A stretch of 64,000 nucleotides of DNA from Haloferax litoreum (GTDB lineage Archaea; Halobacteriota; Halobacteria; Halobacteriales; Haloferacaceae): the NCBI RefSeq assembly GCF_009674605.1, contig NZ_WKJO01000001.1, forward strand, positions 930,001 to 994,000, in the 5' to 3' direction. Under the pieces are notes generated by a model. It had not been told where the DNA came from and ran no database searches. It saw only the letters and a list, made by a program, of their open reading frames with translations. Shown in pieces: positions 1-64,000 of this stretch (position 1 is its first letter; the number at the start of each line of letters is the position of its first letter). Both the position numbers and the translations under genes were made by a program.

Positions 1-66
1 ATATTCTAGCCTATTTTGTTCGAGTGTCGTATTATGCCTGTTGAAAATTTACAACTTCAACCCCAC

Positions 67-80
67 ACTTTATGTATTAC
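67..80 (+). promoter_or_regulatory. Candidate promoter of the first amt-glnK cassette
   Basis: An AT-rich stretch ACTTTATGTATTA lies about 100 nt before the chosen GTG start of the first amt gene. It is the only TATA-like element in the GC-rich approach to the gene. If used, transcription would begin near position 100 and leave a leader of about 80 nt, unlike the leaderless arrangement of many genes here. No second copy of the palindrome found at the second amt promoter is visible. Confidence 0.4.
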
Positions 81-144
81 CTCACCATGAAGCCGAACCG
101 TGATGAAGCACCACAATCCACACGGATACGGTAGAAAAGTAGCC

Positions 145-163
145 GATTGTTCAGTAGACAATC
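145..163 (+). promoter_or_regulatory. Small hairpin before the ribosome-binding site of amt1
   Basis: GATTGT (145-150) and ACAATC (158-163) form a 6-bp inverted repeat with a 7-nt loop. It ends a few bases before the GGAGGTG ribosome-binding site at 167-173, which precedes the GTG at 180 by 6 nt. The strong Shine-Dalgarno decides this start over the upstream in-frame ATG at 147. The hairpin could modulate access to that site; this is inference. Confidence 0.35.
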
Positions 164-179
164 TTGGAGGTGGGCACAC

Positions 180-1574
180 GTGACGCCACTGCAGGTCGAC
201 CCCGCAGTCGTCGCACAGGGGGTCAACTACGTCTGGATTCTCGTCGTGTCGTTCCTCATCTTCTTCATGCAGCCGGGGTTCGCGCTGCTCGAAGCAGGGC
301 AGGTTCGCGCGAAGAACGTCGGCAACGTCCTGATGAAGAACATGACCGACTGGGCGCTGGGCGTCTTGGTCTACTTCATCGTCGGTGCGGGCGTGGCGAC
401 AATCGTCGGTGGCCTCACCTCGCCGGGTGGCTTCGACCCCGTCGCCGCGTTCTCCTACATCGGTGACTCCGGTGCGTGGATCGATTGGCTCTTCGGTGCC
501 GTCTTCGCCATGACCGCCGCCACCATCGTCTCCGGTGCCGTCGCAGAACGCATGGACTTCCGCGCGTACATCGTCTTCGCGGCGACCATCACGGGCTTCA
601 TCTACCCCGTCGTGCAGGGACTGACGTGGTCCGGTGGCCTCCTCTCCGGAAGCGGCTACCTCGGTGCCGTGCTCGGCGTCGGGTACCTCGACTTCGCTGG
701 TGCGACTGTCGTCCACATGTGCGGTGGCGTCGCCGGCCTCGTCGGCGCGAAAATGGTCGGTCCACGTAAGGGTCGCTTCGACGCGAACGGGAACAGCCAG
801 CCCATTCCGGGCCACTCGATGCTGCTCGCCGTCCTCGGCACGCTCATCCTCGCGTTCGGCTGGTACGGCTTCAACGTCGGCACGCAGGCGACCGTCCTCG
901 CGACCACCGAAAGCGGTGGACTCGAATTCATGGGTGCCGCACTCGGCCGCGTCGCCCTCGTGACCACGCTCGGTATGGGTGCCGGCGCAGTTGCCGCGAT
1001 GCTCGTCTCGACCAGCTACCAGGGCAAGCCAGACCCACTTTGGATGGCAAACGGTCTGCTCGCTGGCCTCGTCGCCGTCACCGGCGCTGTCCCCCACGTC
1101 ACGTGGTGGGGCGGCCTCATCCTCGGCGCGCTCGGCGGCGCAATCGTCCTGCCCGCCTACCGCTGGACCGTCGACTCGCTGAAGATAGACGACGTGTGTG
1201 GCGTCTTCGCCGTCCACGGCGTCGCAGGTGCGGTCGGCACGGCCCTCATCCCGGTGTTCGCCGTCAGCGGATTCTCCGCGACGCAACTGGTCATGCAGGT
1301 CGCCGGTGTCGGCATCATCGCCCTCTGGACCATCGTCGCCTCGGCAGTCGTCTTCGCGATTGCCGACGCCATCTTCGGCCTCCGCGTCTCGGAAGAAGAA
1401 GAACTCGAAGGCCTCGACGTCGGCGAACACGGCGTCTCGGTCTACCCCGAGTTCGTCGGCGACTCAGGACCAGACCGTGGTCTGGGAACGCCGACCGCGA
1501 CGGACGGTGGAACCGACGTGCGCACTGACGGCGGCCACACCGAAGAAGCGGCCAACGGAGGTGACGACCAATGA
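180..1574 (+). CDS. amtB: Ammonium transporter, Amt/MEP/Rh family (first copy)
   Basis: A 464-residue polytopic membrane protein that conducts ammonium. The two pore histidines of the family are present: H179 in [13 protein letters not shown] and H346 in [14 protein letters not shown]. The N-terminal block [16 protein letters not shown] is typical of the first membrane segment. Roughly eleven membrane spans are followed by a long acidic, Gly/Thr-rich tail of about 60 residues, usual for haloarchaea. GTG at 180 is preferred because GGAGGTG precedes it; an ATG at 147 would add 11 residues. The stop overlaps the start of glnK by 4 nt, so the two are translationally coupled, as expected for a channel and its PII regulator. 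Confidence 0.96.
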
Positions 1575-1927
1575 GCGAGGACGAGGGAATCAAGATGGTG
1601 ATGGCCATCATCCGCCCCGACAAACTCGCCAACGTGAAGACGGCACTCGCCGAAGTGGGTGCACCGTCGCTCACCGTCACGAACGTCTCCGGCCGCGGGT
1701 CCCAACCCGCGAAGAAAGGGCAGTGGCGCGGCGAAGAGTACACCGTCGACCTCCACCAGAAGGTCAAAGTCGAGTGCGTCGTCGCCGACATCCCGGCCGG
1801 AGACGTGGTCGACGCCATCGCCGACGCCGCCCACACGGGCGAGAAGGGTGACGGGAAGATATTCGTCATCCCCGTCGAAGAGGCAGTCCAAGTCCGCACC
1901 GGCAAGGAGGGGAAACCGGCAGTCTGA
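1571..1927 (+). CDS. glnK: PII nitrogen regulatory protein GlnK (first copy)
   Basis: A 118-residue PII signal protein. It begins with the PII block [17 protein letters not shown] and carries the T-loop segment [16 protein letters not shown] with Tyr57 at the position uridylylated in enteric bacteria. The Walker-like segment around [12 protein letters not shown] binds ATP/ADP in the family. It should bind 2-oxoglutarate and nucleotide and gate the Amt channel encoded immediately upstream (ATGA overlap). In Haloferax mediterranei GlnK proteins have been linked to glutamine synthetase control; whether that holds here is inference. It differs from the second copy (3685-4056) at only about 14 of 112 aligned residues. 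Confidence 0.96.
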
Positions 1928-2127
1928 GCGACTAACCAGCCGATAACGACACCTTTCGCCGCCGCACACGTGGGCTGTTTCCACCGCGCACGCGGCAGCA
2001 CACCCGCTGGGGGTCTCGATTCTGTCCCGACCCTCCCATAACTTTTCTTACACTACATGCGTCGAATTGTGCGGCAACATTTGTCCAATTAGTACCCACC
2101 TTACGACCTTAAACAACTCATACTCCA

Positions 2128-2177
2128 TTTTAAAGCGGACATATGTCTTCCACACAGAGATTATATGGACATATGTC
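2128..2177 (+). promoter_or_regulatory. Promoter of amt2 with two identical palindromic operators
   Basis: TTTTAAAG at about 2129-2136 is a TATA-like box inside an AT-rich stretch. The perfect 10-bp palindrome GACATATGTC occurs at 2138-2147 and again at 2168-2177, exactly 30 bp apart, so both face the same side of the helix. The first lies just downstream of the TATA box and the second just past the expected start of transcription near 2160. This is the classic placement of repressor sites. No regulator is encoded next door. Binding by a nitrogen regulator is inference. Confidence 0.55.
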
Positions 2178-2220
2178 AACACGAATGGTTATGTACCTTC
2201 ATGTGGTTACAATCTCTCAT

Positions 2221-2289
2221 GATTCGCGAGACATTCGGTCGCGAATCGAGCACCAACATGAACGACTGTCCACTCGAACCTCAGTTCGA
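2221..2289 (+). promoter_or_regulatory. Two hairpins in the amt2 leader
   Basis: GATTCGCGA (2221-2229) pairs perfectly with TCGCGAATC (2239-2247) around a 9-nt loop. TCGAAC (2274-2279) pairs with GTTCGA (2284-2289) around CTCA. Both fall in the roughly 150-nt leader between the predicted transcription start and the ATG at 2311, ending shortly before the GGAGG at 2300-2304. A structured leader of this length is unusual here and may act on translation. Confidence 0.4.
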
Positions 2290-2310
2290 ATCGTCTATCG
2301 GAGGAACCGT

Positions 2311-3681
2311 ATGCTGACCGCCCTGCAGACAGACCTCGCCTCGGTCGTCGAAGGTGTGAACCTCGTGTGGGTTCTCACCGTGACGTTCCTCATCTTCTTC
2401 ATGCACGCCGGATTCGCCATGCTCGAAGCCGGACAAGTGCGTGCGAAGAACGTCGCCAACCAACTCACGAAGAACCTGCTGACGTGGAGTATCGGCGTCA
2501 TCGTGTTCTTCCTCTTGGGCGCCGCCGTCTCGTCCATCATCGCGGGCGTCACCGGCGGCCCGTCGACGACGATTACGAGTGCCTTCATGGGCCTCTACGC
2601 GCCCGACGCCGCGGCGACGACGGCGTGGGTCGATTGGCTCTTCGGCGCTGTGTTCGCCATGACCGCCGCAACCATCGTCTCCGGTGCCGTCGCAGGCCGC
2701 GCGAGACTCCGCGCGTACCTGACGTACACCATCTTCATCGCGGGCGTCATCTACCCCGTCGTCGTCGGCGTCACCTGGGCCGGTGGCTTCCTCGGGGGAC
2801 TCGGCTTCCACGACTTCGCCGGCGGCATGATCGTCCACGGGATGGGCGGCATCGCCGGCCTCACCGCCGCGTGGCTCATCGGCCCGCGGATGAACCGCTT
2901 CAACGCCGACGGGAGCGCGAACGTCATTCCCGGCCACTCAATCACGTTCGCCGTCCTCGGCACACTCATCCTCGCGTTCGGCTGGTACGGTTTCAACGTC
3001 GGGACCGCCGCCGCGCCTCTCGCGTACGCTGACGGCGCAGTGACCCTCGGGTCGTTCGCCTACGTGGGTCGCGTCGCCCTCGTGACCACCCTCGGCATGG
3101 CCGCCGGCGCAATCGGTGCCGGTGGCGTCGCCATGTACAAGACCGGGAAGGTGGACACGCTCTACGTTGCGAACGGCCTCCTCGCCGGTCTCGTCGGTGT
3201 CACCGCCATCGCGGACGACATCGTCTGGCCCGGTGCCCTTGTCGTCGGCCTCCTCGCCGGCATGCAACTCCCCATCGTCTTCGAGTTCGTCGAAAAACGC
3301 CTCCGCATCGACGACGTGTGTGCGGTCTTCCCCGTCCACGGGTCCGCTGGCGTCCTCGGGACACTGCTGTACCCAGTGTTCGCCATGCCGGTCTGGCACG
3401 GTGGGGCCTCGGTCGTCTCGCTCGCTATCCCGCAGATTGTCGGCGTCGGCGTCATCGCCGTCTGGACGTTCGCCGCCACCGCGGCAATCTTCGGTGCCTT
3501 CCGCGCCGTCGGACAAGCCCGCGTCTCCCCCGACCACGAGCGTCAGGGTCTCGACACGGCCGAACACGGCGTCGACACCTACCCCGAGTTCGGGTCGCCC
3601 GACGCCGACACCGGCATCCGCGCGGACGGGTCGGGCATTCCCCACGGGGATGGATTCATGACGACGGGGAAGGAGGACTGA
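2311..3681 (+). CDS. amtB: Ammonium transporter, Amt/MEP/Rh family (second copy)
   Basis: A 456-residue Amt channel closely related to the first copy. Pore histidines are H176 in FAGGMIVHGMGG and H343 in DDVCAVFPVHGSAG. The N-terminal FLIFFMHAGFAMLEAG block matches the first copy. The ATG at 2311 is chosen because GGAGG sits at 2300-2304 and the family N-terminus begins there; the frame stays open upstream to 2143, but that part is promoter and leader sequence. The C-terminal tail is shorter than in the first Amt. It is followed after 3 nt by the second glnK, so each channel has its own PII partner. Confidence 0.96.
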   Translation: MLTALQTDLASVVEGVNLVWVLTVTFLIFFMHAGFAMLEAGQVRAKNVANQLTKNLLTWSIGVIVFFLLGAAVSSIIAGVTGGPSTTITSAFMGLYAPDAAATTAWVDWLFGAVFAMTAATIVSGAVAGRARLRAYLTYTIFIAGVIYPVVVGVTWAGGFLGGLGFHDFAGGMIVHGMGGIAGLTAAWLIGPRMNRFNADGSANVIPGHSITFAVLGTLILAFGWYGFNVGTAAAPLAYADGAVTLGSFAYVGRVALVTTLGMAAGAIGAGGVAMYKTGKVDTLYVANGLLAGLVGVTAIADDIVWPGALVVGLLAGMQLPIVFEFVEKRLRIDDVCAVFPVHGSAGVLGTLLYPVFAMPVWHGGASVVSLAIPQIVGVGVIAVWTFAATAAIFGAFRAVGQARVSPDHERQGLDTAEHGVDTYPEFGSPDADTGIRADGSGIPHGDGFMTTGKED

Positions 3682-3684
3682 GCC

Positions 3685-4056
3685 ATGAGTGACACTGACC
3701 TGCCGAACGACGGCGGTATCAAACTCGTCATGGCCATCATCCGCCCCGACAAACTCGCCGACGTGAAGACGGCGCTCGCCGAGGTAGGCGCACCGTCGCT
3801 CACTGTCTCGAACGTCTCCGGCCGCGGGTCCCAACCCGCGAAGAAGAGCCAATGGCGCGGCGAAGAGTACACCGTCGACCTCCACCAGAAGGTCAAAGTC
3901 GAGTGCATCGTCGCCGAAATCCCGGCAGAAGACGTGGTCGACGCCATCGCCGACGCCGCCCACACGGGCGAGAAAGGCGACGGGAAGGTGTTCATCCTCC
4001 CCGTCGAGAGCGCGGTGCAGGTCCGAACCGGGAAGACCGGTCGCGACGCGGTCTGA
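3685..4056 (+). CDS. glnK: PII nitrogen regulatory protein GlnK (second copy)
   Basis: A 123-residue PII protein with the same core as the first copy: [17 protein letters not shown] at the start of strand 1, T-loop [16 protein letters not shown] with Tyr62, and [12 protein letters not shown] near the end. The N-terminus is a few residues longer and acidic. It starts 3 nt after the amt2 stop, preceded by GGAGG within the end of amt2. The two GlnK proteins are more alike than their Amt partners appear to be, which suggests either gene conversion or strong shared constraint. Confidence 0.96.
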
Positions 4057-4177
4057 GGGCGTCGACGACGCGGTACTCGCCGCGTCGATGAATCACGACG
4101 TCGGCTTTCTCGGCCACCACGGCCGTCTCGGCAACTTCAGTCCACAGAACCGTCTCGACCGCCTCAATCGGTGATAT
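3992..4177 (-). pseudogene. Possible start-less remnant or cryptic small gene antisense to the glnK2 end
   Basis: On the minus strand a 61-codon frame runs from about 4177 to a TGA at 3992-3994. Its first 43 codons lie outside glnK2 and have coding-like composition, encoding for example WTEVAETAVVAEKADVVIHR. The final third is simply the antisense of glnK2 and becomes Arg-rich. There is no ATG, GTG or TTG at the upstream end; the codon there is ATA. A TATA-like GTAGATATAGG on the minus strand ends about 25 nt upstream. It could be a decayed gene truncated when the second cassette inserted, or chance. Confidence 0.25.
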
Positions 4178-4194
4178 TCTCGTTCACTGAGAGG

Positions 4195-4290
4195 CGAAGT
4201 ACCTATATCTACACAACCGAAGAAGCCGGTAGCCCCCACCACCGGGGCGGAGGCCGAACCCACGCGAAACCATTTTTGGACTCTAGACTA
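4195..4290 (+). other. Gap between glnK2 and the CPBP gene with a possible short transcript
   Basis: CCTATATCTAC near 4201-4211 is a TATA-like box. About 25 nt downstream begins a GC-rich piece containing GCCCC-CACCACC-GGGGC, which can form a 5-bp hairpin, and then CATTTTTGG near 4270. The layout fits either an 85-nt leader for the downstream membrane protease or a short separate RNA ending at the T run. The sequence alone cannot decide. Confidence 0.25.
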
Positions 4291-4319
4291 AGCGACGTGA
4301 CGATGAACGGTGTCCCGCT

Positions 4320-5009
4320 GTGTTGAGTGTCGAAGTTCTCGGTGGTCTCTTCATCGCCCTCGCCGGGGTGTCACTCGTCGGCGTCGCCATCGACCGGTAC
4401 GTCCCCGACCCCGGCGACCCGCGCGCGGACCTCGTCCTGAGTGACACCGGGAAGTGGGGCGTCTTTCTCACGCTCTGTGCGTACGTCGTAGTCGTCGAAG
4501 GACGGCCACTGTCGTCGCTCACCGGGCGCACACTCGACCCACTCTCGTTCGTCGCAGTCGTCGGTGGCGGCGTCTTCGTCCTCTTCGCGGCGAGCGTGCT
4601 GACTGCGCCCGTCTTCGACCGAGTCGGCATCGGTGACCTCGGCGATGGCATGTCGCAACTCGCGTCGCTGTCGGTTCGACACCGCCTGCTGGTCGCGTTC
4701 ACCGCCGGTGTCACCGAAGAAGCGCTGTTCCACGGGTACGCCATCGAGCGACTCCTCGAAGCGACCGGCAGTCCGCTTCTCGCTGGAAGCGTGTCGTTCG
4801 TCGCATTTACCGCGAGTCACGCCCTCGGGTGGGACCGTGGCGCAGTCGCCCGCATCGCGGTCCCTGCGTTGCTGACGACGGTCATGTACCTCCTCGTGCG
4901 CGACGTGGTGGCCCTGATGGCAATCCACGCACTCAACGACGCCGCCGGGTTGCTGTTGGCGAGACGGATACAGGACTCGAGCGACGCGGCAGACAGCGCG
5001 ACCCAGTAA
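4320..5009 (+). CDS. CPBP-family intramembrane metalloprotease (Abi-like)
   Basis: A 229-residue membrane protein with several hydrophobic spans. The C-terminal half has the CPBP pattern: EEALFHG beginning at E133-E134, FTASHA (FxxxH) and HALND near residue 200. The first motif is usually EExxxR; here His replaces Arg. Family members include the Rce1-type CAAX proteases and bacterial Abi proteins; in archaea the substrate is unknown. The start is GTG at 4320 with TTG immediately after; no ATG is in frame. It stands alone between glnK2 and hemL. Confidence 0.82.
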
Positions 5010-5041
5010 GGTCTTTGCCGCGAGGGTTCGAACCGCCGCGC

Positions 5042-6379
5042 ATGAGACACGACGAGTCGCGTACGTTGTACGACCGAGCGCTGTCGGTTCTCGCCGGCGG
5101 CGTGAATTCCTCGGTTCGGGCGACGAAGCCCTACCCGTTCTTCGTCGAACGTGGCGACGGCGCGCACGTCATCGACGCCGACGGGAACCGGTACATCGAC
5201 TACGTGATGGGCTACGGGCCGCTTCTGTACGGCCACGACGCCCCGGAACCCGTGCAAGCGGCCGTGCAGAAGCACGCCGCGGCGGGCCCGATGTACGGTG
5301 CACCGACCGAGATAGAAGTCGAACACGCGGAGTTCGTCGCACGGCACGTCCCGTCCGTCGAGATGATTCGCTTCGTCAACTCCGGCACGGAGGCGACTGT
5401 CTCCGCGGTTCGCCTCGCGCGCGGCGTCACCGGACGCGACAAAATCGTCGTCATGCAGGGCGGCTATCACGGCGCGCAGGAGTCGACGCTGGTCGAGGGC
5501 GGCCCCGAGAGCGTCCACCCGAGTTCGCCCGGCATCCCGTCGTCGTTCGCCGAACACACGATTCCCGTCCCGTTCAACGACACCGAGACGATTCACGAGG
5601 TGTTCGAAGAACACGGTGAAGACATCGCCGGGGTGCTGGTCGAACCCATCCTCGCGAACATGGGCATCGTCCACCCGGTCGATGGCTACCTCCAGACGCT
5701 CCGCGACGTGACCGAGGAGTACGACTCACTCCTCATCTTCGACGAGGTCATCACCGGGTTCCGCGTCGGCGGCCTCCAGTGCGCGCAGGGCAAGTTCGGC
5801 GTCACGCCGGACCTCACGACGTTCGGGAAGATTATCGGCGGTGGGTTCCCCGTCGGCGCAATCGGCGGCACGGCCGAACTCGTCGAGCAGTTCACCCCCG
5901 GCGGCGACGTGTTCCAGTCCGGAACCTTCTCGGGCCACCCTGTCACGATGGCCGCGGGCCACGAGTATCTGAAGTACGCCGCCGAGAACGACGTGTACGA
6001 GCACGTCAACCGCCTCGGCGAGAAACTCCGCACGGGCATCTCGGACATCCTCGAAGACCAGGCACCCGAGTACACCGTCGTCGGTACCGACTCGATGTTC
6101 AAGACCGTCTTCACGCGCCACGGACCCGCCAACCGGTCGGACCTGTGTGAGAGCGGGTGTGAACAGCGTGAATCGTGCAACCGCTTCGACTACTGTCCGA
6201 AGACCGCTGCCGACGTGGCGAAGGCGGAGACGGACCGCTGGGAGCGCGTCTTCTGGCAGGAGATGAAAGACCGCGGCGTCTTCCTCACCGCGAACCAGTT
6301 CGAGTCGCAGTTCGTCTCGTACGCCCACACGGACGAGGACATTGAGCAGACGCTCGAAGCGTACAAAGAAGCCCTCTGA
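5042..6379 (+). CDS. hemL: Glutamate-1-semialdehyde 2,1-aminomutase
   Basis: A 445-residue PLP-dependent aminomutase that converts glutamate-1-semialdehyde to 5-aminolevulinate, the entry to tetrapyrroles. The Schiff-base lysine is K263 in [22 protein letters not shown] and EPILANMG fit the class-III aminotransferase fold. ATG at 5042 matches the family N-terminus ([20 protein letters not shown]). Near residues 368-385 is an unusual cysteine cluster, [17 protein letters not shown], where enteric HemL has none. It heads the tetrapyrrole genes, separated from hemC by one small gene on the other strand. Confidence 0.96.
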
Positions 6380-6441
6380 CACGGAGGGCGACGCAGTCGG
6401 TCGTATAATACTTCATTAACGCTACATCTCGACGTTCGGCT

Positions 6442-6831
6442 TCAGTCCACTCGGAGTCTCGCTTCTGCCGCGCGCCACAGCGGTGGATAGGCGAGTCCGA
6501 CGCCCAGACCGAGGCCGACACCCCACGCGACGACGATTCCGACGGCGTTCCCGTCCAATTCGAAGAACACGAGCGCCGTGATGAAGACGACCAGCGTGAC
6601 GAGGCCGACGAGCCACACCCGAACGACGAGGCGGAGGCGAAGTGGGCGAATCCACGACAAGGCGGCCCCTGCCGCGCCGGCGAGAACGTAACCGAGCCAT
6701 CTCGGTGCGTCGTAGCCGAGGATGGGAAGGAGCACGTCGAGCGGACCGAACAGCGGGAGCAACCCGAAGAAGAGGAGCGCGATGACGACGAAGTCACCGA
6801 CCTGCTGGCCGACCGAATCGAGAGAGGGCAT
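6442..6831 (-). CDS. Small membrane protein of unknown function
   Basis: A 129-residue protein with about four hydrophobic segments (around residues 12-40, 44-60, 68-90 and 97-115) and a charged C-terminal WRAAEARLRVD. No catalytic motif is visible. It sits between hemL and hemC on the opposite strand, so it is not part of their transcript, and its promoter region is shared with hemC. I do not recognise the family. Confidence 0.7.
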   Translation of the reverse strand: MPSLDSVGQQVGDFVVIALLFFGLLPLFGPLDVLLPILGYDAPRWLGYVLAGAAGAALSWIRPLRLRLVVRVWLVGLVTLVVFITALVFFELDGNAVGIVVAWGVGLGLGVGLAYPPLWRAAEARLRVD

Positions 6832-6946
6832 TGCGGGAACCGTAGTGCGGGCCGAGTATGCGTCTTTCCCCTGCGTGGTGCGTCAGGACCCGACACGACG
6901 GCGACGAACTGGAGGGCTTTTCAACGCGGACGCCAGACAACAGCGT

Positions 6947-8044
6947 ATGACTACACGGACGCTGCGACTGGCGACGCGGGGGTCGGCGCTCGCTCGCGCA
7001 CAGGCTTCGAGCGTACAGGAGGCGCTCGGAAGCCGACGACTCGACGTCGAACTCGTCGAAGTCGAGACCGAGGGAGACCGGATTCAGGACGAACTCATCC
7101 ACCGACTGGGCAAGACGGGTGCGTTCGTTCGCGCGCTCGACGAACGCGTTCTCGCCGGCGACGTCGACGCGGCGGTCCACTCGATGAAGGACATGCCGAC
7201 CGAGAAGCCCAACGACCTCGTCGTCGCGGGCGTTCCCGAACGCGCACCCGCGGGCGACGTCCTCGTGACCCCTGACGGGAAAGACATCGACGAACTCCCC
7301 GAGGGAGCAGTCGTCGGCACCTCGTCGCTCCGCCGGCAGGCGCAACTGCAGAACTACCGCGAGGACCTCGAAGTCGCGGCACTCCGCGGCAACGTCGACA
7401 CGCGCGTCGAGAAGTTGCTGGCGACGAGTCTCCAGCGAGAACACGAAGCGCGCATCGACGACGACGAAGAACGGAAAGGCAAGCACGGAAAGACCGACCA
7501 CGAGAGCGAGTTCGACCAGCGACCCGACGAGTGGTTCGATAGCCTCAGCGAACTCGAACGCCAGGCGATGGGCCGAAAAGTCGAGACGGAGTACGACGCC
7601 ATCGTCCTCGCAGAAGCGGGCCTCAAGCGTAGTGGCCTCGCCGACAAAGTCGAATACCAGCGTCTCGAGCGAACGTCGTTCGTCCCCGCGCCCGGGCAGG
7701 GAGCCATCGCCGTGACGGCCTCGGACCCGGAGATTATCGACCTCGTCCACGACAAACTCGACCACCCGCGGACTCGCGTCGAGACCACCGTCGAACGGAC
7801 CATCCTCGCCGAACTCGGCGGCGGGTGTATCGCACCGGTCGGCGTCCACGCCCTCCTACAGGGCGAACACGTCCACGTGGACGTGCAGGTGCTCGCAACC
7901 GACGGGTCGGAAGCCATCAAGACGTCCCGCAACCTGCCGGTCGGCAACCACGCGAACGCCGCCCGCGACTTCGCGGCCGACCTGAGTGAACGCGGTGCCG
8001 GCCAACTGGTCGAAGACGCCCGGAAGGAAGCAGAGGAGGAGTAA
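6947..8044 (+). CDS. hemC: Hydroxymethylbilane synthase (porphobilinogen deaminase)
   Basis: A 365-residue enzyme joining four porphobilinogen units. The N-terminal LRLATRGSALARAQA, HSMKDMPTE and LRRQAQLQNYR blocks are the active-site arginine and lysine regions. C294 in ELGGGCIAPVGVHA anchors the dipyrromethane cofactor. The protein is about 50 residues longer than typical (near 310): an extra, highly charged segment lies around 7425-7580 between the LRGNVDTRVEKL and YDAIVLAEAG blocks. The ATG at 6947 gives the family N-terminus. It is 1 nt from the downstream methyltransferase gene and co-directional with hemD. Confidence 0.96.
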   Translation: MTTRTLRLATRGSALARAQASSVQEALGSRRLDVELVEVETEGDRIQDELIHRLGKTGAFVRALDERVLAGDVDAAVHSMKDMPTEKPNDLVVAGVPERAPAGDVLVTPDGKDIDELPEGAVVGTSSLRRQAQLQNYREDLEVAALRGNVDTRVEKLLATSLQREHEARIDDDEERKGKHGKTDHESEFDQRPDEWFDSLSELERQAMGRKVETEYDAIVLAEAGLKRSGLADKVEYQRLERTSFVPAPGQGAIAVTASDPEIIDLVHDKLDHPRTRVETTVERTILAELGGGCIAPVGVHALLQGEHVHVDVQVLATDGSEAIKTSRNLPVGNHANAARDFAADLSERGAGQLVEDARKEAEEE

Positions 8045-8045
8045 G

Positions 8046-8924
8046 ATGCCGGGAGCGGACGAGACGACAGAGTCCGGTTCCGCATCGACTGACGCCGATT
8101 CCGTCGGTGTCGTCCACCTCGTCGGTAGCGGTCCGGGCGACCCGGAGCTGCTCACGATGAAGGCCGCGCGCCTCATCGACGAAGCGGACGTCGTCCTCCA
8201 CGACAAACTGCCCGGCCCGGAGATTCTCGGGATGATTCCGCCGGAGAAGCGCGAAGACGTGGGCAAGCGCGCCGGCGGCGAGTGGACGCCACAGGAGTAC
8301 ACGAACGCGCGGATGGTCGAACTCGCCCGCGAGGGCAACGAAGTCGTCCGACTGAAAGGCGGCGACCCGTTCGTCTTCGGGCGCGGCGGCGAGGAGATGG
8401 AACACCTCGCCGAGAACGGCATCCCGTTCGATATCGTGCCGGGCATCACCTCGGCCGTCGCCGGTCCGGGGTCGGCAGGCATCCCCGTCACCCACCGCGA
8501 CCACGTCTCGTCCGTCTCGTTCGTCACCGGACACGAAGACCCGACGAAAGCGGAGTCGGCAATCGACTGGCACGCCCTCGCCGCGACGGGCGGGACGCTC
8601 GTCGTCCTCATGGGCGTCGGCAAACTGCCGCTGTACACCGCCGAACTCCGCGACGCTGGCATGGACGGTGACACGCCCGTTGCCCTCATCGAACGCGCGA
8701 CGTGGCCCGAGATGCGCGTCGCAACCGGCACCCTCGACACCATCGTCGAGGCACGCGACGAGGCGGACATCGAACCGCCGGCAATCACCGTCATCGGTGA
8801 CGTCGCGGCGACCCGTGACCGGGTCAAATCGTTCCTGCACGGCGGCGGTGTCGACGCGCTGGCCAACGCTGCATCGACCGACGACGTGAAGGAGAGCGGC
8901 GACGAGGAGGCACACGACGAATGA
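8046..8924 (+). CDS. cobA: Uroporphyrinogen-III C-methyltransferase (SUMT)
   Basis: A 292-residue SAM-dependent tetrapyrrole methyltransferase that converts uroporphyrinogen III to precorrin-2. The signature VHLVGSGPGDPELLTMKA is near the N-terminus, with VVRLKGGDPFVFGRGGEE (P-loop-like SAM site) and IPVTHRDH further on. About 20 acidic residues precede the domain, a common haloarchaeal addition. The gene starts 1 nt after hemC and overlaps hemD by 4 nt, so hemC-cobA-hemD form one unit. It supplies siroheme, cobamide and the archaeal alternative heme route. Confidence 0.95.
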   Translation: MPGADETTESGSASTDADSVGVVHLVGSGPGDPELLTMKAARLIDEADVVLHDKLPGPEILGMIPPEKREDVGKRAGGEWTPQEYTNARMVELAREGNEVVRLKGGDPFVFGRGGEEMEHLAENGIPFDIVPGITSAVAGPGSAGIPVTHRDHVSSVSFVTGHEDPTKAESAIDWHALAATGGTLVVLMGVGKLPLYTAELRDAGMDGDTPVALIERATWPEMRVATGTLDTIVEARDEADIEPPAITVIGDVAATRDRVKSFLHGGGVDALANAASTDDVKESGDEEAHDE

Positions 8925-9664
8925 GCCAACAGGTTCGTGCCGCCGTCTTCCGCCCCGACGACGACCGTATCGACGCGGCGGTCGAACTGCTGGAGTCGCT
9001 CGGTGCGACGCCCGTCGCCGACCCGATGCTGGCCGTCGAACCGACCGACGCCACGCCCGAACCCGCCGAGTACGTCGTCCTCACGAGCAAGACCGGTGTC
9101 GAACTGCTCGCAGAGGCCGGGTGGGAACCGGGCGACGCAGTCCTCTGTTGTATCGGACCCGCCACCGCCGCCACCGCCCGTGAGGCCGGGTGGACCGTCG
9201 ACCGTGTACCCGATGAGTACACCTCCGCAGGGCTGGTCGAACACCTCGCGCCCGAAGTGTCGGGCACGACGGTCGAAGTCGCCCGGAGCGACCACGGGAG
9301 TCAGGTTCTCCTCGATGGCCTTCGGGATGCGGGCGCAGACGTACACGAAACCGTCCTCTACCGCCTCGTCCGCCCCGAAGGGGCCGGGAAGTCGGCCGTC
9401 ATGGCCGCCGACGGTGACCTCGAAGCGGCCCTGTTCACCTCGTCGCTCACGGTCGAACATTTCCTCGACGCCGCCGACGAGCGTGGCATCCGCGAGGACG
9501 CAATCGCTGGGCTGAACGCGGCCATCGTGGGCGCAATCGGCGCTCCGACACGGGAGACTGCCGAATCGCTCGGTATCGACGTCGACGTGGTCCCGAGCGA
9601 GGCGACGTTCGAAGCACTCGCGTGCGACGTCGTGGAGACGGCGGCACCGACGTATCACGAGTGA
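8921..9664 (+). CDS. hemD: Uroporphyrinogen-III synthase
   Basis: A 247-residue two-domain protein that closes hydroxymethylbilane to uroporphyrinogen III. The family is weakly conserved in sequence; recognisable blocks are YVVLTSKTGVELL, CIGPATAATAREAGW, ARSDHGSQVLLDGLRDAG and LFTSSLTVEHFL. Its place directly after the SUMT gene (ATGA overlap) and before an MFS gene (GTGA overlap) strongly supports the call. Confidence 0.9.
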   Translation: MSQQVRAAVFRPDDDRIDAAVELLESLGATPVADPMLAVEPTDATPEPAEYVVLTSKTGVELLAEAGWEPGDAVLCCIGPATAATAREAGWTVDRVPDEYTSAGLVEHLAPEVSGTTVEVARSDHGSQVLLDGLRDAGADVHETVLYRLVRPEGAGKSAVMAADGDLEAALFTSSLTVEHFLDAADERGIREDAIAGLNAAIVGAIGAPTRETAESLGIDVDVVPSEATFEALACDVVETAAPTYHE

Positions 9665-10878
9665 CGGGGGCGCGCCGCCACGACTCGGGTACGAGTGCGA
9701 CACGTGCGTCGGAAACCGAGGGGTCGTGGCGCGCCGTCGCAACCGTCGCCGGGTGGCAGACGGCCGCCAGTCTCTGTTACTACACCATCTTCGCCGCGAC
9801 GGGGTTCGTCCGCGAGGCGTTCTCGCTGTCCGAGTCACTCGTCGGGGTCTTTCTCACCGCCGGTCTGCTCGGGTACACGCTGTTCTTGTTCCCAAGCGGT
9901 GCGGCAGTCGATGGCTACGGCGAAAAACCGGTGATGGTCGTCGGTCTCGCCGCACTCGCCGTCGCCCTCGTCGGCGTCTCGTTCGCGCCGTCGTACGCAC
10001 TCTTGTTGGGGACCGCCGGTCTGCTCGGTGCGGCCTACTCGACGGCGATGCCCGCGTCGAACCGCGGCATCGTCGACGCCGCGCCCGCCGGGAGCAAGAA
10101 CCTCGCGATGGGGCTGAAGCAGGTCGGCGTCACCGTCGGGAGCGGTGCCTCGTCGCTCATCGTGACGGGCATCGCCGTCGTCGCCGCGTGGCAAGTCGGG
10201 TTTTGGCTCATCGCCGTCGTCGCCTTCGGGTACGCACTCCTGTTCGCTGCCCGCTATCGAGGGAGTCCTGGAACCGGCCGCCTCGAACGCCCGCGACTCG
10301 CAGGATTGGGTGACAACCGAGCCTACGTCGCACTCGTCGCCGCCGCGTTGTTCATCGGCGCGTCCATCTTCTCGATGCTCGGTTACACCGTCCTCTACGT
10401 GCAGGACGTCGTCGGAACGGGTCCAGCACTCGCGGGTGGCGTCCTCGCGGCGACGCAAGTCACCGGGAGCATCGGACGAATCGGTGCGGGAAGTCTCGCC
10501 GACCGACTCGGCGGGGCGCGCGGCGCGGCGACTGTCGCACTCGTCCAACTCGCAGGTGCAATCGCCCTCTTCGGCCTCCTCGCGTGGTCGGGCGGGTCGC
10601 TGGTCTTCACTACACTCGTGTTCGTCGCCCTCGGCCTCACTATCCACGGGTCGACTGGCGTGTTCTACTCCTGTCTGAGCGGCGTCGTCGACGACGACGA
10701 TATCGGCGCGGCGACCGCCGGCGGACAGACCGCGCTCAACACGGGCGGACTGCTCGCGCCACCGCTGTTCGGCATCGTCGTGGAGTCGGTTGGCTACGGG
10801 GCCGGGTGGGCGCTCGTCGCAGTCTCCACCGTGGCGGCGGCGAGTCTGCTGTTCGTCGTCACGCGGCGTCTTCGATGA
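9661..10878 (+). CDS. Major facilitator superfamily transporter
   Basis: About 405 residues with twelve predicted spans in two halves. The YLFPSGAAVDGYGEKPVMVVG-like loop 2-3 motif is degenerate, and GRIGAGSLADRLGGARG marks the symmetric loop 8-9. Starting at GTG 9661, which overlaps the hemD stop, gives a short polar N-terminus and fits operon spacing; an upstream GTG at 9622 lies inside hemD. The substrate cannot be told. Linkage to tetrapyrrole genes is suggestive only. Confidence 0.85.
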   Translation: MTGARRHDSGTSATRASETEGSWRAVATVAGWQTAASLCYYTIFAATGFVREAFSLSESLVGVFLTAGLLGYTLFLFPSGAAVDGYGEKPVMVVGLAALAVALVGVSFAPSYALLLGTAGLLGAAYSTAMPASNRGIVDAAPAGSKNLAMGLKQVGVTVGSGASSLIVTGIAVVAAWQVGFWLIAVVAFGYALLFAARYRGSPGTGRLERPRLAGLGDNRAYVALVAAALFIGASIFSMLGYTVLYVQDVVGTGPALAGGVLAATQVTGSIGRIGAGSLADRLGGARGAATVALVQLAGAIALFGLLAWSGGSLVFTTLVFVALGLTIHGSTGVFYSCLSGVVDDDDIGAATAGGQTALNTGGLLAPPLFGIVVESVGYGAGWALVAVSTVAAASLLFVVTRRLR

Positions 10879-10955
10879 CGTGACTCGCAGCGAGTACCGA
10901 CGACTGTCACATGTGAACCCCCAGACTATTCTCGCTCGTCTGCGCACTGTGTGTC

Positions 10956-11687
10956 ATGTTACGATACGACACTCGCGGCGACGCCAGTTGGCTGACGCTC
11001 GACCGACCCGAGAAGATGAACGCCCTCCACCTCAAGGGGTGGCAGGAGCTCCGTGACGGTCTCGACCGGGCGGCAGACGAGTCGCGGGTCGCAGTCCTCA
11101 CGGGGGTCGAAGACGTGTTTTGCGCCGGTGACGACATTGCGCTCATCGAAGGCGCGGAGACAGCAGACGACGTAGAAGAACTCACCGACTGCCTCTACGA
11201 CGTACTGTTCGGCATCGAGTCGCTGGACGTTCCGGTCGTCGCGGCGGTCAACGGCCTCGCCTACGGCGGGGGGTGCGAACTCGTCGCCGCGTGTGACCTC
11301 GCCGTCGCCGTACCGGACGCCACGTTCGCGCTCCCCGAGACGACAATCGGCGCGTACCCTCCCTACGCAGTCGAACGCGTGGCCGAAACCGTCGGCAAGA
11401 AGCGACTCATGGAACTCGCGCTGATCGGTGACCCAATCGACGCGGACCGGGCGGCCGAGTGGGGACTCGTCAACCGCGTCGTCCCGGACGACGAACTGGA
11501 AGCGACGGTCGGCGAGTTGGTCGAGTCCATCGCCACGTCGCCGCGGCGTTCGACTCGGCTGGCGAAACGACACGCGGCAGTCGGCGCGGCCAATCCGGGC
11601 ACCCGTGAGCGCATTCGCGGTGCCTTCCAAGAGATTCGTGCCGACGACGAGTGCCGGGCGGCGACGCGGCGGTTCTTCGAGCGATAA
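10956..11687 (+). CDS. Enoyl-CoA hydratase/isomerase family protein
   Basis: A 243-residue crotonase-fold enzyme. The oxyanion-hole segments are VFCAGDDIALIEG and NGLAYGGGCELVAACD; the two general acid/base glutamates of hydratases are kept in GGGCE and LPETTIGAYP. This favours a true hydratase rather than an isomerase or decarboxylase, but the acyl-CoA substrate is unknown. It stands alone with its own upstream gap of 77 nt. Confidence 0.9.
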   Translation: MLRYDTRGDASWLTLDRPEKMNALHLKGWQELRDGLDRAADESRVAVLTGVEDVFCAGDDIALIEGAETADDVEELTDCLYDVLFGIESLDVPVVAAVNGLAYGGGCELVAACDLAVAVPDATFALPETTIGAYPPYAVERVAETVGKKRLMELALIGDPIDADRAAEWGLVNRVVPDDELEATVGELVESIATSPRRSTRLAKRHAAVGAANPGTRERIRGAFQEIRADDECRAATRRFFER

Positions 11688-11828
11688 TCCACAGCACGGG
11701 AATCGAGAGTCCCCCACGCCCTCCAACGAAGGTTTTTGTACGAACACGAGACCACTGCCGCACGTCGTGGCCGACAGTCGCACCGAGACGTTCTTCGCCG
11801 AACTGCCAGCGTTTATGCCGATGACGAC

Positions 11829-13262
11829 GTGAGTACCCTACAGATGGAAGGCCCCGTCCCCGACCTGTCCGAACACGCCGCGGCGTGCGCCGACCGCCTC
11901 CGCGACGCCGACCGGGTACTCCTCGCGTCGCACATCGACGCCGACGGGTTGACCAGCGCCGGCATCGCCTCGCTGGCACTCGAACGCGCCGAGATTCCGT
12001 TCGAGACAGTGTTCTGTCGGCAACTCGACGAACGGGCTATCGCGGACATCGCGGCGACCGACTACGACACTGTCCTCTTTACCGACTTCGGCAGCGGGCA
12101 ACTCGACATCATCGCCGAGCACGAAGCGGCGGGTGACTTCCACCCGGTCATCGCCGACCACCACCAGCCCGCAGATGGAGTCGAGACCGAACACCACCTC
12201 AACCCGCTTCGGTTCGGCCTCGACGGGGCCACCGAACTCTCCGGGGCGGGTGCGAGTTACGTCCTCGCGCGCGCACTCGAACCCGACGGCGGCGACAACC
12301 GCGACCTCGCCGCCCTCGCCGTCGTCGGCGCAGTCGGCGACATGCAGGATACCAACGGGACGCTCACCGGTGCCAACGAGGGCATCGTCGAGGAAGGCGT
12401 CGCCGCCGGCGTCGTCGAGGAAGGGACCGACCTCCGAATCTACGGTCGGCAGACGCGTGCGCTTCCGAAACTCCTCCAGTACGCGACAGACGTGCGCATT
12501 CCCGGCATCTCGAACAACGAGGCCGGCGCTATCGAGTTCCTGACCGAACTCGACGTGCCCTGCCGTGACGACGACGGCGAGTGGAAACGGTGGGTCGACC
12601 TCACGGGAGACCAGCGACAGACGCTCGCCAGCGCCCTGATTCGCCGGGCCATCGCCAGCGGGGTGCCAGCCAGACGAATCGACGACCTCGTGGGGACGAC
12701 GTACGTCCTCTCGGAAGAACAGGAAGGGACCGAACTCCGCGACGTGAGTGAGTTCTCGACGCTGTTGAACGCGACGGCCCGCTACGACCGCGGCGACGTC
12801 GGCCTCGCAGTCTGTCTCGGTGACCGTGACCGCGCACTCGATAGGGCGCGGAGACTCCTTCGGAACCACCGCAAGAACCTCTCGAACGGCCTCCAGTGGG
12901 TGAAAGAACACGGCGTAACGGTCGAGGAGAACCTCCAGTGGTTCGACGCCGGCGACGAGATACGCGAGACCATCGTCGGCATCGTCGCCGGGATGGCCGT
13001 CGGAACGGACGCGACGCGGAACGGAATCCCCGTGTTAGCCTTCGCAGAGAACGAAGACGGCGACGTGAAAGTCTCCTCCCGCGGGTCGTACGTGATGGTC
13101 AGAAACGGACTGGACCTCTCTGTCGTCATGCGCGAGGCGTCCCGAGCAGTCGGCGGCGACGGCGGCGGTCACAACGTCGCGGCGGGCGCGACGATTCCGA
13201 ACGGGACCGTCGCGGAGTTCATCGCCGAGGCGGACCGCATCGTCGGCGAGCAGTTAGAATAG
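11829..13262 (+). CDS. DHH-family phosphoesterase, archaeal RecJ-like nuclease
   Basis: A 477-residue protein with a DHH domain (SHIDADGLTSAG near residue 36; TDFGSGQ; ADHHQPADG) and a C-terminal DHHA1 domain ending GGDGGGHNVAAGATIP. This layout matches archaeal RecJ-like/GAN proteins, Mn-dependent 5' exonucleases linked to GINS and the replisome, or to oligoribonucleotide decay. The GTG at 11829 is preferred; an ATG at 11844 is also possible. The frame is open upstream to 11736, but that part resembles non-coding sequence. The gene converges with ppk2, leaving 10 nt. Confidence 0.88.
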   Translation: MSTLQMEGPVPDLSEHAAACADRLRDADRVLLASHIDADGLTSAGIASLALERAEIPFETVFCRQLDERAIADIAATDYDTVLFTDFGSGQLDIIAEHEAAGDFHPVIADHHQPADGVETEHHLNPLRFGLDGATELSGAGASYVLARALEPDGGDNRDLAALAVVGAVGDMQDTNGTLTGANEGIVEEGVAAGVVEEGTDLRIYGRQTRALPKLLQYATDVRIPGISNNEAGAIEFLTELDVPCRDDDGEWKRWVDLTGDQRQTLASALIRRAIASGVPARRIDDLVGTTYVLSEEQEGTELRDVSEFSTLLNATARYDRGDVGLAVCLGDRDRALDRARRLLRNHRKNLSNGLQWVKEHGVTVEENLQWFDAGDEIRETIVGIVAGMAVGTDATRNGIPVLAFAENEDGDVKVSSRGSYVMVRNGLDLSVVMREASRAVGGDGGGHNVAAGATIPNGTVAEFIAEADRIVGEQLE

Positions 13263-13272
13263 ACCCGCCGAC

Positions 13273-14103
13273 TCAGTCGTCGTCCACCGGGTTCGACCCG
13301 AACCGTGCGGGCACCCAGTTCTGGTCGTCGATGGGCGGGCGTTCGTAGTCGGCGTTCTGTCGCGGCGGGAGTTCGATGGGGTCGGGCGTCAGGTCTTCGT
13401 ACGGAATCTGGTCCAGTAGATGTGAGATACAGTTCAATCGCGCGTGGCGCTTCACGTCGGCGTGGACGACGTTCCACGGGGCTTCCTCGATGTCCGTGTG
13501 TTCCAGCATCGCGTCTTTCGCTTTCGAGTACTCGACCCACTGCGAGCGTGCTTCGAGGTCCATCGGACTCAGTTTCCACCGGCGCTTCGGGTCCTCGTTG
13601 CGCTTCTGGAACCGCCGTTCTTGCTCCTCGTCGCTGATGGAGAACCAGTACTTGATGAGTACGATACCGGACCGGACGAGCATCCGCTCGAACTCGGGAC
13701 ACGTCCGCAGGAACTCTTCGTACTCTTCGTCGGTGCAAAAGCCCATCACGCGTTCGACACCCGCGCGGTTGTACCAACTTCTGTCGAACAACACCATCTC
13801 GCCCTCTGTGGGGAGTTGTTCGACGTAGCGCTGGAAGTACCACTGGCCCTTCTCGCGTTCTGTGGGCGTTCCGAGAGCGACGACACGGGCGACCCGCGGG
13901 TTGAGTCGGCGGGTGATACGCTTGATGACGCCACCTTTCCCCGCGGCGTCGCGTCCCTCGAAGACGACACACACCCGCAGGTTCTCTTCTTTAATCCAGT
14001 ACTGGAGTTTAACCAGTTCTTCTTGCAGACGGTTCAACTCGCGCTTGTACTGTTTCTTCTTCAGCACCCCCTTCTTGTTGTAGCGGTCCGCGTCACTCGG
14101 CAT
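13273..14103 (-). CDS. ppk2: Polyphosphate kinase 2 family protein
   Basis: A 276-residue PPK2 kinase that transfers phosphate between polyphosphate and nucleotides. The Walker A segment is FEGRDAAGKGGVIKRI and the Walker B/lid region MVLFDRSWYNRAGVERVMGF. RRWKLSPMDLEAR and the charged KKKQYKRELNRLQ N-terminus are typical of the family. ATG at 14103 is preferred; an in-frame GTG at 14136 would add 11 residues. Whether it makes ATP/GTP or polyP cannot be told from sequence. Confidence 0.93.
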   Translation of the reverse strand: MPSDADRYNKKGVLKKKQYKRELNRLQEELVKLQYWIKEENLRVCVVFEGRDAAGKGGVIKRITRRLNPRVARVVALGTPTEREKGQWYFQRYVEQLPTEGEMVLFDRSWYNRAGVERVMGFCTDEEYEEFLRTCPEFERMLVRSGIVLIKYWFSISDEEQERRFQKRNEDPKRRWKLSPMDLEARSQWVEYSKAKDAMLEHTDIEEAPWNVVHADVKRHARLNCISHLLDQIPYEDLTPDPIELPPRQNADYERPPIDDQNWVPARFGSNPVDDD

Positions 14104-14357
14104 GCCCCCAATATGTTCCTTGAGAACAAATACCACGTGGCTGAATCGGTGAGTACGGTCCCACTATCACGGACCCAGTAGCGGTTCAGACAGGCCTGCT
14201 CGCCGCGCACGAATTTTCGGAAGGAACCACGCCATTTTGTATCGCGACATGCGATTTATAGTGTGGTGGTGAAGGTCTCACGAAAGACGGCATACATTGC
14301 GTCTCACCCGCTATTTCCGCGAAATCCTCATATTGTATGCTCGTGTATCACACGGTG

Positions 14358-14374
14358 CCGGCCGTCACGGCCGG
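14358..14374. promoter_or_regulatory. Perfect 17-bp palindrome before a small RHH-like gene
   Basis: CCGGCCGT-C-ACGGCCGG is a perfect dyad centred on 14366, ending 14 nt before the ATG at 14389. With a one-base centre it is better explained as a binding site for a dimeric protein than as an RNA hairpin. An autoregulating antitoxin-like protein is encoded immediately downstream, so self-repression is a natural guess. Confidence 0.5.
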
Positions 14375-14388
14375 AGAGGGGCAAGACG

Positions 14389-14610
14389 ATGGCGACCGCG
14401 AGAACAAACAAATTCGAATACGAATACCCGGTCGGGTACGAACCGGAGGTACAAACAGAGACGGTCGAGTTGGACCGTCGAACCGTCGAGCGACTGGACG
14501 CAATCCTCGAAGAGGACGAGTCGTACGACGAACTAATCAGCGAACTCGTGTCCATCTTCGTGGCGAGCGAACTCAGCGCCGCGCGCGTGGACAGCCCACT
14601 CATCGAGTGA
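14389..14610 (+). CDS. Small acidic protein, possible ribbon-helix-helix/antitoxin type
   Basis: A 73-residue protein. The central part, VELDRRTVERLDAILEEDE followed by SYDELISELVSIFVA, has the strand-helix-helix rhythm of RHH DNA-binding or VapB-like antitoxin domains (TVxLD..T..RLD motif). No toxin gene is adjacent on either strand. The N-terminus is Tyr/Glu-rich. ATG 14389 has a GA-rich stretch upstream and follows the 17-bp palindrome. Similar orphan small proteins are common in haloarchaea; the function is unknown. Confidence 0.68.
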   Translation: MATARTNKFEYEYPVGYEPEVQTETVELDRRTVERLDAILEEDESYDELISELVSIFVASELSAARVDSPLIE

Positions 14611-14840
14611 CGCGCACCACGTCACTCCATTTTCGAGACCCGATGCACTGTTGAGCCACGGCTAATCGAAAGGGTTTGCGCCGTCAGCGACACTAGACCC
14701 GGTTTCACGAGACATCGCAATCTCTCCATCGACCGTGGCATAAACGGGCAGATGCTATACGAAACGGCAGTCGACGCACTACGCCGAGCGCGCACCGACC
14801 AATCGTCCGATTTTTTGCTGCGAGTGGGAAATCTCCGAGT

Positions 14841-15158
14841 ATGACCGACTTCGACCCGGAGAAGTTCGAAGACAAATACGTCCACTACTTCCCCCAACTC
14901 CAGCGGGCGTACAAGAACGCGTTCGAGACGATGAACGACGAGTTCGACTCGACGCTCATCCACGGCATCGACCAGCAGATTCTCAACGAGTCTGAACCCT
15001 TCTACGAAGATGGTGAGTTCCGGGTCGAACTCCCCGAGAACCCGCCGGAGCGACTGACTGCGGTCGAAATCGCGGACGACGAACTCGACGCCGTTCTCGA
15101 CCGCTACGTCGACGAAATCGAAGGTGAACTGCACCGCGTCTTCGGCGTCGAAGCGTAA
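14841..15158 (+). CDS. Conserved haloarchaeal protein, unknown function
   Basis: A 105-residue acidic protein beginning TDFDPEKFEDKYVHYFPQLQ. It has no signal, membrane segment or cysteine. I believe it belongs to a haloarchaea-specific family (DUF5783), but this is from memory. It lies 42 nt upstream of the NifU-type gene on the same strand. A T-rich stretch GATTTTTTGC about 30 nt before the ATG may be its promoter. Confidence 0.75.
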   Translation: MTDFDPEKFEDKYVHYFPQLQRAYKNAFETMNDEFDSTLIHGIDQQILNESEPFYEDGEFRVELPENPPERLTAVEIADDELDAVLDRYVDEIEGELHRVFGVEA

Positions 15159-15200
15159 CCGAACCAAAGGCCTAAGCCCGTTCACCCCGAACGCGCGTCC

Positions 15201-15569
15201 ATGAGCACGGAGACGCAGGACGGCGAAGACGACCTCAAAGAGCGTGTCGTGAACTTCCTCCGTCGGAACTTCCCGCAAATCCAGATGCACGGCGGTAGCG
15301 CGGCTATCCGCGACCTCGACCGCGAGACCGGTGAGGTCACGGTCCTCCTCGGCGGCGCTTGCTCTGGGTGTGGCATCTCCCCGATGACCATCCAGGCCAT
15401 CAAGACCCGCATGGTCAAGGAAATCCCCGAAATCAACGAAGTCCACGCCGACACCGGCATGGGCGGCGACATGGGTGGCGCGAGCCGTGGCGGCGACGTG
15501 AGCCCATCGTTCCCCGGAGACACGAGCGAGGACCGCGAAGACGACCAAGGTCCGCAAGCACCCTTCTAA
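15201..15569 (+). CDS. NifU C-terminal domain protein (Fe-S cluster scaffold/carrier)
   Basis: A 122-residue protein. Residues 10-80 form a NifU C-terminal (Nfu) domain: NFLRRNFPQIQMHGGS, VTVLLGGACSGCGISPMT with the cluster-binding CxxC, then IQAIKTRMVKEIPEI. The end is a Gly-rich, disordered tail. Nfu proteins carry [4Fe-4S] clusters to target enzymes. The ATG at 15201 gives a short acidic N-terminus. Confidence 0.92.
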   Translation: MSTETQDGEDDLKERVVNFLRRNFPQIQMHGGSAAIRDLDRETGEVTVLLGGACSGCGISPMTIQAIKTRMVKEIPEINEVHADTGMGGDMGGASRGGDVSPSFPGDTSEDREDDQGPQAPF

Positions 15570-15648
15570 GCCGGGTTCTCGGGTTCTTTCTGTTCGACCG
15601 GCGACAGAGAACAGGAGTTTTATCGGCGACTACACCCCACCCACGGGT

Positions 15649-17190
15649 ATGACAGCCGAGTCGCCCGAGAACGTCCTCTTCGTCGTCATGGACACGGTCC
15701 GCAAGGACCACCTCACGCCGTACGGCTACGACCGCCCGACGACGCCGGGCCTCGACAAGTTCGCCGAAGAGGCGACCGTCTTCGAACAGGCCGTCGCGCC
15801 CGCGCCGTGGACGCTCCCCGTCCACGCGTCGCTCTTCACTGGAATGTACCCGAGTCAACACGGGGCCGACCAGGAGAACCCCTACCTCGAAGGCGCGACC
15901 ACGCTGGCCCAGACGCTCTCGGCGGCCGGATACGACACCGCGTGTTACTCCTCGAACGCGTGGATTACGCCCTACACCCACCTGACCGACGGGTTCGCAG
16001 ACCAGGACAACTTCTTCGAGGTCATGCCGGGCGACTTCCTCTCCGGCCCGTTGGCGAAGGCGTGGAAGACGATGAACGACAGCGACACCCTCCGGGCGCT
16101 CGCCGACAAACTCGTCAGCCTCGGCAACACCGCCCACGAGTACCTCGCCGGTGGTGAAGGCGCTGACTCGAAGACGCCTGCCGTCGTCGACCGAACCATC
16201 GACTTCGTCGACGACTCCGACCAGTTCTTCGCGTTCATCAACCTCATGGACGCACACCTGCCGTACCACCCACCCAAGAAGTACAAAGAGCAGTTCGCAC
16301 CGGGCGTCGATTCGACCGAAGTGTGCCAGAATTCGAAGGAGTACAACGCCGGCGCGTACGAGATAGACGACGACGAGTGGGAGGACATCCGCGGTCTCTA
16401 CGACGCCGAAATCGCCCACATCGACGACCAACTCACCCGCCTGTTCGACCACCTCAAAGAGACAGACCAGTGGGACGACACCATGGTCGTCGTCTGCGCC
16501 GACCACGGCGAACTCCACGGCGAACACGGCCTCTACGGCCACGAATTCTGCCTGTACGACCCGCTCATCAACGTCCCGCTCATGGTCAAACATCCGGCGC
16601 TCGGAACCGGACGTCGCGACGACCAGGTCGAACTCGTCGACCTCTACCACACGGTTCTCGACTCGCTAGGCGTCGAAGGCGGCGAACCAGCCAAGTCCGG
16701 CGACAGCGTCGTCGCACTCGACCGAACCCGGTCGCTCCTCTCGGCGAACTATCGCGACTTCGCGGACGCGAGCAACGGCGACCCCGGACAGCACCACGAT
16801 GGGCAGTACGCCTTCGTCGAATACTCGCGCCCAGTCGTCGAACTCAAGCAATTAGAAGAGAAGGCCTCGAAGGCGGGAATCTCCCTCCCAGAGGACTCAC
16901 GATTCTACTCGCGGATGCGGTCTGCCCGCCGTACCGACGCCAAGTACACCCGAATCGACCGCATCGAAGACGAGGCCTACCGCCTCGACGAGGACCCCGA
17001 CGAGACCGAGAACCTCGCCGAATCAGACGACGAGGCCATCGCCGAGACGGAGGCCGCACTCAGTGAGTTCGAAGACGCGGCCGGTGGCGCGTGGACTGAC
17101 GCCCTCGGCACCGACGTGTCAGACGATTCAGTCGACCAGATGGACGACGAAGCACAGGAACGACTCCGCGACTTAGGATACCTCGAATAA
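15649..17190 (+). CDS. Sulfatase / alkaline-phosphatase superfamily hydrolase
   Basis: A 513-residue protein with the superfamily metal sites: NVLFVVMDTVRKDHL near the N-terminus and CADHGELHGEHGLYGHEF in the middle. Where sulfatases carry (C/S)xPxR, this protein reads T55-L-P-V-H59, so the formylglycine Cys and the following Arg are absent. It is therefore more likely a phosphodiesterase or phosphotransferase, or uses Thr as nucleophile. No signal peptide or membrane span is evident, suggesting a cytoplasmic enzyme. A TATA-like GTTTTATCGG at 15617-15626 lies about 25-30 nt before the ATG, fitting a leaderless mRNA. Confidence 0.88.
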   Translation: MTAESPENVLFVVMDTVRKDHLTPYGYDRPTTPGLDKFAEEATVFEQAVAPAPWTLPVHASLFTGMYPSQHGADQENPYLEGATTLAQTLSAAGYDTACYSSNAWITPYTHLTDGFADQDNFFEVMPGDFLSGPLAKAWKTMNDSDTLRALADKLVSLGNTAHEYLAGGEGADSKTPAVVDRTIDFVDDSDQFFAFINLMDAHLPYHPPKKYKEQFAPGVDSTEVCQNSKEYNAGAYEIDDDEWEDIRGLYDAEIAHIDDQLTRLFDHLKETDQWDDTMVVVCADHGELHGEHGLYGHEFCLYDPLINVPLMVKHPALGTGRRDDQVELVDLYHTVLDSLGVEGGEPAKSGDSVVALDRTRSLLSANYRDFADASNGDPGQHHDGQYAFVEYSRPVVELKQLEEKASKAGISLPEDSRFYSRMRSARRTDAKYTRIDRIEDEAYRLDEDPDETENLAESDDEAIAETEAALSEFEDAAGGAWTDALGTDVSDDSVDQMDDEAQERLRDLGYLE

Positions 17191-17224
17191 CCGACTCGAC
17201 TACCTGACCGAAGCACCTCTCCCT

Positions 17225-18121
17225 CTACCGAAGCCCTTCTCCTCGTTCCCACGCCCGTAAGAGCGCCGCGAGCGTTCGATTCGTCGGCACTTCGTAGTCG
17301 TATTGTTCGGCGGTATCGACGACTGCACCATTGATTGCGTCCACCTCGGTTCGCTTTCCATCCTCGACGTCCTGGAGCATGGACGACCGGTTGGCGGCGG
17401 TCTGGTCGATGACGCGGTCGATGGCCTCGCGGGCGACACGGTTCGGGAGTCGAGCACCCTCGAATCGGGCGACGCGGGCAGTCTCTCGTGCGGCGCGGTG
17501 GGCGACCTCGCTTGCCTCGCCGGCTGCGAGTCCCCCGTTTTCGACCCGCGAGAGTGCAGTGACGGCGTTGATACCGGCGTTTACGGCGAGTTTCTCCCAC
17601 CGTCGGCGAGGCATGTCGGCGGCGACGAGCGTCCGAATGCCCGCGTCGCGGAAGGCCTTTCCAACCCGTTCGGCGAGGGGTGAGGTGCCGCCATCAAGGA
17701 CACCTAAGACGACGCGGCCGATGCCTGTACACTCGACACGGCCGGGGGCGACGAGGCGAGCACCGTAGGTCGCAGTTCCCGCGAGAACGGGCACGTCGAG
17801 GGCCGATTCGAGTACCTCTTCGGTCATGCCGTTTTGGAGCGAGAGGACGGCATCGACGTCGCACGCTTCGAGGGCCTCGGCCGCCGCGGGCGTGTCGAAC
17901 GACTTGACGGTCACGAGTGCAAGGTCTGCATCGTGGCCTGTTTCGGTCGTCGTCGCCGCCGGTGAGACGTGCGCGGACTCGGCATCGACGATATCGAGAC
18001 CAGTCTTCGAGACGCGCGAAACGTGTCGGTTCCGGCCGACCAGCGTCACGTCGTGTACCGACGCGAGGAGTCCGCCGACGAGGGTTCCGAGGCTACCCGC
18101 GCCGAAGACGAGGATTCGCAT
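17225..18121 (-). CDS. panE: Ketopantoate reductase family protein (PanE/ApbA-like)
   Basis: A 298-residue NADPH-dependent reductase. The Rossmann start RILVFGAGSLGTLVGGLL and SLQNGMTEE are family marks, and the C-terminal helical domain has KLAVNAGINAVTAL with the conserved Lys and Asn. It would reduce 2-dehydropantoate to pantoate for coenzyme A synthesis. Archaea may use other 2-oxoacid substrates with related enzymes, so the specific reaction is inference. It converges with the sulfatase gene. Confidence 0.85.
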   Translation of the reverse strand: MRILVFGAGSLGTLVGGLLASVHDVTLVGRNRHVSRVSKTGLDIVDAESAHVSPAATTTETGHDADLALVTVKSFDTPAAAEALEACDVDAVLSLQNGMTEEVLESALDVPVLAGTATYGARLVAPGRVECTGIGRVVLGVLDGGTSPLAERVGKAFRDAGIRTLVAADMPRRRWEKLAVNAGINAVTALSRVENGGLAAGEASEVAHRAARETARVARFEGARLPNRVAREAIDRVIDQTAANRSSMLQDVEDGKRTEVDAINGAVVDTAEQYDYEVPTNRTLAALLRAWERGEGLR

Positions 18122-18167
18122 GGCTACAGGTACTCATCGGGTGATAAAAATCGGGACCTTTCGGGAG

Positions 18168-18455
18168 TCAGTCTTCGGTCCAGTAGTAGATGTACTCGCG
18201 CGCCGCGCCGCAGTTCGGACAGGAGTCGGGTAACTGCTCGATGTCACCCATCTCGCCGCAGTCACTGCACCGCCACATCAACTCCGCTTCGCCGAACTCG
18301 TGGCCCGCGCGTTCGTGTTCGATGGACATCGCGGCGAATCCCTCGCGGGTCGTGACGTAGAACCCGTCTTCGTCGAATCCCCGGATACTGCCGATTTTGG
18401 TCCCATCCTTCGCGTACACCGCCATGCCGACGGTTGGCTGTGTCTCACCACTCAT
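18168..18455 (-). CDS. Small zinc-ribbon/rubredoxin-like protein
   Basis: A 95-residue protein. Residues 10-50 look like a PRC-barrel-like or SH3-like module (VGMAVYAKDGTKIGSIRGFD). The C-terminus has two CxxC pairs, WRCSDCGEMG and SCPNCGAARE, spaced as in a rubredoxin-like or zinc-ribbon knuckle. Such proteins are frequent in haloarchaea (I think DUF7130). The ATG at 18455 is chosen at the domain start. It follows panE on the same strand with 46 nt between them. Confidence 0.75.
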   Translation of the reverse strand: MSGETQPTVGMAVYAKDGTKIGSIRGFDEDGFYVTTREGFAAMSIEHERAGHEFGEAELMWRCSDCGEMGDIEQLPDSCPNCGAAREYIYYWTED

Positions 18456-18990
18456 GTGTGAACATACGTCACGGAGCCACCTAAATTCGGACGGCCAGCG
18501 CCGTCTCAGACGAGACGGCTCGATATCCCCGTCGTATAAATAATAAACTGAATAGCGCGATATAGAATTGTGCTGTGGTCTGAAACAGTCCTCGATAGCC
18601 ACCACGAGATGGACCGCCACAGGATGGAGACTCCTTCACCCACTTCAGTACAGGTCTCTCGGACTGCAGTCGGTGCACAGCACAACAGTCACCGAGAGCA
18701 ACGCGTGCCAGTTAGCAGTGTGGCAATGTTTGCCTTACGCGCGCGCCGGAGAAACACTAGTCACTGCTGGACGAGGATGGGTACGAACGTACGACATTCT
18801 AGAGAGACGTGATAAAAAGACACATCGCACACCTGAAGTGCAGACTCGGGGCCGGATATCACAGTACGACTACAGTGTTGTCCCCGGCGAGAACAGTGTC
18901 CGTCGTTTCTACGAGGCGGTTCCACGCACTCGGAGCAGAACAGAGATGACAGAGACTACCGGAAACCGGGAGGAGAGTCGACTCAGACCG
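18456..18990. other. Gene-poor stretch upstream of the zinc-ribbon gene
   Basis: This stretch, unusually long and AT-richer than its surroundings, holds no convincing gene. On the minus strand TTTATTATTTATAC (about 18535-18548) is a likely promoter for the zinc-ribbon gene, giving a leader of roughly 60-70 nt. GCCGTCTC-AGAC-GAGACGGC (18500-18519) is a perfect 8-bp hairpin near the start of that leader. A 142-codon frame on the plus strand (18568-18996) has atypical composition and no family resemblance. Confidence 0.5.
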
Positions 18991-19128
18991 ACATGAAGTC
19001 CGCGATGCCAGATTGTTCGTTCCCCACTTTTTCCACGCCGAGTGAACGGGCCACTCGGCTCGAAAACCTGGAGGAAAAACCGCTCGACAGAACCTACATG
19101 AAGTCCGCGATGCCAGATTGTTTGTTCT
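18991..19128 (-). repeat. Direct repeat duplicating the last codons of polC
   Basis: A 32-bp segment at 18991-19022 is repeated at 19097-19128 with one mismatch (27 identical bases, one change, then 4 identical). The second copy is the true end of polC, encoding NKQSGIADFM and stop. The first, 106 bp further downstream on the minus strand, would encode NEQSGIADFMSV and stop in the same sense. Between them lies a 6-bp hairpin CGAGTG/CACTCG and an A/T-rich part. The layout suggests a tandem duplication or an insertion that displaced the old 3' end. Confidence 0.75.
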
Positions 19129-22100
19129 TGTCGTTCTCGAAGATGGATTCGAGGCTCTTTTCGAGCACTTCGAGGCGCTGTTTCGTGTAGTCGCGGCAGT
19201 TGAACTCCTCTGCGACGTCGATGGCGACGTCCATGTACTTGTTTACGGACCCTTGGTGAACGGTGAGGTTCACCCGCCCACCACACTCGCGACACTCACC
19301 GGTGAGTGGCATCCGGCGGTACTTCTCCCCGCAGTCGAGACAGCGTGTCTCCTGTCGGGAGAACGCACGAAGGTTCCCGATGAGGTCTGGCAGGAAGTGG
19401 CCCTCGATGACGCGTTCTGCCACGTCAGTCTCGTCGACTGCGCGAAGTTTCCGCGCGAGGAAGAGTTGTGCATCCATCTTGTCCATCATCGACCCGAGCG
19501 TCTTGTACGCAGAGAGGTCCGGACCCGCGGCGATGTCCGTCGTGTCGTGTGTATGGTTGAACCCTGTGTACTCGCGGTCGGTTCCGAGGTACTCCTCGGC
19601 GATTGTGACCTCGTCTTCCCAATCGTCTGGGTCTTCCATCCGGAGAGTGGCCTCGTAGAACTCTCGCGGGTACTGCCGAACGATGTCCATGTTGTGCGCC
19701 TCGTCGTCGATTTCCGAGGGATCGATGCGCGAGGACATCACGAGTGGCGCGTCCATCTGCCCACCGCGTTTGTCGGGGAGGAACTCCTTGGAGAAGTTGA
19801 GAAGGCCGTCCATGAGCAGCATGACACAGTCTTCGTCACCGTCACAATTCCGCCGCTTCGCGGCGTGGAAGTACGGATGCGCGTACCCGACCGCTGCTGT
19901 CGTGAATCCGACGACTCTGCCGACGACTGCCGCGGACGTGTGGGGTGCCATCCCGAAGACGAGTTCGCCGATGAGGTCGTCGCGTTCTTCCATCTGGTAG
20001 AACCGGTCGAGGCCGTAGAACTGCTCTAAGAGGTCGTCGACGAAGTTCGCCGTCTGCATCATGTGCCGCGCCGCGCCGTTCGAGAGGACGATGTCCTGTA
20101 CTTTGAGTTCGACCAGTTGGTCGTCGAAGCGGAGGGGTTCACCGTCGATGTCCGTCTCGTAGCCGAGTTCACGGAAGTGGTCGGCCGTCACGTCGAGTTC
20201 CTCGGGGCGAACCGACGTGACAGGCAGGTCGGTCATGTCGTAGCGGACGGTCCCGTCTTTGAACGACGAGACGTCGTGTTTCGCCCGGAGGACACCTTTC
20301 TCGATGGGTTCGGGCGTCTTGTTCGCGGAGGTGAGACCCTTCACGCCCTTCAGAATCTTGAACGAGGACTCGCGTTCACCGACGGATTCGAGTGCGTTTC
20401 TGTACTCGGTGTTCAGGTCTATCTCCTGCCACTCGGCGCTCTCGACGTCCCACTCACACCGTTCACAGTAGACGCGACCAGACTCGTCGGGTTCGACGAC
20501 GGTGCCACAGTCGTCACACTCGTAGTGTGGTTCGGTGTGGCCACCGCACTGCTCGCACTTCGACTTGAACCCGAACGCCCCGCAGTCGGGGCACTTCCGC
20601 TTCCCGACTCGGACGGAGACGTGGCCGCGCTTGCCGGACTCACCGAACTCGCGGGCGGCGTCGCCGACGTCGCGCTGACTGCCACCTGCTTCGCCGATGG
20701 GAAAGAGCGTGTGGACTGCCGGCGAGAGGTCACGGCGCTCGGACTTCTCCGGGCGACCCATCCGGTTTCCGATGCGGGTCGGTGCGCGTTCGCGGACGGC
20801 GAATGGAGCGACTTCGTTGACGGCCTCGATGGCGTTGTCACCCTCGTCCCACACGCGGGCGCGTTCAGACAGGTCGTCGAGCGTCCACGTCCGTTCCCGG
20901 TCGTCGGTGAGACCGAGCGTCCGCGCGAGGGGCCGCCAGATGGGAACACGGAGTTCGTCGTCGGTCTGACGGTGCGCGACGAGGAGGTGTTCGAGTGTCT
21001 CGCGGACCTCGGACGTATGTTCGAGGACGAGCGTCCCCTGTTCACCTCCTTCGGGTTCGTTGTCGGCATCGACGCCGACGCCGGTCCCGCCGTCCGCCTC
21101 CGCGGCGGCGATATCGCCGGCGGCGACAGCGTCTGCGAGTCGGTCGAACTGCTCGATCGAGACGTCGTGCCAGAGATACGTGTACTCGGGGTGGAGTGGC
21201 GCGTCGAACTCGGTCGCCCACGAGAGCGCGTCGTCCACGCTCGGATGTTCGAGGTCGATAGTCGGGTCGTCCCGGAGTGCTTGGACGTTGGCATCTGTCG
21301 CCTCGAAGTCCTGAATCCACCACTCGAAGACGTACGACGCGGGTGCCAACGGGTGGTTGTTCTCGACGAACTCGCCGAAGTTGACGAGGTACTCGCCGAG
21401 GTCCAGAATCTTCTCGACCCCGTTCTGGAGTTCTTCGGCCTCTTCGGGGTCGTCGATACGGCGAACGTCACCGTTGGCGAGTCTGACCGTCGGCCCCTCG
21501 ATGGAGTCGACGGGGACGACACCGCCCGCTTTCCCGGGGCGTTCGGTCTTTATCTGCGTCCCGGTGGCGATGAAGTCGTCCACGATGTGCATCGTGGCGG
21601 GGTGGACCCCCGCGGTTGCGAATCCGTGATTGCGGGCGCGGCCGTACCGGAGACGGAACCCGCCGGGTGCAGAGGGGTGGCCGAAGACCGGACGGCCAGC
21701 GATGAGGTCACGGAGGAACTTCGTCGCGGGTTCGACGCGGACGGAGCCCTCGGGTTCGTCCGGTGACGTCTCGTCGTCGTCGACTTCTGCCGCGGCCTCG
21801 TCACCCTCGCCGGACTCGGCGTCCCCGTCTTCGGCTTCAGACTCGTCTTTCCCACTGTCTTTGCCGATGGTTCCGTCGATGAGGTCCTGTAACCACGGCC
21901 AGTCGACTTCGTCGAGTTGCCGAGTGTACCGCTGAATCTTCGGGGCCTTGAGGGCGATTCCCTCTGCCATGACGAGGCACATCCCACCACGGGCGGAGTT
22001 GGTGTCGACGCGTTCGAGGTCACGGTAGCCAGACACCTCTTCGTCACCCGTCGCCTCACCGTCGAGCATGATGGGCATGTTCTCGGCGATGAATCGGGTC

Positions 22101-22702
22101 TCTTTGTCCTTCGGCGAGTACTGAAGCCCGGTCTCCTTGTCGTAGAGGTTGATTTCCTCGACGTAACGCTCCGCCTCGTCGTTTCGTGTCTTGTACTCGT
22201 CGATGCCGAGCAGCGACCGGGCGTAGTCGGCGACGAGAACCGAGAGTGCCTGTGCGGTCCCACCCGCAGAGCGAATCGGGCCGGCGTAGTAGACGTTGAC
22301 GAACTCGGTTCCGTCGTCGTTCTCGAGAATCTCGACACGGTCGATTCCCTCGATTGGTGCGGCGACCACACCTTCGGTAAGGAGGGCGACGGCGGTTCGA
22401 ACCGCACCTTCCACTTTGCCTTCGCGTGAGTCGTAGTCACCGACGTTGCCGTCGACGAAGTCGGTCACGAGTTCCAGCGCCGCCTCTTCGCGAGACATCT
22501 GCCCTTCGAGTTCACGGACGCGTTCGGCGACGCCGTCGATGCCGAGAATGTTCTCGACACGGTCGGCCATGTCCTTGGCGACCGGAATCTCCACGTTCGT
22601 CTTTGGGTCGTGTCCCTGCGCTTTCGCGGCGCGCGCTAACTCGAACGCTTCGTCGAGACGGTCTTCGATGCGCGCGAAGTAGCGCTCGTCCTCCTCTCGC
22701 AC
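19094..22702 (-). CDS. polC: DNA polymerase D large subunit (DP2)
   Basis: A 1202-residue catalytic subunit of the archaeal replicative polymerase PolD. The catalytic acidic motif NCDGDEDC is near residue 955. Zinc-binding parts are CPDCGAFGFKSKCEQCGGH, ECDDCGTVV and YCERCEWDV in the middle, and CLDCGEKYRRM with ECRECGGRV near the C-terminus. An acidic, low-complexity linker of about 40 residues around 280-325 is a haloarchaeal insertion. There is no intein: the conserved motifs are unbroken. The start is GTG at 22702, 3 nt after the stop of the PPC-domain gene. The stop is TAG at 19094-19096. Confidence 0.97.
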   Translation of the reverse strand: MREEDERYFARIEDRLDEAFELARAAKAQGHDPKTNVEIPVAKDMADRVENILGIDGVAERVRELEGQMSREEAALELVTDFVDGNVGDYDSREGKVEGAVRTAVALLTEGVVAAPIEGIDRVEILENDDGTEFVNVYYAGPIRSAGGTAQALSVLVADYARSLLGIDEYKTRNDEAERYVEEINLYDKETGLQYSPKDKETRFIAENMPIMLDGEATGDEEVSGYRDLERVDTNSARGGMCLVMAEGIALKAPKIQRYTRQLDEVDWPWLQDLIDGTIGKDSGKDESEAEDGDAESGEGDEAAAEVDDDETSPDEPEGSVRVEPATKFLRDLIAGRPVFGHPSAPGGFRLRYGRARNHGFATAGVHPATMHIVDDFIATGTQIKTERPGKAGGVVPVDSIEGPTVRLANGDVRRIDDPEEAEELQNGVEKILDLGEYLVNFGEFVENNHPLAPASYVFEWWIQDFEATDANVQALRDDPTIDLEHPSVDDALSWATEFDAPLHPEYTYLWHDVSIEQFDRLADAVAAGDIAAAEADGGTGVGVDADNEPEGGEQGTLVLEHTSEVRETLEHLLVAHRQTDDELRVPIWRPLARTLGLTDDRERTWTLDDLSERARVWDEGDNAIEAVNEVAPFAVRERAPTRIGNRMGRPEKSERRDLSPAVHTLFPIGEAGGSQRDVGDAAREFGESGKRGHVSVRVGKRKCPDCGAFGFKSKCEQCGGHTEPHYECDDCGTVVEPDESGRVYCERCEWDVESAEWQEIDLNTEYRNALESVGERESSFKILKGVKGLTSANKTPEPIEKGVLRAKHDVSSFKDGTVRYDMTDLPVTSVRPEELDVTADHFRELGYETDIDGEPLRFDDQLVELKVQDIVLSNGAARHMMQTANFVDDLLEQFYGLDRFYQMEERDDLIGELVFGMAPHTSAAVVGRVVGFTTAAVGYAHPYFHAAKRRNCDGDEDCVMLLMDGLLNFSKEFLPDKRGGQMDAPLVMSSRIDPSEIDDEAHNMDIVRQYPREFYEATLRMEDPDDWEDEVTIAEEYLGTDREYTGFNHTHDTTDIAAGPDLSAYKTLGSMMDKMDAQLFLARKLRAVDETDVAERVIEGHFLPDLIGNLRAFSRQETRCLDCGEKYRRMPLTGECRECGGRVNLTVHQGSVNKYMDVAIDVAEEFNCRDYTKQRLEVLEKSLESIFENDKNKQSGIADFM

Positions 22703-22705
22703 GGT

Positions 22706-23125
22706 TTACAACCAGAGGTCCAGGTCGGTTACGTCGTCGTGTTCGCGTTCGAGTGGTTCGTCGAACGCGCGGAGGTTCACCTCGCCGGCGAAGACTGTCG
22801 CCGAGTCGAGGTGCCCTGCCAGCGACTGACCGCTTCGTCGGGAGAGTACCGCGTGCGTGTGGGCGAACGGTTCGCCGTCGAGGAGTGAGACGTTCCCCAC
22901 GCAGGCGGCGACTTCGAGCGGTTCGTCGAACGTGACAGACTGATACTCCTGGTCGTCCTGGTCGTAGAACCAGATTTCGGCGTCCTGCACGGCCCCCATC
23001 GCGTTGAACCACGCGGACTCGATACCCTTCCGCGCGCAGAACTCCTCAATCTCCTCGCGCCAGTCTGCACCGTGTTCGAGGCGTGCGAGATACTCCTCGC
23101 TGACTGTCACCGCTCGAGCGTTCAT
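22706..23125 (-). CDS. PPC-domain (DUF296) protein
   Basis: A 139-residue protein with a plants-and-prokaryotes-conserved (PPC) fold: YLARLEHGADWREEIEEF at the start, WFNAMGAVQDAEIWFYD and HTHAVLSRRSGQSLAGHL in the middle. The last has the histidine pattern HxHxxL that binds metal in related proteins. PPC domains occur in AT-hook DNA-binding proteins of plants and in stand-alone archaeal proteins of unknown role. The ATG at 23125 fits the family N-terminus. It is cotranscribed with polC (3-nt gap). Confidence 0.88.
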   Translation of the reverse strand: MNARAVTVSEEYLARLEHGADWREEIEEFCARKGIESAWFNAMGAVQDAEIWFYDQDDQEYQSVTFDEPLEVAACVGNVSLLDGEPFAHTHAVLSRRSGQSLAGHLDSATVFAGEVNLRAFDEPLEREHDDVTDLDLWL

Positions 23126-23216
23126 GCGACGTACCACGAGCGAGTCGGACTAAAATGTAAATGGTCTCGTCCGCCAGTGGACGAACGGAAAAATCGAGTC
23201 GTCGGTGCCGGACTGG

Positions 23217-23384
23217 TTATCGCCAGTCGTCGAGTGCGAGTGCGTCGGCTACGTCGGCCGCGAGCCATGCGTCGTCGCGGGAGATGTCCGCGATAATAAG
23301 ACGCTGGCCCGTCTGGGTGCTGTCCACCGAGGCCATAACCTCGGCGCCCGAGTCGTCGACGGAAGCCTTCGCATCCGGCGTCAT
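23217..23384 (-). CDS. Small acidic protein, 55 residues, unknown function
   Basis: A 55-codon gene. It begins MTPDAKASVDDSG, continues VMASVDSTQTGQRLIIADIS and ends DDAWLAADVADALALDDWR. Composition is acidic and third positions are GC-rich like a true haloarchaeal gene. A TATA-like TTATATAGG on the minus strand (23406-23414) lies about 25-30 nt before the ATG, fitting a leaderless mRNA. I believe homologues exist in other haloarchaea; the role is unknown. Confidence 0.72.
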   Translation of the reverse strand: MTPDAKASVDDSGAEVMASVDSTQTGQRLIIADISRDDAWLAADVADALALDDWR

Positions 23385-23529
23385 GTATGATACATAGTGT
23401 CACCCCTATATAAGTTGCCCGAAACGGAAGACGTGCAAATGTCGTCTCGCACGATTCTGTTGCCTCGAAAACCGGTTTAGATATTAAAATGACCGTTTGA
23501 GCGATTCGTGTGGCAGAATTCGCCGTTTA

Positions 23530-23573
23530 GGTAGGGAACTACACCCCTACCACGCTATACTATATCAAACAAA
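23530..23573 (+). promoter_or_regulatory. dppA promoter with upstream dyad
   Basis: GGTAGGG (23530-23536) and CCCTACC (23545-23551) form a perfect 7-bp inverted repeat with an 8-nt centre. It abuts the TATA-like CTATACTATATC at about 23555-23566. This position, just upstream of the TATA box, suits an activator or a repressor of TBP/TFB binding. A second AT-rich TAAGTTTATCC near 23584 could serve as a closer TATA for a leaderless start at 23620. Confidence 0.45.
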
Positions 23574-23619
23574 TCGAATACGGTAAGTTTATCCACAAGG
23601 ACTGGGAAGATTGGCCCGA

Positions 23620-25458
23620 ATGCCAGACACTAACAAACTCTCGCGTCGTCGTTTCCTGAAGGCAACGGGTGGGGCCGCAACGGCCGCCGCTCTCGCTGGT
23701 TGTACCGGCGGTAACGGTGAAGAGACAACGACCGAATCGGGTGGGCAGGAAGAGACCACGACCGAACAGCAGACGGAGACCGAAGACACCGGTACCGAGC
23801 TGTCCGGGTCCGTCTTCCAGCGCATCCTCACGGGGACGATCACCACGCTCGACCCCGTCGCAGCGACCGACACCTCGTCCGGTATCATCATTCAGCAGGT
23901 CTTCGACTGCCTGATGTCCTATCCGGACGGCCTCCCGACGGTCGAGAACGAACTCGCCGCGGACTACACGTCCTCGGAAGACTTCACGACCTACACGTTC
24001 CAGCTCGAAGACGCGACCTACCACGACGGTCGCGCAGTCAAAGCAGCTGACTTCGCCTACGCGTGGGAGCGTCTCGCCGCATCCGAGAACAGCCGCCGCG
24101 CCTACTTCATCCTCGACTCCATCGGTGTCGAACACGAGACGGACAGCGAAGGTAGCTACGTGCCCGGTTCGCTCGGCGTCGAAGCCCCGAGCGACACCGA
24201 ACTCGTCGTCAACCTCAGCGAGCCGTTCCACGACACCCTCGAGATGCTCGCGTACACCTCGTTCGCCGCATACCCCGAAGGTATCGTCGGTGACCTCGAC
24301 GAGTACGAGGGCGAGATGGAGTACACGGACTTCGCCAGCAAGAACCCTGTCGGCGCAGGTCCGTTCGAACTCGCCTTCTGGGAGAAGGGTACCGCAGCAG
24401 CCGTCTCCAAGTACGACGACTACTACGGAGATGCCGCGCAGGTCGACAACGTCCGCTGGCAGGTCATCGAGGACGACACGGCCCGCTACAACTACGCGAT
24501 GAACGAGAACGCGGACTACTTCAGCATGCCGACGGCTCAATACGACCCCGGTAAGGTCTCTATCGAGTCGACGGACGAGTTCGGCCGTGAAATCGGTACG
24601 TACGGCCCGGTCCGCAACGGCAAGACGGTCAACTACGTCGGCGTTCCGACCCTGTCCATCTTCTACGTTGGCTTCAACATGAAGAAGGTCCCCAAGCCGG
24701 TCCGCCAGGCGTTCGCGTACGTCCTGAACCAAGACCAGATGGTCGAAGAAGTGTTCAAGGGCCGCGGCTCCCCGGCGTACATCTTCACGCCGCCGACCAT
24801 CTACCCGGGTGGCGCACAGGCCGCACAGGAGAAGGTCGAGTCTGACTACCCGTACGGCGTCGCCGAGACCAACATCCAGAAGGCCCGCGAGGTCATGGAA
24901 GAGGCTGGCTACGGCCCGGACAACAAGTTCGAGGTCCAGTGGACCCAGTACAACTCCGACACGTGGGAGGAGATGGCGAAGATCCTGCGCGACCAGCTCG
25001 CGTCGGCTCACGTCAACATGAAGATTCAGAAGGCCGACTTCTCGACGCTCCTCGAGCGCGGCCGCAACGGTCAGCTCGAAGCGTACACCCTCGGCTGGAT
25101 TGCTGACTGGCCAGCAGCGGACAACTTCCTCCAGCTGCTCAACCCGCCGCAAACGGACACCTCCCAGCAGGGTCCCATCTCGTACGTCAACTGGACGTCC
25201 GACAACGGCGATTCCTACCAGAAGGCGACCGACGCCTACCAGCGCGTCGTCAACAACCCAGCGCCGACCGACGACGCTCAGGCAGTTCGCGACGAAGCCT
25301 ACGTCGAAATCGAGGAATCCAACTGGGACGACGTCGCGATGCTCACCATCTACAACCGCAAGGACGAGCGGTTCTGGTACGACACCGTCAACATCGAGCC
25401 GTTCGGTGGCATGGGTCCGAGCCGCCAGAAGCTGAACAACGTTACCCTCAACCGGTAA
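23620..25458 (+). CDS. dppA: Peptide/oligopeptide ABC transporter, substrate-binding lipoprotein
   Basis: A 612-residue solute-binding protein (family SBP_bac_5). The N-terminus has a twin-arginine signal SRRRFLKATGG, and LAGC is the lipobox, so it should be exported folded by Tat and lipid-anchored outside the cell. A Thr/Glu-rich linker follows. DAATYHDGRAVKAADFAYAWE-type and FNMKKVPKPVRQAFAYVLN blocks are typical of DppA/OppA. ATG 23620 is chosen; an in-frame upstream TTG would add three residues. It leads the five-gene dpp locus but is 214 nt from dppB. Confidence 0.94.
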   Translation: MPDTNKLSRRRFLKATGGAATAAALAGCTGGNGEETTTESGGQEETTTEQQTETEDTGTELSGSVFQRILTGTITTLDPVAATDTSSGIIIQQVFDCLMSYPDGLPTVENELAADYTSSEDFTTYTFQLEDATYHDGRAVKAADFAYAWERLAASENSRRAYFILDSIGVEHETDSEGSYVPGSLGVEAPSDTELVVNLSEPFHDTLEMLAYTSFAAYPEGIVGDLDEYEGEMEYTDFASKNPVGAGPFELAFWEKGTAAAVSKYDDYYGDAAQVDNVRWQVIEDDTARYNYAMNENADYFSMPTAQYDPGKVSIESTDEFGREIGTYGPVRNGKTVNYVGVPTLSIFYVGFNMKKVPKPVRQAFAYVLNQDQMVEEVFKGRGSPAYIFTPPTIYPGGAQAAQEKVESDYPYGVAETNIQKAREVMEEAGYGPDNKFEVQWTQYNSDTWEEMAKILRDQLASAHVNMKIQKADFSTLLERGRNGQLEAYTLGWIADWPAADNFLQLLNPPQTDTSQQGPISYVNWTSDNGDSYQKATDAYQRVVNNPAPTDDAQAVRDEAYVEIEESNWDDVAMLTIYNRKDERFWYDTVNIEPFGGMGPSRQKLNNVTLNR

Positions 25459-25672
25459 TCGCGTTCACACCGGCAACGGTCACGCGCCCGTCGCCGAAAT
25501 CAGAACGCTCAAATATTTTTGACATGCGTGCAGTTAGTCACCGCTATCTGTAAGATTGGGATGAAAGAGGTCTCGAAAGTTCGAGATTAAGACTCCGAAG
25601 CGCAAGACATATCCATCCCACTCATTAAACCTGTACAATAATGTCCGCTCGAACGGTCTGCGAGGTGATGCC
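25459..25672 (+). promoter_or_regulatory. dppA-dppB gap: likely termination point, dyad and second promoter
   Basis: AAATATTTTTGAC near 25511-25523 is a T-rich run that could terminate most dppA transcripts. TCTCGAA-AG-TTCGAGA (25571-25586) is a 7-bp inverted repeat. CATTAAACC near 25623-25632 is a TATA-like box. From 25641 an 11-codon frame, ending EVMP, reads into a stop that overlaps the dppB ATG (ATGA at 25673). Together these allow much higher dppA than permease output. Confidence 0.4.
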
Positions 25673-26722
25673 ATGAGTCGATGGCAGTACTTCCTCCGCA
25701 GGGTACTGATGTCGATTCCTGTCGTCATCTTCGGGACGACGATTACGTTTGCGCTCATCCGCCTGGGTCCCCTCGACCCCGTCTCAGCGATTTTGGGGAC
25801 GCAATACAACCCTCAGGCGGCCGAGCAGATTCGAAATAACCTCGGATTGAACCAACCACTCTGGAGCCAGTACTTCGACTTCATGTACCGGCTGTTCACC
25901 TTCCAACTCGGCCAGTCGTGGGTCATCGCGCCCGGGACGACTGCGTACGAACTCATCCAGGTGTACGCACCGCGGACGATTTGGCTCGGCTTCTGGTCGG
26001 TCCTCATCGCCCTGTTCGTCGGGATTCCGCTCGGATTCTACGCCGGGCTGAACCCGAACACGCTCTCCGATTACGTCGCATCGTTCGGCGGAATCGTCTG
26101 GCGTGCGATGCCGAACTTCTGGTTGGCGATTATGCTCGTCACTGCCCTCTCACAGACCGGGCAGTGGACGAATGGGTTCTTCACGTGGCAGACGTGGATT
26201 GTGAAGACGAACGTCGTCACACCGCCGGCGCTCGGCTTCTTCCAATCACCGCTACAGGGATTCATCGAAGACCCGGGTGGATGGATTAACTCGTTCGTCA
26301 GGGCGACCAAGCAGATTGCACCTGCGGCGCTCGTCCTCGGGTCGGCGTCGATGGGTAACGAGATGCGTATCGGCCGGACGGCAGTCCTCGAGACCATCAA
26401 CTCGAACTACGTCGAGACGGCCCGCGCGAAAGGTGTCTCCGGTCGCTCGCTCGTCTGGAAGCACATCTTCCGCAACGCGCTCATCCCGCTCGTTCCCATC
26501 ATCACTGGCGAGGCGTTCTTGCTTCTCGGCGGGTCCGTCTTCGTCGAGACCGTCTTCGCCATCAACGGGCTCGGATGGCTGTTCTTCAACGCAGCCATCA
26601 ACGGCGACTTGCCACTCATCGGGACGCTGATGTACATCTTCATCCTCATCCTGGTTGGCACGAACATCCTGCAGGACTTCCTGTACACAGTCATCGACCC
26701 GCGCGTCGGGTACGAGGGGTGA
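25673..26722 (+). CDS. dppB: Peptide ABC transporter, permease subunit (DppB type)
   Basis: A 349-residue inner-membrane permease. The N-terminus RRVLMSIPVVIFGTTITFALIRLGPLDP is the DppB/OppB first span, and the cytoplasmic coupling motif ETARAKGVSGRSLVWKHIFRNALIPL (EAA loop) contacts the ATPases. About six spans are seen. A longer-than-usual outer loop lies near residues 160-205. It is followed by dppC after 6 nt. Confidence 0.93.
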   Translation: MSRWQYFLRRVLMSIPVVIFGTTITFALIRLGPLDPVSAILGTQYNPQAAEQIRNNLGLNQPLWSQYFDFMYRLFTFQLGQSWVIAPGTTAYELIQVYAPRTIWLGFWSVLIALFVGIPLGFYAGLNPNTLSDYVASFGGIVWRAMPNFWLAIMLVTALSQTGQWTNGFFTWQTWIVKTNVVTPPALGFFQSPLQGFIEDPGGWINSFVRATKQIAPAALVLGSASMGNEMRIGRTAVLETINSNYVETARAKGVSGRSLVWKHIFRNALIPLVPIITGEAFLLLGGSVFVETVFAINGLGWLFFNAAINGDLPLIGTLMYIFILILVGTNILQDFLYTVIDPRVGYEG

Positions 26723-26728
26723 ATCACA

Positions 26729-28168
26729 GTGAGTACACCAACAGAAACCGAAATACCGCTTCGACAACGAGTCGCTGAGAATCCCCAACCAGCGCTGATT
26801 TGGGCCGCAGTCGGTGTGGTCCTCCTCGGCGTCGAACTTGGCGCAATCCTTCAGGTCCTCGGTGCCATCGCTGGCGTCATCGTCAACCTCCTGCCGGGAG
26901 ACCCCGGTGCCGCCGCAGTGAGTTCTCTCCAGGAGTCGCTCAAAGGCATCCCGACGCTCGTCTCCCGCGACTTCATCCCGAATCAGGGCTACTGGGACGG
27001 GTCGCAGTGGATCGGAACCTTCCTCGGTCTCTCACCCGCCGCGGCGTGGGCGATTCGCGTCACCGTCGTGTACGCGTACGCCTTCGCAATCCTCGGTTGG
27101 CTCTGGAACGGCTACAATCGCTACCGACGATTCTACCGCCGCGTCGACTGGACGCCGCGTGACGACGTCGTCAACCGCTTCCGGGGTCACACCTGGGGCC
27201 AGTTTGGACTTATCATTACTATCACGTTTGTGGTTATGGCGGTATTCGCCCCCGCGCTCGGACCGACCACCATGGAGGAGAACATCCTCCAACCGTACGA
27301 CTACGAAGTCAGCTACTGGGACGACGAGAGCCAGTCCGTCCAGACGGTTCTCGTCGGCGAAGCCAACCTCGGGTCTGGTTCGCAGGGTGCCGGTGACGAG
27401 AACGTCGCGCCGATGACCTACGACGACTACGGCAGATTCCATCCCTTCGGGACAGCGACAAATGGGAAGGACTTGTTCACACAGGTGGTGTTCGGAGCGA
27501 GGATATCGCTCACCATCGCCACTGTCGCCATGGGAATCGCTGGTATCATCGGGCTCTCGTTAGCAATGCTAACCGCCTACTACAAGGGCCTCGCCGACTT
27601 GGCCATCGTGCTCGCGAGTGACTCGATACAGGCGTTGCCGGTCATCATGGTCCTCATCTTGATGCTCGTCATCTTCCAGAACACCTGGGTGAGGGAGTTG
27701 TACGACGGCGCAGTGCTCATCATCCTCATCTTCAGCCTCGTCTACTGGCCGTTCATCTGGCGGTCGATACGTGGTCCAGCGTTCCAAGTGTCCGAACAGG
27801 ACTGGATCGACGCCGCGAAATCCTTCGGTCAGACGCCGGGACAGGTCATGCGCAAGCACATGGCTCCGTACGTGTTCAGTTACATGCTCATCTACGCGTC
27901 GCTCAGTCTCGGTGGTATCATCATCAGTGTGGCCGGCCTCTCGTACCTCGGTCTCGGTATCACGGCACCGACGCCCGAGTGGGGCCGTCTCATCGCCGAC
28001 GGACAGCAGTACGTCGCGAGTCCCTCGTGGCACATCTCGCTGCTCCCCGGTGTGCTCATCACGCTCGTCGTGACGGGCCTGAACGCATTCGGTGACGGTA
28101 TCCGCGACGCAATCGACCCGCAGGCCGACACCGGTGACGAGGCCGCGGCGACCGGAGGTGGCGCATGA
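26729..28168 (+). CDS. dppC: Peptide ABC transporter, permease subunit with N-terminal extension (DppC type)
   Basis: A 479-residue permease, well above the usual 280-320. The normal DppC part starts near residue 160 (GQFGLIITITFVVMAVFAP) and has the EAA loop WIDAAKSFGQTPGQVMRKHMAPY. Ahead of it are about 140 residues with two additional hydrophobic stretches (residues 20-55 and 100-125) and a basic loop NGYNRYRRFYRR. The start is GTG at 26729. The stop overlaps dppD by 4 nt. The extension may be a haloarchaeal trait. Confidence 0.92.
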   Translation: MSTPTETEIPLRQRVAENPQPALIWAAVGVVLLGVELGAILQVLGAIAGVIVNLLPGDPGAAAVSSLQESLKGIPTLVSRDFIPNQGYWDGSQWIGTFLGLSPAAAWAIRVTVVYAYAFAILGWLWNGYNRYRRFYRRVDWTPRDDVVNRFRGHTWGQFGLIITITFVVMAVFAPALGPTTMEENILQPYDYEVSYWDDESQSVQTVLVGEANLGSGSQGAGDENVAPMTYDDYGRFHPFGTATNGKDLFTQVVFGARISLTIATVAMGIAGIIGLSLAMLTAYYKGLADLAIVLASDSIQALPVIMVLILMLVIFQNTWVRELYDGAVLIILIFSLVYWPFIWRSIRGPAFQVSEQDWIDAAKSFGQTPGQVMRKHMAPYVFSYMLIYASLSLGGIIISVAGLSYLGLGITAPTPEWGRLIADGQQYVASPSWHISLLPGVLITLVVTGLNAFGDGIRDAIDPQADTGDEAAATGGGA

Positions 28169-29244
28169 GCACCGAACAGACGACCACGACGCGCCAGAAG
28201 GGCGAGCCGATTCTGTCGGTCGAGAACCTTCGCACCGCGTTCTACACAGACAAAGAGGTCATCCGTGCCGTCGACGGCATCTCGTTCGACATCCACCGCG
28301 GCGAGACGGTCGGTATCGTCGGCGAATCCGGGTCCGGGAAGTCCGTCACCGCGCGGTCTATCATGCGACTCGTCGACAATCCGGGTCGCATCGAGAACGG
28401 TCGCATCATGTACGACGGCGAGGACCTCCTCGACAAGACACCCAAGCAGATGCGCCGCATCCGTGGCGGCAGTATCGCGATGGTGTTCCAGGACCCGTTG
28501 ACGAGTCTGAACCCCGTCTACACCGTCGGGAACCAGATCAAAGAAGCGCTCCGTCTGCACCGCGGTATGAGCGGGTCGAAGGCGACGCGCGAAGCCATCG
28601 AACTGCTCGAAGCAGTCGGGATTCCGGACGCGCACCGTCGAATCCGCGAGTACCCACACCAGTTCTCTGGTGGGATGCGACAGCGTGCCGTCATCGCGAT
28701 GGCCCTCGCGTGCGACCCCGAACTGCTCATCTGTGACGAACCGACGACGGCACTCGACGTGACCATCCAGGCGCAGATTCTGGAACTCCTCGAAGAACTC
28801 CAGGAAGAACGTGACCTCGCTATCATGTTCATCACCCACGACATGGGTGTCATCGCCGAAATCGCAGACCGCGTCAACGTGATGTACGCGGGCGAAATCG
28901 TCGAGAGCGCACCGGTCGTCGAACTGTTCGAGTCGCCGAAGCACCCCTACACGCAGGGTCTCCTCGGTTCGATACCCGGACAGGGCCTCGAAGAAGGTGG
29001 TCGCCTCGCGACCATCGAAGGCGACGTGCCGACGCCGAACGAAGAACCGACCTACTGCCGATTCGCACCGCGATGCTCCAAGGCGTTCGGCGAGTGTGAC
29101 ACCGTCCACCCGGTTCCGGTCGACGTGGGTGACGACGCGACCCAGCATCGTGCGTCGTGTCTACTCTACCCAGAAGACCTCCCGACGGCGGAGGCAGTCG
29201 ACGTCCACCGCTCGGGCGGTACAGACGGAGGTGACCAGCGATGA
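28165..29244 (+). CDS. dppD: Peptide ABC transporter, ATP-binding subunit (DppD type)
   Basis: A 359-residue ATPase. Walker A is [13 protein letters not shown], the ABC signature [16 protein letters not shown], and Walker [15 protein letters not shown] with the switch His in FITHDMG. The C-terminal oligopeptide-transporter domain carries CRFAPRC, then C and C in ECDTV and SCLLYP, the usual four cysteines. It overlaps dppC upstream and dppF downstream by 4 nt each. Confidence 0.95.
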
Positions 29245-30575
29245 GTACGACGTCCACTGAAGAAGAGAAGATGAGCCACGAATCCGGAGAGACGCTCCTC
29301 GAAGTGAACGACCTCAAGACGTACTACGAGGACGGCGGCCTACTCAGCAGCAACCCTGTGAAGGCAGTCGACGGCGTCTCGTTCAGCATCGAACGCGGCG
29401 AGACGCTCGGTCTCGTCGGCGAGTCTGGGTGTGGAAAGTCCACGCTCGGTCGGACGCTGATGCGCCTCGAAGAAGCGACCGCTGGCGATGTCAAACTCAA
29501 CGGGACGGACATCACGACGCTGTCCGGCGCGGACCTCAAACAGTTCCGCAACGACGTGCAGATGGTCTTTCAGGACCCCGATTCGAGCCTCAACGAGCGG
29601 ATGACGGTCGGCGAAATCATCCGCGAACCGCTCGACGTGCACGACTGGAAGACGCCGAAAGAGCGTCGCCAGCGCGTTCGCGAACTCCTCGAGACCGTCG
29701 GTCTGCAGGAAGAACACTACTACCGCTACCCCCACCAGTTCTCCGGTGGGCAGCGACAACGTATCGGCATCGCCCGTGCCCTCGCACTCGAACCCGAGTT
29801 CATCATCCTCGACGAACCGGTCTCGGCACTCGACGTGTCGGTGCAGGCGAAGATTCTCAACCTGCTCGAAGACCTCCAAAACGAGTTCGGCCTGACGTAC
29901 CTCTTCATCGCCCACGACCTCGCGGTCGTCAAGCACATCTGTGACCGCGTCGCGGTGATGTACCTCGGCAACATCATGGAGATTGGTCCGGCCGACGAGA
30001 TGTTCGAGTCGCCGGCGAACCCGTACACGCACGCGCTCTTGTCGTCGATTCCCGAACCGAACCCGACGGCCGAACGCGACCGTATCACGCTCCGTGGCAC
30101 GCCGCCGAGTCCGCGTGACCCGCCAGCAGGGTGTCCGTTCTCGACCCGTTGTCCGGTCAAGATTCGCCCCGAGCAGTACAGGAGCCTCGACGACGACCTC
30201 TGGGAACGCATCGAAGTGTTCCGCGAAGTCCTCCGCGAGCGTTCGCGCGCAGAACCGTCGCTGTCGGACCGCGTCCGCGACCTTCTCGGCCGCGAGACGC
30301 ACCAAGCCGGGATGGACGAGACACTCACCGAACTGTTCGGTGACCTCGACGTTCCGACGGACGTGATGGACCACCTCCGTGAGGCCGCAGACTACGCAGA
30401 GAACGACGACGAAGACGCAGCACGCACCTACCTCCGCGAGGAGTTCGGCAGCGTGTGTGACCGCGAACGGCCCGACCAACTCGGCGTCGGTGACCGTGGC
30501 CGACTGAGCCTCTGTCACCGCCACGAAGAGCAGTACGAAGAACCCGCAGCAGTCTTCGAGACACTCGTCCAGTAA
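29241..30575 (+). CDS. dppF: Peptide ABC transporter, ATP-binding subunit with C-terminal insertion (DppF type)
   Basis: A 444-residue ATPase. Walker A is [13 protein letters not shown], the signature [16 protein letters not shown] and Walker [15 protein letters not shown]. In DppF relatives the C-terminal domain has two cysteine pairs close together. Here about 90-100 acidic residues lie between CPFSTRCP and [17 protein letters not shown]. The protein is therefore about 100 residues longer than the norm. ATG 29241 overlaps the dppD stop; a second in-frame ATG lies at codon 11. Confidence 0.93.
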
Positions 30576-30578
30576 TCG

Positions 30579-31001
30579 ATGGAGTTCGACCCACGCCGAA
30601 TCGGTGTCAAGACCATCGACGCGGTGGTCTACGCCATCTTCCTCACCGGCGTGGTGTTCGCTCTCACCGCGACCGTGAGCTTCGCCGCCGGCGGCGGACT
30701 TCCGGGTGCGAAGTGGCTGATGTTCTTCCTCGGTTTCACGATGCTCGCGTACGCGTCGCTCAAACTTCGTCCGAAAGCGGCGTGGAAGGGCGGCCGAGAC
30801 GACGGCGGCCTGTTCGCCGGCGACGACGAACCCGTCGGTATCGAGAAACTCGTCGGGGGTCTCCTCGACCGCGTGTTGCCGCCGTCACTTCGCCCGGTTC
30901 CGGACGAACGCCCGTCGAGCGGGGCGAAACTGTTCCTCGCAGCGGTCTGTATCCTCGGCACGTCGTTCGTCATGGAAGTCGTCTTCGGCATCAACTACTG
31001 A
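30579..31001 (+). CDS. Small membrane protein, unknown function
   Basis: A 140-residue protein with three hydrophobic spans (about residues 14-36, 43-61 and 116-136) and a charged, cytoplasm-like loop between. It starts 3 nt after the dppF stop and so may be cotranscribed with the transporter. No motif is visible. I believe it belongs to a haloarchaea-only family. Confidence 0.75.
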   Translation: MEFDPRRIGVKTIDAVVYAIFLTGVVFALTATVSFAAGGGLPGAKWLMFFLGFTMLAYASLKLRPKAAWKGGRDDGGLFAGDDEPVGIEKLVGGLLDRVLPPSLRPVPDERPSSGAKLFLAAVCILGTSFVMEVVFGINY

Positions 31002-31085
31002 CGGCGACGGCGAGTCACCGAATCGGGAGTCACGTCGCGCCCTGTGGTCCGATGCCTTTTACCATATCCATCGTCCACCACAGAT

Positions 31086-31682
31086 ATGGTCGAGTCTGGA
31101 GACGAAGACGTACCCAACGTCGAACGAATCGCGAGCGAGGCGGACCGCCGTCGCGAGGCGTGGGGTGCGACCCTCGACGACATGACAGCGCTGGCCGACG
31201 AGTACGAAGAAGAGGGGTGGGACACCGTACGTATCGCCGCAGGCGACACCGGCACGTTCGGCCCCGGCGACGCGAAAGCGGACGAGGAAGCGTTCGGTAT
31301 CGCGTACGTCGTTCCGGGCGACAAAGCCGAAGAAGTCGCCGACCTCTTCGAGGAGTCATCGTTCCCCGAGTACGAAATCTACCGGGCGGAGAACGACGGA
31401 CTCGTCTACATGGTGACCGCGCTGTTCGCGCCAGACATCCAGACGGCCGTGTTCGTCGCCGGCGCGTTCGAACTGCGTCACGCGCTCAACTGCGCGACGA
31501 CCGCAGTCGAGCGGGGTCGCATGTACAGTTACTTCCAGAAACTCGACGGAACGCTCGTCGGCGTCGTCGAACACGATGACCCCGACAAATTCTTCCCCGA
31601 CCTCGACGCAGTCCGCCGATTCGCACCGAACGCCGGCGACGACGAGACGGCGGACGACGCCGCAGACGACACCGACGCGTAA
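31086..31682 (+). CDS. Acidic haloarchaeal protein, unknown function
   Basis: A 198-residue protein of soluble, very acidic composition. The body reads EAWGATLDDMTALADEYEEE, GDTGTFGPGDAKADEEAFG and AVFVAGAFELRHALNCATTA. The last 20 residues are nearly all Asp/Ala/Thr. No catalytic motif is evident. ATG 31086 is chosen over an upstream in-frame GTG at 31044 because TTTTACCATATCC sits just before it. Confidence 0.75.
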   Translation: MVESGDEDVPNVERIASEADRRREAWGATLDDMTALADEYEEEGWDTVRIAAGDTGTFGPGDAKADEEAFGIAYVVPGDKAEEVADLFEESSFPEYEIYRAENDGLVYMVTALFAPDIQTAVFVAGAFELRHALNCATTAVERGRMYSYFQKLDGTLVGVVEHDDPDKFFPDLDAVRRFAPNAGDDETADDAADDTDA

Positions 31683-31784
31683 CTGTTCTCTCTGACGCGG
31701 CGGTCCGGACGAACCCCCTTTTGGTGTGTCAACGAGGCGAGAGCGTTCGCAGAGTACATTAGGCGGGGGGATGAAAGCGGGGGT

Positions 31785-32639
31785 ATGAAAGTAGCCGACG
31801 CGATGACACCCGGTGAGGAGGTCGTGACCGTGTCCCTTCCGGGCACCCGCGACGACGTTCTGGAATACCTCCAAGAGCGTGGCTTCTCCTCCGTACCCGT
31901 CGTAAAAGAGACCGACGACGGCGCGACGTATCGCGGCCTCATCTCCCGAGAAGACCTCATCAAGCACCCCGACGAGGACCAACTCGCCGTCCTCGTACGC
32001 GAAGTGCCGACTGCGAGCGCAGACGACGACTTAGACGCAGTCGCTGCGACGATGGTCGCAGAAGACGCCCGCCGAATCCCCGTCGTCGACGGCGACGCAA
32101 TCGTGGGTATCATCACCGTGACCGACGTGGTCCGCGCCATCGCGCGCGGCGACATCGACGGTGAGACACTCGTCGGTGACCTCGCGTCGAAGAACGTCAA
32201 CACGACGTACGTCGAGACGCCCCTCCCGGTCGTCGAGCGTGAGATTTACTACGCGAACGTCCCGTACGCCGTCGTCCTCGACAAGGAGACCTCGCTGGCC
32301 GGCATCGTCACCGAAGTCGACATCATCGAAGTCGCCCGCGTCGTCGAAGGCGAAGCGGGGACCGGTGACTCCGTCGCCAACCAGGACGACGAGTGGATGT
32401 GGGAAGGCATCAAGGCGGTCGGCAACCGCTACATCCCGACCCGCAACGTCGAGATTCCGGCCGAACCGGTCTCGAAGTTCATGAGCGACGACCTCGAAAC
32501 CGTCTCGACGCGGGCCAGTGCCAAAGACGCCGCGCAGATGATGATTCGCGAGGACATCGAGCAGATTCCGCTCGTGACCGGCGACGAACTCATCGGCATC
32601 GTCCGCGACATCAACCTGTTGGAGGCACTGTATGAGTGA
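31785..32639 (+). CDS. Four-CBS-domain protein
   Basis: A 284-residue protein built of four CBS motifs in two Bateman modules. Repeated marks are MTPGEEVVTVSL, GFSSVPVVKE, RRIPVVDGDAIVGIIT, YAVVLDKETSLAGIVTEVDI and EQIPLVTGDELIGIVRDINL. CBS pairs bind adenine nucleotides and usually regulate an attached or partner enzyme. The last 8 nt overlap the start of glyS, with GGAGG at 32621-32625 serving glyS. Regulation of translation by energy state is a guess. Confidence 0.9.
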   Translation: MKVADAMTPGEEVVTVSLPGTRDDVLEYLQERGFSSVPVVKETDDGATYRGLISREDLIKHPDEDQLAVLVREVPTASADDDLDAVAATMVAEDARRIPVVDGDAIVGIITVTDVVRAIARGDIDGETLVGDLASKNVNTTYVETPLPVVEREIYYANVPYAVVLDKETSLAGIVTEVDIIEVARVVEGEAGTGDSVANQDDEWMWEGIKAVGNRYIPTRNVEIPAEPVSKFMSDDLETVSTRASAKDAAQMMIREDIEQIPLVTGDELIGIVRDINLLEALYE

Positions 32640-34416
32640 GGGCACCGAGTCGGCCGCACTCGCCGAACTTGCGAAGCGCCGCGGGTTCTTCTTCGGTTCC
32701 TCGGAAGCCTACGGCGGCGTCGGCGGCTTTTACACGTACGGCCCGCAGGGTGCCGCGCTGAAGTCCAACGTCGAAGAGGCGTGGCGTGACCGCTTCGCGG
32801 TACAGGAGGGTAACCTCGAAATCGAGGCCCCGACAATCATGCCCGAACCCGTCTTCGAGGCGTCCGGTCACCTCGACGGCTTCGACGATATGCTCGTCGA
32901 ATGTGCCGAGTGTGGTGAGTCCCACCGCGCGGACCACCTCATCGAGGACAACTCCGAACTGGAGGACGCCGAGACGCTCTCGCCGGAGGAAGCGGCGGAG
33001 AAAATCGCGGACCTCGGTCTCGTCTGTCCGAACTGCGGTGCCGAACTCGCTGGCCAATCGGTCGAAGAGTTCAACCTGATGTTCGGCACGAACATCGGCC
33101 CCGGTTCGAAGACGCCCGGTTACCTCCGACCCGAGACGGCACAGGGTATCTTCGTGGAGTTCCCGCGCATCAAAGAGTACGCGCGGAACCGCCTCCCGTT
33201 CGGCGTGACGCAGGTCGGCCGCGCCTACCGCAACGAGATTAGCCCGCGCAAGAACATCGTCCGTACCCGTGAGTTCACGCAGGCCGAACTCGAGCAGTTC
33301 ATCGACCCCGAACGCGACGAACCGGACCTCTCGTCGGTCGAAGACGTGGAGGTACGCCTCTACCCGGCGACCGAACAGCAAGACGACGACGGCGACTACC
33401 TCGACACCACCATCGGCGAGGCAGTCGACGAGGGCATCATCGCCAACGGGTGGGTCGGCTACTACCTCGGCATCGCACAAGAGTGGTACGAGCACATCGG
33501 CGTCGACATGGAGCGGTTCCGCTTCCGCCAGCACCTCCCCGGCGAACTCGCCCACTACGCCGCCGACTGTTGGGACGCCGAGAGCGAGGTCGACGGCGAC
33601 TGGATAGAAATCGCCGGCTTCGCCTACCGCGGCGACTACGACCTCTCGAAGCACGGCGAACACGCCGACGACGACTTCACCGTCTTCCAGCAGTACGACG
33701 AACCAAAGACGGTCGAACGCGCCGTCGTCGACCCGGACATGGCGACGCTCGGCCCCGAGTTCGGCGCACAGGCCGCCGACGTGGCCGAGGCACTCGAAAC
33801 GCTCGCGGAACGTGACCCTGACGCCTTCGACGCCGACGAAGTCACCCTCGACATCGACGGCGAAGCGGTCACCGTCGACACCGACGTGGCGAACTTCTCC
33901 GTCGAGACGCAGACCGAAGCGGGTGAGCACATCACGCCGCACGTGGTCGAACCGTCGTTCGGTGTGGACCGTACGGTCTACACACTCCTCGTCCACGCGT
34001 ACGAGCAAGACGAAGTCGACGGCGAAGCGCGGACGTTCCTCTCGCTGTCGCCCACGATTGCGCCGACGAACGTCGGTGTCTTCCCCCTCGTCAGCAACGT
34101 CGACGAACTCGTCGACCTCGCGGACGACGTGGCCGAAGAGCTCCGGGCCGCCGGGTTCGCAGTCGTCTACGACGACTCCGGCAGCATCGGCCGGCGCTAC
34201 CGCCGGCAGGACGAAGTCGGCACGCCGTTCTGCGTCACCATCGACCGCGACGGTATCGAAGGCGCGGGTGACACCACCGTGACCATCCGCGAACGCGACA
34301 CCGGTCGGCAGGTTCGCGTCCCGGTCGACTCACTCGTCGAGACGTTCGTCGGCCTCCGCGCAGGCACCACCTCGTTCGACGACGTGCTCGACGCGAACGA
34401 AGTCGTCGAGGCGTAA
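32632..34416 (+). CDS. glyS: Glycyl-tRNA synthetase
   Basis: A 594-residue class II synthetase of the archaeal/eukaryotic alpha2 type. Motif 1 region is RGFFFGSSEAYGGVGGFYTYGP, motif 2 FGVTQVGRAYRNEISPRKNI, motif 3 GVDRTVYTLL, and the C-terminal anticodon domain starts SPTIAPTNVGVFPLV. A zinc site CAECGESH ... CPNCGAEL sits around residues 90-145. The start ATG overlaps the CBS gene. Confidence 0.97.
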   Translation: MSEGTESAALAELAKRRGFFFGSSEAYGGVGGFYTYGPQGAALKSNVEEAWRDRFAVQEGNLEIEAPTIMPEPVFEASGHLDGFDDMLVECAECGESHRADHLIEDNSELEDAETLSPEEAAEKIADLGLVCPNCGAELAGQSVEEFNLMFGTNIGPGSKTPGYLRPETAQGIFVEFPRIKEYARNRLPFGVTQVGRAYRNEISPRKNIVRTREFTQAELEQFIDPERDEPDLSSVEDVEVRLYPATEQQDDDGDYLDTTIGEAVDEGIIANGWVGYYLGIAQEWYEHIGVDMERFRFRQHLPGELAHYAADCWDAESEVDGDWIEIAGFAYRGDYDLSKHGEHADDDFTVFQQYDEPKTVERAVVDPDMATLGPEFGAQAADVAEALETLAERDPDAFDADEVTLDIDGEAVTVDTDVANFSVETQTEAGEHITPHVVEPSFGVDRTVYTLLVHAYEQDEVDGEARTFLSLSPTIAPTNVGVFPLVSNVDELVDLADDVAEELRAAGFAVVYDDSGSIGRRYRRQDEVGTPFCVTIDRDGIEGAGDTTVTIRERDTGRQVRVPVDSLVETFVGLRAGTTSFDDVLDANEVVEA

Positions 34417-34423
34417 TCCACCC

Positions 34424-35026
34424 GTGGGTCGCCCGAGCACCGCCGAGATAAAACGGCGACTGGTCCACGCGAGTGGGTCGGGGATGCCACTCCTGTACAT
34501 CCTCGGCATCGTCGACTGGCAGACACTCGGGTACCTGTTCGTCCTCGCGTCGGTCACCGTGACCGTCCTCGAAATTCTGCGCCTCTACGGCGACTTAGAC
34601 TGGCGTATCTACGACGAACTCACCCGCGAGTACGAACAGGACAACGTCGCAGGGTACGCGCTCTACACCTACAGTCAAACCGCCGTCGCCCTCGTCTTCG
34701 CGCCGCCCGTGGCCGTCCCCGGGATGTTGATGCTCACCATCGGTGACCCAATCAGCGGTCTGCTCGGGTCTGCACCGGTCGGCGAGATGAAGTCGCTGCG
34801 TACCCTCGCGGCGATGTTTACCGTCTGTTTCGCCCTCGCCGCCCCGTTCGTCGTCCCGGTGGCGGGCGTCGTCGTCGGGGGTGTCGCTGCGGCGGCGGGT
34901 GCGCTCGGTGCGACGGCCGCCGACGGCGTGAAACCCGTCGTCGCGGGGTACGTCATCGACGACAACCTCTCGATTCCGCCCGTGGCCTGTACGGCAATCG
35001 CAACTGTGCTGTTTTTCGTTGCCTGA
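34424..35026 (+). CDS. Dolichol/phytol kinase-like CTP-dependent kinase
   Basis: A 200-residue membrane protein with about five spans and the kinase loop LTIGDPISGLLGSAPVGEMKS, typical of the SEC59/VTE5 family that phosphorylates polyprenols with CTP. It may serve recycling of dolichol carriers for S-layer glycosylation or of isoprenoids. The start is GTG at 34424, 8 nt after glyS. Confidence 0.82.
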   Translation: MGRPSTAEIKRRLVHASGSGMPLLYILGIVDWQTLGYLFVLASVTVTVLEILRLYGDLDWRIYDELTREYEQDNVAGYALYTYSQTAVALVFAPPVAVPGMLMLTIGDPISGLLGSAPVGEMKSLRTLAAMFTVCFALAAPFVVPVAGVVVGGVAAAAGALGATAADGVKPVVAGYVIDDNLSIPPVACTAIATVLFFVA

Positions 35027-35095
35027 GCGAAAGACAGGCGTTCGTCGTCTACCCGGAGGACGACTTTATTTCACCGGGTCACTAATCTCTCTGTC

Positions 35096-35581
35096 GTGAC
35101 TGTCTACGAGAGCGACCTTCCGGGCGTCGGAAAGAAGCACGAGGTGGAACTCGGCGACGGTGCCCGACTGGTCATCGTCACCCACAACACGGGGAAACGA
35201 GAGGTGTTCCGCCGCGCGAGCGCCGACAGCGACTCGGAGAAACTGTTCGAACTCGACGACGAACTCGCACGGCAGGTCGGGACGCTCCTCGAAGGGGCGT
35301 ACTTCCAACCCGTCGAGACGACCGATATCGAGACGCTCCTCGGAGATAGTACTCTCCTCGAGTGGGTCGAGGTCAGCCCGGACTCCGACGTTGCCGGGAA
35401 GACACTCGGCGAGTCGGACCTCCGACAGGCGACCGGTGCGTCGGTCATCGCCATCGAACGCGACGACGAAGTCATCACGTCTCCGGGTGGCGAGACGCCC
35501 ATCGAGGCCGGTGATACGCTCATCGTCATCGGCCCGCGGGAGTCCTGCCGCGAGTTCGCGGCACTCGTGAAAGGAGCCTAA
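35096..35581 (+). CDS. Regulatory subunit of a K+/H+ antiporter (KhtT-like, TrkA-C domain)
   Basis: A 161-residue protein. The N-terminal part, ESDLPGVGKKHEVELGDG and THNTGKREVF, matches KhtT N-domains; the C-terminal RCK-C/TrkA-C domain has GKTLGESDLRQATGASVIAIER and IEAGDTLIVIGPRES. It should bind a nucleotide signal and gate the antiporter encoded next. The start is GTG at 35096. TTTATTTCACC about 28 nt upstream is the likely TATA box. The stop overlaps the antiporter ATG by one base. Confidence 0.9.
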   Translation: MTVYESDLPGVGKKHEVELGDGARLVIVTHNTGKREVFRRASADSDSEKLFELDDELARQVGTLLEGAYFQPVETTDIETLLGDSTLLEWVEVSPDSDVAGKTLGESDLRQATGASVIAIERDDEVITSPGGETPIEAGDTLIVIGPRESCREFAALVKGA

Positions 35582-36780
35582 TGGCAGCGGAACTGCTCGA
35601 ATTCGGGTACCTGTTCGTCGTCCTCGCCGTCACGGGAGCGGTTGCGCTCCGACTCGGCCTCTCTGTCATCCCGCTGTACGTCGTCGGCGGCGTCGTCGTC
35701 GGCCCGTACGTCGCCGGCCGATTCGGTCTCCCGTACGTCGCCGACGGCGAAGTCGTGACGCTCCTCGCGGAACTCGGTATCGTGTTGCTGTTGTTCTTCC
35801 TCGGACTGGAGTTCAGCCTCGACAGACTCCGCGCCGCGCGCAGTAACATCGGCCGTGCGGGCGCGATAGACCTAGTGGTGAACCTCCCACTGGGCGTCGT
35901 CATCGGCCTCGCTCTCGGGTGGTCTGTCGTCGAGGCGTTCCTCCTCGGCGGCATCGTCTACATCTCGTCGTCCGCCATCGTGACGAAGACGCTCATCGAC
36001 CTCGGATGGATTGCCGACCCCGAATCCGAGCCGATTCTGGGGACGCTCGTCTTCGAGGACCTCGCTATCGCCGTCTACCTCGCCGCCGTCACCTCGCTCG
36101 TCCTCGGCGGCGAGGGCGGACTCGCCGCCATCGGACGCTCGCTCGCCATCGCGTTCGGCTTCCTCGGCCTCCTGTTGGTACTCGTCCAGTACGGCACACC
36201 GTTGTTCACCCGCGTCCTCGACGTGGAGAATCAAGAGGCGTTCGTCCTGCGCGCACTCGCCGTCGTCGTCCCCGTCGCCGGGGCGGCGCTGGCACTCGGC
36301 GTGAGCGAGGCGGTTGCCGCCTTCTTCGTCGGCATGGGCTTTTCGACGAGTGGGCACCGTGAGACCATCGAGCGGCGGTTGACGTCCGTCCGCGACGTGT
36401 TCGCGGCGATATTCTTCTTCTGGATTGGCCTCGGCACGGACCCGACGTTGCTGGCGGCGGTTGTCGTTCCACTCGTAGTGGCCGTGGTGTTGACGACGCC
36501 CGCGAAAGTCGTCTCGGGCTATCTCGGGGGGCGCGTCTACGACCTCTCGACGCACCGGTCGCTCCGTGTCGGCGTCGGCATGGTCCCGCGCGGCGAGTTC
36601 TCGCTTGTCATCGCGGCGCTGGCGGCGTCGGGGTCGACACAGGTGATGCGCGAGGCCATCCCGGCGTTCGCCGTCGGCTACGTGCTCGTCATGAGCGCCC
36701 TCGGAACGGTGTTGATGCAGCGGTCTGACCTCGTCGAACGACTGGTCTTCCGCGGTGGGTCGGCGAAGGCGGACTCCTGA
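35581..36780 (+). CDS. Monovalent cation:proton antiporter (CPA2, KhtU/KefB-like)
   Basis: A 399-residue membrane antiporter with about twelve spans. LFFLGLEFSLDRLR (cation-binding segment), VYISSSAIVTKTLIDLG and VGMVPRGEFSLVIAALAA are CPA2 marks. It lacks a fused RCK domain; this is supplied by the upstream gene, the KhtTU arrangement. In high-salt archaea it likely sets K+ and pH balance. Confidence 0.92.
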   Translation: MAAELLEFGYLFVVLAVTGAVALRLGLSVIPLYVVGGVVVGPYVAGRFGLPYVADGEVVTLLAELGIVLLLFFLGLEFSLDRLRAARSNIGRAGAIDLVVNLPLGVVIGLALGWSVVEAFLLGGIVYISSSAIVTKTLIDLGWIADPESEPILGTLVFEDLAIAVYLAAVTSLVLGGEGGLAAIGRSLAIAFGFLGLLLVLVQYGTPLFTRVLDVENQEAFVLRALAVVVPVAGAALALGVSEAVAAFFVGMGFSTSGHRETIERRLTSVRDVFAAIFFFWIGLGTDPTLLAAVVVPLVVAVVLTTPAKVVSGYLGGRVYDLSTHRSLRVGVGMVPRGEFSLVIAALAASGSTQVMREAIPAFAVGYVLVMSALGTVLMQRSDLVERLVFRGGSAKADS

Positions 36781-36852
36781 CCGAGAGGGAGACATCCGAC
36801 CAGACGGCCACAGAATACGTTTCGAACGCGTGACTCACGGCCTGACGCACCC

Positions 36853-36969
36853 ATGACACTCATCGAATGGCTCGCCATCGGCCTCGTCGTGCTCGTCGTC
36901 CTCGCACTCGTGGTCGCGCTGTTCGACGAAGAACTCCTCTTGGAACTCGCCGTCGAGGTGCTCGACTGA
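36853..36969 (+). CDS. Single-span 38-residue membrane peptide
   Basis: MTLIEWLAIGLVVLVVLALV opens a 38-codon gene, followed by VALFDEELLLELAVEVLD. One hydrophobic span (residues 6-23) is followed by an acidic amphipathic tail. Codon use is GC-rich at third positions. A TATA-like AATACG lies about 40 nt upstream (36812-36822). It is 72 nt from the antiporter and may be an accessory small membrane protein. Confidence 0.6.
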   Translation: MTLIEWLAIGLVVLVVLALVVALFDEELLLELAVEVLD

Positions 36970-36988
36970 GGCGAAGGTTGCGTCCCCG

Positions 36989-37000
36989 AAAGAATTTAAT
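36989..37000 (+). promoter_or_regulatory. Promoter of the putative arginine leader
   Basis: AAAGAATTTAAT is a TATA-like box 40 nt from the leader ATG at 37029. The same AAAGAATTTA decamer recurs at 37206 before argG, 38 nt from that ATG. So leader and argG each have a near-identical promoter core at nearly the same distance. Confidence 0.5.
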
Positions 37001-37028
37001 AGGGACGATGTTGTAGGGTCTCACAACC

Positions 37029-37115
37029 ATGGCGACTCGCAGCACCTTCGCCACTTTTGCCCCGCTGCGAGCCGCTGCTGTCCGACGACGACGACCGGCC
37101 CCTCAGGGCCAGTAA
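37029..37115 (+). CDS. Putative arginine-sensing leader peptide, 28 codons
   Basis: An open frame from ATG 37029 to TAA 37113-37115 encodes 28 residues with six arginines, including four CGA codons in a row (37083-37094) preceded by GCC GCT GCT GTC. Immediately after the run, GGCCC (37097-37101) and GGGCC (37106-37110) form a hairpin around CTCA that overlaps the last codons. A U-rich stretch CAGTTTTCTT follows at 37153-37162. The frame precedes argG and the whole Arg cluster and has its own TATA box. The arrangement resembles bacterial amino-acid attenuators; function here is inference. Confidence 0.45.
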   Translation: MATRSTFATFAPLRAAAVRRRRPAPQGQ

Positions 37116-37163
37116 TATCATATCCTTCGGGACACGTCGAAATTGCTAATCTACAGTTTTCTT

Positions 37164-37216
37164 GCCTATAGGCATCTCTACCACTTAATTTCACAAATTG
37201 AATGCAAAGAATTTAT
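37164..37216 (+). promoter_or_regulatory. argG promoter with upstream palindrome
   Basis: GCCTATAGGC (37164-37173) is a perfect 10-bp palindrome. The TATA-like box AATTTATTTAG ends near 37220, about 25 nt before the argG ATG at 37244, so argG is likely leaderless from this promoter. A repressor on the palindrome, or readthrough from the upstream leader transcript, could both regulate the cluster. Confidence 0.45.
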
Positions 37217-37243
37217 TTAGTTACTCCTTCCACAGTCAGGTAC

Positions 37244-38464
37244 ATGAAGAAAGTCGCACTCGCGTTCTCCGGCGGACTGGACACCACAGTCTGCGTCCCA
37301 ATCCTCGAAGAAGAATACGGCTACGACGAAGTCATCGGCGTCACCGTCGACGTCGGTCAGCCCGAAGAAGAGTTCGACGAGGCCTACGAGACGGCCGAGG
37401 CACTCGGACTCGAACACTACGTCATCGACGCGAAAGACGAGTTCGCACAACTCTGTCTCGACTCGGTGACCGCCAACGCGGACTATCAGGGCTATCCGCT
37501 CGGGACAGCGCTCGCACGCCCGGTCATCGCTAACGCCATCCTCGACCTCGCACAAGAAGAGGGCTGTGACGGCATCGCCCACGGGTGTACGGGCAAAGGC
37601 AACGACCAACTCCGCTTCGAAGCGGTCTGGCGCGCCTCCGACCTCGAAGTCATCGCCCCCGTCCGCGAGATGGGCATGACCCGCGAGTGGGAAATCGAGT
37701 ACGCCGCCGAGAAAGACCTGCCCGTACAGGGCGGCAACGAGGGCGTCTGGTCCATCGACACGAACCTCTGGAGCCGTTCCATCGAGGGTGGCAACCTCGA
37801 AGACCCCGGCTACGTCCCGCCGGAAGACATCTACGAGTGGACCGACCAGCCCTCGGGTGAGACGGAACTCATCGAGATTACGTTCGAAGACGGCTACCCC
37901 ATCGCCATCGACGGCGAGGAGATGGAGGCCCTCGAACTCATCTCGTACCTCAACGAGAAGGCCGGTTCCTACGGCGTCGGCCGCACGGACATGATGGAAG
38001 ACCGCATGCTCGGCCTGAAGGTGCGCGAGAACTACGAGCACCCGGCCGCGACGACGCTCCTCAACGCCCACAAGGCGCTCGAAGGCCTCGTCCTCACGAA
38101 AGAAGAGCGTGACTTCAAGGCCACAGTCGACAACGAGTGGTCCCAGAAGGCCTACGAAGGCCTCATCGACGCCCCCCTCGTCGGGGCGCTGGAAGCCTTC
38201 CTCGAAAAGACCCAAGAGCGCGTCACGGGCACCGTGACCATCAAGTTCGAGGGCGGACAGGCCCGCCCGGTCGGCCGCGAATCCGAGTACGCCGCGTACT
38301 CCGAGTCCGCCGCCTCCTTCAACACGGAGACGGTCGACGGCATCGAGCAGGCCGACGCCACGGGCGTCGCCAAGTACCACGGCTTCCAGGCGCGTCTCGC
38401 CAACCAGAACGCGAAGACGAAGCAGAAGCCCGAACTGGCCGCAGACGGCGGCAGCGACGAGTAA
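37244..38464 (+). CDS. argG: Argininosuccinate synthase
   Basis: A 406-residue ligase that joins citrulline and aspartate using ATP. The N-terminal ATP loop is KKVALAFSGGLDTTVCVPIL; GCTGKGNDQLRFE and NEGVWSIDTNLWSRSIEGG are signature blocks. ATG 37244 is preferred because the ATP loop starts within a few residues and a TATA box precedes it; the frame upstream to 37202 is AT-rich promoter. argH follows after 1 nt. Confidence 0.97.
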   Translation: MKKVALAFSGGLDTTVCVPILEEEYGYDEVIGVTVDVGQPEEEFDEAYETAEALGLEHYVIDAKDEFAQLCLDSVTANADYQGYPLGTALARPVIANAILDLAQEEGCDGIAHGCTGKGNDQLRFEAVWRASDLEVIAPVREMGMTREWEIEYAAEKDLPVQGGNEGVWSIDTNLWSRSIEGGNLEDPGYVPPEDIYEWTDQPSGETELIEITFEDGYPIAIDGEEMEALELISYLNEKAGSYGVGRTDMMEDRMLGLKVRENYEHPAATTLLNAHKALEGLVLTKEERDFKATVDNEWSQKAYEGLIDAPLVGALEAFLEKTQERVTGTVTIKFEGGQARPVGRESEYAAYSESAASFNTETVDGIEQADATGVAKYHGFQARLANQNAKTKQKPELAADGGSDE

Positions 38465-38465
38465 G

Positions 38466-39932
38466 ATGACAGGCGAGGACGGTGACTCCGAGGGCGTCAT
38501 TCGCCGGGACCGCTTCAGCGGCGGCCCCGCCCGCGGGTTCATGTCGAGCCTCGCGGCCGACGAACGCATCTTCGAGGCCGACCTCGCCGTCGACCGGGCG
38601 CACGTCGTGATGCTCGCGGCACAGGACATCATCGAGTCCGACGTCGCCGCCGACATCCTCGCCGCACTGGATGAGGTAGAAGCAGCGGGTCACGACGCAC
38701 TGTCCGGCGGCGAAGACGTTCACGAAGCCATCGAGGCCGCCGTCATCGATATCGTCGGCCCCGACGGCGGGAAGATGCACACCGCACGCTCGCGCAACGA
38801 CGAGGTTGCCACGTGCATCCGCTACCGTCTTCGCGACGACGTGCTGGACGCCCTCGACGCCGCACTCGCACTCCGCGAGTCACTCGTCGAGACGGCGAGT
38901 GAGCACACCGAGACGGTGATGCCCGGCTACACGCACCTGCAACCCGCCCAACCGACGACGGTTGCGCACTTCCTGCTCTCGTACGAACGGGCGGTCGCCC
39001 GCGACTGCGCCCGCCTCATGTGCGCGTACGAGCGTCTCAATCAGTCTCCCCTCGGGTCGGCCGCCTTCGCGGGCACGCCCTTCGACGTGAACCGCGAACT
39101 CGTTTCCGACCTGCTCGGGTTCGACAGCGTGATGGAGAACTCGATGGACGCCTCGGCGACCCGCGACTTCCTCGCGGAGACCCTGTCGGCGCTCACGACG
39201 CACGCAATCACGCTCTCGGGACTCGCCGAAGACCTCGTCATCTTCTCGAACAAGGGCTTCGTCGAACTCTCGGACGATTACTCTTCGACGTCGTCTATCA
39301 TGCCGCAGAAGAAGAACCCCGACACGATGGAACTCGTCCGTGCCGTCGCGGGCGACGCCGTCGGGGAACTCACCGGCCTGATGACGACGCTGAAGGGACT
39401 GCCGCGCGCGTACAACCGCGACTTACAACGCGCGCACAAGCACGCCTTCCGCGCCGTCGACGACGTGTCCGAAGCGGCCGCCGTGGCCGCCGGTGCCGTC
39501 GCCTCGGCGACGTGGCCCGAAGACGAACTCGCCGCGGCCGCCGGAGACGGGTTCTCGACGGCGACGGGCGTCGCAGACCTGCTGGCGATGGCCGGCCTGC
39601 CGTTCCGCACGGCCCACGAAGTGGTCGCAGAGGCGGCCGCTCGGTCCTCGGGAACGCCCGACGTGGCAACACTTGACGCCGTCGCTACGGACGTATTAGG
39701 TGAGTCTCTCTTTACGCACGTGACAGCAGACGCCGTCGAAGCCGCGCTCGACCCGACCGAGAGCGTGGCGAGTCGCGATTCCGTCGGTGGGCCCGCGCCC
39801 GCCGCCGTGGAGGCGACCCTCTCGACGGCGCGTGACGACCTGTCGGCAGACGCCGCGGCAGTCGCGGACGCCCGCGACACACTTACCGCCGCTGCCGACG
39901 AACTCGACGAAGAGGTTTCGAGCTATGTCTGA
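38466..39932 (+). CDS. argH: Argininosuccinate lyase
   Basis: A 488-residue lyase of the fumarase/aspartase superfamily releasing arginine and fumarate. The signature SSIMPQKKNPDTMELVRA is intact, with HTARSRNDEVAT and GYTHLQPAQPTT as the other two conserved regions. The start is 1 nt after argG. Its end overlaps an Arg/Pro-rich open frame by 8 nt. Confidence 0.97.
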   Translation: MTGEDGDSEGVIRRDRFSGGPARGFMSSLAADERIFEADLAVDRAHVVMLAAQDIIESDVAADILAALDEVEAAGHDALSGGEDVHEAIEAAVIDIVGPDGGKMHTARSRNDEVATCIRYRLRDDVLDALDAALALRESLVETASEHTETVMPGYTHLQPAQPTTVAHFLLSYERAVARDCARLMCAYERLNQSPLGSAAFAGTPFDVNRELVSDLLGFDSVMENSMDASATRDFLAETLSALTTHAITLSGLAEDLVIFSNKGFVELSDDYSSTSSIMPQKKNPDTMELVRAVAGDAVGELTGLMTTLKGLPRAYNRDLQRAHKHAFRAVDDVSEAAAVAAGAVASATWPEDELAAAAGDGFSTATGVADLLAMAGLPFRTAHEVVAEAAARSSGTPDVATLDAVATDVLGESLFTHVTADAVEAALDPTESVASRDSVGGPAPAAVEATLSTARDDLSADAAAVADARDTLTAAADELDEEVSSYV

Positions 39933-40173
39933 GGTATCCACCCCCGTCGCTGGCCTGCCGCGACCGCCGCGAGCGGTTGCGCCGCGACCACCGCGACGAC
40001 CGGTCTCGGTTCCGCGACGGCCCCGACCGGAACCGCGACCACGACCACGCCCGACGGCGGGGACGGCCCGACCGGTTCCGCGACCGGTTCCGTCCCCGGT
40101 GTTGGGTGAGGGTGGCAACCGAGCCCGACACGTTGTTCGACCGACCACCTCGGTCGGCCGATTCTCCCGATAA
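39925..40173 (+). CDS. Arg/Pro-rich open frame between argH and lysW
   Basis: From an ATG at 39925, eight bases before the end of argH, an 82-codon frame runs to 40173. It holds 18 arginines and about as many prolines (for example VPRRPRPEPRPRPRP). A second frame through the same DNA is also Arg-rich (Arg/Asp), because the DNA is a degenerate repeat of GACCGCGACC units. CGGTTCC/GGAACCG and the tandem GACCGGTTCCGC copies allow strong hairpins. It may be a translated Arg-rich leader in front of lysW, or only low-complexity spacer. Confidence 0.35.
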   Translation: MSEVSTPVAGLPRPPRAVAPRPPRRPVSVPRRPRPEPRPRPRPTAGTARPVPRPVPSPVLGEGGNRARHVVRPTTSVGRFSR

Positions 40174-40223
40174 CCGCCGAGAGATACTTCTTTACGCTGT
40201 TTTTTGCTTCGTAATTTTCGACG

Positions 40224-40234
40224 GATTTAATACC
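40224..40234 (+). promoter_or_regulatory. lysW promoter
   Basis: GATTTAATACC is a TATA-like box ending about 25 nt before the lysW ATG at 40259, so lysW probably starts a leaderless mRNA of its own. The preceding T runs at about 40198-40206 and 40214-40217 (TTTTTT and TTTT) could end the argGH transcript. Confidence 0.6.
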
Positions 40235-40258
40235 ATCCGTGGTCCAGCCAAGGATGTA

Positions 40259-40438
40259 ATGAGCGACACCATCACTGCGGAAGACCCGCTGAGCGGAGAA
40301 GAAATCGAGCTGCCGTCCGACGTCGAGGTCGGCGAGATTATCGACAGCCCCGCCACAGGCGCGGAGCTGGAAGTCGTCTCGCTCGACCCCGTGATTTTGG
40401 AAGAGGCACCTGAACTCGAAGAGGACTGGGGAGAGTAA
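40259..40438 (+). CDS. lysW: Amino-group carrier protein LysW (zinc-site-less variant)
   Basis: A 59-residue acidic carrier. Its C-terminus EAPELEEDWGE ends in the invariant EDWGE whose last Glu carries the growing amino acid through an isopeptide bond. GAELEVVSLDPVIL matches the core of Thermus LysW. In that protein two CxxC knuckles hold zinc; here the aligned spots read DPLSG and DSPATG, and there is no cysteine at all. Fold stability presumably comes from acidic residues and salt. It is followed after 2 nt by argX. Confidence 0.93.
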   Translation: MSDTITAEDPLSGEEIELPSDVEVGEIIDSPATGAELEVVSLDPVILEEAPELEEDWGE

Positions 40439-40440
40439 GC

Positions 40441-41316
40441 GTGCATATTGGACTGCTCTACTCCCGGATTCGCCGCGACGAGAAGTTGCTCCTCAACGAG
40501 CTTCGTGAGCGCGGCCACGAGGTGACGAAGATAGACGTTCGGAAAGAGCAGTTCGACCTCTCTGAGCCGCCGGAAGCGTTCGACGGCCTCGACATCGTGG
40601 TCGACCGCTGTCTGGCGACGAGCAGGAGCCTCTACATCACGCGCTTCCTGCAATCGTACGGCATCCCCGTCGTCAACTCCCACGAGACGGCCGACATCTG
40701 CGCCGACAAGGCGAAGAACAGTCTCGCCCTCGCGGACGCGGGTGTGCCCACGCCGAACACGAAAGTGGCGTTCACCGTCGAATCGGCGATGGACATCGTC
40801 GAGGAGTTCGGCTACCCCTGCGTCCTCAAGCCCGTCGTCGGGTCGTGGGGTCGCCTGATGGCCAAAATCGACTCCGAGGCGGCCGCCGAAGCCATCCTCG
40901 AACACAAGGCCACGCTCGGGAACTACGAGCACAAGGTGTTCTACATTCAGGAGTTCGTCGAGAAACCGGGCCGCGACATCCGCGTCCTCGCCGTCGACGG
41001 CGAACCCATCGCCGCGATGACTCGCTCGTCGGACCACTGGCTCACCAACGCCGCGAAGGGTGCCGACGCCGAGGCGTTCGAACTCGACGCCCGCGCGAAA
41101 GAACTCGTGAAGCAGGCGTCCGACGCAGTCGGCGGCGGCCTGCTCGGCGTGGACCTCATGGAAACTGGTGATGACTACACCGTCCACGAGGTCAACCACA
41201 CTGTCGAGTTCAAGGCGCTCAACGACGCCGTGGACGTGGACGTTCCCGCGAAGGTCGTCGATTGGCTGGAGGCGAAAGTCGACAGCGAAAAGACGCTCGC
41301 GGAGGTTTCGGCGTGA
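40441..41316 (+). CDS. argX: Glutamate--LysW ligase ArgX (RimK/LysX family ATP-grasp)
   Basis: A 291-residue ATP-grasp ligase that attaches glutamate (or alpha-aminoadipate) to the LysW C-terminus. The start HIGLLYSRIRRDEKLLLNEL, then KPVVGSWGRLMAKI, YIQEFVEKPGRDIRVLAVDG and VNHTVEFKAL with the Mg-binding Glu and Asn, are LysX/ArgX blocks. The start is GTG at 40441; its stop overlaps the GTG of argC. With no lysine-specific genes nearby, the arginine role is favoured; dual use is possible. Confidence 0.93.
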   Translation: MHIGLLYSRIRRDEKLLLNELRERGHEVTKIDVRKEQFDLSEPPEAFDGLDIVVDRCLATSRSLYITRFLQSYGIPVVNSHETADICADKAKNSLALADAGVPTPNTKVAFTVESAMDIVEEFGYPCVLKPVVGSWGRLMAKIDSEAAAEAILEHKATLGNYEHKVFYIQEFVEKPGRDIRVLAVDGEPIAAMTRSSDHWLTNAAKGADAEAFELDARAKELVKQASDAVGGGLLGVDLMETGDDYTVHEVNHTVEFKALNDAVDVDVPAKVVDWLEAKVDSEKTLAEVSA

Positions 41317-42356
41317 GCGAGGCACTCACTGCGGGCGTCGTCGGTGGCTCTGGGTTCACCGGCGGCGAACTGCTCCGCCTCCTCGACGGCCACCCGAACT
41401 TCGAGATTGCACAGGCCACGAGTCGCTCCTACGAGCGCAAGACCGTCGGCCACGTCCACCCGAACCTTCGTCACCTCGACCTGCGCTTTACGTCTCCGGA
41501 GGACCTCGAATCCGTGGACGTACTGTTCACGGCGACACCTCACGGTGTCTCGATGGAACACATCGACGCGTTCCAAGACGCCGCCGACACCGTCGTCGAC
41601 CTCTCCGCCGATTTCCGTCTCTCCGAAGAAGCACAGTATGACGAGTGGTACGACGGGCACATCTGCCCCGAGTACCTCGACAAATCGGAGTACGCACTTC
41701 CCGAACTGAACCGCGAGAACCTCCCCGGTGCGGACCTCATCGCGGCGGGCGGGTGTAACGCGACGGCGACGATTCTCGGGCTGAAACCGCTCTTCGACGC
41801 CGACATCCTCTCCGGCGACGAGCAAGTCGTCGTCGACGTGAAAGTCGGGTCGTCCGAGGGCGGCGCGGGCGCGAGCAAAGCATCCTCACACGCCGAACGC
41901 TCGGGTATCGTTCGTCCCTACGCACCGACCGGCCACCGTCACGAGGCCGAAATCGAGGAGTACCTCGGCGTCTCTGTCTCCTTTACCGTCCACGCGGTGG
42001 ACATGGTCCGCGGTGCGGCGGCGACCTGTCACGTCTTCCCCGACGGACCAGTGTCGAAAGGCGACATGTGGAAGGCCTACAGAGGTAGCTACGGCGACGA
42101 ACCCTTCATGCGCACCGTCGCCGGCGGTGGTGGCGTCTATCGCTACCCCGAACCGAAGTCCGTCGCGGGCACCAACTTCGGCGAAGTCGGGTTCGAAATC
42201 GACCCCGCGAACCGACGCCTCGTCGTCTTCTCGGCCATCGACAACATGATGAAAGGCTCCGCCGGGCAGGCGGTCCACGCCGCCAACATCGCACTCGACT
42301 TAGAGGAGACTGCCGGCCTCGACTTCACCGGCTTCCACCCAATCGGCTCACCCTGA
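41313..42356 (+). CDS. argC: [LysW]-glutamyl-phosphate reductase
   Basis: A 347-residue NADPH-dependent reductase. The Rossmann motif is TAGVVGGSGFTGGELLRLL and the catalytic Cys lies in AAGGCNATATILGLKP. VGSSEGGAGASKASSHAE and the C-terminal NMMKGSAGQAVH are ArgC/LysY signatures. The start GTG 41313 overlaps the argX stop; the frame stays open upstream but inside argX. Confidence 0.95.
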   Translation: MSEALTAGVVGGSGFTGGELLRLLDGHPNFEIAQATSRSYERKTVGHVHPNLRHLDLRFTSPEDLESVDVLFTATPHGVSMEHIDAFQDAADTVVDLSADFRLSEEAQYDEWYDGHICPEYLDKSEYALPELNRENLPGADLIAAGGCNATATILGLKPLFDADILSGDEQVVVDVKVGSSEGGAGASKASSHAERSGIVRPYAPTGHRHEAEIEEYLGVSVSFTVHAVDMVRGAAATCHVFPDGPVSKGDMWKAYRGSYGDEPFMRTVAGGGGVYRYPEPKSVAGTNFGEVGFEIDPANRRLVVFSAIDNMMKGSAGQAVHAANIALDLEETAGLDFTGFHPIGSP

Positions 42357-42410
42357 GCGCACCGTCCCCGAACACATCACTCCCAGACTGACCACCGTAC
42401 CACTTCGACT

Positions 42411-43340
42411 ATGACAGGATACACACGCGAGGAACTGCTCGCGGCACACGAACAGCTCGTCGACAACGAGGCGAACCTCATCGCAGATGGGGGGAAAGAA
42501 CCACCGGTCGTCGTCAAGATTGGCGGCGCGAAAGCCGTCGACCCGGAGGGTGCCGTCGCAGACGTGGCGCACCTCGTCGCAAACGGCACCGACGTCGTCG
42601 TCGTCCACGGCGGGTCGACCGCCGTCGACGAGACGCTCGAAGAACTCGGCGAGGAACCCACCTACGTCGAGTCGCCCTCGGGCGTGACCGGCCGCTTCAC
42701 CGACGAGCGCACCATGGAGGTGTTCTCGATGGTGATGCCCGGCAAACTCAACACCGACCTGACGGCGCTGTTCCGCGAGGCGGGGGTCGACGCGCTGGGC
42801 CTCTCCGGCGTCGACGGCGGCCTCCTCACCGGCCCGCGCAAGTCGGCGGTTCGCGTCGTCGAAGATGGGAAGAAGAAAATCAAGCGCGGCGACCACTCCG
42901 GGAAGATTACCTCGGTCAACGCGCCGCTCCTCGAAACGCTCCTCGACGGCGGCTACACGCCTATCGTGACCGTCCCGATGCTCGCCGACGACGGCGTCCC
43001 GGTCAACGCGGACGCCGACCGTGCGGCAGCAGCAGTCGCCGGCGCACTCGGTGCGAGACTCGTCGTCCTCACCGACGTGAAGGGCGTCTACGCCGACCCC
43101 GACGACGAATCGACGCTCATCGAGACGGCCGACACGCCCGAGGAGTTCGAAGCACTCGAAGCGGCCGCAGAAGGCTTCATGACGAAGAAAGTCATGGCCG
43201 CGAAGGAGGCGCTCGACGGCGGGGCCGCGGAGGTCATCGTCTCGGACGCGAACCTGAACGACCCCATCGTGACGGCGCTCAACGGCGGCGGAACGCACGT
43301 GACGCCCGGTGCACTGGTCGAAGCGACGGAGGCTGAATGA
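42411..43340 (+). CDS. argB: [LysW]-glutamate kinase
   Basis: A 309-residue amino-acid kinase that phosphorylates the gamma-carboxyl of LysW-bound glutamate. VVVKIGGAKAVDPEG is the ATP-binding start, DVVVVHGGSTAVDETLEELG the substrate region, and PVNADADRAAAAVAGALGA the nucleotide region. The N-terminal 35 residues are an extra acidic helix before the first strand, common in haloarchaea. A 54-nt gap to argC has no evident promoter. Confidence 0.94.
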   Translation: MTGYTREELLAAHEQLVDNEANLIADGGKEPPVVVKIGGAKAVDPEGAVADVAHLVANGTDVVVVHGGSTAVDETLEELGEEPTYVESPSGVTGRFTDERTMEVFSMVMPGKLNTDLTALFREAGVDALGLSGVDGGLLTGPRKSAVRVVEDGKKKIKRGDHSGKITSVNAPLLETLLDGGYTPIVTVPMLADDGVPVNADADRAAAAVAGALGARLVVLTDVKGVYADPDDESTLIETADTPEEFEALEAAAEGFMTKKVMAAKEALDGGAAEVIVSDANLNDPIVTALNGGGTHVTPGALVEATEAE

Positions 43341-44476
43341 TGTCGGGGTTCGTCTTCAACGAGAAACCAATCACCATCGAATCCGGTGAGGGACCGTACC
43401 TCTATTCGGACGACGGGACCGAGTACCTCGACTTCGGCGCGAGTTACGCCGTCGCGGCACTCGGCCACTCGCACCCGGCGGTCACCTCTGCCATTCAAGA
43501 ACAGGCCGCGAAGTTGACCTACGTGCAGGCGTCGTACCCCGTCGAGGTTCGCACCGAACTCTACGAGAAACTCGCCGCGCTCGCACCGGGCGACATCGAG
43601 AACGTCTGGCTCTGTAACTCCGGCACCGAGGCTAACGAGGCGGCGATGAAGTTCGCCCGCTCTGCGACCGGTCGCCAGAAGATTATCGCCACGAAGCGCG
43701 CGTTCCACGGCCGCACCCTTGGCTCGCTCGCGCTCACGTGGAAACAGAAGTACAAGAAGCCGTACGAACCGGTCGCCGGCGGCGTCGAGTTCGTCACGTA
43801 CGGCGACGAAGAGGAACTGGCCGAAGCCGTAGACGACGAGACGGCCGCCGTCTTCCTCGAACCGATTCAGGGCGAAGGCGGCATCAACCCCGCTGCGACG
43901 GAGTACCTGCAAACCGCCCGCGACCTGACCGAAGACGCCGGCGCGGCACTCGTCTTCGACGAGATTCAGACCGGTATCGGCCGGACCGGGTCGCTGTGGG
44001 CGTGCGAGAACGTCGGCGTCGTTCCCGACATCCTGACCAGTGCGAAGGGTATCGCCAACGGCCTCCCACTCGGTGCGACGCTCTGTGCCGACTGGATTGC
44101 CGACGGCGCGGCCTCTCACGGGTCGACGTTCTCCGGCGGCCCTGTGGTCTGCGCCGCGGCGAACGCCACGCTCGACACCATCGTCGAGCAGGATATTCCC
44201 GGTCACGCCGCCGAAATCGGCGACTACCTCACGTCGGGACTCGAAGCGGCCGTGGAAGAACACGACCTGCCGGTCCGCGAGGTACGCGGCGACGGCCTCA
44301 TGATTGGCGTCGAGGTCAAGCGCGGCGCGAACCGCACGCTGAAGCACCTCGCGCTGTCCGAGCAACTCCTCGCGCTTCCAGCGGGACGGACCGTCGTGCG
44401 GTTCCTCCCGCCACTCATCATCGACGAGGAACACGCAGACTACGCGGTGGACGCCATGACGAGCGTGTTGTCATGA
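43337..44476 (+). CDS. argD: [LysW]-glutamate-semialdehyde aminotransferase
   Basis: A 379-residue class-III PLP aminotransferase producing LysW-ornithine. NSGTEANEAAMKFAR, FHGRTLGSLALTWK, LVFDEIQTGIGRTG and the Schiff-base lysine region LTSAKGIANGLPLGA are all present. The double ATG at 43337 overlaps the argB stop; its own stop overlaps argE. Confidence 0.95.
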   Translation: MMSGFVFNEKPITIESGEGPYLYSDDGTEYLDFGASYAVAALGHSHPAVTSAIQEQAAKLTYVQASYPVEVRTELYEKLAALAPGDIENVWLCNSGTEANEAAMKFARSATGRQKIIATKRAFHGRTLGSLALTWKQKYKKPYEPVAGGVEFVTYGDEEELAEAVDDETAAVFLEPIQGEGGINPAATEYLQTARDLTEDAGAALVFDEIQTGIGRTGSLWACENVGVVPDILTSAKGIANGLPLGATLCADWIADGAASHGSTFSGGPVVCAAANATLDTIVEQDIPGHAAEIGDYLTSGLEAAVEEHDLPVREVRGDGLMIGVEVKRGANRTLKHLALSEQLLALPAGRTVVRFLPPLIIDEEHADYAVDAMTSVLS

Positions 44477-45558
44477 ACGCCGGAACCACACACGACGGCC
44501 ACGCCGACACGGACGCCGACCTCATCGCCGGGAGCGACTGGGTCGAGGCGCGTCGTCTCCTCTACGACATGGTGTCGACGCCGTCCGTCTCGGGCGACGA
44601 AGAAGACGCCGCCGAGGTGCTGAAGGCGTTCTTCGAGGCGCACGACCGCGAGGTCTGGATAGACGAGGTCGGCAACGTCCGCGCACCCGCCGACGATTCC
44701 GTCCTCCTCACGTCGCACATCGACACCGTCCCGGGCGAGATACCAGTGAAGGTTGACGACGGCGTTCTCTGGGGTCGCGGGAGCGTCGACGCGACCGGCC
44801 CCCTCTGTTCGATGGCCGCCGCCGCCGTCGAAACAGGCGTCTCGTTCGTCGGCGTCGTCGGCGAAGAGACCTCGTCGCGCGGCGCGTGGCACCTCGTCGA
44901 GGACCGCGAAGAACCCGGCGCTGTCGTCAACGGCGAACCCTCGGGATGGGACGGCGTGACCCTCGGCTACCGTGGATTCCTCTCGGGAACGTACGTCTCG
45001 ACCAGTGAGTTGGGCCACTCCTCGCGCCCCGAGGACAACGCCATCCAATCGGCCGTCGCGTGGTGGTCGCGCGTCGCCGACTTCTTCGACGAAGAGTACG
45101 ACGGCGTCTTCGACACGGTGACGACGAAACCCGTGAACTTCGACGGCGGTCCAACCGACGATGGCCTCGCCGTCGAGGCGACGGTGGACGTGCAGTTCCG
45201 CGTCCCACCTCGTCTCACCATCGACGACGTACGCGAAGTCGCCGAGGGCGAACTCACTCGCGGGAGCGTCCACTGGAACAAGCCCATCCCGCCTGTGATG
45301 ATGAGTCCGCGCACGGAAGTCGCGCGGGCCTTCCGCGTCGCCATCCGCGGCGTCGGTGGGACCAAGCCACGCTTGCTCCGCAAGACCGGAACCAGCGACA
45401 TGAACATCTTCGCCGGCACGTGGGACTGCCCGATGGCGACGTACGGCCCCGGCGACTCGGACCTCGACCACGCCCCCGACGAACGCCTCGAACTCACCGA
45501 GTTCGACAACTCCATCGACGTGCTGGTGGAGGTCTGCGAGACACTCGCGGACGACTGA
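44473..45558 (+). CDS. argE: [LysW]-ornithine hydrolase (M20 metallopeptidase)
   Basis: A 361-residue zinc peptidase of the ArgE/LysK type that frees ornithine from LysW. Metal and catalytic residues are visible in LLTSHIDTVPG, LWGRGSVDATGPL and GVVGEETSSRGAWHL. The late block LLRKTGTSDMNIFAGTW with YGPGDSDLDHAPDE fits LysK. The N-terminus has about 20 acidic extra residues. ATG 44473 overlaps the argD stop. Confidence 0.94.
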   Translation: MNAGTTHDGHADTDADLIAGSDWVEARRLLYDMVSTPSVSGDEEDAAEVLKAFFEAHDREVWIDEVGNVRAPADDSVLLTSHIDTVPGEIPVKVDDGVLWGRGSVDATGPLCSMAAAAVETGVSFVGVVGEETSSRGAWHLVEDREEPGAVVNGEPSGWDGVTLGYRGFLSGTYVSTSELGHSSRPEDNAIQSAVAWWSRVADFFDEEYDGVFDTVTTKPVNFDGGPTDDGLAVEATVDVQFRVPPRLTIDDVREVAEGELTRGSVHWNKPIPPVMMSPRTEVARAFRVAIRGVGGTKPRLLRKTGTSDMNIFAGTWDCPMATYGPGDSDLDHAPDERLELTEFDNSIDVLVEVCETLADD

Positions 45559-45636
45559 CCCGAACCGTCGAAGACTGAATCGAGACACACAGACGACCGA
45601 GACACCGAATCGACACGGAGACACGACACTCACACA

Positions 45637-46536
45637 ATGCTCGAAACGACACACTTCACCGACATCGACGACATCAGCGCATCGGAGTTAGACCGCGTCC
45701 TCACCCGCGCCGCCGACATCAAATCCGGCGACGACGAGACGCGACTGCCCCGAGCGACGCTGGCGATGCTCTTCGAGAAACCGAGTACCCGCACGCGTGT
45801 CTCCTTCGAGACGGGTATGACGCAGTTAGGCGGTCACGCCCTCTTCCTCGGCCCCGAAGACATCCAACTCGGTCACGGCGAACCACTCTCGGACACCGCT
45901 CGTGTGCTGGGTCGCTACGGCGACGCCATCATGGTCCGCCTCTTCGAACACGAGGACCTGCTCGAAATCGCCGAACACTCCGACGCACCGGTCATCAACG
46001 GCCTGACCGACGACGCCCACCCGTGCCAGACGCTCGCCGACCTGCTCACCATCCGCGAACACGTCGGCGACTTCGACGAGGTACAGGCCGCGTGGGTCGG
46101 CGACGGCAACAACGTCGGCCAGTCGTTCGTCCTCGGGTGCGCGATGGCCGGCATCGACCTGACGGTGGCGACGCCACCGGGGTACGCGATGGACGACGAA
46201 GTCATCGCTCGGGCCGCCGAACTCGGACAAGCGCCGACGGTCACCACGGACCCCGAGGAAGCCATCGACGGCGCGGACGTCATCTACACCGACGTGTGGA
46301 TTTCGATGGGCCAAGAGAGCGAGCGTCACCAGAAACTGCAGGCGTTCGAAGGCTTCCAACTCAACGAGGAGTTGCTCGCGGATACGGACGCGAAAGTCAT
46401 GCACTGTCTCCCCGCCCACCGCGGTGAGGAGATTACCGGACCCGTCCTCGAAGGCGACCAGTCTATCGTCTGGGACCAAGCGGAAAACCGTCTCCACGCC
46501 CAGAAAGGACTCATCGTCGAGTTGCTGGACGAATAA
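45637..46536 (+). CDS. argF: Ornithine carbamoyltransferase
   Basis: A 299-residue transferase making citrulline. The carbamoyl-phosphate loop is KPSTRTRVSFE; the conserved HPCQTLADLLT, DVWISMGQE (SMG loop) and MHCLPAHRGEEIT mark the ornithine class. It lies 78 nt after argE in a GAGACAC-rich spacer without a TATA box, so it is probably read through from upstream. It converges with the SnoaL-like gene. Confidence 0.97.
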   Translation: MLETTHFTDIDDISASELDRVLTRAADIKSGDDETRLPRATLAMLFEKPSTRTRVSFETGMTQLGGHALFLGPEDIQLGHGEPLSDTARVLGRYGDAIMVRLFEHEDLLEIAEHSDAPVINGLTDDAHPCQTLADLLTIREHVGDFDEVQAAWVGDGNNVGQSFVLGCAMAGIDLTVATPPGYAMDDEVIARAAELGQAPTVTTDPEEAIDGADVIYTDVWISMGQESERHQKLQAFEGFQLNEELLADTDAKVMHCLPAHRGEEITGPVLEGDQSIVWDQAENRLHAQKGLIVELLDE

Positions 46537-46556
46537 AACCGAAGAACGCAGTCTGC

Positions 46557-47021
46557 CTACGCTTCTGCGCCCGTCCCGCCTTCTGCCTCGGTCGCTTCGG
46601 GCGGAATCAGACCGAGTTGCTGCATCGTTCCGTAGTAGTCGAACGCGTCCCACTGTTCTGCGATTTTGTCACCCTCGAACCGATAGATGCTGATACCGCT
46701 CGATTTCCAGTGGTTTCCCGTCGGTTCGTCGGTCAGGTACGACGGTGACTCGTTCGTTCCTTCCAACGTGTAGCGGATGGTAGCGCGGTCACCCGCCGCG
46801 AAGAGGTCGTCGATGGTGAACTCGAGGTCGGGCGTCCCATCGAGAACCGCTTGGACCATCTCTTTGGAACCTTCGAGGCCCCGGTCGCCCATCGAGTCGT
46901 GCATGACGAAATCGTCGGTAGAGTACCCGTCGATGGCGTCGGGATTCCGGCCGTTCCAAGCCTCTTCGTGATACTTTCTCATTATCGCCTTCATCTCTGC
47001 TGTCGGTATCGGGTCCATCAT
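46557..47021 (-). CDS. SnoaL-like ester cyclase / NTF2-fold protein
   Basis: A 154-residue NTF2-fold protein. The start AIMRKYHEEAWNGRNPDAID, the block FVMHDSMGDRGLEGSKEMVQ and the end IAEQWDAFDYYGTMQQLGLI match SnoaL-type ester cyclases, which hold an acid residue in the cone. The substrate is unknown and no polyketide genes are near. Two adjacent ATG codons (47021, 47018) can start it. Confidence 0.85.
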   Translation of the reverse strand: MMDPIPTAEMKAIMRKYHEEAWNGRNPDAIDGYSTDDFVMHDSMGDRGLEGSKEMVQAVLDGTPDLEFTIDDLFAAGDRATIRYTLEGTNESPSYLTDEPTGNHWKSSGISIYRFEGDKIAEQWDAFDYYGTMQQLGLIPPEATEAEGGTGAEA

Positions 47022-47141
47022 AGTCCACCAGGTGTGGGTACTCTCGGAAAATGCATAGAATATTTGTCACAAAATGTGGTGTGTCTCGATTAGGTGACAG
47101 TGTTTGCAAGCAAAAACTGCCGCCGCGGTCTCTCTCGGCCC

Positions 47142-47606
47142 CTACAGCACCCGTTCGAGCGTCGGGTACGCGATTCCGATGACCCCGCCGTAGACGACGT
47201 GGCCGACGAGACTCGTGACGTTGACGTTCGGAAGCGGCGGGTTCGCGGGCGACCCGACGACGCTCAACCAGACGGGCATGACGAGGACGGCGAGAATCGC
47301 CCAGAGGACGACGCCGTAGACGACGCCGGCGCCGAACGATTTGGCTGTCGAGTCGAGGCCGACGTATCCAGCGAGGCCAGCGAAGACGACGCCGAGAATC
47401 GCACCGTGGGCGACGTGAATCGTGAAGCCTGCGGCACCGCCCATGAGTGCGTACATCGATGGAATCGCGACTTCGAGGACGGGACGCATCTGGACGACCA
47501 TCATCGCACCCATGACGACGGCGGCGAGTGCGCCCGCGGCGACGCCCGCTTGCCACGATTCAGTTGCTGTGGTCTCGATTCGTGAGGTTGCAGTCTCTGA
47601 TGCCAT
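47142..47606 (-). CDS. Membrane protein, YagU-like
   Basis: A 154-residue protein with four to five hydrophobic spans and Gly/Ala-rich helices (AGVAAGALAAVVMGAMMVVQ; HVAHGAILGVVFAGLAGYVG; GHVVYGGVIGIAYP). It resembles small YagU/DUF1440-type inner-membrane proteins by pattern only. It is divergent from the helicase gene. Confidence 0.7.
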   Translation of the reverse strand: MASETATSRIETTATESWQAGVAAGALAAVVMGAMMVVQMRPVLEVAIPSMYALMGGAAGFTIHVAHGAILGVVFAGLAGYVGLDSTAKSFGAGVVYGVVLWAILAVLVMPVWLSVVGSPANPPLPNVNVTSLVGHVVYGGVIGIAYPTLERVL

Positions 47607-47771
47607 GTGCGAGGAGTCAACAGCCTCCCGAATAATCCTCTCTCGGACGGGCGAGACCGCCGCATGGCGGAGATACGGTTATATGCAGTGTGTCGTGTCT
47701 GGCGGTCTCGGCGGCGTCGGTTCGGGGTGTTCCTCCGAGGCTTTTAATCAGATGGCGGCCGAGAACCGTTC

Positions 47772-49979
47772 GTGGCCCACGCGAACGGTCCCCGCGACGA
47801 CGATAGCGACTTGGAGAGAGCGTGGCGCTTCTTCCCGTACGACGAACCGTATCCGAATCAGGAAGCGGCGATGTCCGGCATTTCGGACGCACTCGACGAC
47901 GAGCGCAACGTCCTCCTCGAAGGAGCAACTGGGACGGGAAAGACCATCTCCGCACTCGTGCCGGCGCTCGAATACGCCCGCGAACACGACAAGACGGTGG
48001 TCATCACGACGAACGTCCACCAGCAGATGCGGCAGTTCATCGAAGACGCCCGCGCCATCACCCGGCGCGAACCCATCCGGGCGGTGGTGTTCCGCGGGAA
48101 GTCCTCGATGTGCCACATCGACGTTGGCTTTCAGGAGTGTCAGACCCTCCGCGATACGACCAGAAGCATCGTCGAAAAGGAGTCAGACAAGTCCGAACTC
48201 TCGGAGCAGGCCCAGACGCTCCTCGACCGGATGCGCGAGGGCGAGTCCGGTGCTGGTGAAGCCAGAAGCGCCGTCACCGACGAACTCGACGCCATCGACG
48301 ACGAGTTGGAGCAGTTGAAAGACGGCAACTACTGCGAACACTACTACAACAACCTCACGCAGAACACAGACGAGTTCTTCCAGTGGTTGTTCGACGACGT
48401 GCGGACCCCCGACGAGATTTTCGAACACGCCGGGCGGCAGAACTTCTGTGGCTACGAACTCCTGAAAGAGGGGATGGAGGGCGTCGACCTCGTGGTCTGT
48501 AACTACCACCACCTGCTCGACCCGATGATACGCGAGCAGTTCTTCCGGTGGTTGGACCGCGAGGCGGACGACATCATCACCGTGTTCGACGAGGCGCACA
48601 ACATCGAGGGGGCGGCGCGTGACCACGCGAGTCGTGCCCTCACCGAGAACACGCTCGAAAGCGCGATGAACGAGTTAGAAGAGGTCGACGACTCACGCGC
48701 CGAGAGTGCCCAAAACGTCGTCGGGACGTTCCTCGACGCACTCCGCGAGAGTTACGACGAGGCGTTCGGGTTCGGCGAACGCGAACAGGTCGGTGAGAAC
48801 TGGCACGACCTCTCGATTGCCAATCAGGGCCGGCGAGACGACCTGACGATGGAGTTCCTCCAGTCGTACGAAGGCCGCGGCATCGACGTGGAAGTCGAAC
48901 TCGCACTCCAGTTGGGAAAGCGCCTCGACGAGCAGTACGAAGACGAGTACAAGAACGGCGAGGCGACGACGCGCAAGGAGTGTCAAACCCTCCAAGCCGC
49001 CGGATTCATCGCCGACTGGATGGAGATGGGCGGCGAACTCGGCCGTCACCCCATGTTGTCGGTGCGTCGCGACGGCGGCAGCGACGAGATATACGGTCGC
49101 GCCGAACTCTACACCTGCATCCCGCGCGACGTGACTCGCGAGTTGTTCGAGGAAGTTCACGCGAGCATCCTGATGTCGGCGACGTTGCGCCCGTTCGACG
49201 TGACGGAGCAGACGCTCGGCCTCGAAAAACCGGTGACGATGGCGTACGGTCTCGAATACCCCGAGGAGAACCGACGGACGTTCTCCGTCTCGTTGCCGGC
49301 GCTGTTCTCGTCGGAACGCGACGACCCCGGGACGCAAGAGACAATCGAGCAGTTGCTCGTGGACGCCGCGCGCTTCACGCCGGGGAACACGCTCGTGTTC
49401 TTCCCGTCGTACGCGGAGGCCGAACGCTACCACGAGCGGTTGCGTGGGAACCCCGCGGCAGACTTCGACTTCTTCCTCGACGAACCGGGCGTCCGCGCTG
49501 AGGAGGCGCGACAGGAGTTCGTCGGCAAAGACGACGCGATTCTCCTCACGTCGCTGTGGGGGACCCTCGCCGAAGGCGTGAGCTTCGACGGCGACGACGC
49601 GCGAACCGTCGTCGTCGTTGGCGTTCCGTACCCGCACCTCTCCGAGCGACTGGAGGCGGTTCAAGACGCCTACGACCGCATCTATCGCGGCAAGAAGGAG
49701 GCTGGATGGCGCTACGCCGTGGAGATTCCAACCATCCGTAAGACCAGACAGGCACTCGGGCGGGTCATCCGCGCGCCCGACGACTACGGCGTGCGCATCC
49801 TCGCCGACAAACGCTACACGCGCGAGAGTTCCTCGATGGGGAAATACGGTGTTCGTGGGTCGTTCCCCGTCGAAGAGCGTGCAGAGATGGTCGACATCAC
49901 CCCGGAGAAACTCAAGTTCGCGATGCTGAACTTCTACAACGACCACGACGCATACGACGGCGACCCACCGCGACCCTAA
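47772..49979 (+). CDS. XPD/Rad3/DinG-type DNA helicase
   Basis: A 735-residue superfamily 2 helicase. Walker A is LLEGATGTGKTISALV and motif II FDEAHNI. Between them are four cysteines (SSMCHID, FQECQT, GNYCEHY, NFCGYEL) as expected for the [4Fe-4S] domain of 5'-3' XPD helicases. C-terminal motifs include SLWGTLAEGVSFDGDD and RQALGRVIRAPDDYG. It likely acts in DNA repair. The GTG at 47772 has a TATA-like CTTTTAATC about 25-30 nt upstream, fitting a leaderless mRNA. Confidence 0.93.
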   Translation: MAHANGPRDDDSDLERAWRFFPYDEPYPNQEAAMSGISDALDDERNVLLEGATGTGKTISALVPALEYAREHDKTVVITTNVHQQMRQFIEDARAITRREPIRAVVFRGKSSMCHIDVGFQECQTLRDTTRSIVEKESDKSELSEQAQTLLDRMREGESGAGEARSAVTDELDAIDDELEQLKDGNYCEHYYNNLTQNTDEFFQWLFDDVRTPDEIFEHAGRQNFCGYELLKEGMEGVDLVVCNYHHLLDPMIREQFFRWLDREADDIITVFDEAHNIEGAARDHASRALTENTLESAMNELEEVDDSRAESAQNVVGTFLDALRESYDEAFGFGEREQVGENWHDLSIANQGRRDDLTMEFLQSYEGRGIDVEVELALQLGKRLDEQYEDEYKNGEATTRKECQTLQAAGFIADWMEMGGELGRHPMLSVRRDGGSDEIYGRAELYTCIPRDVTRELFEEVHASILMSATLRPFDVTEQTLGLEKPVTMAYGLEYPEENRRTFSVSLPALFSSERDDPGTQETIEQLLVDAARFTPGNTLVFFPSYAEAERYHERLRGNPAADFDFFLDEPGVRAEEARQEFVGKDDAILLTSLWGTLAEGVSFDGDDARTVVVVGVPYPHLSERLEAVQDAYDRIYRGKKEAGWRYAVEIPTIRKTRQALGRVIRAPDDYGVRILADKRYTRESSSMGKYGVRGSFPVEERAEMVDITPEKLKFAMLNFYNDHDAYDGDPPRP

Positions 49980-50009
49980 CCACGGGGGTCACCATCGGCC
50001 GAAGACACC

Positions 50010-50600
50010 TCAGTTCGCCAGTTCACGGAGCGTCGTCCGGCCGACGAATCGAGGGACGCGGTCGGTGTACCGTTCGTACTCGCGTCCGTACTCCTCGTGC
50101 AGGTGAGGTTCTTCTGCGAAGGGCAACAACACGACCCAGCCAGCGTGGACGGCGGCGAGGACGGCGACGAAAAACGAGTTGACGAGCACTGCGAACCCGA
50201 CGATGCCGACGAGCATCCCGACGTACTGCGGGTTTCGACTGTACGCATATGGGCCGTCCGTGTACAGGTCACCGGTCACGCCGCGAACCTCGTCGGACTG
50301 CATCGCGTTCGCGCTCCGAAGGAAGATTGCCGCCCCGAGTCCCGACAGGAGGACACCGACGACGAGCGACGCTGGTCGCGGCAGTATCCACTCGTTCCAG
50401 TCGAGGACGGCGACGGTGAGAATGGAGACGTTGAACACGGCGACCAGCGACCAGTGGAGGTAGTACGCCCACGTCTTGTCGCCGGGTGGCCACCACTGGC
50501 GAGTCGTCGTGAGCGTGACCACCAAGATGAGGTAGATTCCGGACGCAGCGACGAGACCGGTTCCGAACGCGATGGACGTCACAGTCGGCAGTGCAGTCAT
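50010..50600 (-). CDS. Isoprenylcysteine/PEMT-like membrane methyltransferase
   Basis: A 196-residue membrane protein with about five spans. The C-terminal region GPYAYSRNPQYVGMLVGIVG and EEPHLHEEYGREYERYTDRV is the SAM-binding pattern of the ICMT/PEMT family (R-NP-Y plus E-E-L). Substrates range from prenyl-cysteine to phospholipids and small thiols; it cannot be narrowed. ATG 50600 is chosen; the frame is open to 50648. Confidence 0.82.
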   Translation of the reverse strand: MTALPTVTSIAFGTGLVAASGIYLILVVTLTTTRQWWPPGDKTWAYYLHWSLVAVFNVSILTVAVLDWNEWILPRPASLVVGVLLSGLGAAIFLRSANAMQSDEVRGVTGDLYTDGPYAYSRNPQYVGMLVGIVGFAVLVNSFFVAVLAAVHAGWVVLLPFAEEPHLHEEYGREYERYTDRVPRFVGRTTLRELAN

Positions 50601-50648
50601 ACGATGGGTTCCAGTAGGAGGAACTGGCCGATAGTCGCACTGCCGCAC

Positions 50649-50861
50649 CAGTGAGGCCGATTTTTATGTCGGGCAGGAGAGGCCGTGGAGGCGGTGCTCG
50701 AGGGCCTGCCGGTCGGGGGACCAGTCGACGTTCGGGCCATCACCGACTCCGAGAGGCGCGCCCCGGCGCAGTCGGCGTCTTGAACGACCGACACGTGTGG
50801 CCCGTGCAGGCCGACACAGACCGCCGTGCGATTCTTCCCTCTGCGAACCAACACATAGCTG
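50649..50861 (+). other. Structured gap upstream of the P450 gene
   Basis: GATTTTTATGTC at 50659-50670 is a TATA-like box. If used, transcription would begin near 50690, about 170 nt before the P450 ATG. The stretch is GC-rich, with GGCAGG ... CCTGCC and GGCC repeats able to form a long stem at about 50678-50718. No open frame on either strand is convincing. It may be a structured leader or a small RNA. Confidence 0.35.
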
Positions 50862-52238
50862 ATGAGTGCGACCCCTCCCGGCCCGAAGGGCATCCCAGTC
50901 TTCGGTGCCAGTCGGCAGTACGCCCGCGACCCGTTTCGGTTCCTGACGGCGGTAGCCGAGTCCTACGGCGACGTGATTCACTTCGACCTCGGTCCGCTGG
51001 ACACCTACATGTTGACGAACCCGGCCGACATCGAACGCGTCCTCGTGAGCGAGGCGTCGAAGTTCCGGAAACCACAGTTCCAAGACCAGGCAATCGGTGA
51101 TTTGCTCGGCGACGGCCTCCTCATGAGCGAGGGGGAGACGTGGCAGAAACAGCGACAACTCGCCCAACCCGCCTTCGACATGCGTCGCATCTCGACGATG
51201 GCGGGGATGATGACCGACCGAACAGCGACGATGCTCGACTCGTGGCACGACGGCGACGTGGTCGACGTGCAACTGGAGATGACGCGACTGACCGTCGAGA
51301 TAATCGTCGACGCGATGTTCGGCGCGGACATCGACGACGAGCGTATCCGACTCATCCAAGAGAACCTCGAACCACTCGGAACGCGGTTCGAACCCGACCC
51401 CATTCGGTTCCTCATGCCCGACTGGGCACCGACGAGAGAGAACCGCGAGTACAAGCAGTCACTGTCGCTCCTCGAAGACCTCATCTGGGATGTCGTCGAC
51501 GAACGGCGTGGGACCGAGTACGGGCCGACGCCGGCGTCGTCTGTGGCCGAGAGCGAGTCGGTCGAGGGAGAACCGATGGACTTGCTGTCGATTCTGCTTC
51601 GCGCCTACGACCGGGACGAACAGACGGAGGAGAATCTCCGTGACGAACTGATGACGATGCTTCTCGCGGGCCACGACACGACGGCGCTGACGCTTACCTA
51701 CGCGTGGTATCTGTTGTCCCAACACCCCGAAGTCGAGGAGAAACTCCACCGCGAGTTAGACGAGGTTCTCGGTGGGCGGACACCGACCTACGAAGACGTC
51801 CGGCAGTTAGAGTACACAGAACGTGTGCTGAACGAGTCGATGCGCCTGTACCCACCGGTGTACGTCATGTTCCGCGAGCCAAAAGTCGACGTACGTCTCG
51901 GTGGGTACCGTATCCCGGAAGGGTCGGCGATAATGCTTCCGCAGTGGGTCGTCCACCGGTCCGAGCGCTGGTGGGAGAACCCACTCGAGTTCGACCCGGA
52001 CCGCTGGGCACCGGAACGGATGCGGGGCCGGCCGCGGTTCGCGTACTTCCCCTTCGGCGGCGGGCCTCGCCACTGCATCGGCAAGCACCTCTCACTGCTC
52101 GAAGGACGACTCATCCTCGGGACGGTGGCACAGCAGTACGAACTCGACTACATCCGCGACAGACCGTTCTCGCTTCGCGGGTCGCTGACGATGCACCCAC
52201 AGGAGCCGATGGGGATGCGGTTGCACGCCCGCGAGTAG
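50862..52238 (+). CDS. Cytochrome P450
   Basis: A 458-residue P450. The heme loop FGGGPRHCIGKHLSLLEG has the axial Cys405. The I-helix reads LLAGHDTTALTLTYAW with the Thr for oxygen activation, the ExxR motif is ESMRLYPPV, and PERMRGRPRFAYFPFG precedes the heme loop. There is no N-terminal membrane anchor, so it is soluble, nearest in look to CYP102/CYP4-like long-chain hydroxylases. No reductase or ferredoxin gene is adjacent. It converges with the 2H phosphoesterase gene. Confidence 0.95.
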   Translation: MSATPPGPKGIPVFGASRQYARDPFRFLTAVAESYGDVIHFDLGPLDTYMLTNPADIERVLVSEASKFRKPQFQDQAIGDLLGDGLLMSEGETWQKQRQLAQPAFDMRRISTMAGMMTDRTATMLDSWHDGDVVDVQLEMTRLTVEIIVDAMFGADIDDERIRLIQENLEPLGTRFEPDPIRFLMPDWAPTRENREYKQSLSLLEDLIWDVVDERRGTEYGPTPASSVAESESVEGEPMDLLSILLRAYDRDEQTEENLRDELMTMLLAGHDTTALTLTYAWYLLSQHPEVEEKLHRELDEVLGGRTPTYEDVRQLEYTERVLNESMRLYPPVYVMFREPKVDVRLGGYRIPEGSAIMLPQWVVHRSERWWENPLEFDPDRWAPERMRGRPRFAYFPFGGGPRHCIGKHLSLLEGRLILGTVAQQYELDYIRDRPFSLRGSLTMHPQEPMGMRLHARE

Positions 52239-52274
52239 CGAAGACGACTGGTTCTGTCAGGGGACTGCCCACGG

Positions 52275-52772
52275 TCAGCCGGGAAGCGAAATCGTCGCCG
52301 CCGTCTCTCTGAAGTTCCCATCGTAGAGGTCCACGTTCGAGACGGTCCACTCGATGGGGTCGATTTCTTGGCTCGCGACTCGGCGGGCGTCTGCGACGTC
52401 GCCGCCGCGAGCGAGCGTGATGTGGGGGACGTAGTCGTCACCTTCGAGGCCGTCGATTGCGCCGAACTCGTCGACGAGTCGCCCGTGGAACGCTTCGATA
52501 CCGGGACTCTCGACAGTCAGGTAGACGACGGGTGCAGACCCACGAGGTGGGTGTTCGAAGAAGTCGATGCCTGTCACACGGGCCTCGAACGCCGGTGAAC
52601 CGAGAAGTGTCTGCCGGAGACGCTCGCGGAGGCGGTCGAAGTCGGTCGCTTCGAAGCGCTTGCAGACGAGCGTGTGCCGGTCGCGGACCCGGTCGAACGA
52701 TGCGAGATACGGGAACAGGTCGGACGCGAGGCGGGCGACCCGCCCCGGGACCGGGACGTTCAGACTGTACAC
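52275..52772 (-). CDS. 2'-5' RNA ligase / 2H phosphoesterase family protein
   Basis: A 165-residue protein with the two HxT-type motifs of the 2H superfamily: RHTLVCK near residue 33 and PHITLARGG near residue 120. Members are LigT/ThpR enzymes acting on 2',3'-cyclic phosphates or 2'-5' linkages. The start is GTG at 52772. The next gene downstream is the convergent P450. Confidence 0.88.
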   Translation of the reverse strand: MYSLNVPVPGRVARLASDLFPYLASFDRVRDRHTLVCKRFEATDFDRLRERLRQTLLGSPAFEARVTGIDFFEHPPRGSAPVVYLTVESPGIEAFHGRLVDEFGAIDGLEGDDYVPHITLARGGDVADARRVASQEIDPIEWTVSNVDLYDGNFRETAATISLPG

Positions 52773-52844
52773 GCCCGAATCTCACGGGTAAGATACAAAG
52801 GAGTGTCGTCGTCGCGTGCGGTTCGCCGTGGTGTCGGGGCGTCG

Positions 52845-53039
52845 TCAGATTCGGTCGAGCAACCAGAGGACGATGAGTGCCGCGACGACGAGTCCGAGAA
52901 GTGGCCGGAAGGGGCCGAGGAGTGCGGTGAAGAGGCCGAGAATCTCTCCGATAATCTCGAGTACGAGCCAGATGAGGACGAGGACCAGCACCAGTTTCAG
53001 GAGGTCATCGACTTCCAGAGCGCCACGATTCGTTCGCAT
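52845..53039 (-). CDS. Two-span small membrane protein
   Basis: A 64-residue protein with two tight hydrophobic helices (about residues 13-33 and 42-60) and only a few charged residues: LLKLVLVLVLIWLVLEIIG and LLGLVVAALIVLWLL. ATG 53039 starts just before. Such small proteins are conserved among haloarchaea; the role is unknown. It is 72 nt upstream of the 2H gene on the same strand. Confidence 0.68.
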   Translation of the reverse strand: MRTNRGALEVDDLLKLVLVLVLIWLVLEIIGEILGLFTALLGPFRPLLGLVVAALIVLWLLDRI

Positions 53040-53198
53040 ACTCGCCGGTCGGGGAGTCGAGAGCAAATACTTGGTGGCCGTGTGTGGCAACTGTGAGCGC
53101 TCGACGACGGGTGGACATCTGTGGCCACCCGAAGACTGGTCAAAATCTGTCGCCAGATTGCCGGGTAGGTTTATTCGTCTTCAGTGTCACTCTCTTGC

Positions 53199-54395
53199 AT
53201 GGACAGTGTGTTTTACCAACTTGGGAGGCTCTCCCGTCCATCCTCGGGAGCGGAGTCCTCGGCAGCAGTCGGGAGTTCCTCACGCGTCCCACGTTGGCTT
53301 GGTCCCCTCGCACTCGCGGTGATGGTGTTCGGTATCGCCGTCGTCGTCTTCCCCGTCACGCCCCTGACGCTCGTCGGGTACGTCGTCCTCGCACTCGCCA
53401 TCGCGGCGGTGTACGACGCCGTCGAAATCGTTCAGGCGTACGAGAAGCGGACGCTCAGCGTCTTCGGCGAGTACAAGGGAATTCTCGACCCGGGTATCAA
53501 CTTCATCCCACCGTTCGTCTCGAAGACCTACCGCTTCGACATGCGGACGCAGACCCTCGACGTGCCCTCCCAAGAGGCTATCACCGAAGACAACTCACCG
53601 GTGACCGCCGACGCCGTCGTCTACATTCGCGTGATGGACCCAGAGCGCGCGTTCCTCGAAGTCGACAACTATCGACGGGCCGTCTCGTTGCTCGCACAGA
53701 CGACGCTCCGTGCCGCCCTCGGCGACATGGAACTCGACGATACGCTGGCACGGCGTGACCACATCAACGCGCGCATCCGCCGCGAACTCGACGAACCCAC
53801 CGACGAGTGGGGCGTCCGCGTCGAGTCCGTGGAAGTTCGTGAAGTGAAACCCTCTGCGGACGTTGAGAACGCGATGGAACAGCAGACTGCCGCCGAGCGT
53901 CGCCGCCGCGCCATGATTCTCGAAGCGCAGGGTGAGCGTCGCTCTGCCGTCGAGAAAGCGGAAGGTGACAAGCAGTCGAACATCATCAGCGCACAGGGGA
54001 AGAAAGAGGCCGCCATCCTCCGTGCACAGGGTGACGCCATCTCGACAGTCCTCCGCGCCCGCGCCGCGGAGTCGATGGGCGAACGCGCCATCATCGACAA
54101 GGGAATGGAGACGCTGGCGAGCATCGGCACGTCGCCGTCGACGACGTACGTCCTCCCGCAGGAACTCACCTCGCTGCTCGGTCGGTACGGACAAGGTCTG
54201 ACCGGGTCCGACGTACAGAGCGCCGCCGGCCTCGAGAGTCAATCGTTCGACGCGGAGACCCGACAACTGCTCGGACTCGACAACATCGACGACATCCTCG
54301 GTGAACTCGACGACTTCGAATCGAAAGAGTTGGACACCGACGCAGTCGACATCGAAATCGAAGACGGCGGCGTCGAGACGGAGTCGCAGAAGTAA
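53199..54395 (+). CDS. SPFH/band 7 (stomatin-prohibitin) membrane protein
   Basis: A 398-residue protein with two N-terminal spans (residues 35-75), then an SPFH domain: FGEYKGILDPGINFIPPFVSK, MRTQTLDVPSQEAITEDNSP and DNYRRAVSLLAQTTLRAALG. A coiled coil rich in Arg/Glu/Ala (AAERRRRAMILEAQGERR) follows, then an acidic tail. Archaeal members may cluster membrane proteases or ion channels. GGTTTATTCG at about 53167-53176 is a TATA box 25-30 nt before ATG 53199, so the mRNA is probably leaderless. Confidence 0.93.
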   Translation: MDSVFYQLGRLSRPSSGAESSAAVGSSSRVPRWLGPLALAVMVFGIAVVVFPVTPLTLVGYVVLALAIAAVYDAVEIVQAYEKRTLSVFGEYKGILDPGINFIPPFVSKTYRFDMRTQTLDVPSQEAITEDNSPVTADAVVYIRVMDPERAFLEVDNYRRAVSLLAQTTLRAALGDMELDDTLARRDHINARIRRELDEPTDEWGVRVESVEVREVKPSADVENAMEQQTAAERRRRAMILEAQGERRSAVEKAEGDKQSNIISAQGKKEAAILRAQGDAISTVLRARAAESMGERAIIDKGMETLASIGTSPSTTYVLPQELTSLLGRYGQGLTGSDVQSAAGLESQSFDAETRQLLGLDNIDDILGELDDFESKELDTDAVDIEIEDGGVETESQK

Positions 54396-54738
54396 CTGCG
54401 TTTCTCGGACGCGGAACACGCCGTGAACGGCGTGTCTACCGTCGAAGAAGATGGCCGCTCGACGAGTTCGACACCGTCCTGCGGTCTCATCCCCGATACC
54501 ACCAGACTGTTCCCTCCCGGGAGAGCCCCCAGCGACCGTTTCTCGTATTCCTCCCGATACGAGTCGAATCGCATCCGCTTTCCCACCATGTCTGCGGCGG
54601 TCCGCAGACAGTCCAAATGTTGTCTTAGTAACTATTAGTCGCGTGCGAACGTTCTCAGACGGCGAGAGTCGGTGGTAACGAGGAGGTACACAAACCACGG
54701 TGAGTAAGTGAACGGTCGCGGAGGTGAGGCGACTCGAC
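54396..54738. other. Gene-free gap after the SPFH gene
   Basis: No gene is supported in this gap between convergent genes. ACACGCCG-TGAA-CGGCGTGT (54416-54435) is a perfect 8-bp hairpin 20 nt after the SPFH stop and could stabilise or end its mRNA. The rest has short, unrelated open frames only and a mildly AT-rich piece near 54620-54635. Confidence 0.5.
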
Positions 54739-55179
54739 TTACTCGTCGTCGCTCGCCCGGACCGTCAAGACGGGCGCGGACGACTGCCTGACGACGCGTT
54801 CGGTGACACTACCGATGAGGTAGTGGTCGAGGCCAGTGCGTCCGTGGGTCGCCATCACGACGACGTCGATGTCGGCGTCGTCGGTGTACTCGGCGATGAC
54901 CGAATCCGGGACGCCCTCTTCGACGATTCGCTCTGTCTCCACGTCGTCCGGGAGTGCGTCGATAGCGGCGTCCACCGCCGCTTCGGCGCGTTCGTGTTCG
55001 GACTCTCTCCACACGTCGGGTGCGATGCCCGCGGACGGACTCTCGAAGCGGTTGCGCGAGTCGGCAACCGACAGGACGTGGACCGTCGCTTCGTACGTGT
55101 GTGCGAGCGTCGCGGCGTGTTCGATAGTCGCTTCTGTCGCGTCACTACCGTCGGTCGGGAGCAGGATGTGGTCGTACAT
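54739..55179 (-). CDS. Universal stress protein (UspA family)
   Basis: A 146-residue UspA protein. YDHILLPTDGSDATEATIEH starts the fold and the ATP-binding pattern G-2x-G-9x-G(S/T) is seen in THGRTGLDHYLIGSVTERVV. It is probably an ATP-binding regulator dimer. It follows the TauE/SafE gene on the same strand after 39 nt; UspA proteins often accompany transporters in haloarchaea. Confidence 0.93.
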   Translation of the reverse strand: MYDHILLPTDGSDATEATIEHAATLAHTYEATVHVLSVADSRNRFESPSAGIAPDVWRESEHERAEAAVDAAIDALPDDVETERIVEEGVPDSVIAEYTDDADIDVVVMATHGRTGLDHYLIGSVTERVVRQSSAPVLTVRASDDE

Positions 55180-55218
55180 GGGTTGGTTTGAAGGAAAACC
55201 GAATCTGTGGAGTGTCGG

Positions 55219-56304
55219 TTAGATGCCCGCTGCCATCAAGAACAGTGCGACGGAGATGACCGCGAAGAGGCCACCGACGAAGGTCTTGATGGTTTCAGTC
55301 TCAAGGGCGTTGGAGACGTACGGAGCGATTTGGCCGCCGAGGACCGTCGCGGGGACGGTGAAGACGACCATGTTCCACGGCGTGGAGGCGAGACTCAGCG
55401 AGTGGCCACCGACGAGTCCCCCACCGAAGACGTGGACGAGCGACGCGAGGATGGCCGTCAGTGCGACGACGATGTGGTTCGTCCCGATGGCGACGCGGAC
55501 GGGGACCTTCGTGCTGAGCATCGAGATGATGCCGAGTTCGCCGACACCGAAGCCAGCGAGTCCCTGGAACGTCCCACCGATGCTGTAGTTGGCGAAGCGG
55601 CGGAGGTAGCCGCTACGGGTGTATTTGTAGTCGTCACCCTCGCGGTCGACGCGGGTGACGGTGCCGTCGTCGTCGGTGCGGACGCCGGCCGGACCGAGCT
55701 TTCCGGGGTCGTTCGGAAGACTGGACGTGACGGTCCCACCGTCGGTCGCGGCGGCGTGTTCGGACCCGGAACTTCCGGGTTCTTCGTGCCCGAGGTCTGC
55801 CTTGAACAGCAGGTAAGAGGCCGCCAACAGCGCGATACCGAGAAGCGCGTGGAAGACGACTTCCGGGATGACGAACGAGAGCAGTGCGCCCCCGACGACG
55901 AACGGAATCGACCCGGCGACGAGGCTGAGGGCCAACCGCCGGTCCACGAGGCCGTACTGGATGAACGCCACGGCCGAACTGGAGAGGCCGAACGCTTCGC
56001 TGATGAGACCCACCTTCACGATGGTCGCGGGTTCGAGCGGGTGTGCGAGCACCGGGAAGATGAAGATGAGGAACGGGACGAACAGCGCCGACCCGCTGAT
56101 TCCGACCGTGTTCACGATGGTTGCTCCGAGGACGAACACCGGGAACAACCACCAGTAGTTGAGCCAGTAGTCCGTGCCGACATCGGTAGGTGTCGGTGCC
56201 ATGGTGAACACGGCGGCGATGAACAGCACGGGTGCGGTGAACACGAGGATGTGTTGATACTTCAGGAACGACTTCTGGACGTGACTGAGAGACTGAGAGC
56301 TCAT
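55219..56304 (-). CDS. TauE/SafE-family sulfite/anion exporter
   Basis: A 361-residue membrane protein with eight or more spans. VLFIAAVFTMAPTPTDVG, VNTVGISGSALFVPFLIFIFPVL and GTFQGLAGFGVGELGIISM with the repeated N-x-G-x-G patterns are those of the TauE/SafE family, which moves sulfite, sulfoacetate or similar anions. A charged loop of about 60 residues in the middle (EEPGSSGSEHAAATDGGTV onward) is soluble. It is upstream of and likely cotranscribed with the UspA gene. Confidence 0.9.
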   Translation of the reverse strand: MSSQSLSHVQKSFLKYQHILVFTAPVLFIAAVFTMAPTPTDVGTDYWLNYWWLFPVFVLGATIVNTVGISGSALFVPFLIFIFPVLAHPLEPATIVKVGLISEAFGLSSSAVAFIQYGLVDRRLALSLVAGSIPFVVGGALLSFVIPEVVFHALLGIALLAASYLLFKADLGHEEPGSSGSEHAAATDGGTVTSSLPNDPGKLGPAGVRTDDDGTVTRVDREGDDYKYTRSGYLRRFANYSIGGTFQGLAGFGVGELGIISMLSTKVPVRVAIGTNHIVVALTAILASLVHVFGGGLVGGHSLSLASTPWNMVVFTVPATVLGGQIAPYVSNALETETIKTFVGGLFAVISVALFLMAAGI

Positions 56305-56723
56305 GGTTCTCGTGGTTTTCAGTACGTTGTGACGTGCGCGTTCACTCCGATGGAGTGACGCGTCGAAAACAGATTAGCTACCGAATCGCCAGCGGATTCG
56401 CACCGCGTGCAAGGTTCATCCACCACAGACGGCGTGACCGACTCACATACCGGGGTCACCGGTCGCGAGTGGTCACCCGACGAGTCGAGCGACTCCGACT
56501 CGAACGACGGGAACATCTAGGTGATACCCCCGTTCGGGAAGGCGCGGTGAACGTTGTGTCCTGCTTGCTCGTCCGCAGCGTCCGCGAAGTTGCGGGTCAC
56601 GGTGAAACGGGCATAGCGAGGTTTGGGTAATAAATCTTGATACCGACCCCACTTTTGGGTACAGTCCTCACACCGACGCGCGTCGAAGAACCGGCGACAA
56701 GTGTGGCTACCCCTAGTCTGTAC
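56305..56723. other. Gap between the Nudix and TauE genes
   Basis: On the minus strand GATTTATTAC (about 56626-56635) is a TATA-like box that could start a transcript near 56600, giving either a 300-nt leader for the TauE gene or an independent RNA. A 65-codon minus-strand frame (56319-56516) starts MFPSFESESLDSSGD, but its codon use is not typical of the neighbours. Nothing else is supported. Confidence 0.4.
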
Positions 56724-57146
56724 TCAGTCTGATGGGTCCAACACCCGTCGAACGAGGCCACGTTCGTTCTCGTAGGTAAGAACGTCGAGCGCATCCGCGG
56801 GGGCGACCCACTGGCGCGCGTCCACCTCGTCGTTCGGGTCGAAGGGATGTTCGTCGACGAGGCGCATGTGCCAGAGGAAGACGCCTTTTGGACCACTCGC
56901 GGTGTCGACGTCGCCACCGACGTGGTACTGGTAGCGCCCGGCGAAGCGACCGCACTCGACCGAGCAGCGAGTCTCCTCGCGTACCTCTCTGACAGCAGTC
57001 TCGACAAGCGTCTCACCTGATTCGACCTTCCCCTTCGGGAGCGACCAGTCGTCGTATCGCGGGCGATGGACGAGACAGAGACGACCATCGTCGCGGCGGA
57101 GGAGGCCACCGGCGGCGAAGGTGACCCGATTCTGAGACGTGTCCAC
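56724..57146 (-). CDS. Nudix hydrolase
   Basis: A 140-residue Nudix protein. The box is GKVESGETLVETAVREVREETR, which fits GX5EX7REVXEE. The Trp/Pro block YDDWSLPKGKVE precedes it. The substrate is a nucleoside diphosphate linked to something else; MutT-like and diadenosine-polyphosphate types are both possible. The start is GTG at 57146, 1 nt beyond the uvrB stop, so the two are cotranscribed. Confidence 0.9.
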   Translation of the reverse strand: MDTSQNRVTFAAGGLLRRDDGRLCLVHRPRYDDWSLPKGKVESGETLVETAVREVREETRCSVECGRFAGRYQYHVGGDVDTASGPKGVFLWHMRLVDEHPFDPNDEVDARQWVAPADALDVLTYENERGLVRRVLDPSD

Positions 57147-57147
57147 G

Positions 57148-59232
57148 TCAGAACTCGTCCGGCGGCGTGAGGCCGTCGTCGTCTTCGTCGGGGTACTCGG
57201 GTGCGATACCGTCTTCGAGGGCGTCCACGTCGTACTCGCGGCGGAGTTTGTGGATTCGGTCGCGGATGTCGGCGGCGAGTTCGAATTCGAGGTTGTCGGC
57301 GGCCTCCTGCATTCGGTCTTCGAGGAACGCGATTTGCTCGACTGCCTCGTCCGCGTCCGCAGGTGCATCGCCCGAGACACCGCGGGTGTCCGTCTTGCTT
57401 CCGGGCAGGTTCGTCTCGCCGACTTCCTTCTCGATGGTCGTCGGCGTGTAACCGTGTGCTTCGTTGAACTGCTGTTGGATGCGGCGACGGCGCTGTGTCT
57501 CGGAGATTGCGGCGTCCATCGCGTCGGTTACCTCGTCGGCGTACAGGACGACTTCGCCGTTGACGTTGCGGGCCGCACGGCCCATCGTCTGGACGAGCGT
57601 CGTCTCGGAGCGCAGGAACCCCTGCTGGTCGGCGTCGAGGATGGCGACGAGCGAGACTTCCGGGATGTCGAGACCCTCGCGGAGGAGGTTGATGCCGACG
57701 AGGACGTCGATGTCGCCGAGGCGGAGCGACCGGATGAGTTCGTGGCGTTCGAGCGTGTCCGTCTCGTCGTGCATGTAGGCTACGTCGACACCCGCCTCTT
57801 CGAGGTACTCAGTGAGGTCTTCGGCCATGCGTTTCGTGAGCGTCGTCACGAGGACGCGCTCGTCGCGGTCGATTCGGTCGTCGATGCGAGCCATCAGGTC
57901 GTCGACCTGCCCGGACGCTTCCGTGACTTCGACCTTCGGGTCGACGAGGTGCGTCGGCCGGACGATTTGCTCGACGGTCTGGTCGGAGTGGTCACGCTCG
58001 TAGTCGCCGGGCGTCGCGGAGACGAACAGCATCTTCCCCGTCTTCTCTTCGAACTCCTCGAACGTCAGCGGGCGGTTGTCGTAGGCTGTCGGGAGGCGGA
58101 AGCCGTTTTCGACGAGCGAGTCTTTGCGGGACTTGTCGCCGGCGTACTGCCCCTTTATCTGCGGGAGCGTGACGTGCGATTCGTCGACGACGGTGAGGAA
58201 GTCGTCGGGGAAGTAATCGAGGAGCGTGTAGGGAGCGTCGCCCGGTTCGCGGTCCGAGAGGTGGACCGAGTAGTTCTCGATACCGGAGCAGTGGCCCGTC
58301 TCGCGCATCATCTCGATGTCGAAGGTGGTCCGTTCTTCGATGCGCTGAGCGGCGACGAGGTCACCCTGTCGCTGGAAGAACTTCACCCGTTCTTCCATCA
58401 GTTCCTCGATTTCGGAGATGGCCTGTTCCATCTGGTCTTCGGGGATGGAGTAGTGTTCCGCCGGGTGGACGAGGACGGCGGGTTCGGACGATTTGACCTC
58501 GCCTTCGAGGGGGTCGAGTTTCATCATGCGGTCGATTTCGTCACCCCAGAACTCGATGCGGACGGCGTAGCGGCCGTACATCGGGAACACCTCGACGGTG
58601 TCGCCGCGCACGCGGAACGTCCCGTGGTGGAAGTCCACGTCGTTGCGTTCGTAGTTCAGGTCCACGAGTCGCCCGAGTAACTCGTCTCGGTCGATGGCGT
58701 CGCCGACTTCGAGACGGAGGGACATGTCGGTGTAATTCTTCGGGTCACCGAGGCCGTAGATGGCCGAGACGGAGGCCACGACGATGACGTCGTCGCGGGT
58801 GAGGAGCGACCGGGTCGCAGAGTGGCGGAGGCGGTCTATCTCCTCGTTGATGGACATGTCCTTGTCGATGTAGGTGTCGGTCTGTTCGATGTACGCCTCG
58901 GGTTGGTAGTAGTCGTAGTACGAGACGAAGTACTCCACCGCGTTGTCGGGGAAGAGACTCTTGAACTCCTCGTACAACTGGGCAGCGAGCGTCTTGTTGT
59001 GCGCGAGGACGAGTGTCGGTTTCTGAATCTCTTCGACCACCCACGAGACGGTGTTGGTTTTGCCGGAACCGGTGACGCCGAGCAGCGTCTGGATGTCGGC
59101 ACCGTTCCGGTAGCCACGGACCAGTTCCTCGATGGCCTCGGGTTGGTCTCCCGCCGGTTCGAAGGGGGCCTCGACGCGGAATTCGCGTTCTGCCTCTGGT
59201 CTGTCGGCGGACAGGGGACCGGACTCGCTCAT
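57148..59232 (-). CDS. uvrB: UvrABC system protein B
   Basis: A 694-residue helicase-like damage verifier of nucleotide excision repair. Walker A is [16 protein letters not shown], the beta-hairpin [19 protein letters not shown], the DEAD-like box [10 protein letters not shown], motif VI region [11 protein letters not shown]-terminal UVR domain ([20 protein letters not shown]) binds UvrC. ATG 59232 is the family start; the open frame upstream to 59328 is not conserved-looking. The bacterial-type uvrABC set is normal in haloarchaea. Confidence 0.97.
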
Positions 59233-59321
59233 TGCCCCTTCGTTGGGAGTCTGCGTACTTGAGCGAGGCGGTGCTTGTCGTCGTGGGAACGGTTTTCCGC
59301 CGCGTCGTCGTATGAGACACC

Positions 59322-59591
59322 ATGACACGAGAAGAGCTTCAGACGGCGAGCCAGCTACTCAAAGAAGCTGCCGAAGCAACCGACGGGGACGTGCAAGCAC
59401 GCCTCTACGAGCAGTCCGACCAGTTGGCGAAACTCGCCGACCGCGAGCAGGGACCGGACCACGGCCGACTCGCCCGCCACATGACCGTCCTCCACGAACT
59501 CGCCGAGAGCCTCGACGGCGACGTGGCCGAGACGGTCCGCGAGGCCCGACAGCAAGTCCTCGAATACCGAAAAGGCGTTCCCGGCGTCTGA
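59322..59591 (+). CDS. Small acidic helical protein, unknown function
   Basis: An 89-residue protein of two long helices: [20 protein letters not shown] and [20 protein letters not shown] are similar to each other in spacing, a possible internal duplication. No metal or catalytic motif. I believe it is haloarchaea-specific. It is divergent from uvrB. Confidence 0.75.
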
Positions 59592-59758
59592 CGGCCGTCA
59601 GACAGACCCCTTCGTTTCCACTGGAACGTGAAGGGTTGGCAAGCGCAGCAACGTCGCTGGGAGTGAGCCGTTCGGTGCCGATTTTCCTCGATGTCACACT
59701 CAGTAGCTCAGCAGCCATCTGACAGAAAACCTATACCACAGCGCTGGCCACACTGGCT

Positions 59759-61045
59759 ATGGACCGCCGGACAGCCCTCCAAACTCTCGCCGGCGTCTCT
59801 GCCCTCCTTGGCGGGTGTCTTTCGACACCTGAGTCAGCACCGTCCGAGACGCCCCCAAACTCACAGCCGCCAGCCACCGATAACGAGACGCTCTCCATCG
59901 TGAGTGTCGAAACGCCAACTCACGCGCTCCGATTGAACGAACTCGGTGCGTCGCCGAATTCGGTGTCCGCGTGGTTACACCTCTCTGACCGCGAACGAGA
60001 CGTACTCGAACAGGCAATTGACGGCGGCTACGAGACGGCAGACCCACCAGAGTGGATCGTCTCGTTCGTCTCATCGACGCCATACTTCTTTCGAGACGAA
60101 GAGTACTACCGGCTCGACAACCCGTTCCCACGTTACACGATTACAGGTGAGATTGTCACCGAGGAGTCCGTCAGCGGTCGAATCGCTTCGGGAGAGACGT
60201 ATCGGGAAGCAGTGACACACGACGGGGTGATTTCGACAGGAATCGCCCGACTTGCCCTTGAGGAGGGTGGCTACGAGACACGCTCCGTCTGGGACGGACT
60301 CCGCGAGTTCATCGAGACGTACGAGGCATTCGAGAATCCCTACGGGGAAGACCTCGTGAAACTCACACTGGAACACAACGACGCCGAGCCACCGTACACG
60401 ATTACAGCGACGCCAGTTCAGCCGACCGAAGTTACGGATTTCGAGATTTGGGATGCCACGAACGCCACTTCGGAAATTAGGTCGGTCGTTACGGCCGCCG
60501 GGAAGGTAGACGGACTGTATCAGATAGATACTCCTCCTGTGGAATTGGTCGACCAACTCGAATCGCATCAGTACGTCTACCTCGAGAATACATTCTACAC
60601 GACGTACGTCGAGACGCCAGGTGCGCTCCCCGTCTCGGTCGGTGCGTCACTCACCGACGACACTCTCTCCGACGGCGCGCGAATCGAACTCACGTTGACG
60701 AACCACGACGACGAGGAAGTCGAGATTGGGAGCGGTGCGCCGAGACCATTTGGTATCCTGCGGTTCCACCCGCGCGGAGAATCTGACCGGCGGGTTCTCC
60801 TCTGGACAGACGCATACGAGGAAAGTTCGCACGTCGAGACTGATGGTCACTCAATCGGACGGATTGAGGAAATCATGGAACTCACCCGTCTGAAGTCGGG
60901 CGAAACGGTCCGGCACGAGTTCCGCATCGAGGAGACGGACCTCCAACCCGGACGCTACGTTATCGAGAGCGATGTGCAAGTTTCGACCGCAGATGGCGAA
61001 GGTGGAGCCCTCCCGTACCGAATCGTGTTCTCGGTGCCCGAGTAA
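59759..61045 (+). CDS. Secreted lipoprotein, unknown function
   Basis: A 428-residue protein with an N-terminal export signal DRRTALQTLAGVSALLGGC: twin arginines followed by a hydrophobic stretch and a lipobox Cys20, so Tat export and lipid anchoring are likely. A Pro/Ser/Thr linker follows. The mature part has no domain I recognise; its last third (ARIELTLTNHDDEEVEIGSG) looks like a beta-sandwich. Base composition is visibly more AT-rich than its neighbours, consistent with acquisition. Confidence 0.8.
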   Translation: MDRRTALQTLAGVSALLGGCLSTPESAPSETPPNSQPPATDNETLSIVSVETPTHALRLNELGASPNSVSAWLHLSDRERDVLEQAIDGGYETADPPEWIVSFVSSTPYFFRDEEYYRLDNPFPRYTITGEIVTEESVSGRIASGETYREAVTHDGVISTGIARLALEEGGYETRSVWDGLREFIETYEAFENPYGEDLVKLTLEHNDAEPPYTITATPVQPTEVTDFEIWDATNATSEIRSVVTAAGKVDGLYQIDTPPVELVDQLESHQYVYLENTFYTTYVETPGALPVSVGASLTDDTLSDGARIELTLTNHDDEEVEIGSGAPRPFGILRFHPRGESDRRVLLWTDAYEESSHVETDGHSIGRIEEIMELTRLKSGETVRHEFRIEETDLQPGRYVIESDVQVSTADGEGGALPYRIVFSVPE

Positions 61046-61120
61046 GCCTGTCGCGAGAGTTCACCGTCAGTCACGGAAACGTCGCGAGCCAACACGAAAA
61101 CCCAGTACAAGCACACTGTC

Positions 61121-61163
61121 CCGCGAGCGAGGCCGAAGGCCGAGTCTCGCGGCCTTTTTTTTT
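61121..61163 (+). terminator. Hairpin-plus-T-run terminator after the lipoprotein gene
   Basis: CCGCGAG (61121-61127) pairs with CTCGCGG (61146-61152), enclosing GGCC-GAA-GGCC, and is followed by nine T residues at 61155-61163. This is the strongest terminator-like structure in the window and resembles a bacterial intrinsic terminator. Confidence 0.7.
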
Positions 61164-61170
61164 CCTCCAC

Positions 61171-61265
61171 CGTGAGACACGCTGCGTCTCACGAGCCTTC
61201 GTTCGCTACCGCTCACGAAGACAGCTTTTTCGAGGAGGGTTCCCGCAGGGCAGCGAAGGCTGCCC
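61171..61265. terminator. Further hairpins between convergent genes
   Basis: CGTGAGAC/GTCTCACG (61171-61178 and 61186-61193), CTTCGT/ACGAAG (61197-61202 and 61215-61220) and GGGCAGC-GAAG-GCTGCCC (61248-61265) stand in a row. The second is followed by CTTTTTCG, and on the minus strand the last is preceded by a T run (from GAAAAAGG). They can terminate transcripts from both sides. Confidence 0.55.
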
Positions 61266-61296
61266 GAGGAAACCCGACGACGAAAAAGGTGGGCGT

Positions 61297-61896
61297 CTAG
61301 CAAACGTTCTTCGGCTTGATGCCCATCCCCTCTAACGTCTCCACGTATTCGTCGTAGGCGGCCTCGACGACGGCGTCGGCGGCCTCTCGGGCGATAGCCT
61401 CGTCCTCGACGAGTTCGTCGACGGCGTCGGCGAGCGTGTCGAGTTGGGCTTGCAGGTCGGATTTGAGCGTGCGGAACGTGTCGGCCGCCTTCGGGTCGGC
61501 GTCGCCGATGAAGAAGCCGACCATCTGTTCGACTGTCTTCAACGAGACGAGCGCACGCGCGAGTGCGCCGCCGAGTCGTCCATCGGTCGTCTCGAACTCG
61601 GCGAGGACGTCGTAGACGTTCGGTTCGTCCGCGGCGGGTTCGGCACCGACCGTCTCGGCGTGGTCGCGGGCGGTGTCCGCGAGGTCCGAAAAGAGCGTCG
61701 AGGCTTCGCCGTTCGCCTCGTCGTCGCCCCACCACTCGAACAATTCAGCGGCGGCCATCGCCTCTGCGGCGGCAGCAGCACGAACGGCGTCGCCGCTCAT
61801 CTCGCCGTCGGTGACGGCGTACAGTGCCTTCGAAGAGCCGAGTCTGGAGAGGGGCGTCTCGTGGTCGTCGCGGAGGGAATCGAGGAGGTTGGACAT
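61297..61896 (-). CDS. All-helical acidic protein, unknown function
   Basis: A 199-residue, Ala/Glu/Asp-rich protein. It starts MSNLLDSLRDDHETPLSRLG and ends GIKPKNVC with a terminal Cys. Helix lengths and periodicity suggest a ferritin-like or four-helix bundle (inference), but no ExxH metal motif is visible. I do not assign a function. Confidence 0.75.
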   Translation of the reverse strand: MSNLLDSLRDDHETPLSRLGSSKALYAVTDGEMSGDAVRAAAAAEAMAAAELFEWWGDDEANGEASTLFSDLADTARDHAETVGAEPAADEPNVYDVLAEFETTDGRLGGALARALVSLKTVEQMVGFFIGDADPKAADTFRTLKSDLQAQLDTLADAVDELVEDEAIAREAADAVVEAAYDEYVETLEGMGIKPKNVC

Positions 61897-62086
61897 GTGG
61901 GTGTGTACGGTCGTTTCGGGTTTGTACCCATCGGCGGCGGCGAGTTCAGGTGGGAGTCTACGACGGGTGTTCGACGCTCGGTGAGCAGAGTCCTGTCAGT
62001 CGGTTCACGTATTTCACTCATTCTTCAGCGTACTCGTTTTCGCTCGTGGACAGGGTCCGCCGAACCCTGAACTCGGAGCGCGCTAT

Positions 62087-62386
62087 CTAGGACCCGTCAC
62101 CACCACCACCACCGATTGTGCCGTGTTTCGCCTTCATCTCTCGCTCGCGCCGATTGCGACGTTTCTCCTCGTCTGCTTTCTGTGGGTCGCTGTCACGTTG
62201 TCTTTCTTCTTGCCTCCGTGTCCGTCGCATCGCCCAACTCAGGACGAAGAGGGCCGTGACGAACGAGACGAGCGCGTGAATCGCGTAGGCCGTGCCACCG
62301 AGTACGAGGAACGACACCGCGAGTACGGTACAGAGCCCGACAGCGTACCCAAACCTGTTGAGTTGTTTCGAGGAGCCGTCCGACAT
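62087..62386 (-). CDS. Small membrane protein with basic tail
   Basis: A 99-residue protein with two hydrophobic spans (about residues 12-30 and 33-52), followed by a highly charged Arg/Glu/Lys helix (RRTRRQEERQRDSDPQKADE) and a Gly-rich end. ATG 62386 is chosen over 62425. The role is unknown; the tail could bind nucleic acid or membrane lipids. Confidence 0.7.
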   Translation of the reverse strand: MSDGSSKQLNRFGYAVGLCTVLAVSFLVLGGTAYAIHALVSFVTALFVLSWAMRRTRRQEERQRDSDPQKADEEKRRNRREREMKAKHGTIGGGGGDGS

Positions 62387-62512
62387 AGCAAGAGCTGAAA
62401 TCCCGGTGACAATAAATATGAACACCGTTTGACGGTGCCGCCGCTTCGACCGACGCGACTACAGGCTGCGATTCACACCACTGAAAGAGAAGAGTCCGAA
62501 CCGCGAAACCGC

Positions 62513-63373
62513 TTAGTTACCCTTCTCGACCGGAGCACCCACGAGGTTGCCCCACTCGGTCCACGACCCGTCGTAGTTGGTGACGTTATCGTAGCCGAGC
62601 AGTTCGTGGAGCGCGAACCACGCGATGGACGAGCGCTCGCCGATGCGGCAGTAGGCGATGGTCGATTCGTCGCCTTCGATGCCTTCGGCGGCGTAGAGTT
62701 CGCGGAGTTCGTCGGCGGACTTGAAGGTGCCGTCGTCGGTGACCGTCGCGGCCCACGAGATGTTGCTGGCACCGGGGACGTGGCCGCCGCGCTGGGCGGT
62801 CTCCTGGAGTCCCGGGGGCGCGAGAATCTCGCCGGAGAACTCTTCGGGCGAGCGAACGTCGACGAGGGGCAGGCCCTTGTCGACGGCCTTCTCCACGTCG
62901 TCGCGGTACGCGCGGATGTCCTCGAAGGGACCTTTGGCGGTGTACGTCTGCTCCGAGAAGGACGGGACTTCGTCGGTGACCGGATAGTCGTTGTCGACCC
63001 AGTAGTCGCGCCCGCCGTTCATCAGGCGCACGTCCTCGTGGCCGTAGTACTTGAACTGCCAGTAGGTGTAGGCGGCGAACCAGTTCGAGTTGTCACCGTA
63101 GAGGACGACAGTCGAGTCCTCGGAGATGCCGTGGGAACCGAGGAGGTCCGCGAAGTCTTCCTTCGTCAGGACGTCGCGCGTCGTCTGGTCCTGCAGTTGG
63201 GACTCCCAGTTGAAGCCAATCGCACCGGGGGCGTGGCTCTCGTCGTACGCCTCGGTGTCGACGTCGACTTCGACGAGGCGATACGCCGGGTCGTCGCTCT
63301 GGAACTCGTCGAGGTGGGACTCCACCCAGTCCGCAGAGACGAGGACGTCCTTCGCGTAATCGGAGTTGGACAT
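62513..63373 (-). CDS. Thiosulfate sulfurtransferase (two-domain rhodanese)
   Basis: A 286-residue tandem-domain rhodanese. The first domain (VLVSADWVESHLDEF; VVLYGDNSNWFAAYT) is inactive-like; the second has catalytic Cys242 in AYCRIGERSS, matching the C-R-x-G-x-R/S loop of thiosulfate sulfurtransferases. DVRSPEEFSGE is the domain start. It moves sulfane sulfur from thiosulfate to thiols or cyanide. A second rhodanese gene is divergent from it. Confidence 0.94.
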   Translation of the reverse strand: MSNSDYAKDVLVSADWVESHLDEFQSDDPAYRLVEVDVDTEAYDESHAPGAIGFNWESQLQDQTTRDVLTKEDFADLLGSHGISEDSTVVLYGDNSNWFAAYTYWQFKYYGHEDVRLMNGGRDYWVDNDYPVTDEVPSFSEQTYTAKGPFEDIRAYRDDVEKAVDKGLPLVDVRSPEEFSGEILAPPGLQETAQRGGHVPGASNISWAATVTDDGTFKSADELRELYAAEGIEGDESTIAYCRIGERSSIAWFALHELLGYDNVTNYDGSWTEWGNLVGAPVEKGN

Positions 63374-63625
63374 TGCGATACATGATACGACAGCAACGGG
63401 CATAACTCTCACAGCGACGGCATGTACGGCCTCACCCCGGGTGATGCGGAAAATGTTGCCCACACATCGCAGTGCCGGCACCCGATTATCGGACGAAATT
63501 CGACTGATTCACCCGGTTTTCGGTGGCGATTTCGCCGATGCGGTAAGAACGTCCGGTATTCCGGACACGTGGCGAGGGGTGCAACGAGCCACGGACCTAA
63601 ATCCGCAGGCCGAGTAGGTATCTGC

Positions 63626-64000
63626 ATGGTAGACGTGGTCTCCGCAGACTGGCTTTCGGAGCACCTCGAGGACGTTCGCGTCGTCGACGTGCGCGATGGG
63701 TGGGAGTTCGACGGTATCGGTCACCTCCCGAACGCCGTCTCGATTCCGTTCGACGAGTTCCGCAACACCGAGGGCGACGTGGGGATGCTCCCCGGCAGCG
63801 ACGTGTGGAGCGAGTTGTTGTCGAACGCGGGCATCTCGGCTGACGACGACATCGTCGCCTACGACGACACCCACGGCGTCTTCGCGGCCAGATTCCTCGT
63901 GACGGCGCTGTTGTACGGTCACGAGTCGGCGAGGCTTCACCTCCTCGACGGGGATTTCAGCGCGTGGAACCGCGGGCACGAGACGACGACGGACGCATCC
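63626..64000 (+). CDS. Second rhodanese/thiosulfate sulfurtransferase (cut at window edge)
   Basis: The first 125 codons of a rhodanese are present: MVDVVSADWLSEHLEDVRV, VVDVRDGWEFDGIGHLPNAV and DDDIVAYDDTHGVFAARFLV. This is the N-terminal domain, in which DTHG replaces a catalytic Cys loop, so the active domain probably lies beyond 64000. It is divergent from the neighbouring rhodanese across a 252-nt gap and probably forms a pair with it. Confidence 0.88.
   Translation, partial: MVDVVSADWLSEHLEDVRVVDVRDGWEFDGIGHLPNAVSIPFDEFRNTEGDVGMLPGSDVWSELLSNAGISADDDIVAYDDTHGVFAARFLVTALLYGHESARLHLLDGDFSAWNRGHETTTDAS

Follow-up and report, generated by a model that had tools for sequence, protein, structure and literature searches.

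The short open reading frame directly before argG in Haloferax litoreum raises the question of whether it is a leader through which the arginine genes respond to arginine. In order to answer this we analysed the window, by which we mean the whole 64 kb stretch of DNA that contains the locus, and compared the region with its counterparts in other haloarchaea; the window features given below lie on the forward strand. The frame spans 37029-37115, comprises 28 codons (peptide MATRSTFATFAPLRAAAVRRRRPAPQGQ), six of them for Arg, and closes with TAA at 37113-37115. Its ATG stands ∼31 nt 3′ of a TATA-like TTTAATA (36995-37001), which together with a BRE-like CCGAAAG (36986-36992) makes up the putative leader promoter (36986..37001). 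On the length of the frame, its six Arg codons and the presence of a TATA box, as on the four consecutive CGA codons at 37083-37094 that would be the sensing codons, our reading agrees with a preliminary description made from the letters of this DNA. The hairpin reported there behind the Arg run is also present (GGCCC-CTCA-GGGCC, 37097-37110, henceforth hairpin 1), albeit 2 nt after the last CGA and not 3, and it ends 2 nt before the TAA. A G-free tract of A, C and U (37113..37128) follows, which in this genus begins 2 nt after hairpin 1, and further features are a small hairpin UCC-UUCG-GGA (37123..37132), conserved within the genus only, and a U-rich TTTTCTT (37157-37163), formerly put at about 40 nt behind the hairpin and in fact 46 nt 3′ of it, which is conserved in the genus and not class-wide.

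Searched against the covariance models of Rfam, the window leader gave no match up to E = 1, and a scan for sigma-70 promoters, which are not expected in archaea, returned nothing at the leader. As the predicted fold of the window leader is on its own unremarkable (z -1.29), the case was built on comparison. Within Haloferax the leader region is present in all 15 genomes, with DNA that is 84-99 % identical, and the frame is intact in each of these congeners, one species carrying a 3-nt insertion that preserves it. In all congeners but one near relative the leader ends in RRRRPAL, RTRRRPAL or RPRRRAL, and the TAG that follows sits in the loop of a GGCCC-TTTA-GGGCC hairpin. In H. litoreum and that near relative a change of CCCTTTAGGG to CCCCTCAGGG has removed the in-loop TAG, and the TAA 2 nt past the hairpin is used instead. 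When the whole window was scanned loosely for the leader arrangement on either strand, one match came up and the window's own leader was missed, because the in-loop TAG is gone and the stop comes just after the hairpin. Also within the genus, CTCGCAGC (37036-37043) in the leader ORF can pair with GCTGCGAG (37064-37071), and three species show a compensating change of this pairing (CTCGCAGT/ACTGCGAG), which is, as far as seen, specific to the genus.

Outside the genus, a peptide profile search gave no convincing match. As the body of the peptide is not conserved, we looked for conservation by position before argG, using the upstream regions of this gene from 115 haloarchaeal genomes that represent 61 genera in seven family groups (families f5, f9, f10 and f11 lie outside the sample). 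A leader of the same plan was found in all 115 genomes and thus in all 61 genera, in a few cases as a variant and in four with the frame assigned by hand. In a separate set of named loci, 78 of 80 were positive, including those of Halobacterium, Halococcus, Natrialba, Natrinema, Haladaptatus, Halorussus and Halobellus, and the two exceptions were from Halonotius, which has Arg-rich variants. None of the argG upstream regions of 19 relatives from outside the class carried such a leader. The peptides are 20 to 48 aa long with bodies unrelated between genera (for example MTRTRRAGPAAPVRAVRAPRPGL, MQTPATHSVATPVSVASAASFSPVRRRRPGSQ, MSHTVGTAGATSATDGIVLSRRRRRRRGL and MLTAPTTHADATVSRGLSTLVLRRRRPGR, each up to its stop), and nearly always it is the frame of the Arg run that is open from an ATG, the other two frames only rarely being so. 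The preliminary description had made its proposal depend on relatives keeping the frame and its Arg codons; this comparison finds frame, Arg codons, hairpin and position kept throughout the class. Short open frames arise readily in G+C-rich DNA, but a chance ORF is excluded by class-wide recurrence at one place, and a functional small Arg-rich protein is hard to reconcile with a body that is not conserved and a leader ORF that matches no NCBIfam model; we reject both explanations, which retain practically no probability. Judged from these comparisons, the leader arrangement is not a product of chance.

A TATA-like element lies 28-35 nt 5′ of the leader ATG in nearly all 61 genera, and leaderless mRNAs make up 72 % in H. 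volcanii (PMC4983044); taken together, spacing and prevalence point to a near-leaderless leader transcript, whose start site we infer from the position of the TATA element.

What the leaders share is a choice of codons close to the stop. Arg accounts for 35 % of the last 14 leader codons as compared with 13.6 % further upstream, and CGA makes up 193 of the 298 Arg codons in these tails (65 %) as opposed to 10 of 690 (1.4 %) in the argG bodies (Fisher p about 1e-112, to be taken as an order of magnitude since related genomes were counted as independent). Among the genes of the window, CGA is likewise scarce, at 7 of 153 Arg codons (4.6 %). Enrichment of a codon that is otherwise rare argues for selection on the rare codon itself, as would be expected of a leader that reads the charging of one tRNA, and the RNA sequence may in addition be constrained in its own right.

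The second shared element is hairpin 1, to which both the codons and the stop are tied. In 59 of the 61 genera the start of the last Arg codon is 3-5 nt away from the hairpin on its 5′ side, and in 53 the first letter of the stop codon falls within the hairpin, in the loop or the 3′ arm. Across genera the stem takes the forms GGGCC/GGCCC, GGCCC/GGGCC, GGGGTC/GACCCC and GGGGC/GCCCC; as each of these is complementary, both arms change together. Since anchoring on the hairpin itself selects for complementarity, we made a separate test in which the position was set solely by the last CGA or CGG codon and the controls were dinucleotide shuffles. The best hairpin after the run scored 7.39, against 4.44 in the shuffles (sd of the mean 0.32). 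A GGGCC/GGCCC palindrome that recurs before argG in many genera might also be a DNA operator for an argG regulator, with the ORF incidental, but its sequence varies (GGGCC, GGCCC, GGGGTC, GGGGC) whilst complementarity stays, and it is tied in-frame to the Arg codons and the stop; this explanation, too, we reject as having hardly any probability. In several lineages (L232, L249, L268, L271 and H. litoreum) the in-hairpin stop has been lost whilst hairpin and Arg codons stay, and the frame there ends just after the hairpin or further on.

A leader of the same plan, made for other amino acids, is found in the same genome before ilvB (G000:C1, ilvB at 2497251). It encodes MNQHDARLASASPQSAASAATVGAVRSLIIVGA, ending in SLIIVGA before the stop, and its codons CTC ATT ATT GTA lie directly 5′ of a GGGGC-ATA-GCCCC hairpin that contains the TAG. 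This leader is kept in eight of eight congeners. Across the class an automatic scan picked it up at 26 of 29 other loci; of the three left over, two were inspected and turned out to be related forms. Here, too, the cognate codons are scarce, ATT accounting for 35 of 603 Ile codons in the ilvB bodies and GTA for four of 1163 Val codons, but GTA also belongs to the stem. Behind the ilvB leader lies another G-poor tract, with 2.8 % G over its first 10 nt. No such leader was found before trpC, hisG or carA in Haloferax, and the arrangement is therefore not a general trait of amino-acid genes. The ilvB leader, with its Ile and Val codons, lends support to a role of the plan in amino-acid sensing. 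Two other upstream regions deserve mention. A nearly invariant stretch upstream of leuA1 (G000:C1:2495657; L330-L335) holds a short ORF, MSHNDTEDSSGSPAGRVLPGHISPTI, ∼30 nt after a TATA, which has no leucine run and appears to overlap the N-terminal region of leuA1 in another frame. Directly before leuA2 (G000:C1:406711; L338-L345) there is likewise a nearly invariant short ORF, MCSITMSEDTTPTEDRVSRRETAGCEIRRF, after a TATA, at which no stop hairpin was noted.

An arbitrary body, a covarying hairpin that contains the stop with rare cognate codons at constant spacing in front of it, a place before the operon of the same amino acid, and the repetition of this plan before ilvB together argue for a leader that reads codons, i.e. 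tRNA charging. We consider it probable (roughly 0.8), going by sequence comparison, that the frame is a cis-acting, arginine-sensing and ribosome-mediated leader of the arginine operon. The alternative of a nascent peptide that itself responds to arginine inside the ribosome tunnel and arrests translation, in the manner of the fungal arginine attenuator peptide, can draw on tails that often read Arg-Pro-Gly or Arg-Arg-Pro-Ala beside the stop. These Pro-Gly and Ala residues are, however, encoded by the 5′ arm of the hairpin, the body is unrelated between genera at lengths of 20-48 aa, selection acts on the codon CGA as well as on the amino acid, and in the ilvB leader another tail goes with the same plan, all of which leaves arrest by the peptide very improbable.

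How a codon-reading leader might act can be laid out as follows. The upstream TATA would give rise to a near-leaderless mRNA, on whose short ORF the first ribosome would work whilst RNA polymerase proceeds. Going by usual ribosome footprints, a ribosome anywhere in the Arg run would touch hairpin 1. With charged tRNA-Arg for CGA plentiful, it would pass the CGA codons, melt hairpin 1 at the stop and depart; the hairpin would then refold, the C/U-rich, G-free tract would be exposed and premature termination would be favoured, most likely via aCPSF1/FttA. With arginine scarce, the ribosome would come to a halt at the rare CGA codons, its leading edge at hairpin 1, which it would hold open, and by staying in contact with the polymerase would allow argGHX and the genes behind to be transcribed. 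In this scheme we infer the translation of the ORF, the stalling, the termination and also the direction in which the operon would respond.

Termination at the tract is favoured in this scheme on the strength of two published lines: a Rho-like action on cytidine-rich RNA has been suggested for FttA/aCPSF1 (PMC7515710), and the transcription and translation machineries, RNA polymerase included, interact in H. volcanii (PMC8576121). The tract itself is well defined, the 17 nt behind hairpin 1 having 2.4 % G, 42 % C, 30 % T and 26 % A over the 61 genera, as compared with 22.9 % G in the next 40 nt past it, and being entirely without G in 45 of the 61. Against a C-rich mode, Term-seq in four archaea found U-rich and not C-rich sequence before 3′ ends, and the C-rich mode of FttA in vivo has been questioned (PMC7515710). 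The preliminary description had likened the arrangement to a bacterial attenuator. The arginine-sensing half of this is supported by the class-wide conservation and the ilvB parallel; the termination half is less secure, as there is no U-tract behind hairpin 1, no intrinsic terminator of bacterial type in 36950-37260 and no second hairpin behind the leader that is conserved across genera (mean z -0.12), even if one can be made out by eye in some. Given these absences and the TATA that argG has of its own (see below), the termination step is putative, and a leader with FttA-dependent termination is tentative, at somewhat under an even chance.

The main rival keeps the same sensor and changes the output: the position of the ribosome would govern translation or stability of the argG mRNA instead of termination, for example by pairing of the Arg run with a downstream CCGGUUCG or CGUCG, or by shielding from nucleases. 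Besides the lack of a conserved terminator, it gains from 23 of the 61 genera in which the leader stop lies 68-159 nt before argG and no second TATA was found; barring an overlooked promoter, leader and argG must there share one mRNA. It gains further from an enrichment of CCGGTT downstream of the leader (17 genera vs 2.3 expected). Complementarity to the Arg run is modestly above dinucleotide shuffles in windows beyond the G-free tract (z -2.4 to -3.4), and a swap control for this duplex was uninformative because the runs are alike. In H. litoreum a CGUCG at 37135..37139 complements CGACG of the Arg run as a possible alternative pairing, with a low pairing probability of 0.04 in this species. 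Counting against this output, the spacing between leader and argG is long in many genera, no excess structure is found past the G-free tract, and structured leaders are seldom used in haloarchaeal initiation (PMC4983044); we regard it as less likely than not. In the other 38 of the 61 genera, Haloferax included, a TATA-like element stands 18-48 nt before argG (37212-37219 in the window, ∼29 nt 5′ of the argG ATG), which points to a second, leaderless mRNA for argG, made without passage through the leader. This second TATA, like the loss of the in-hairpin stop from H. litoreum, counts against an attenuating leader.

Set beside known systems, the codon-reading leader preferred here is closest to the bacterial attenuators. 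Like those of trp, his, leu, ilv, thr and phe, it precedes the operon for an amino acid as a short ORF whose codons for that product gather close to the stop, next to a hairpin; unlike them, it is archaeal, starts near-leaderless, has its stop inside the hairpin, and shows, as far as found, neither a conserved antiterminator/terminator pair nor a U-tract terminator. No arginine leader is known to us among the classical bacterial ones. The uORF of fungal CPA1/arg-2, the arginine attenuator peptide, also precedes an arginine gene; its sequence is conserved and arrests ribosomes at high arginine, whereas the haloarchaeal leader keeps only codons and hairpin. In actinobacterial ilvB leaders (PMC1262725) Ile, Val and Leu codons overlap a candidate hairpin, as they do in the haloarchaeal ilvB leader and, with Arg codons, in that of argG, but the actinobacterial hairpin leads into poly-U and the haloarchaeal one into a G-free A/C/U tract. 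Candidate mycobacterial cys leaders (PMC1262725) and the Rho-dependent tnaC type share with the argG leader cognate codons near the stop, the lack of an obvious terminator and a pyrimidine-rich tract behind, a possible site for a termination factor, which is Rho in the bacterial cases and for which aCPSF1/FttA is the archaeal candidate. The C-rich, G-poor tract behind the leader that marks Rho-like leaders was found over the 61 genera, and is thus conserved, whereas the mycobacterial polyY motifs are not (PMC1262725).

A 2021 paper held that attenuation and antitermination were not known in archaea, and our literature search, which took in the time since and had several relevant papers outside its reach, found none described for the archaea. 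By its mode of action the argG leader would resemble the bacterial attenuators; it lacks their intrinsic-terminator feature and is, as far as we found, new to the archaeal domain. A wider proposal falls just short of even odds, namely that attenuation by rare-codon stalling and by termination through aCPSF1/FttA, a eukaryote-like factor of CPSF73 type, operates throughout the class, serves arginine and the branched-chain amino acids at the least, and arose independently of the bacterial attenuators. With an argG leader across a whole archaeal class and a sister leader before ilvB, the question of archaeal attenuation becomes directly testable in the genetically tractable relative Haloferax volcanii.

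The genes that such a leader would serve are arranged in one direction. The cluster opens with argG, for argininosuccinate synthase (37244..38464; above cut-off for NF010392 and TIGR00032), and continues from 38466 to 46536 in the order argH-argX-argC-argB-argD-argE-argF. Family models identify argH (38466-39932), argX (40441-41316, a LysX match), argC (to 42356), argB (42411-43340) and argD (43337-44476), whilst argE (to 45558) and argF (45637-46536) owe their names solely to ORF content and gene order. Between leader and argG, a conserved block (TGCCTATAGGCA ... GCAAAGAATTTATTTA, 37163..37219) comprises the second TATA and, ahead of it, a stretch at 37163-37200 (TGCCTATAGGCATCTCTACC...TTAATTTCA) that is a candidate operator for an argG regulator and is partly common to other genera (TATAGGCATCTCTRC).
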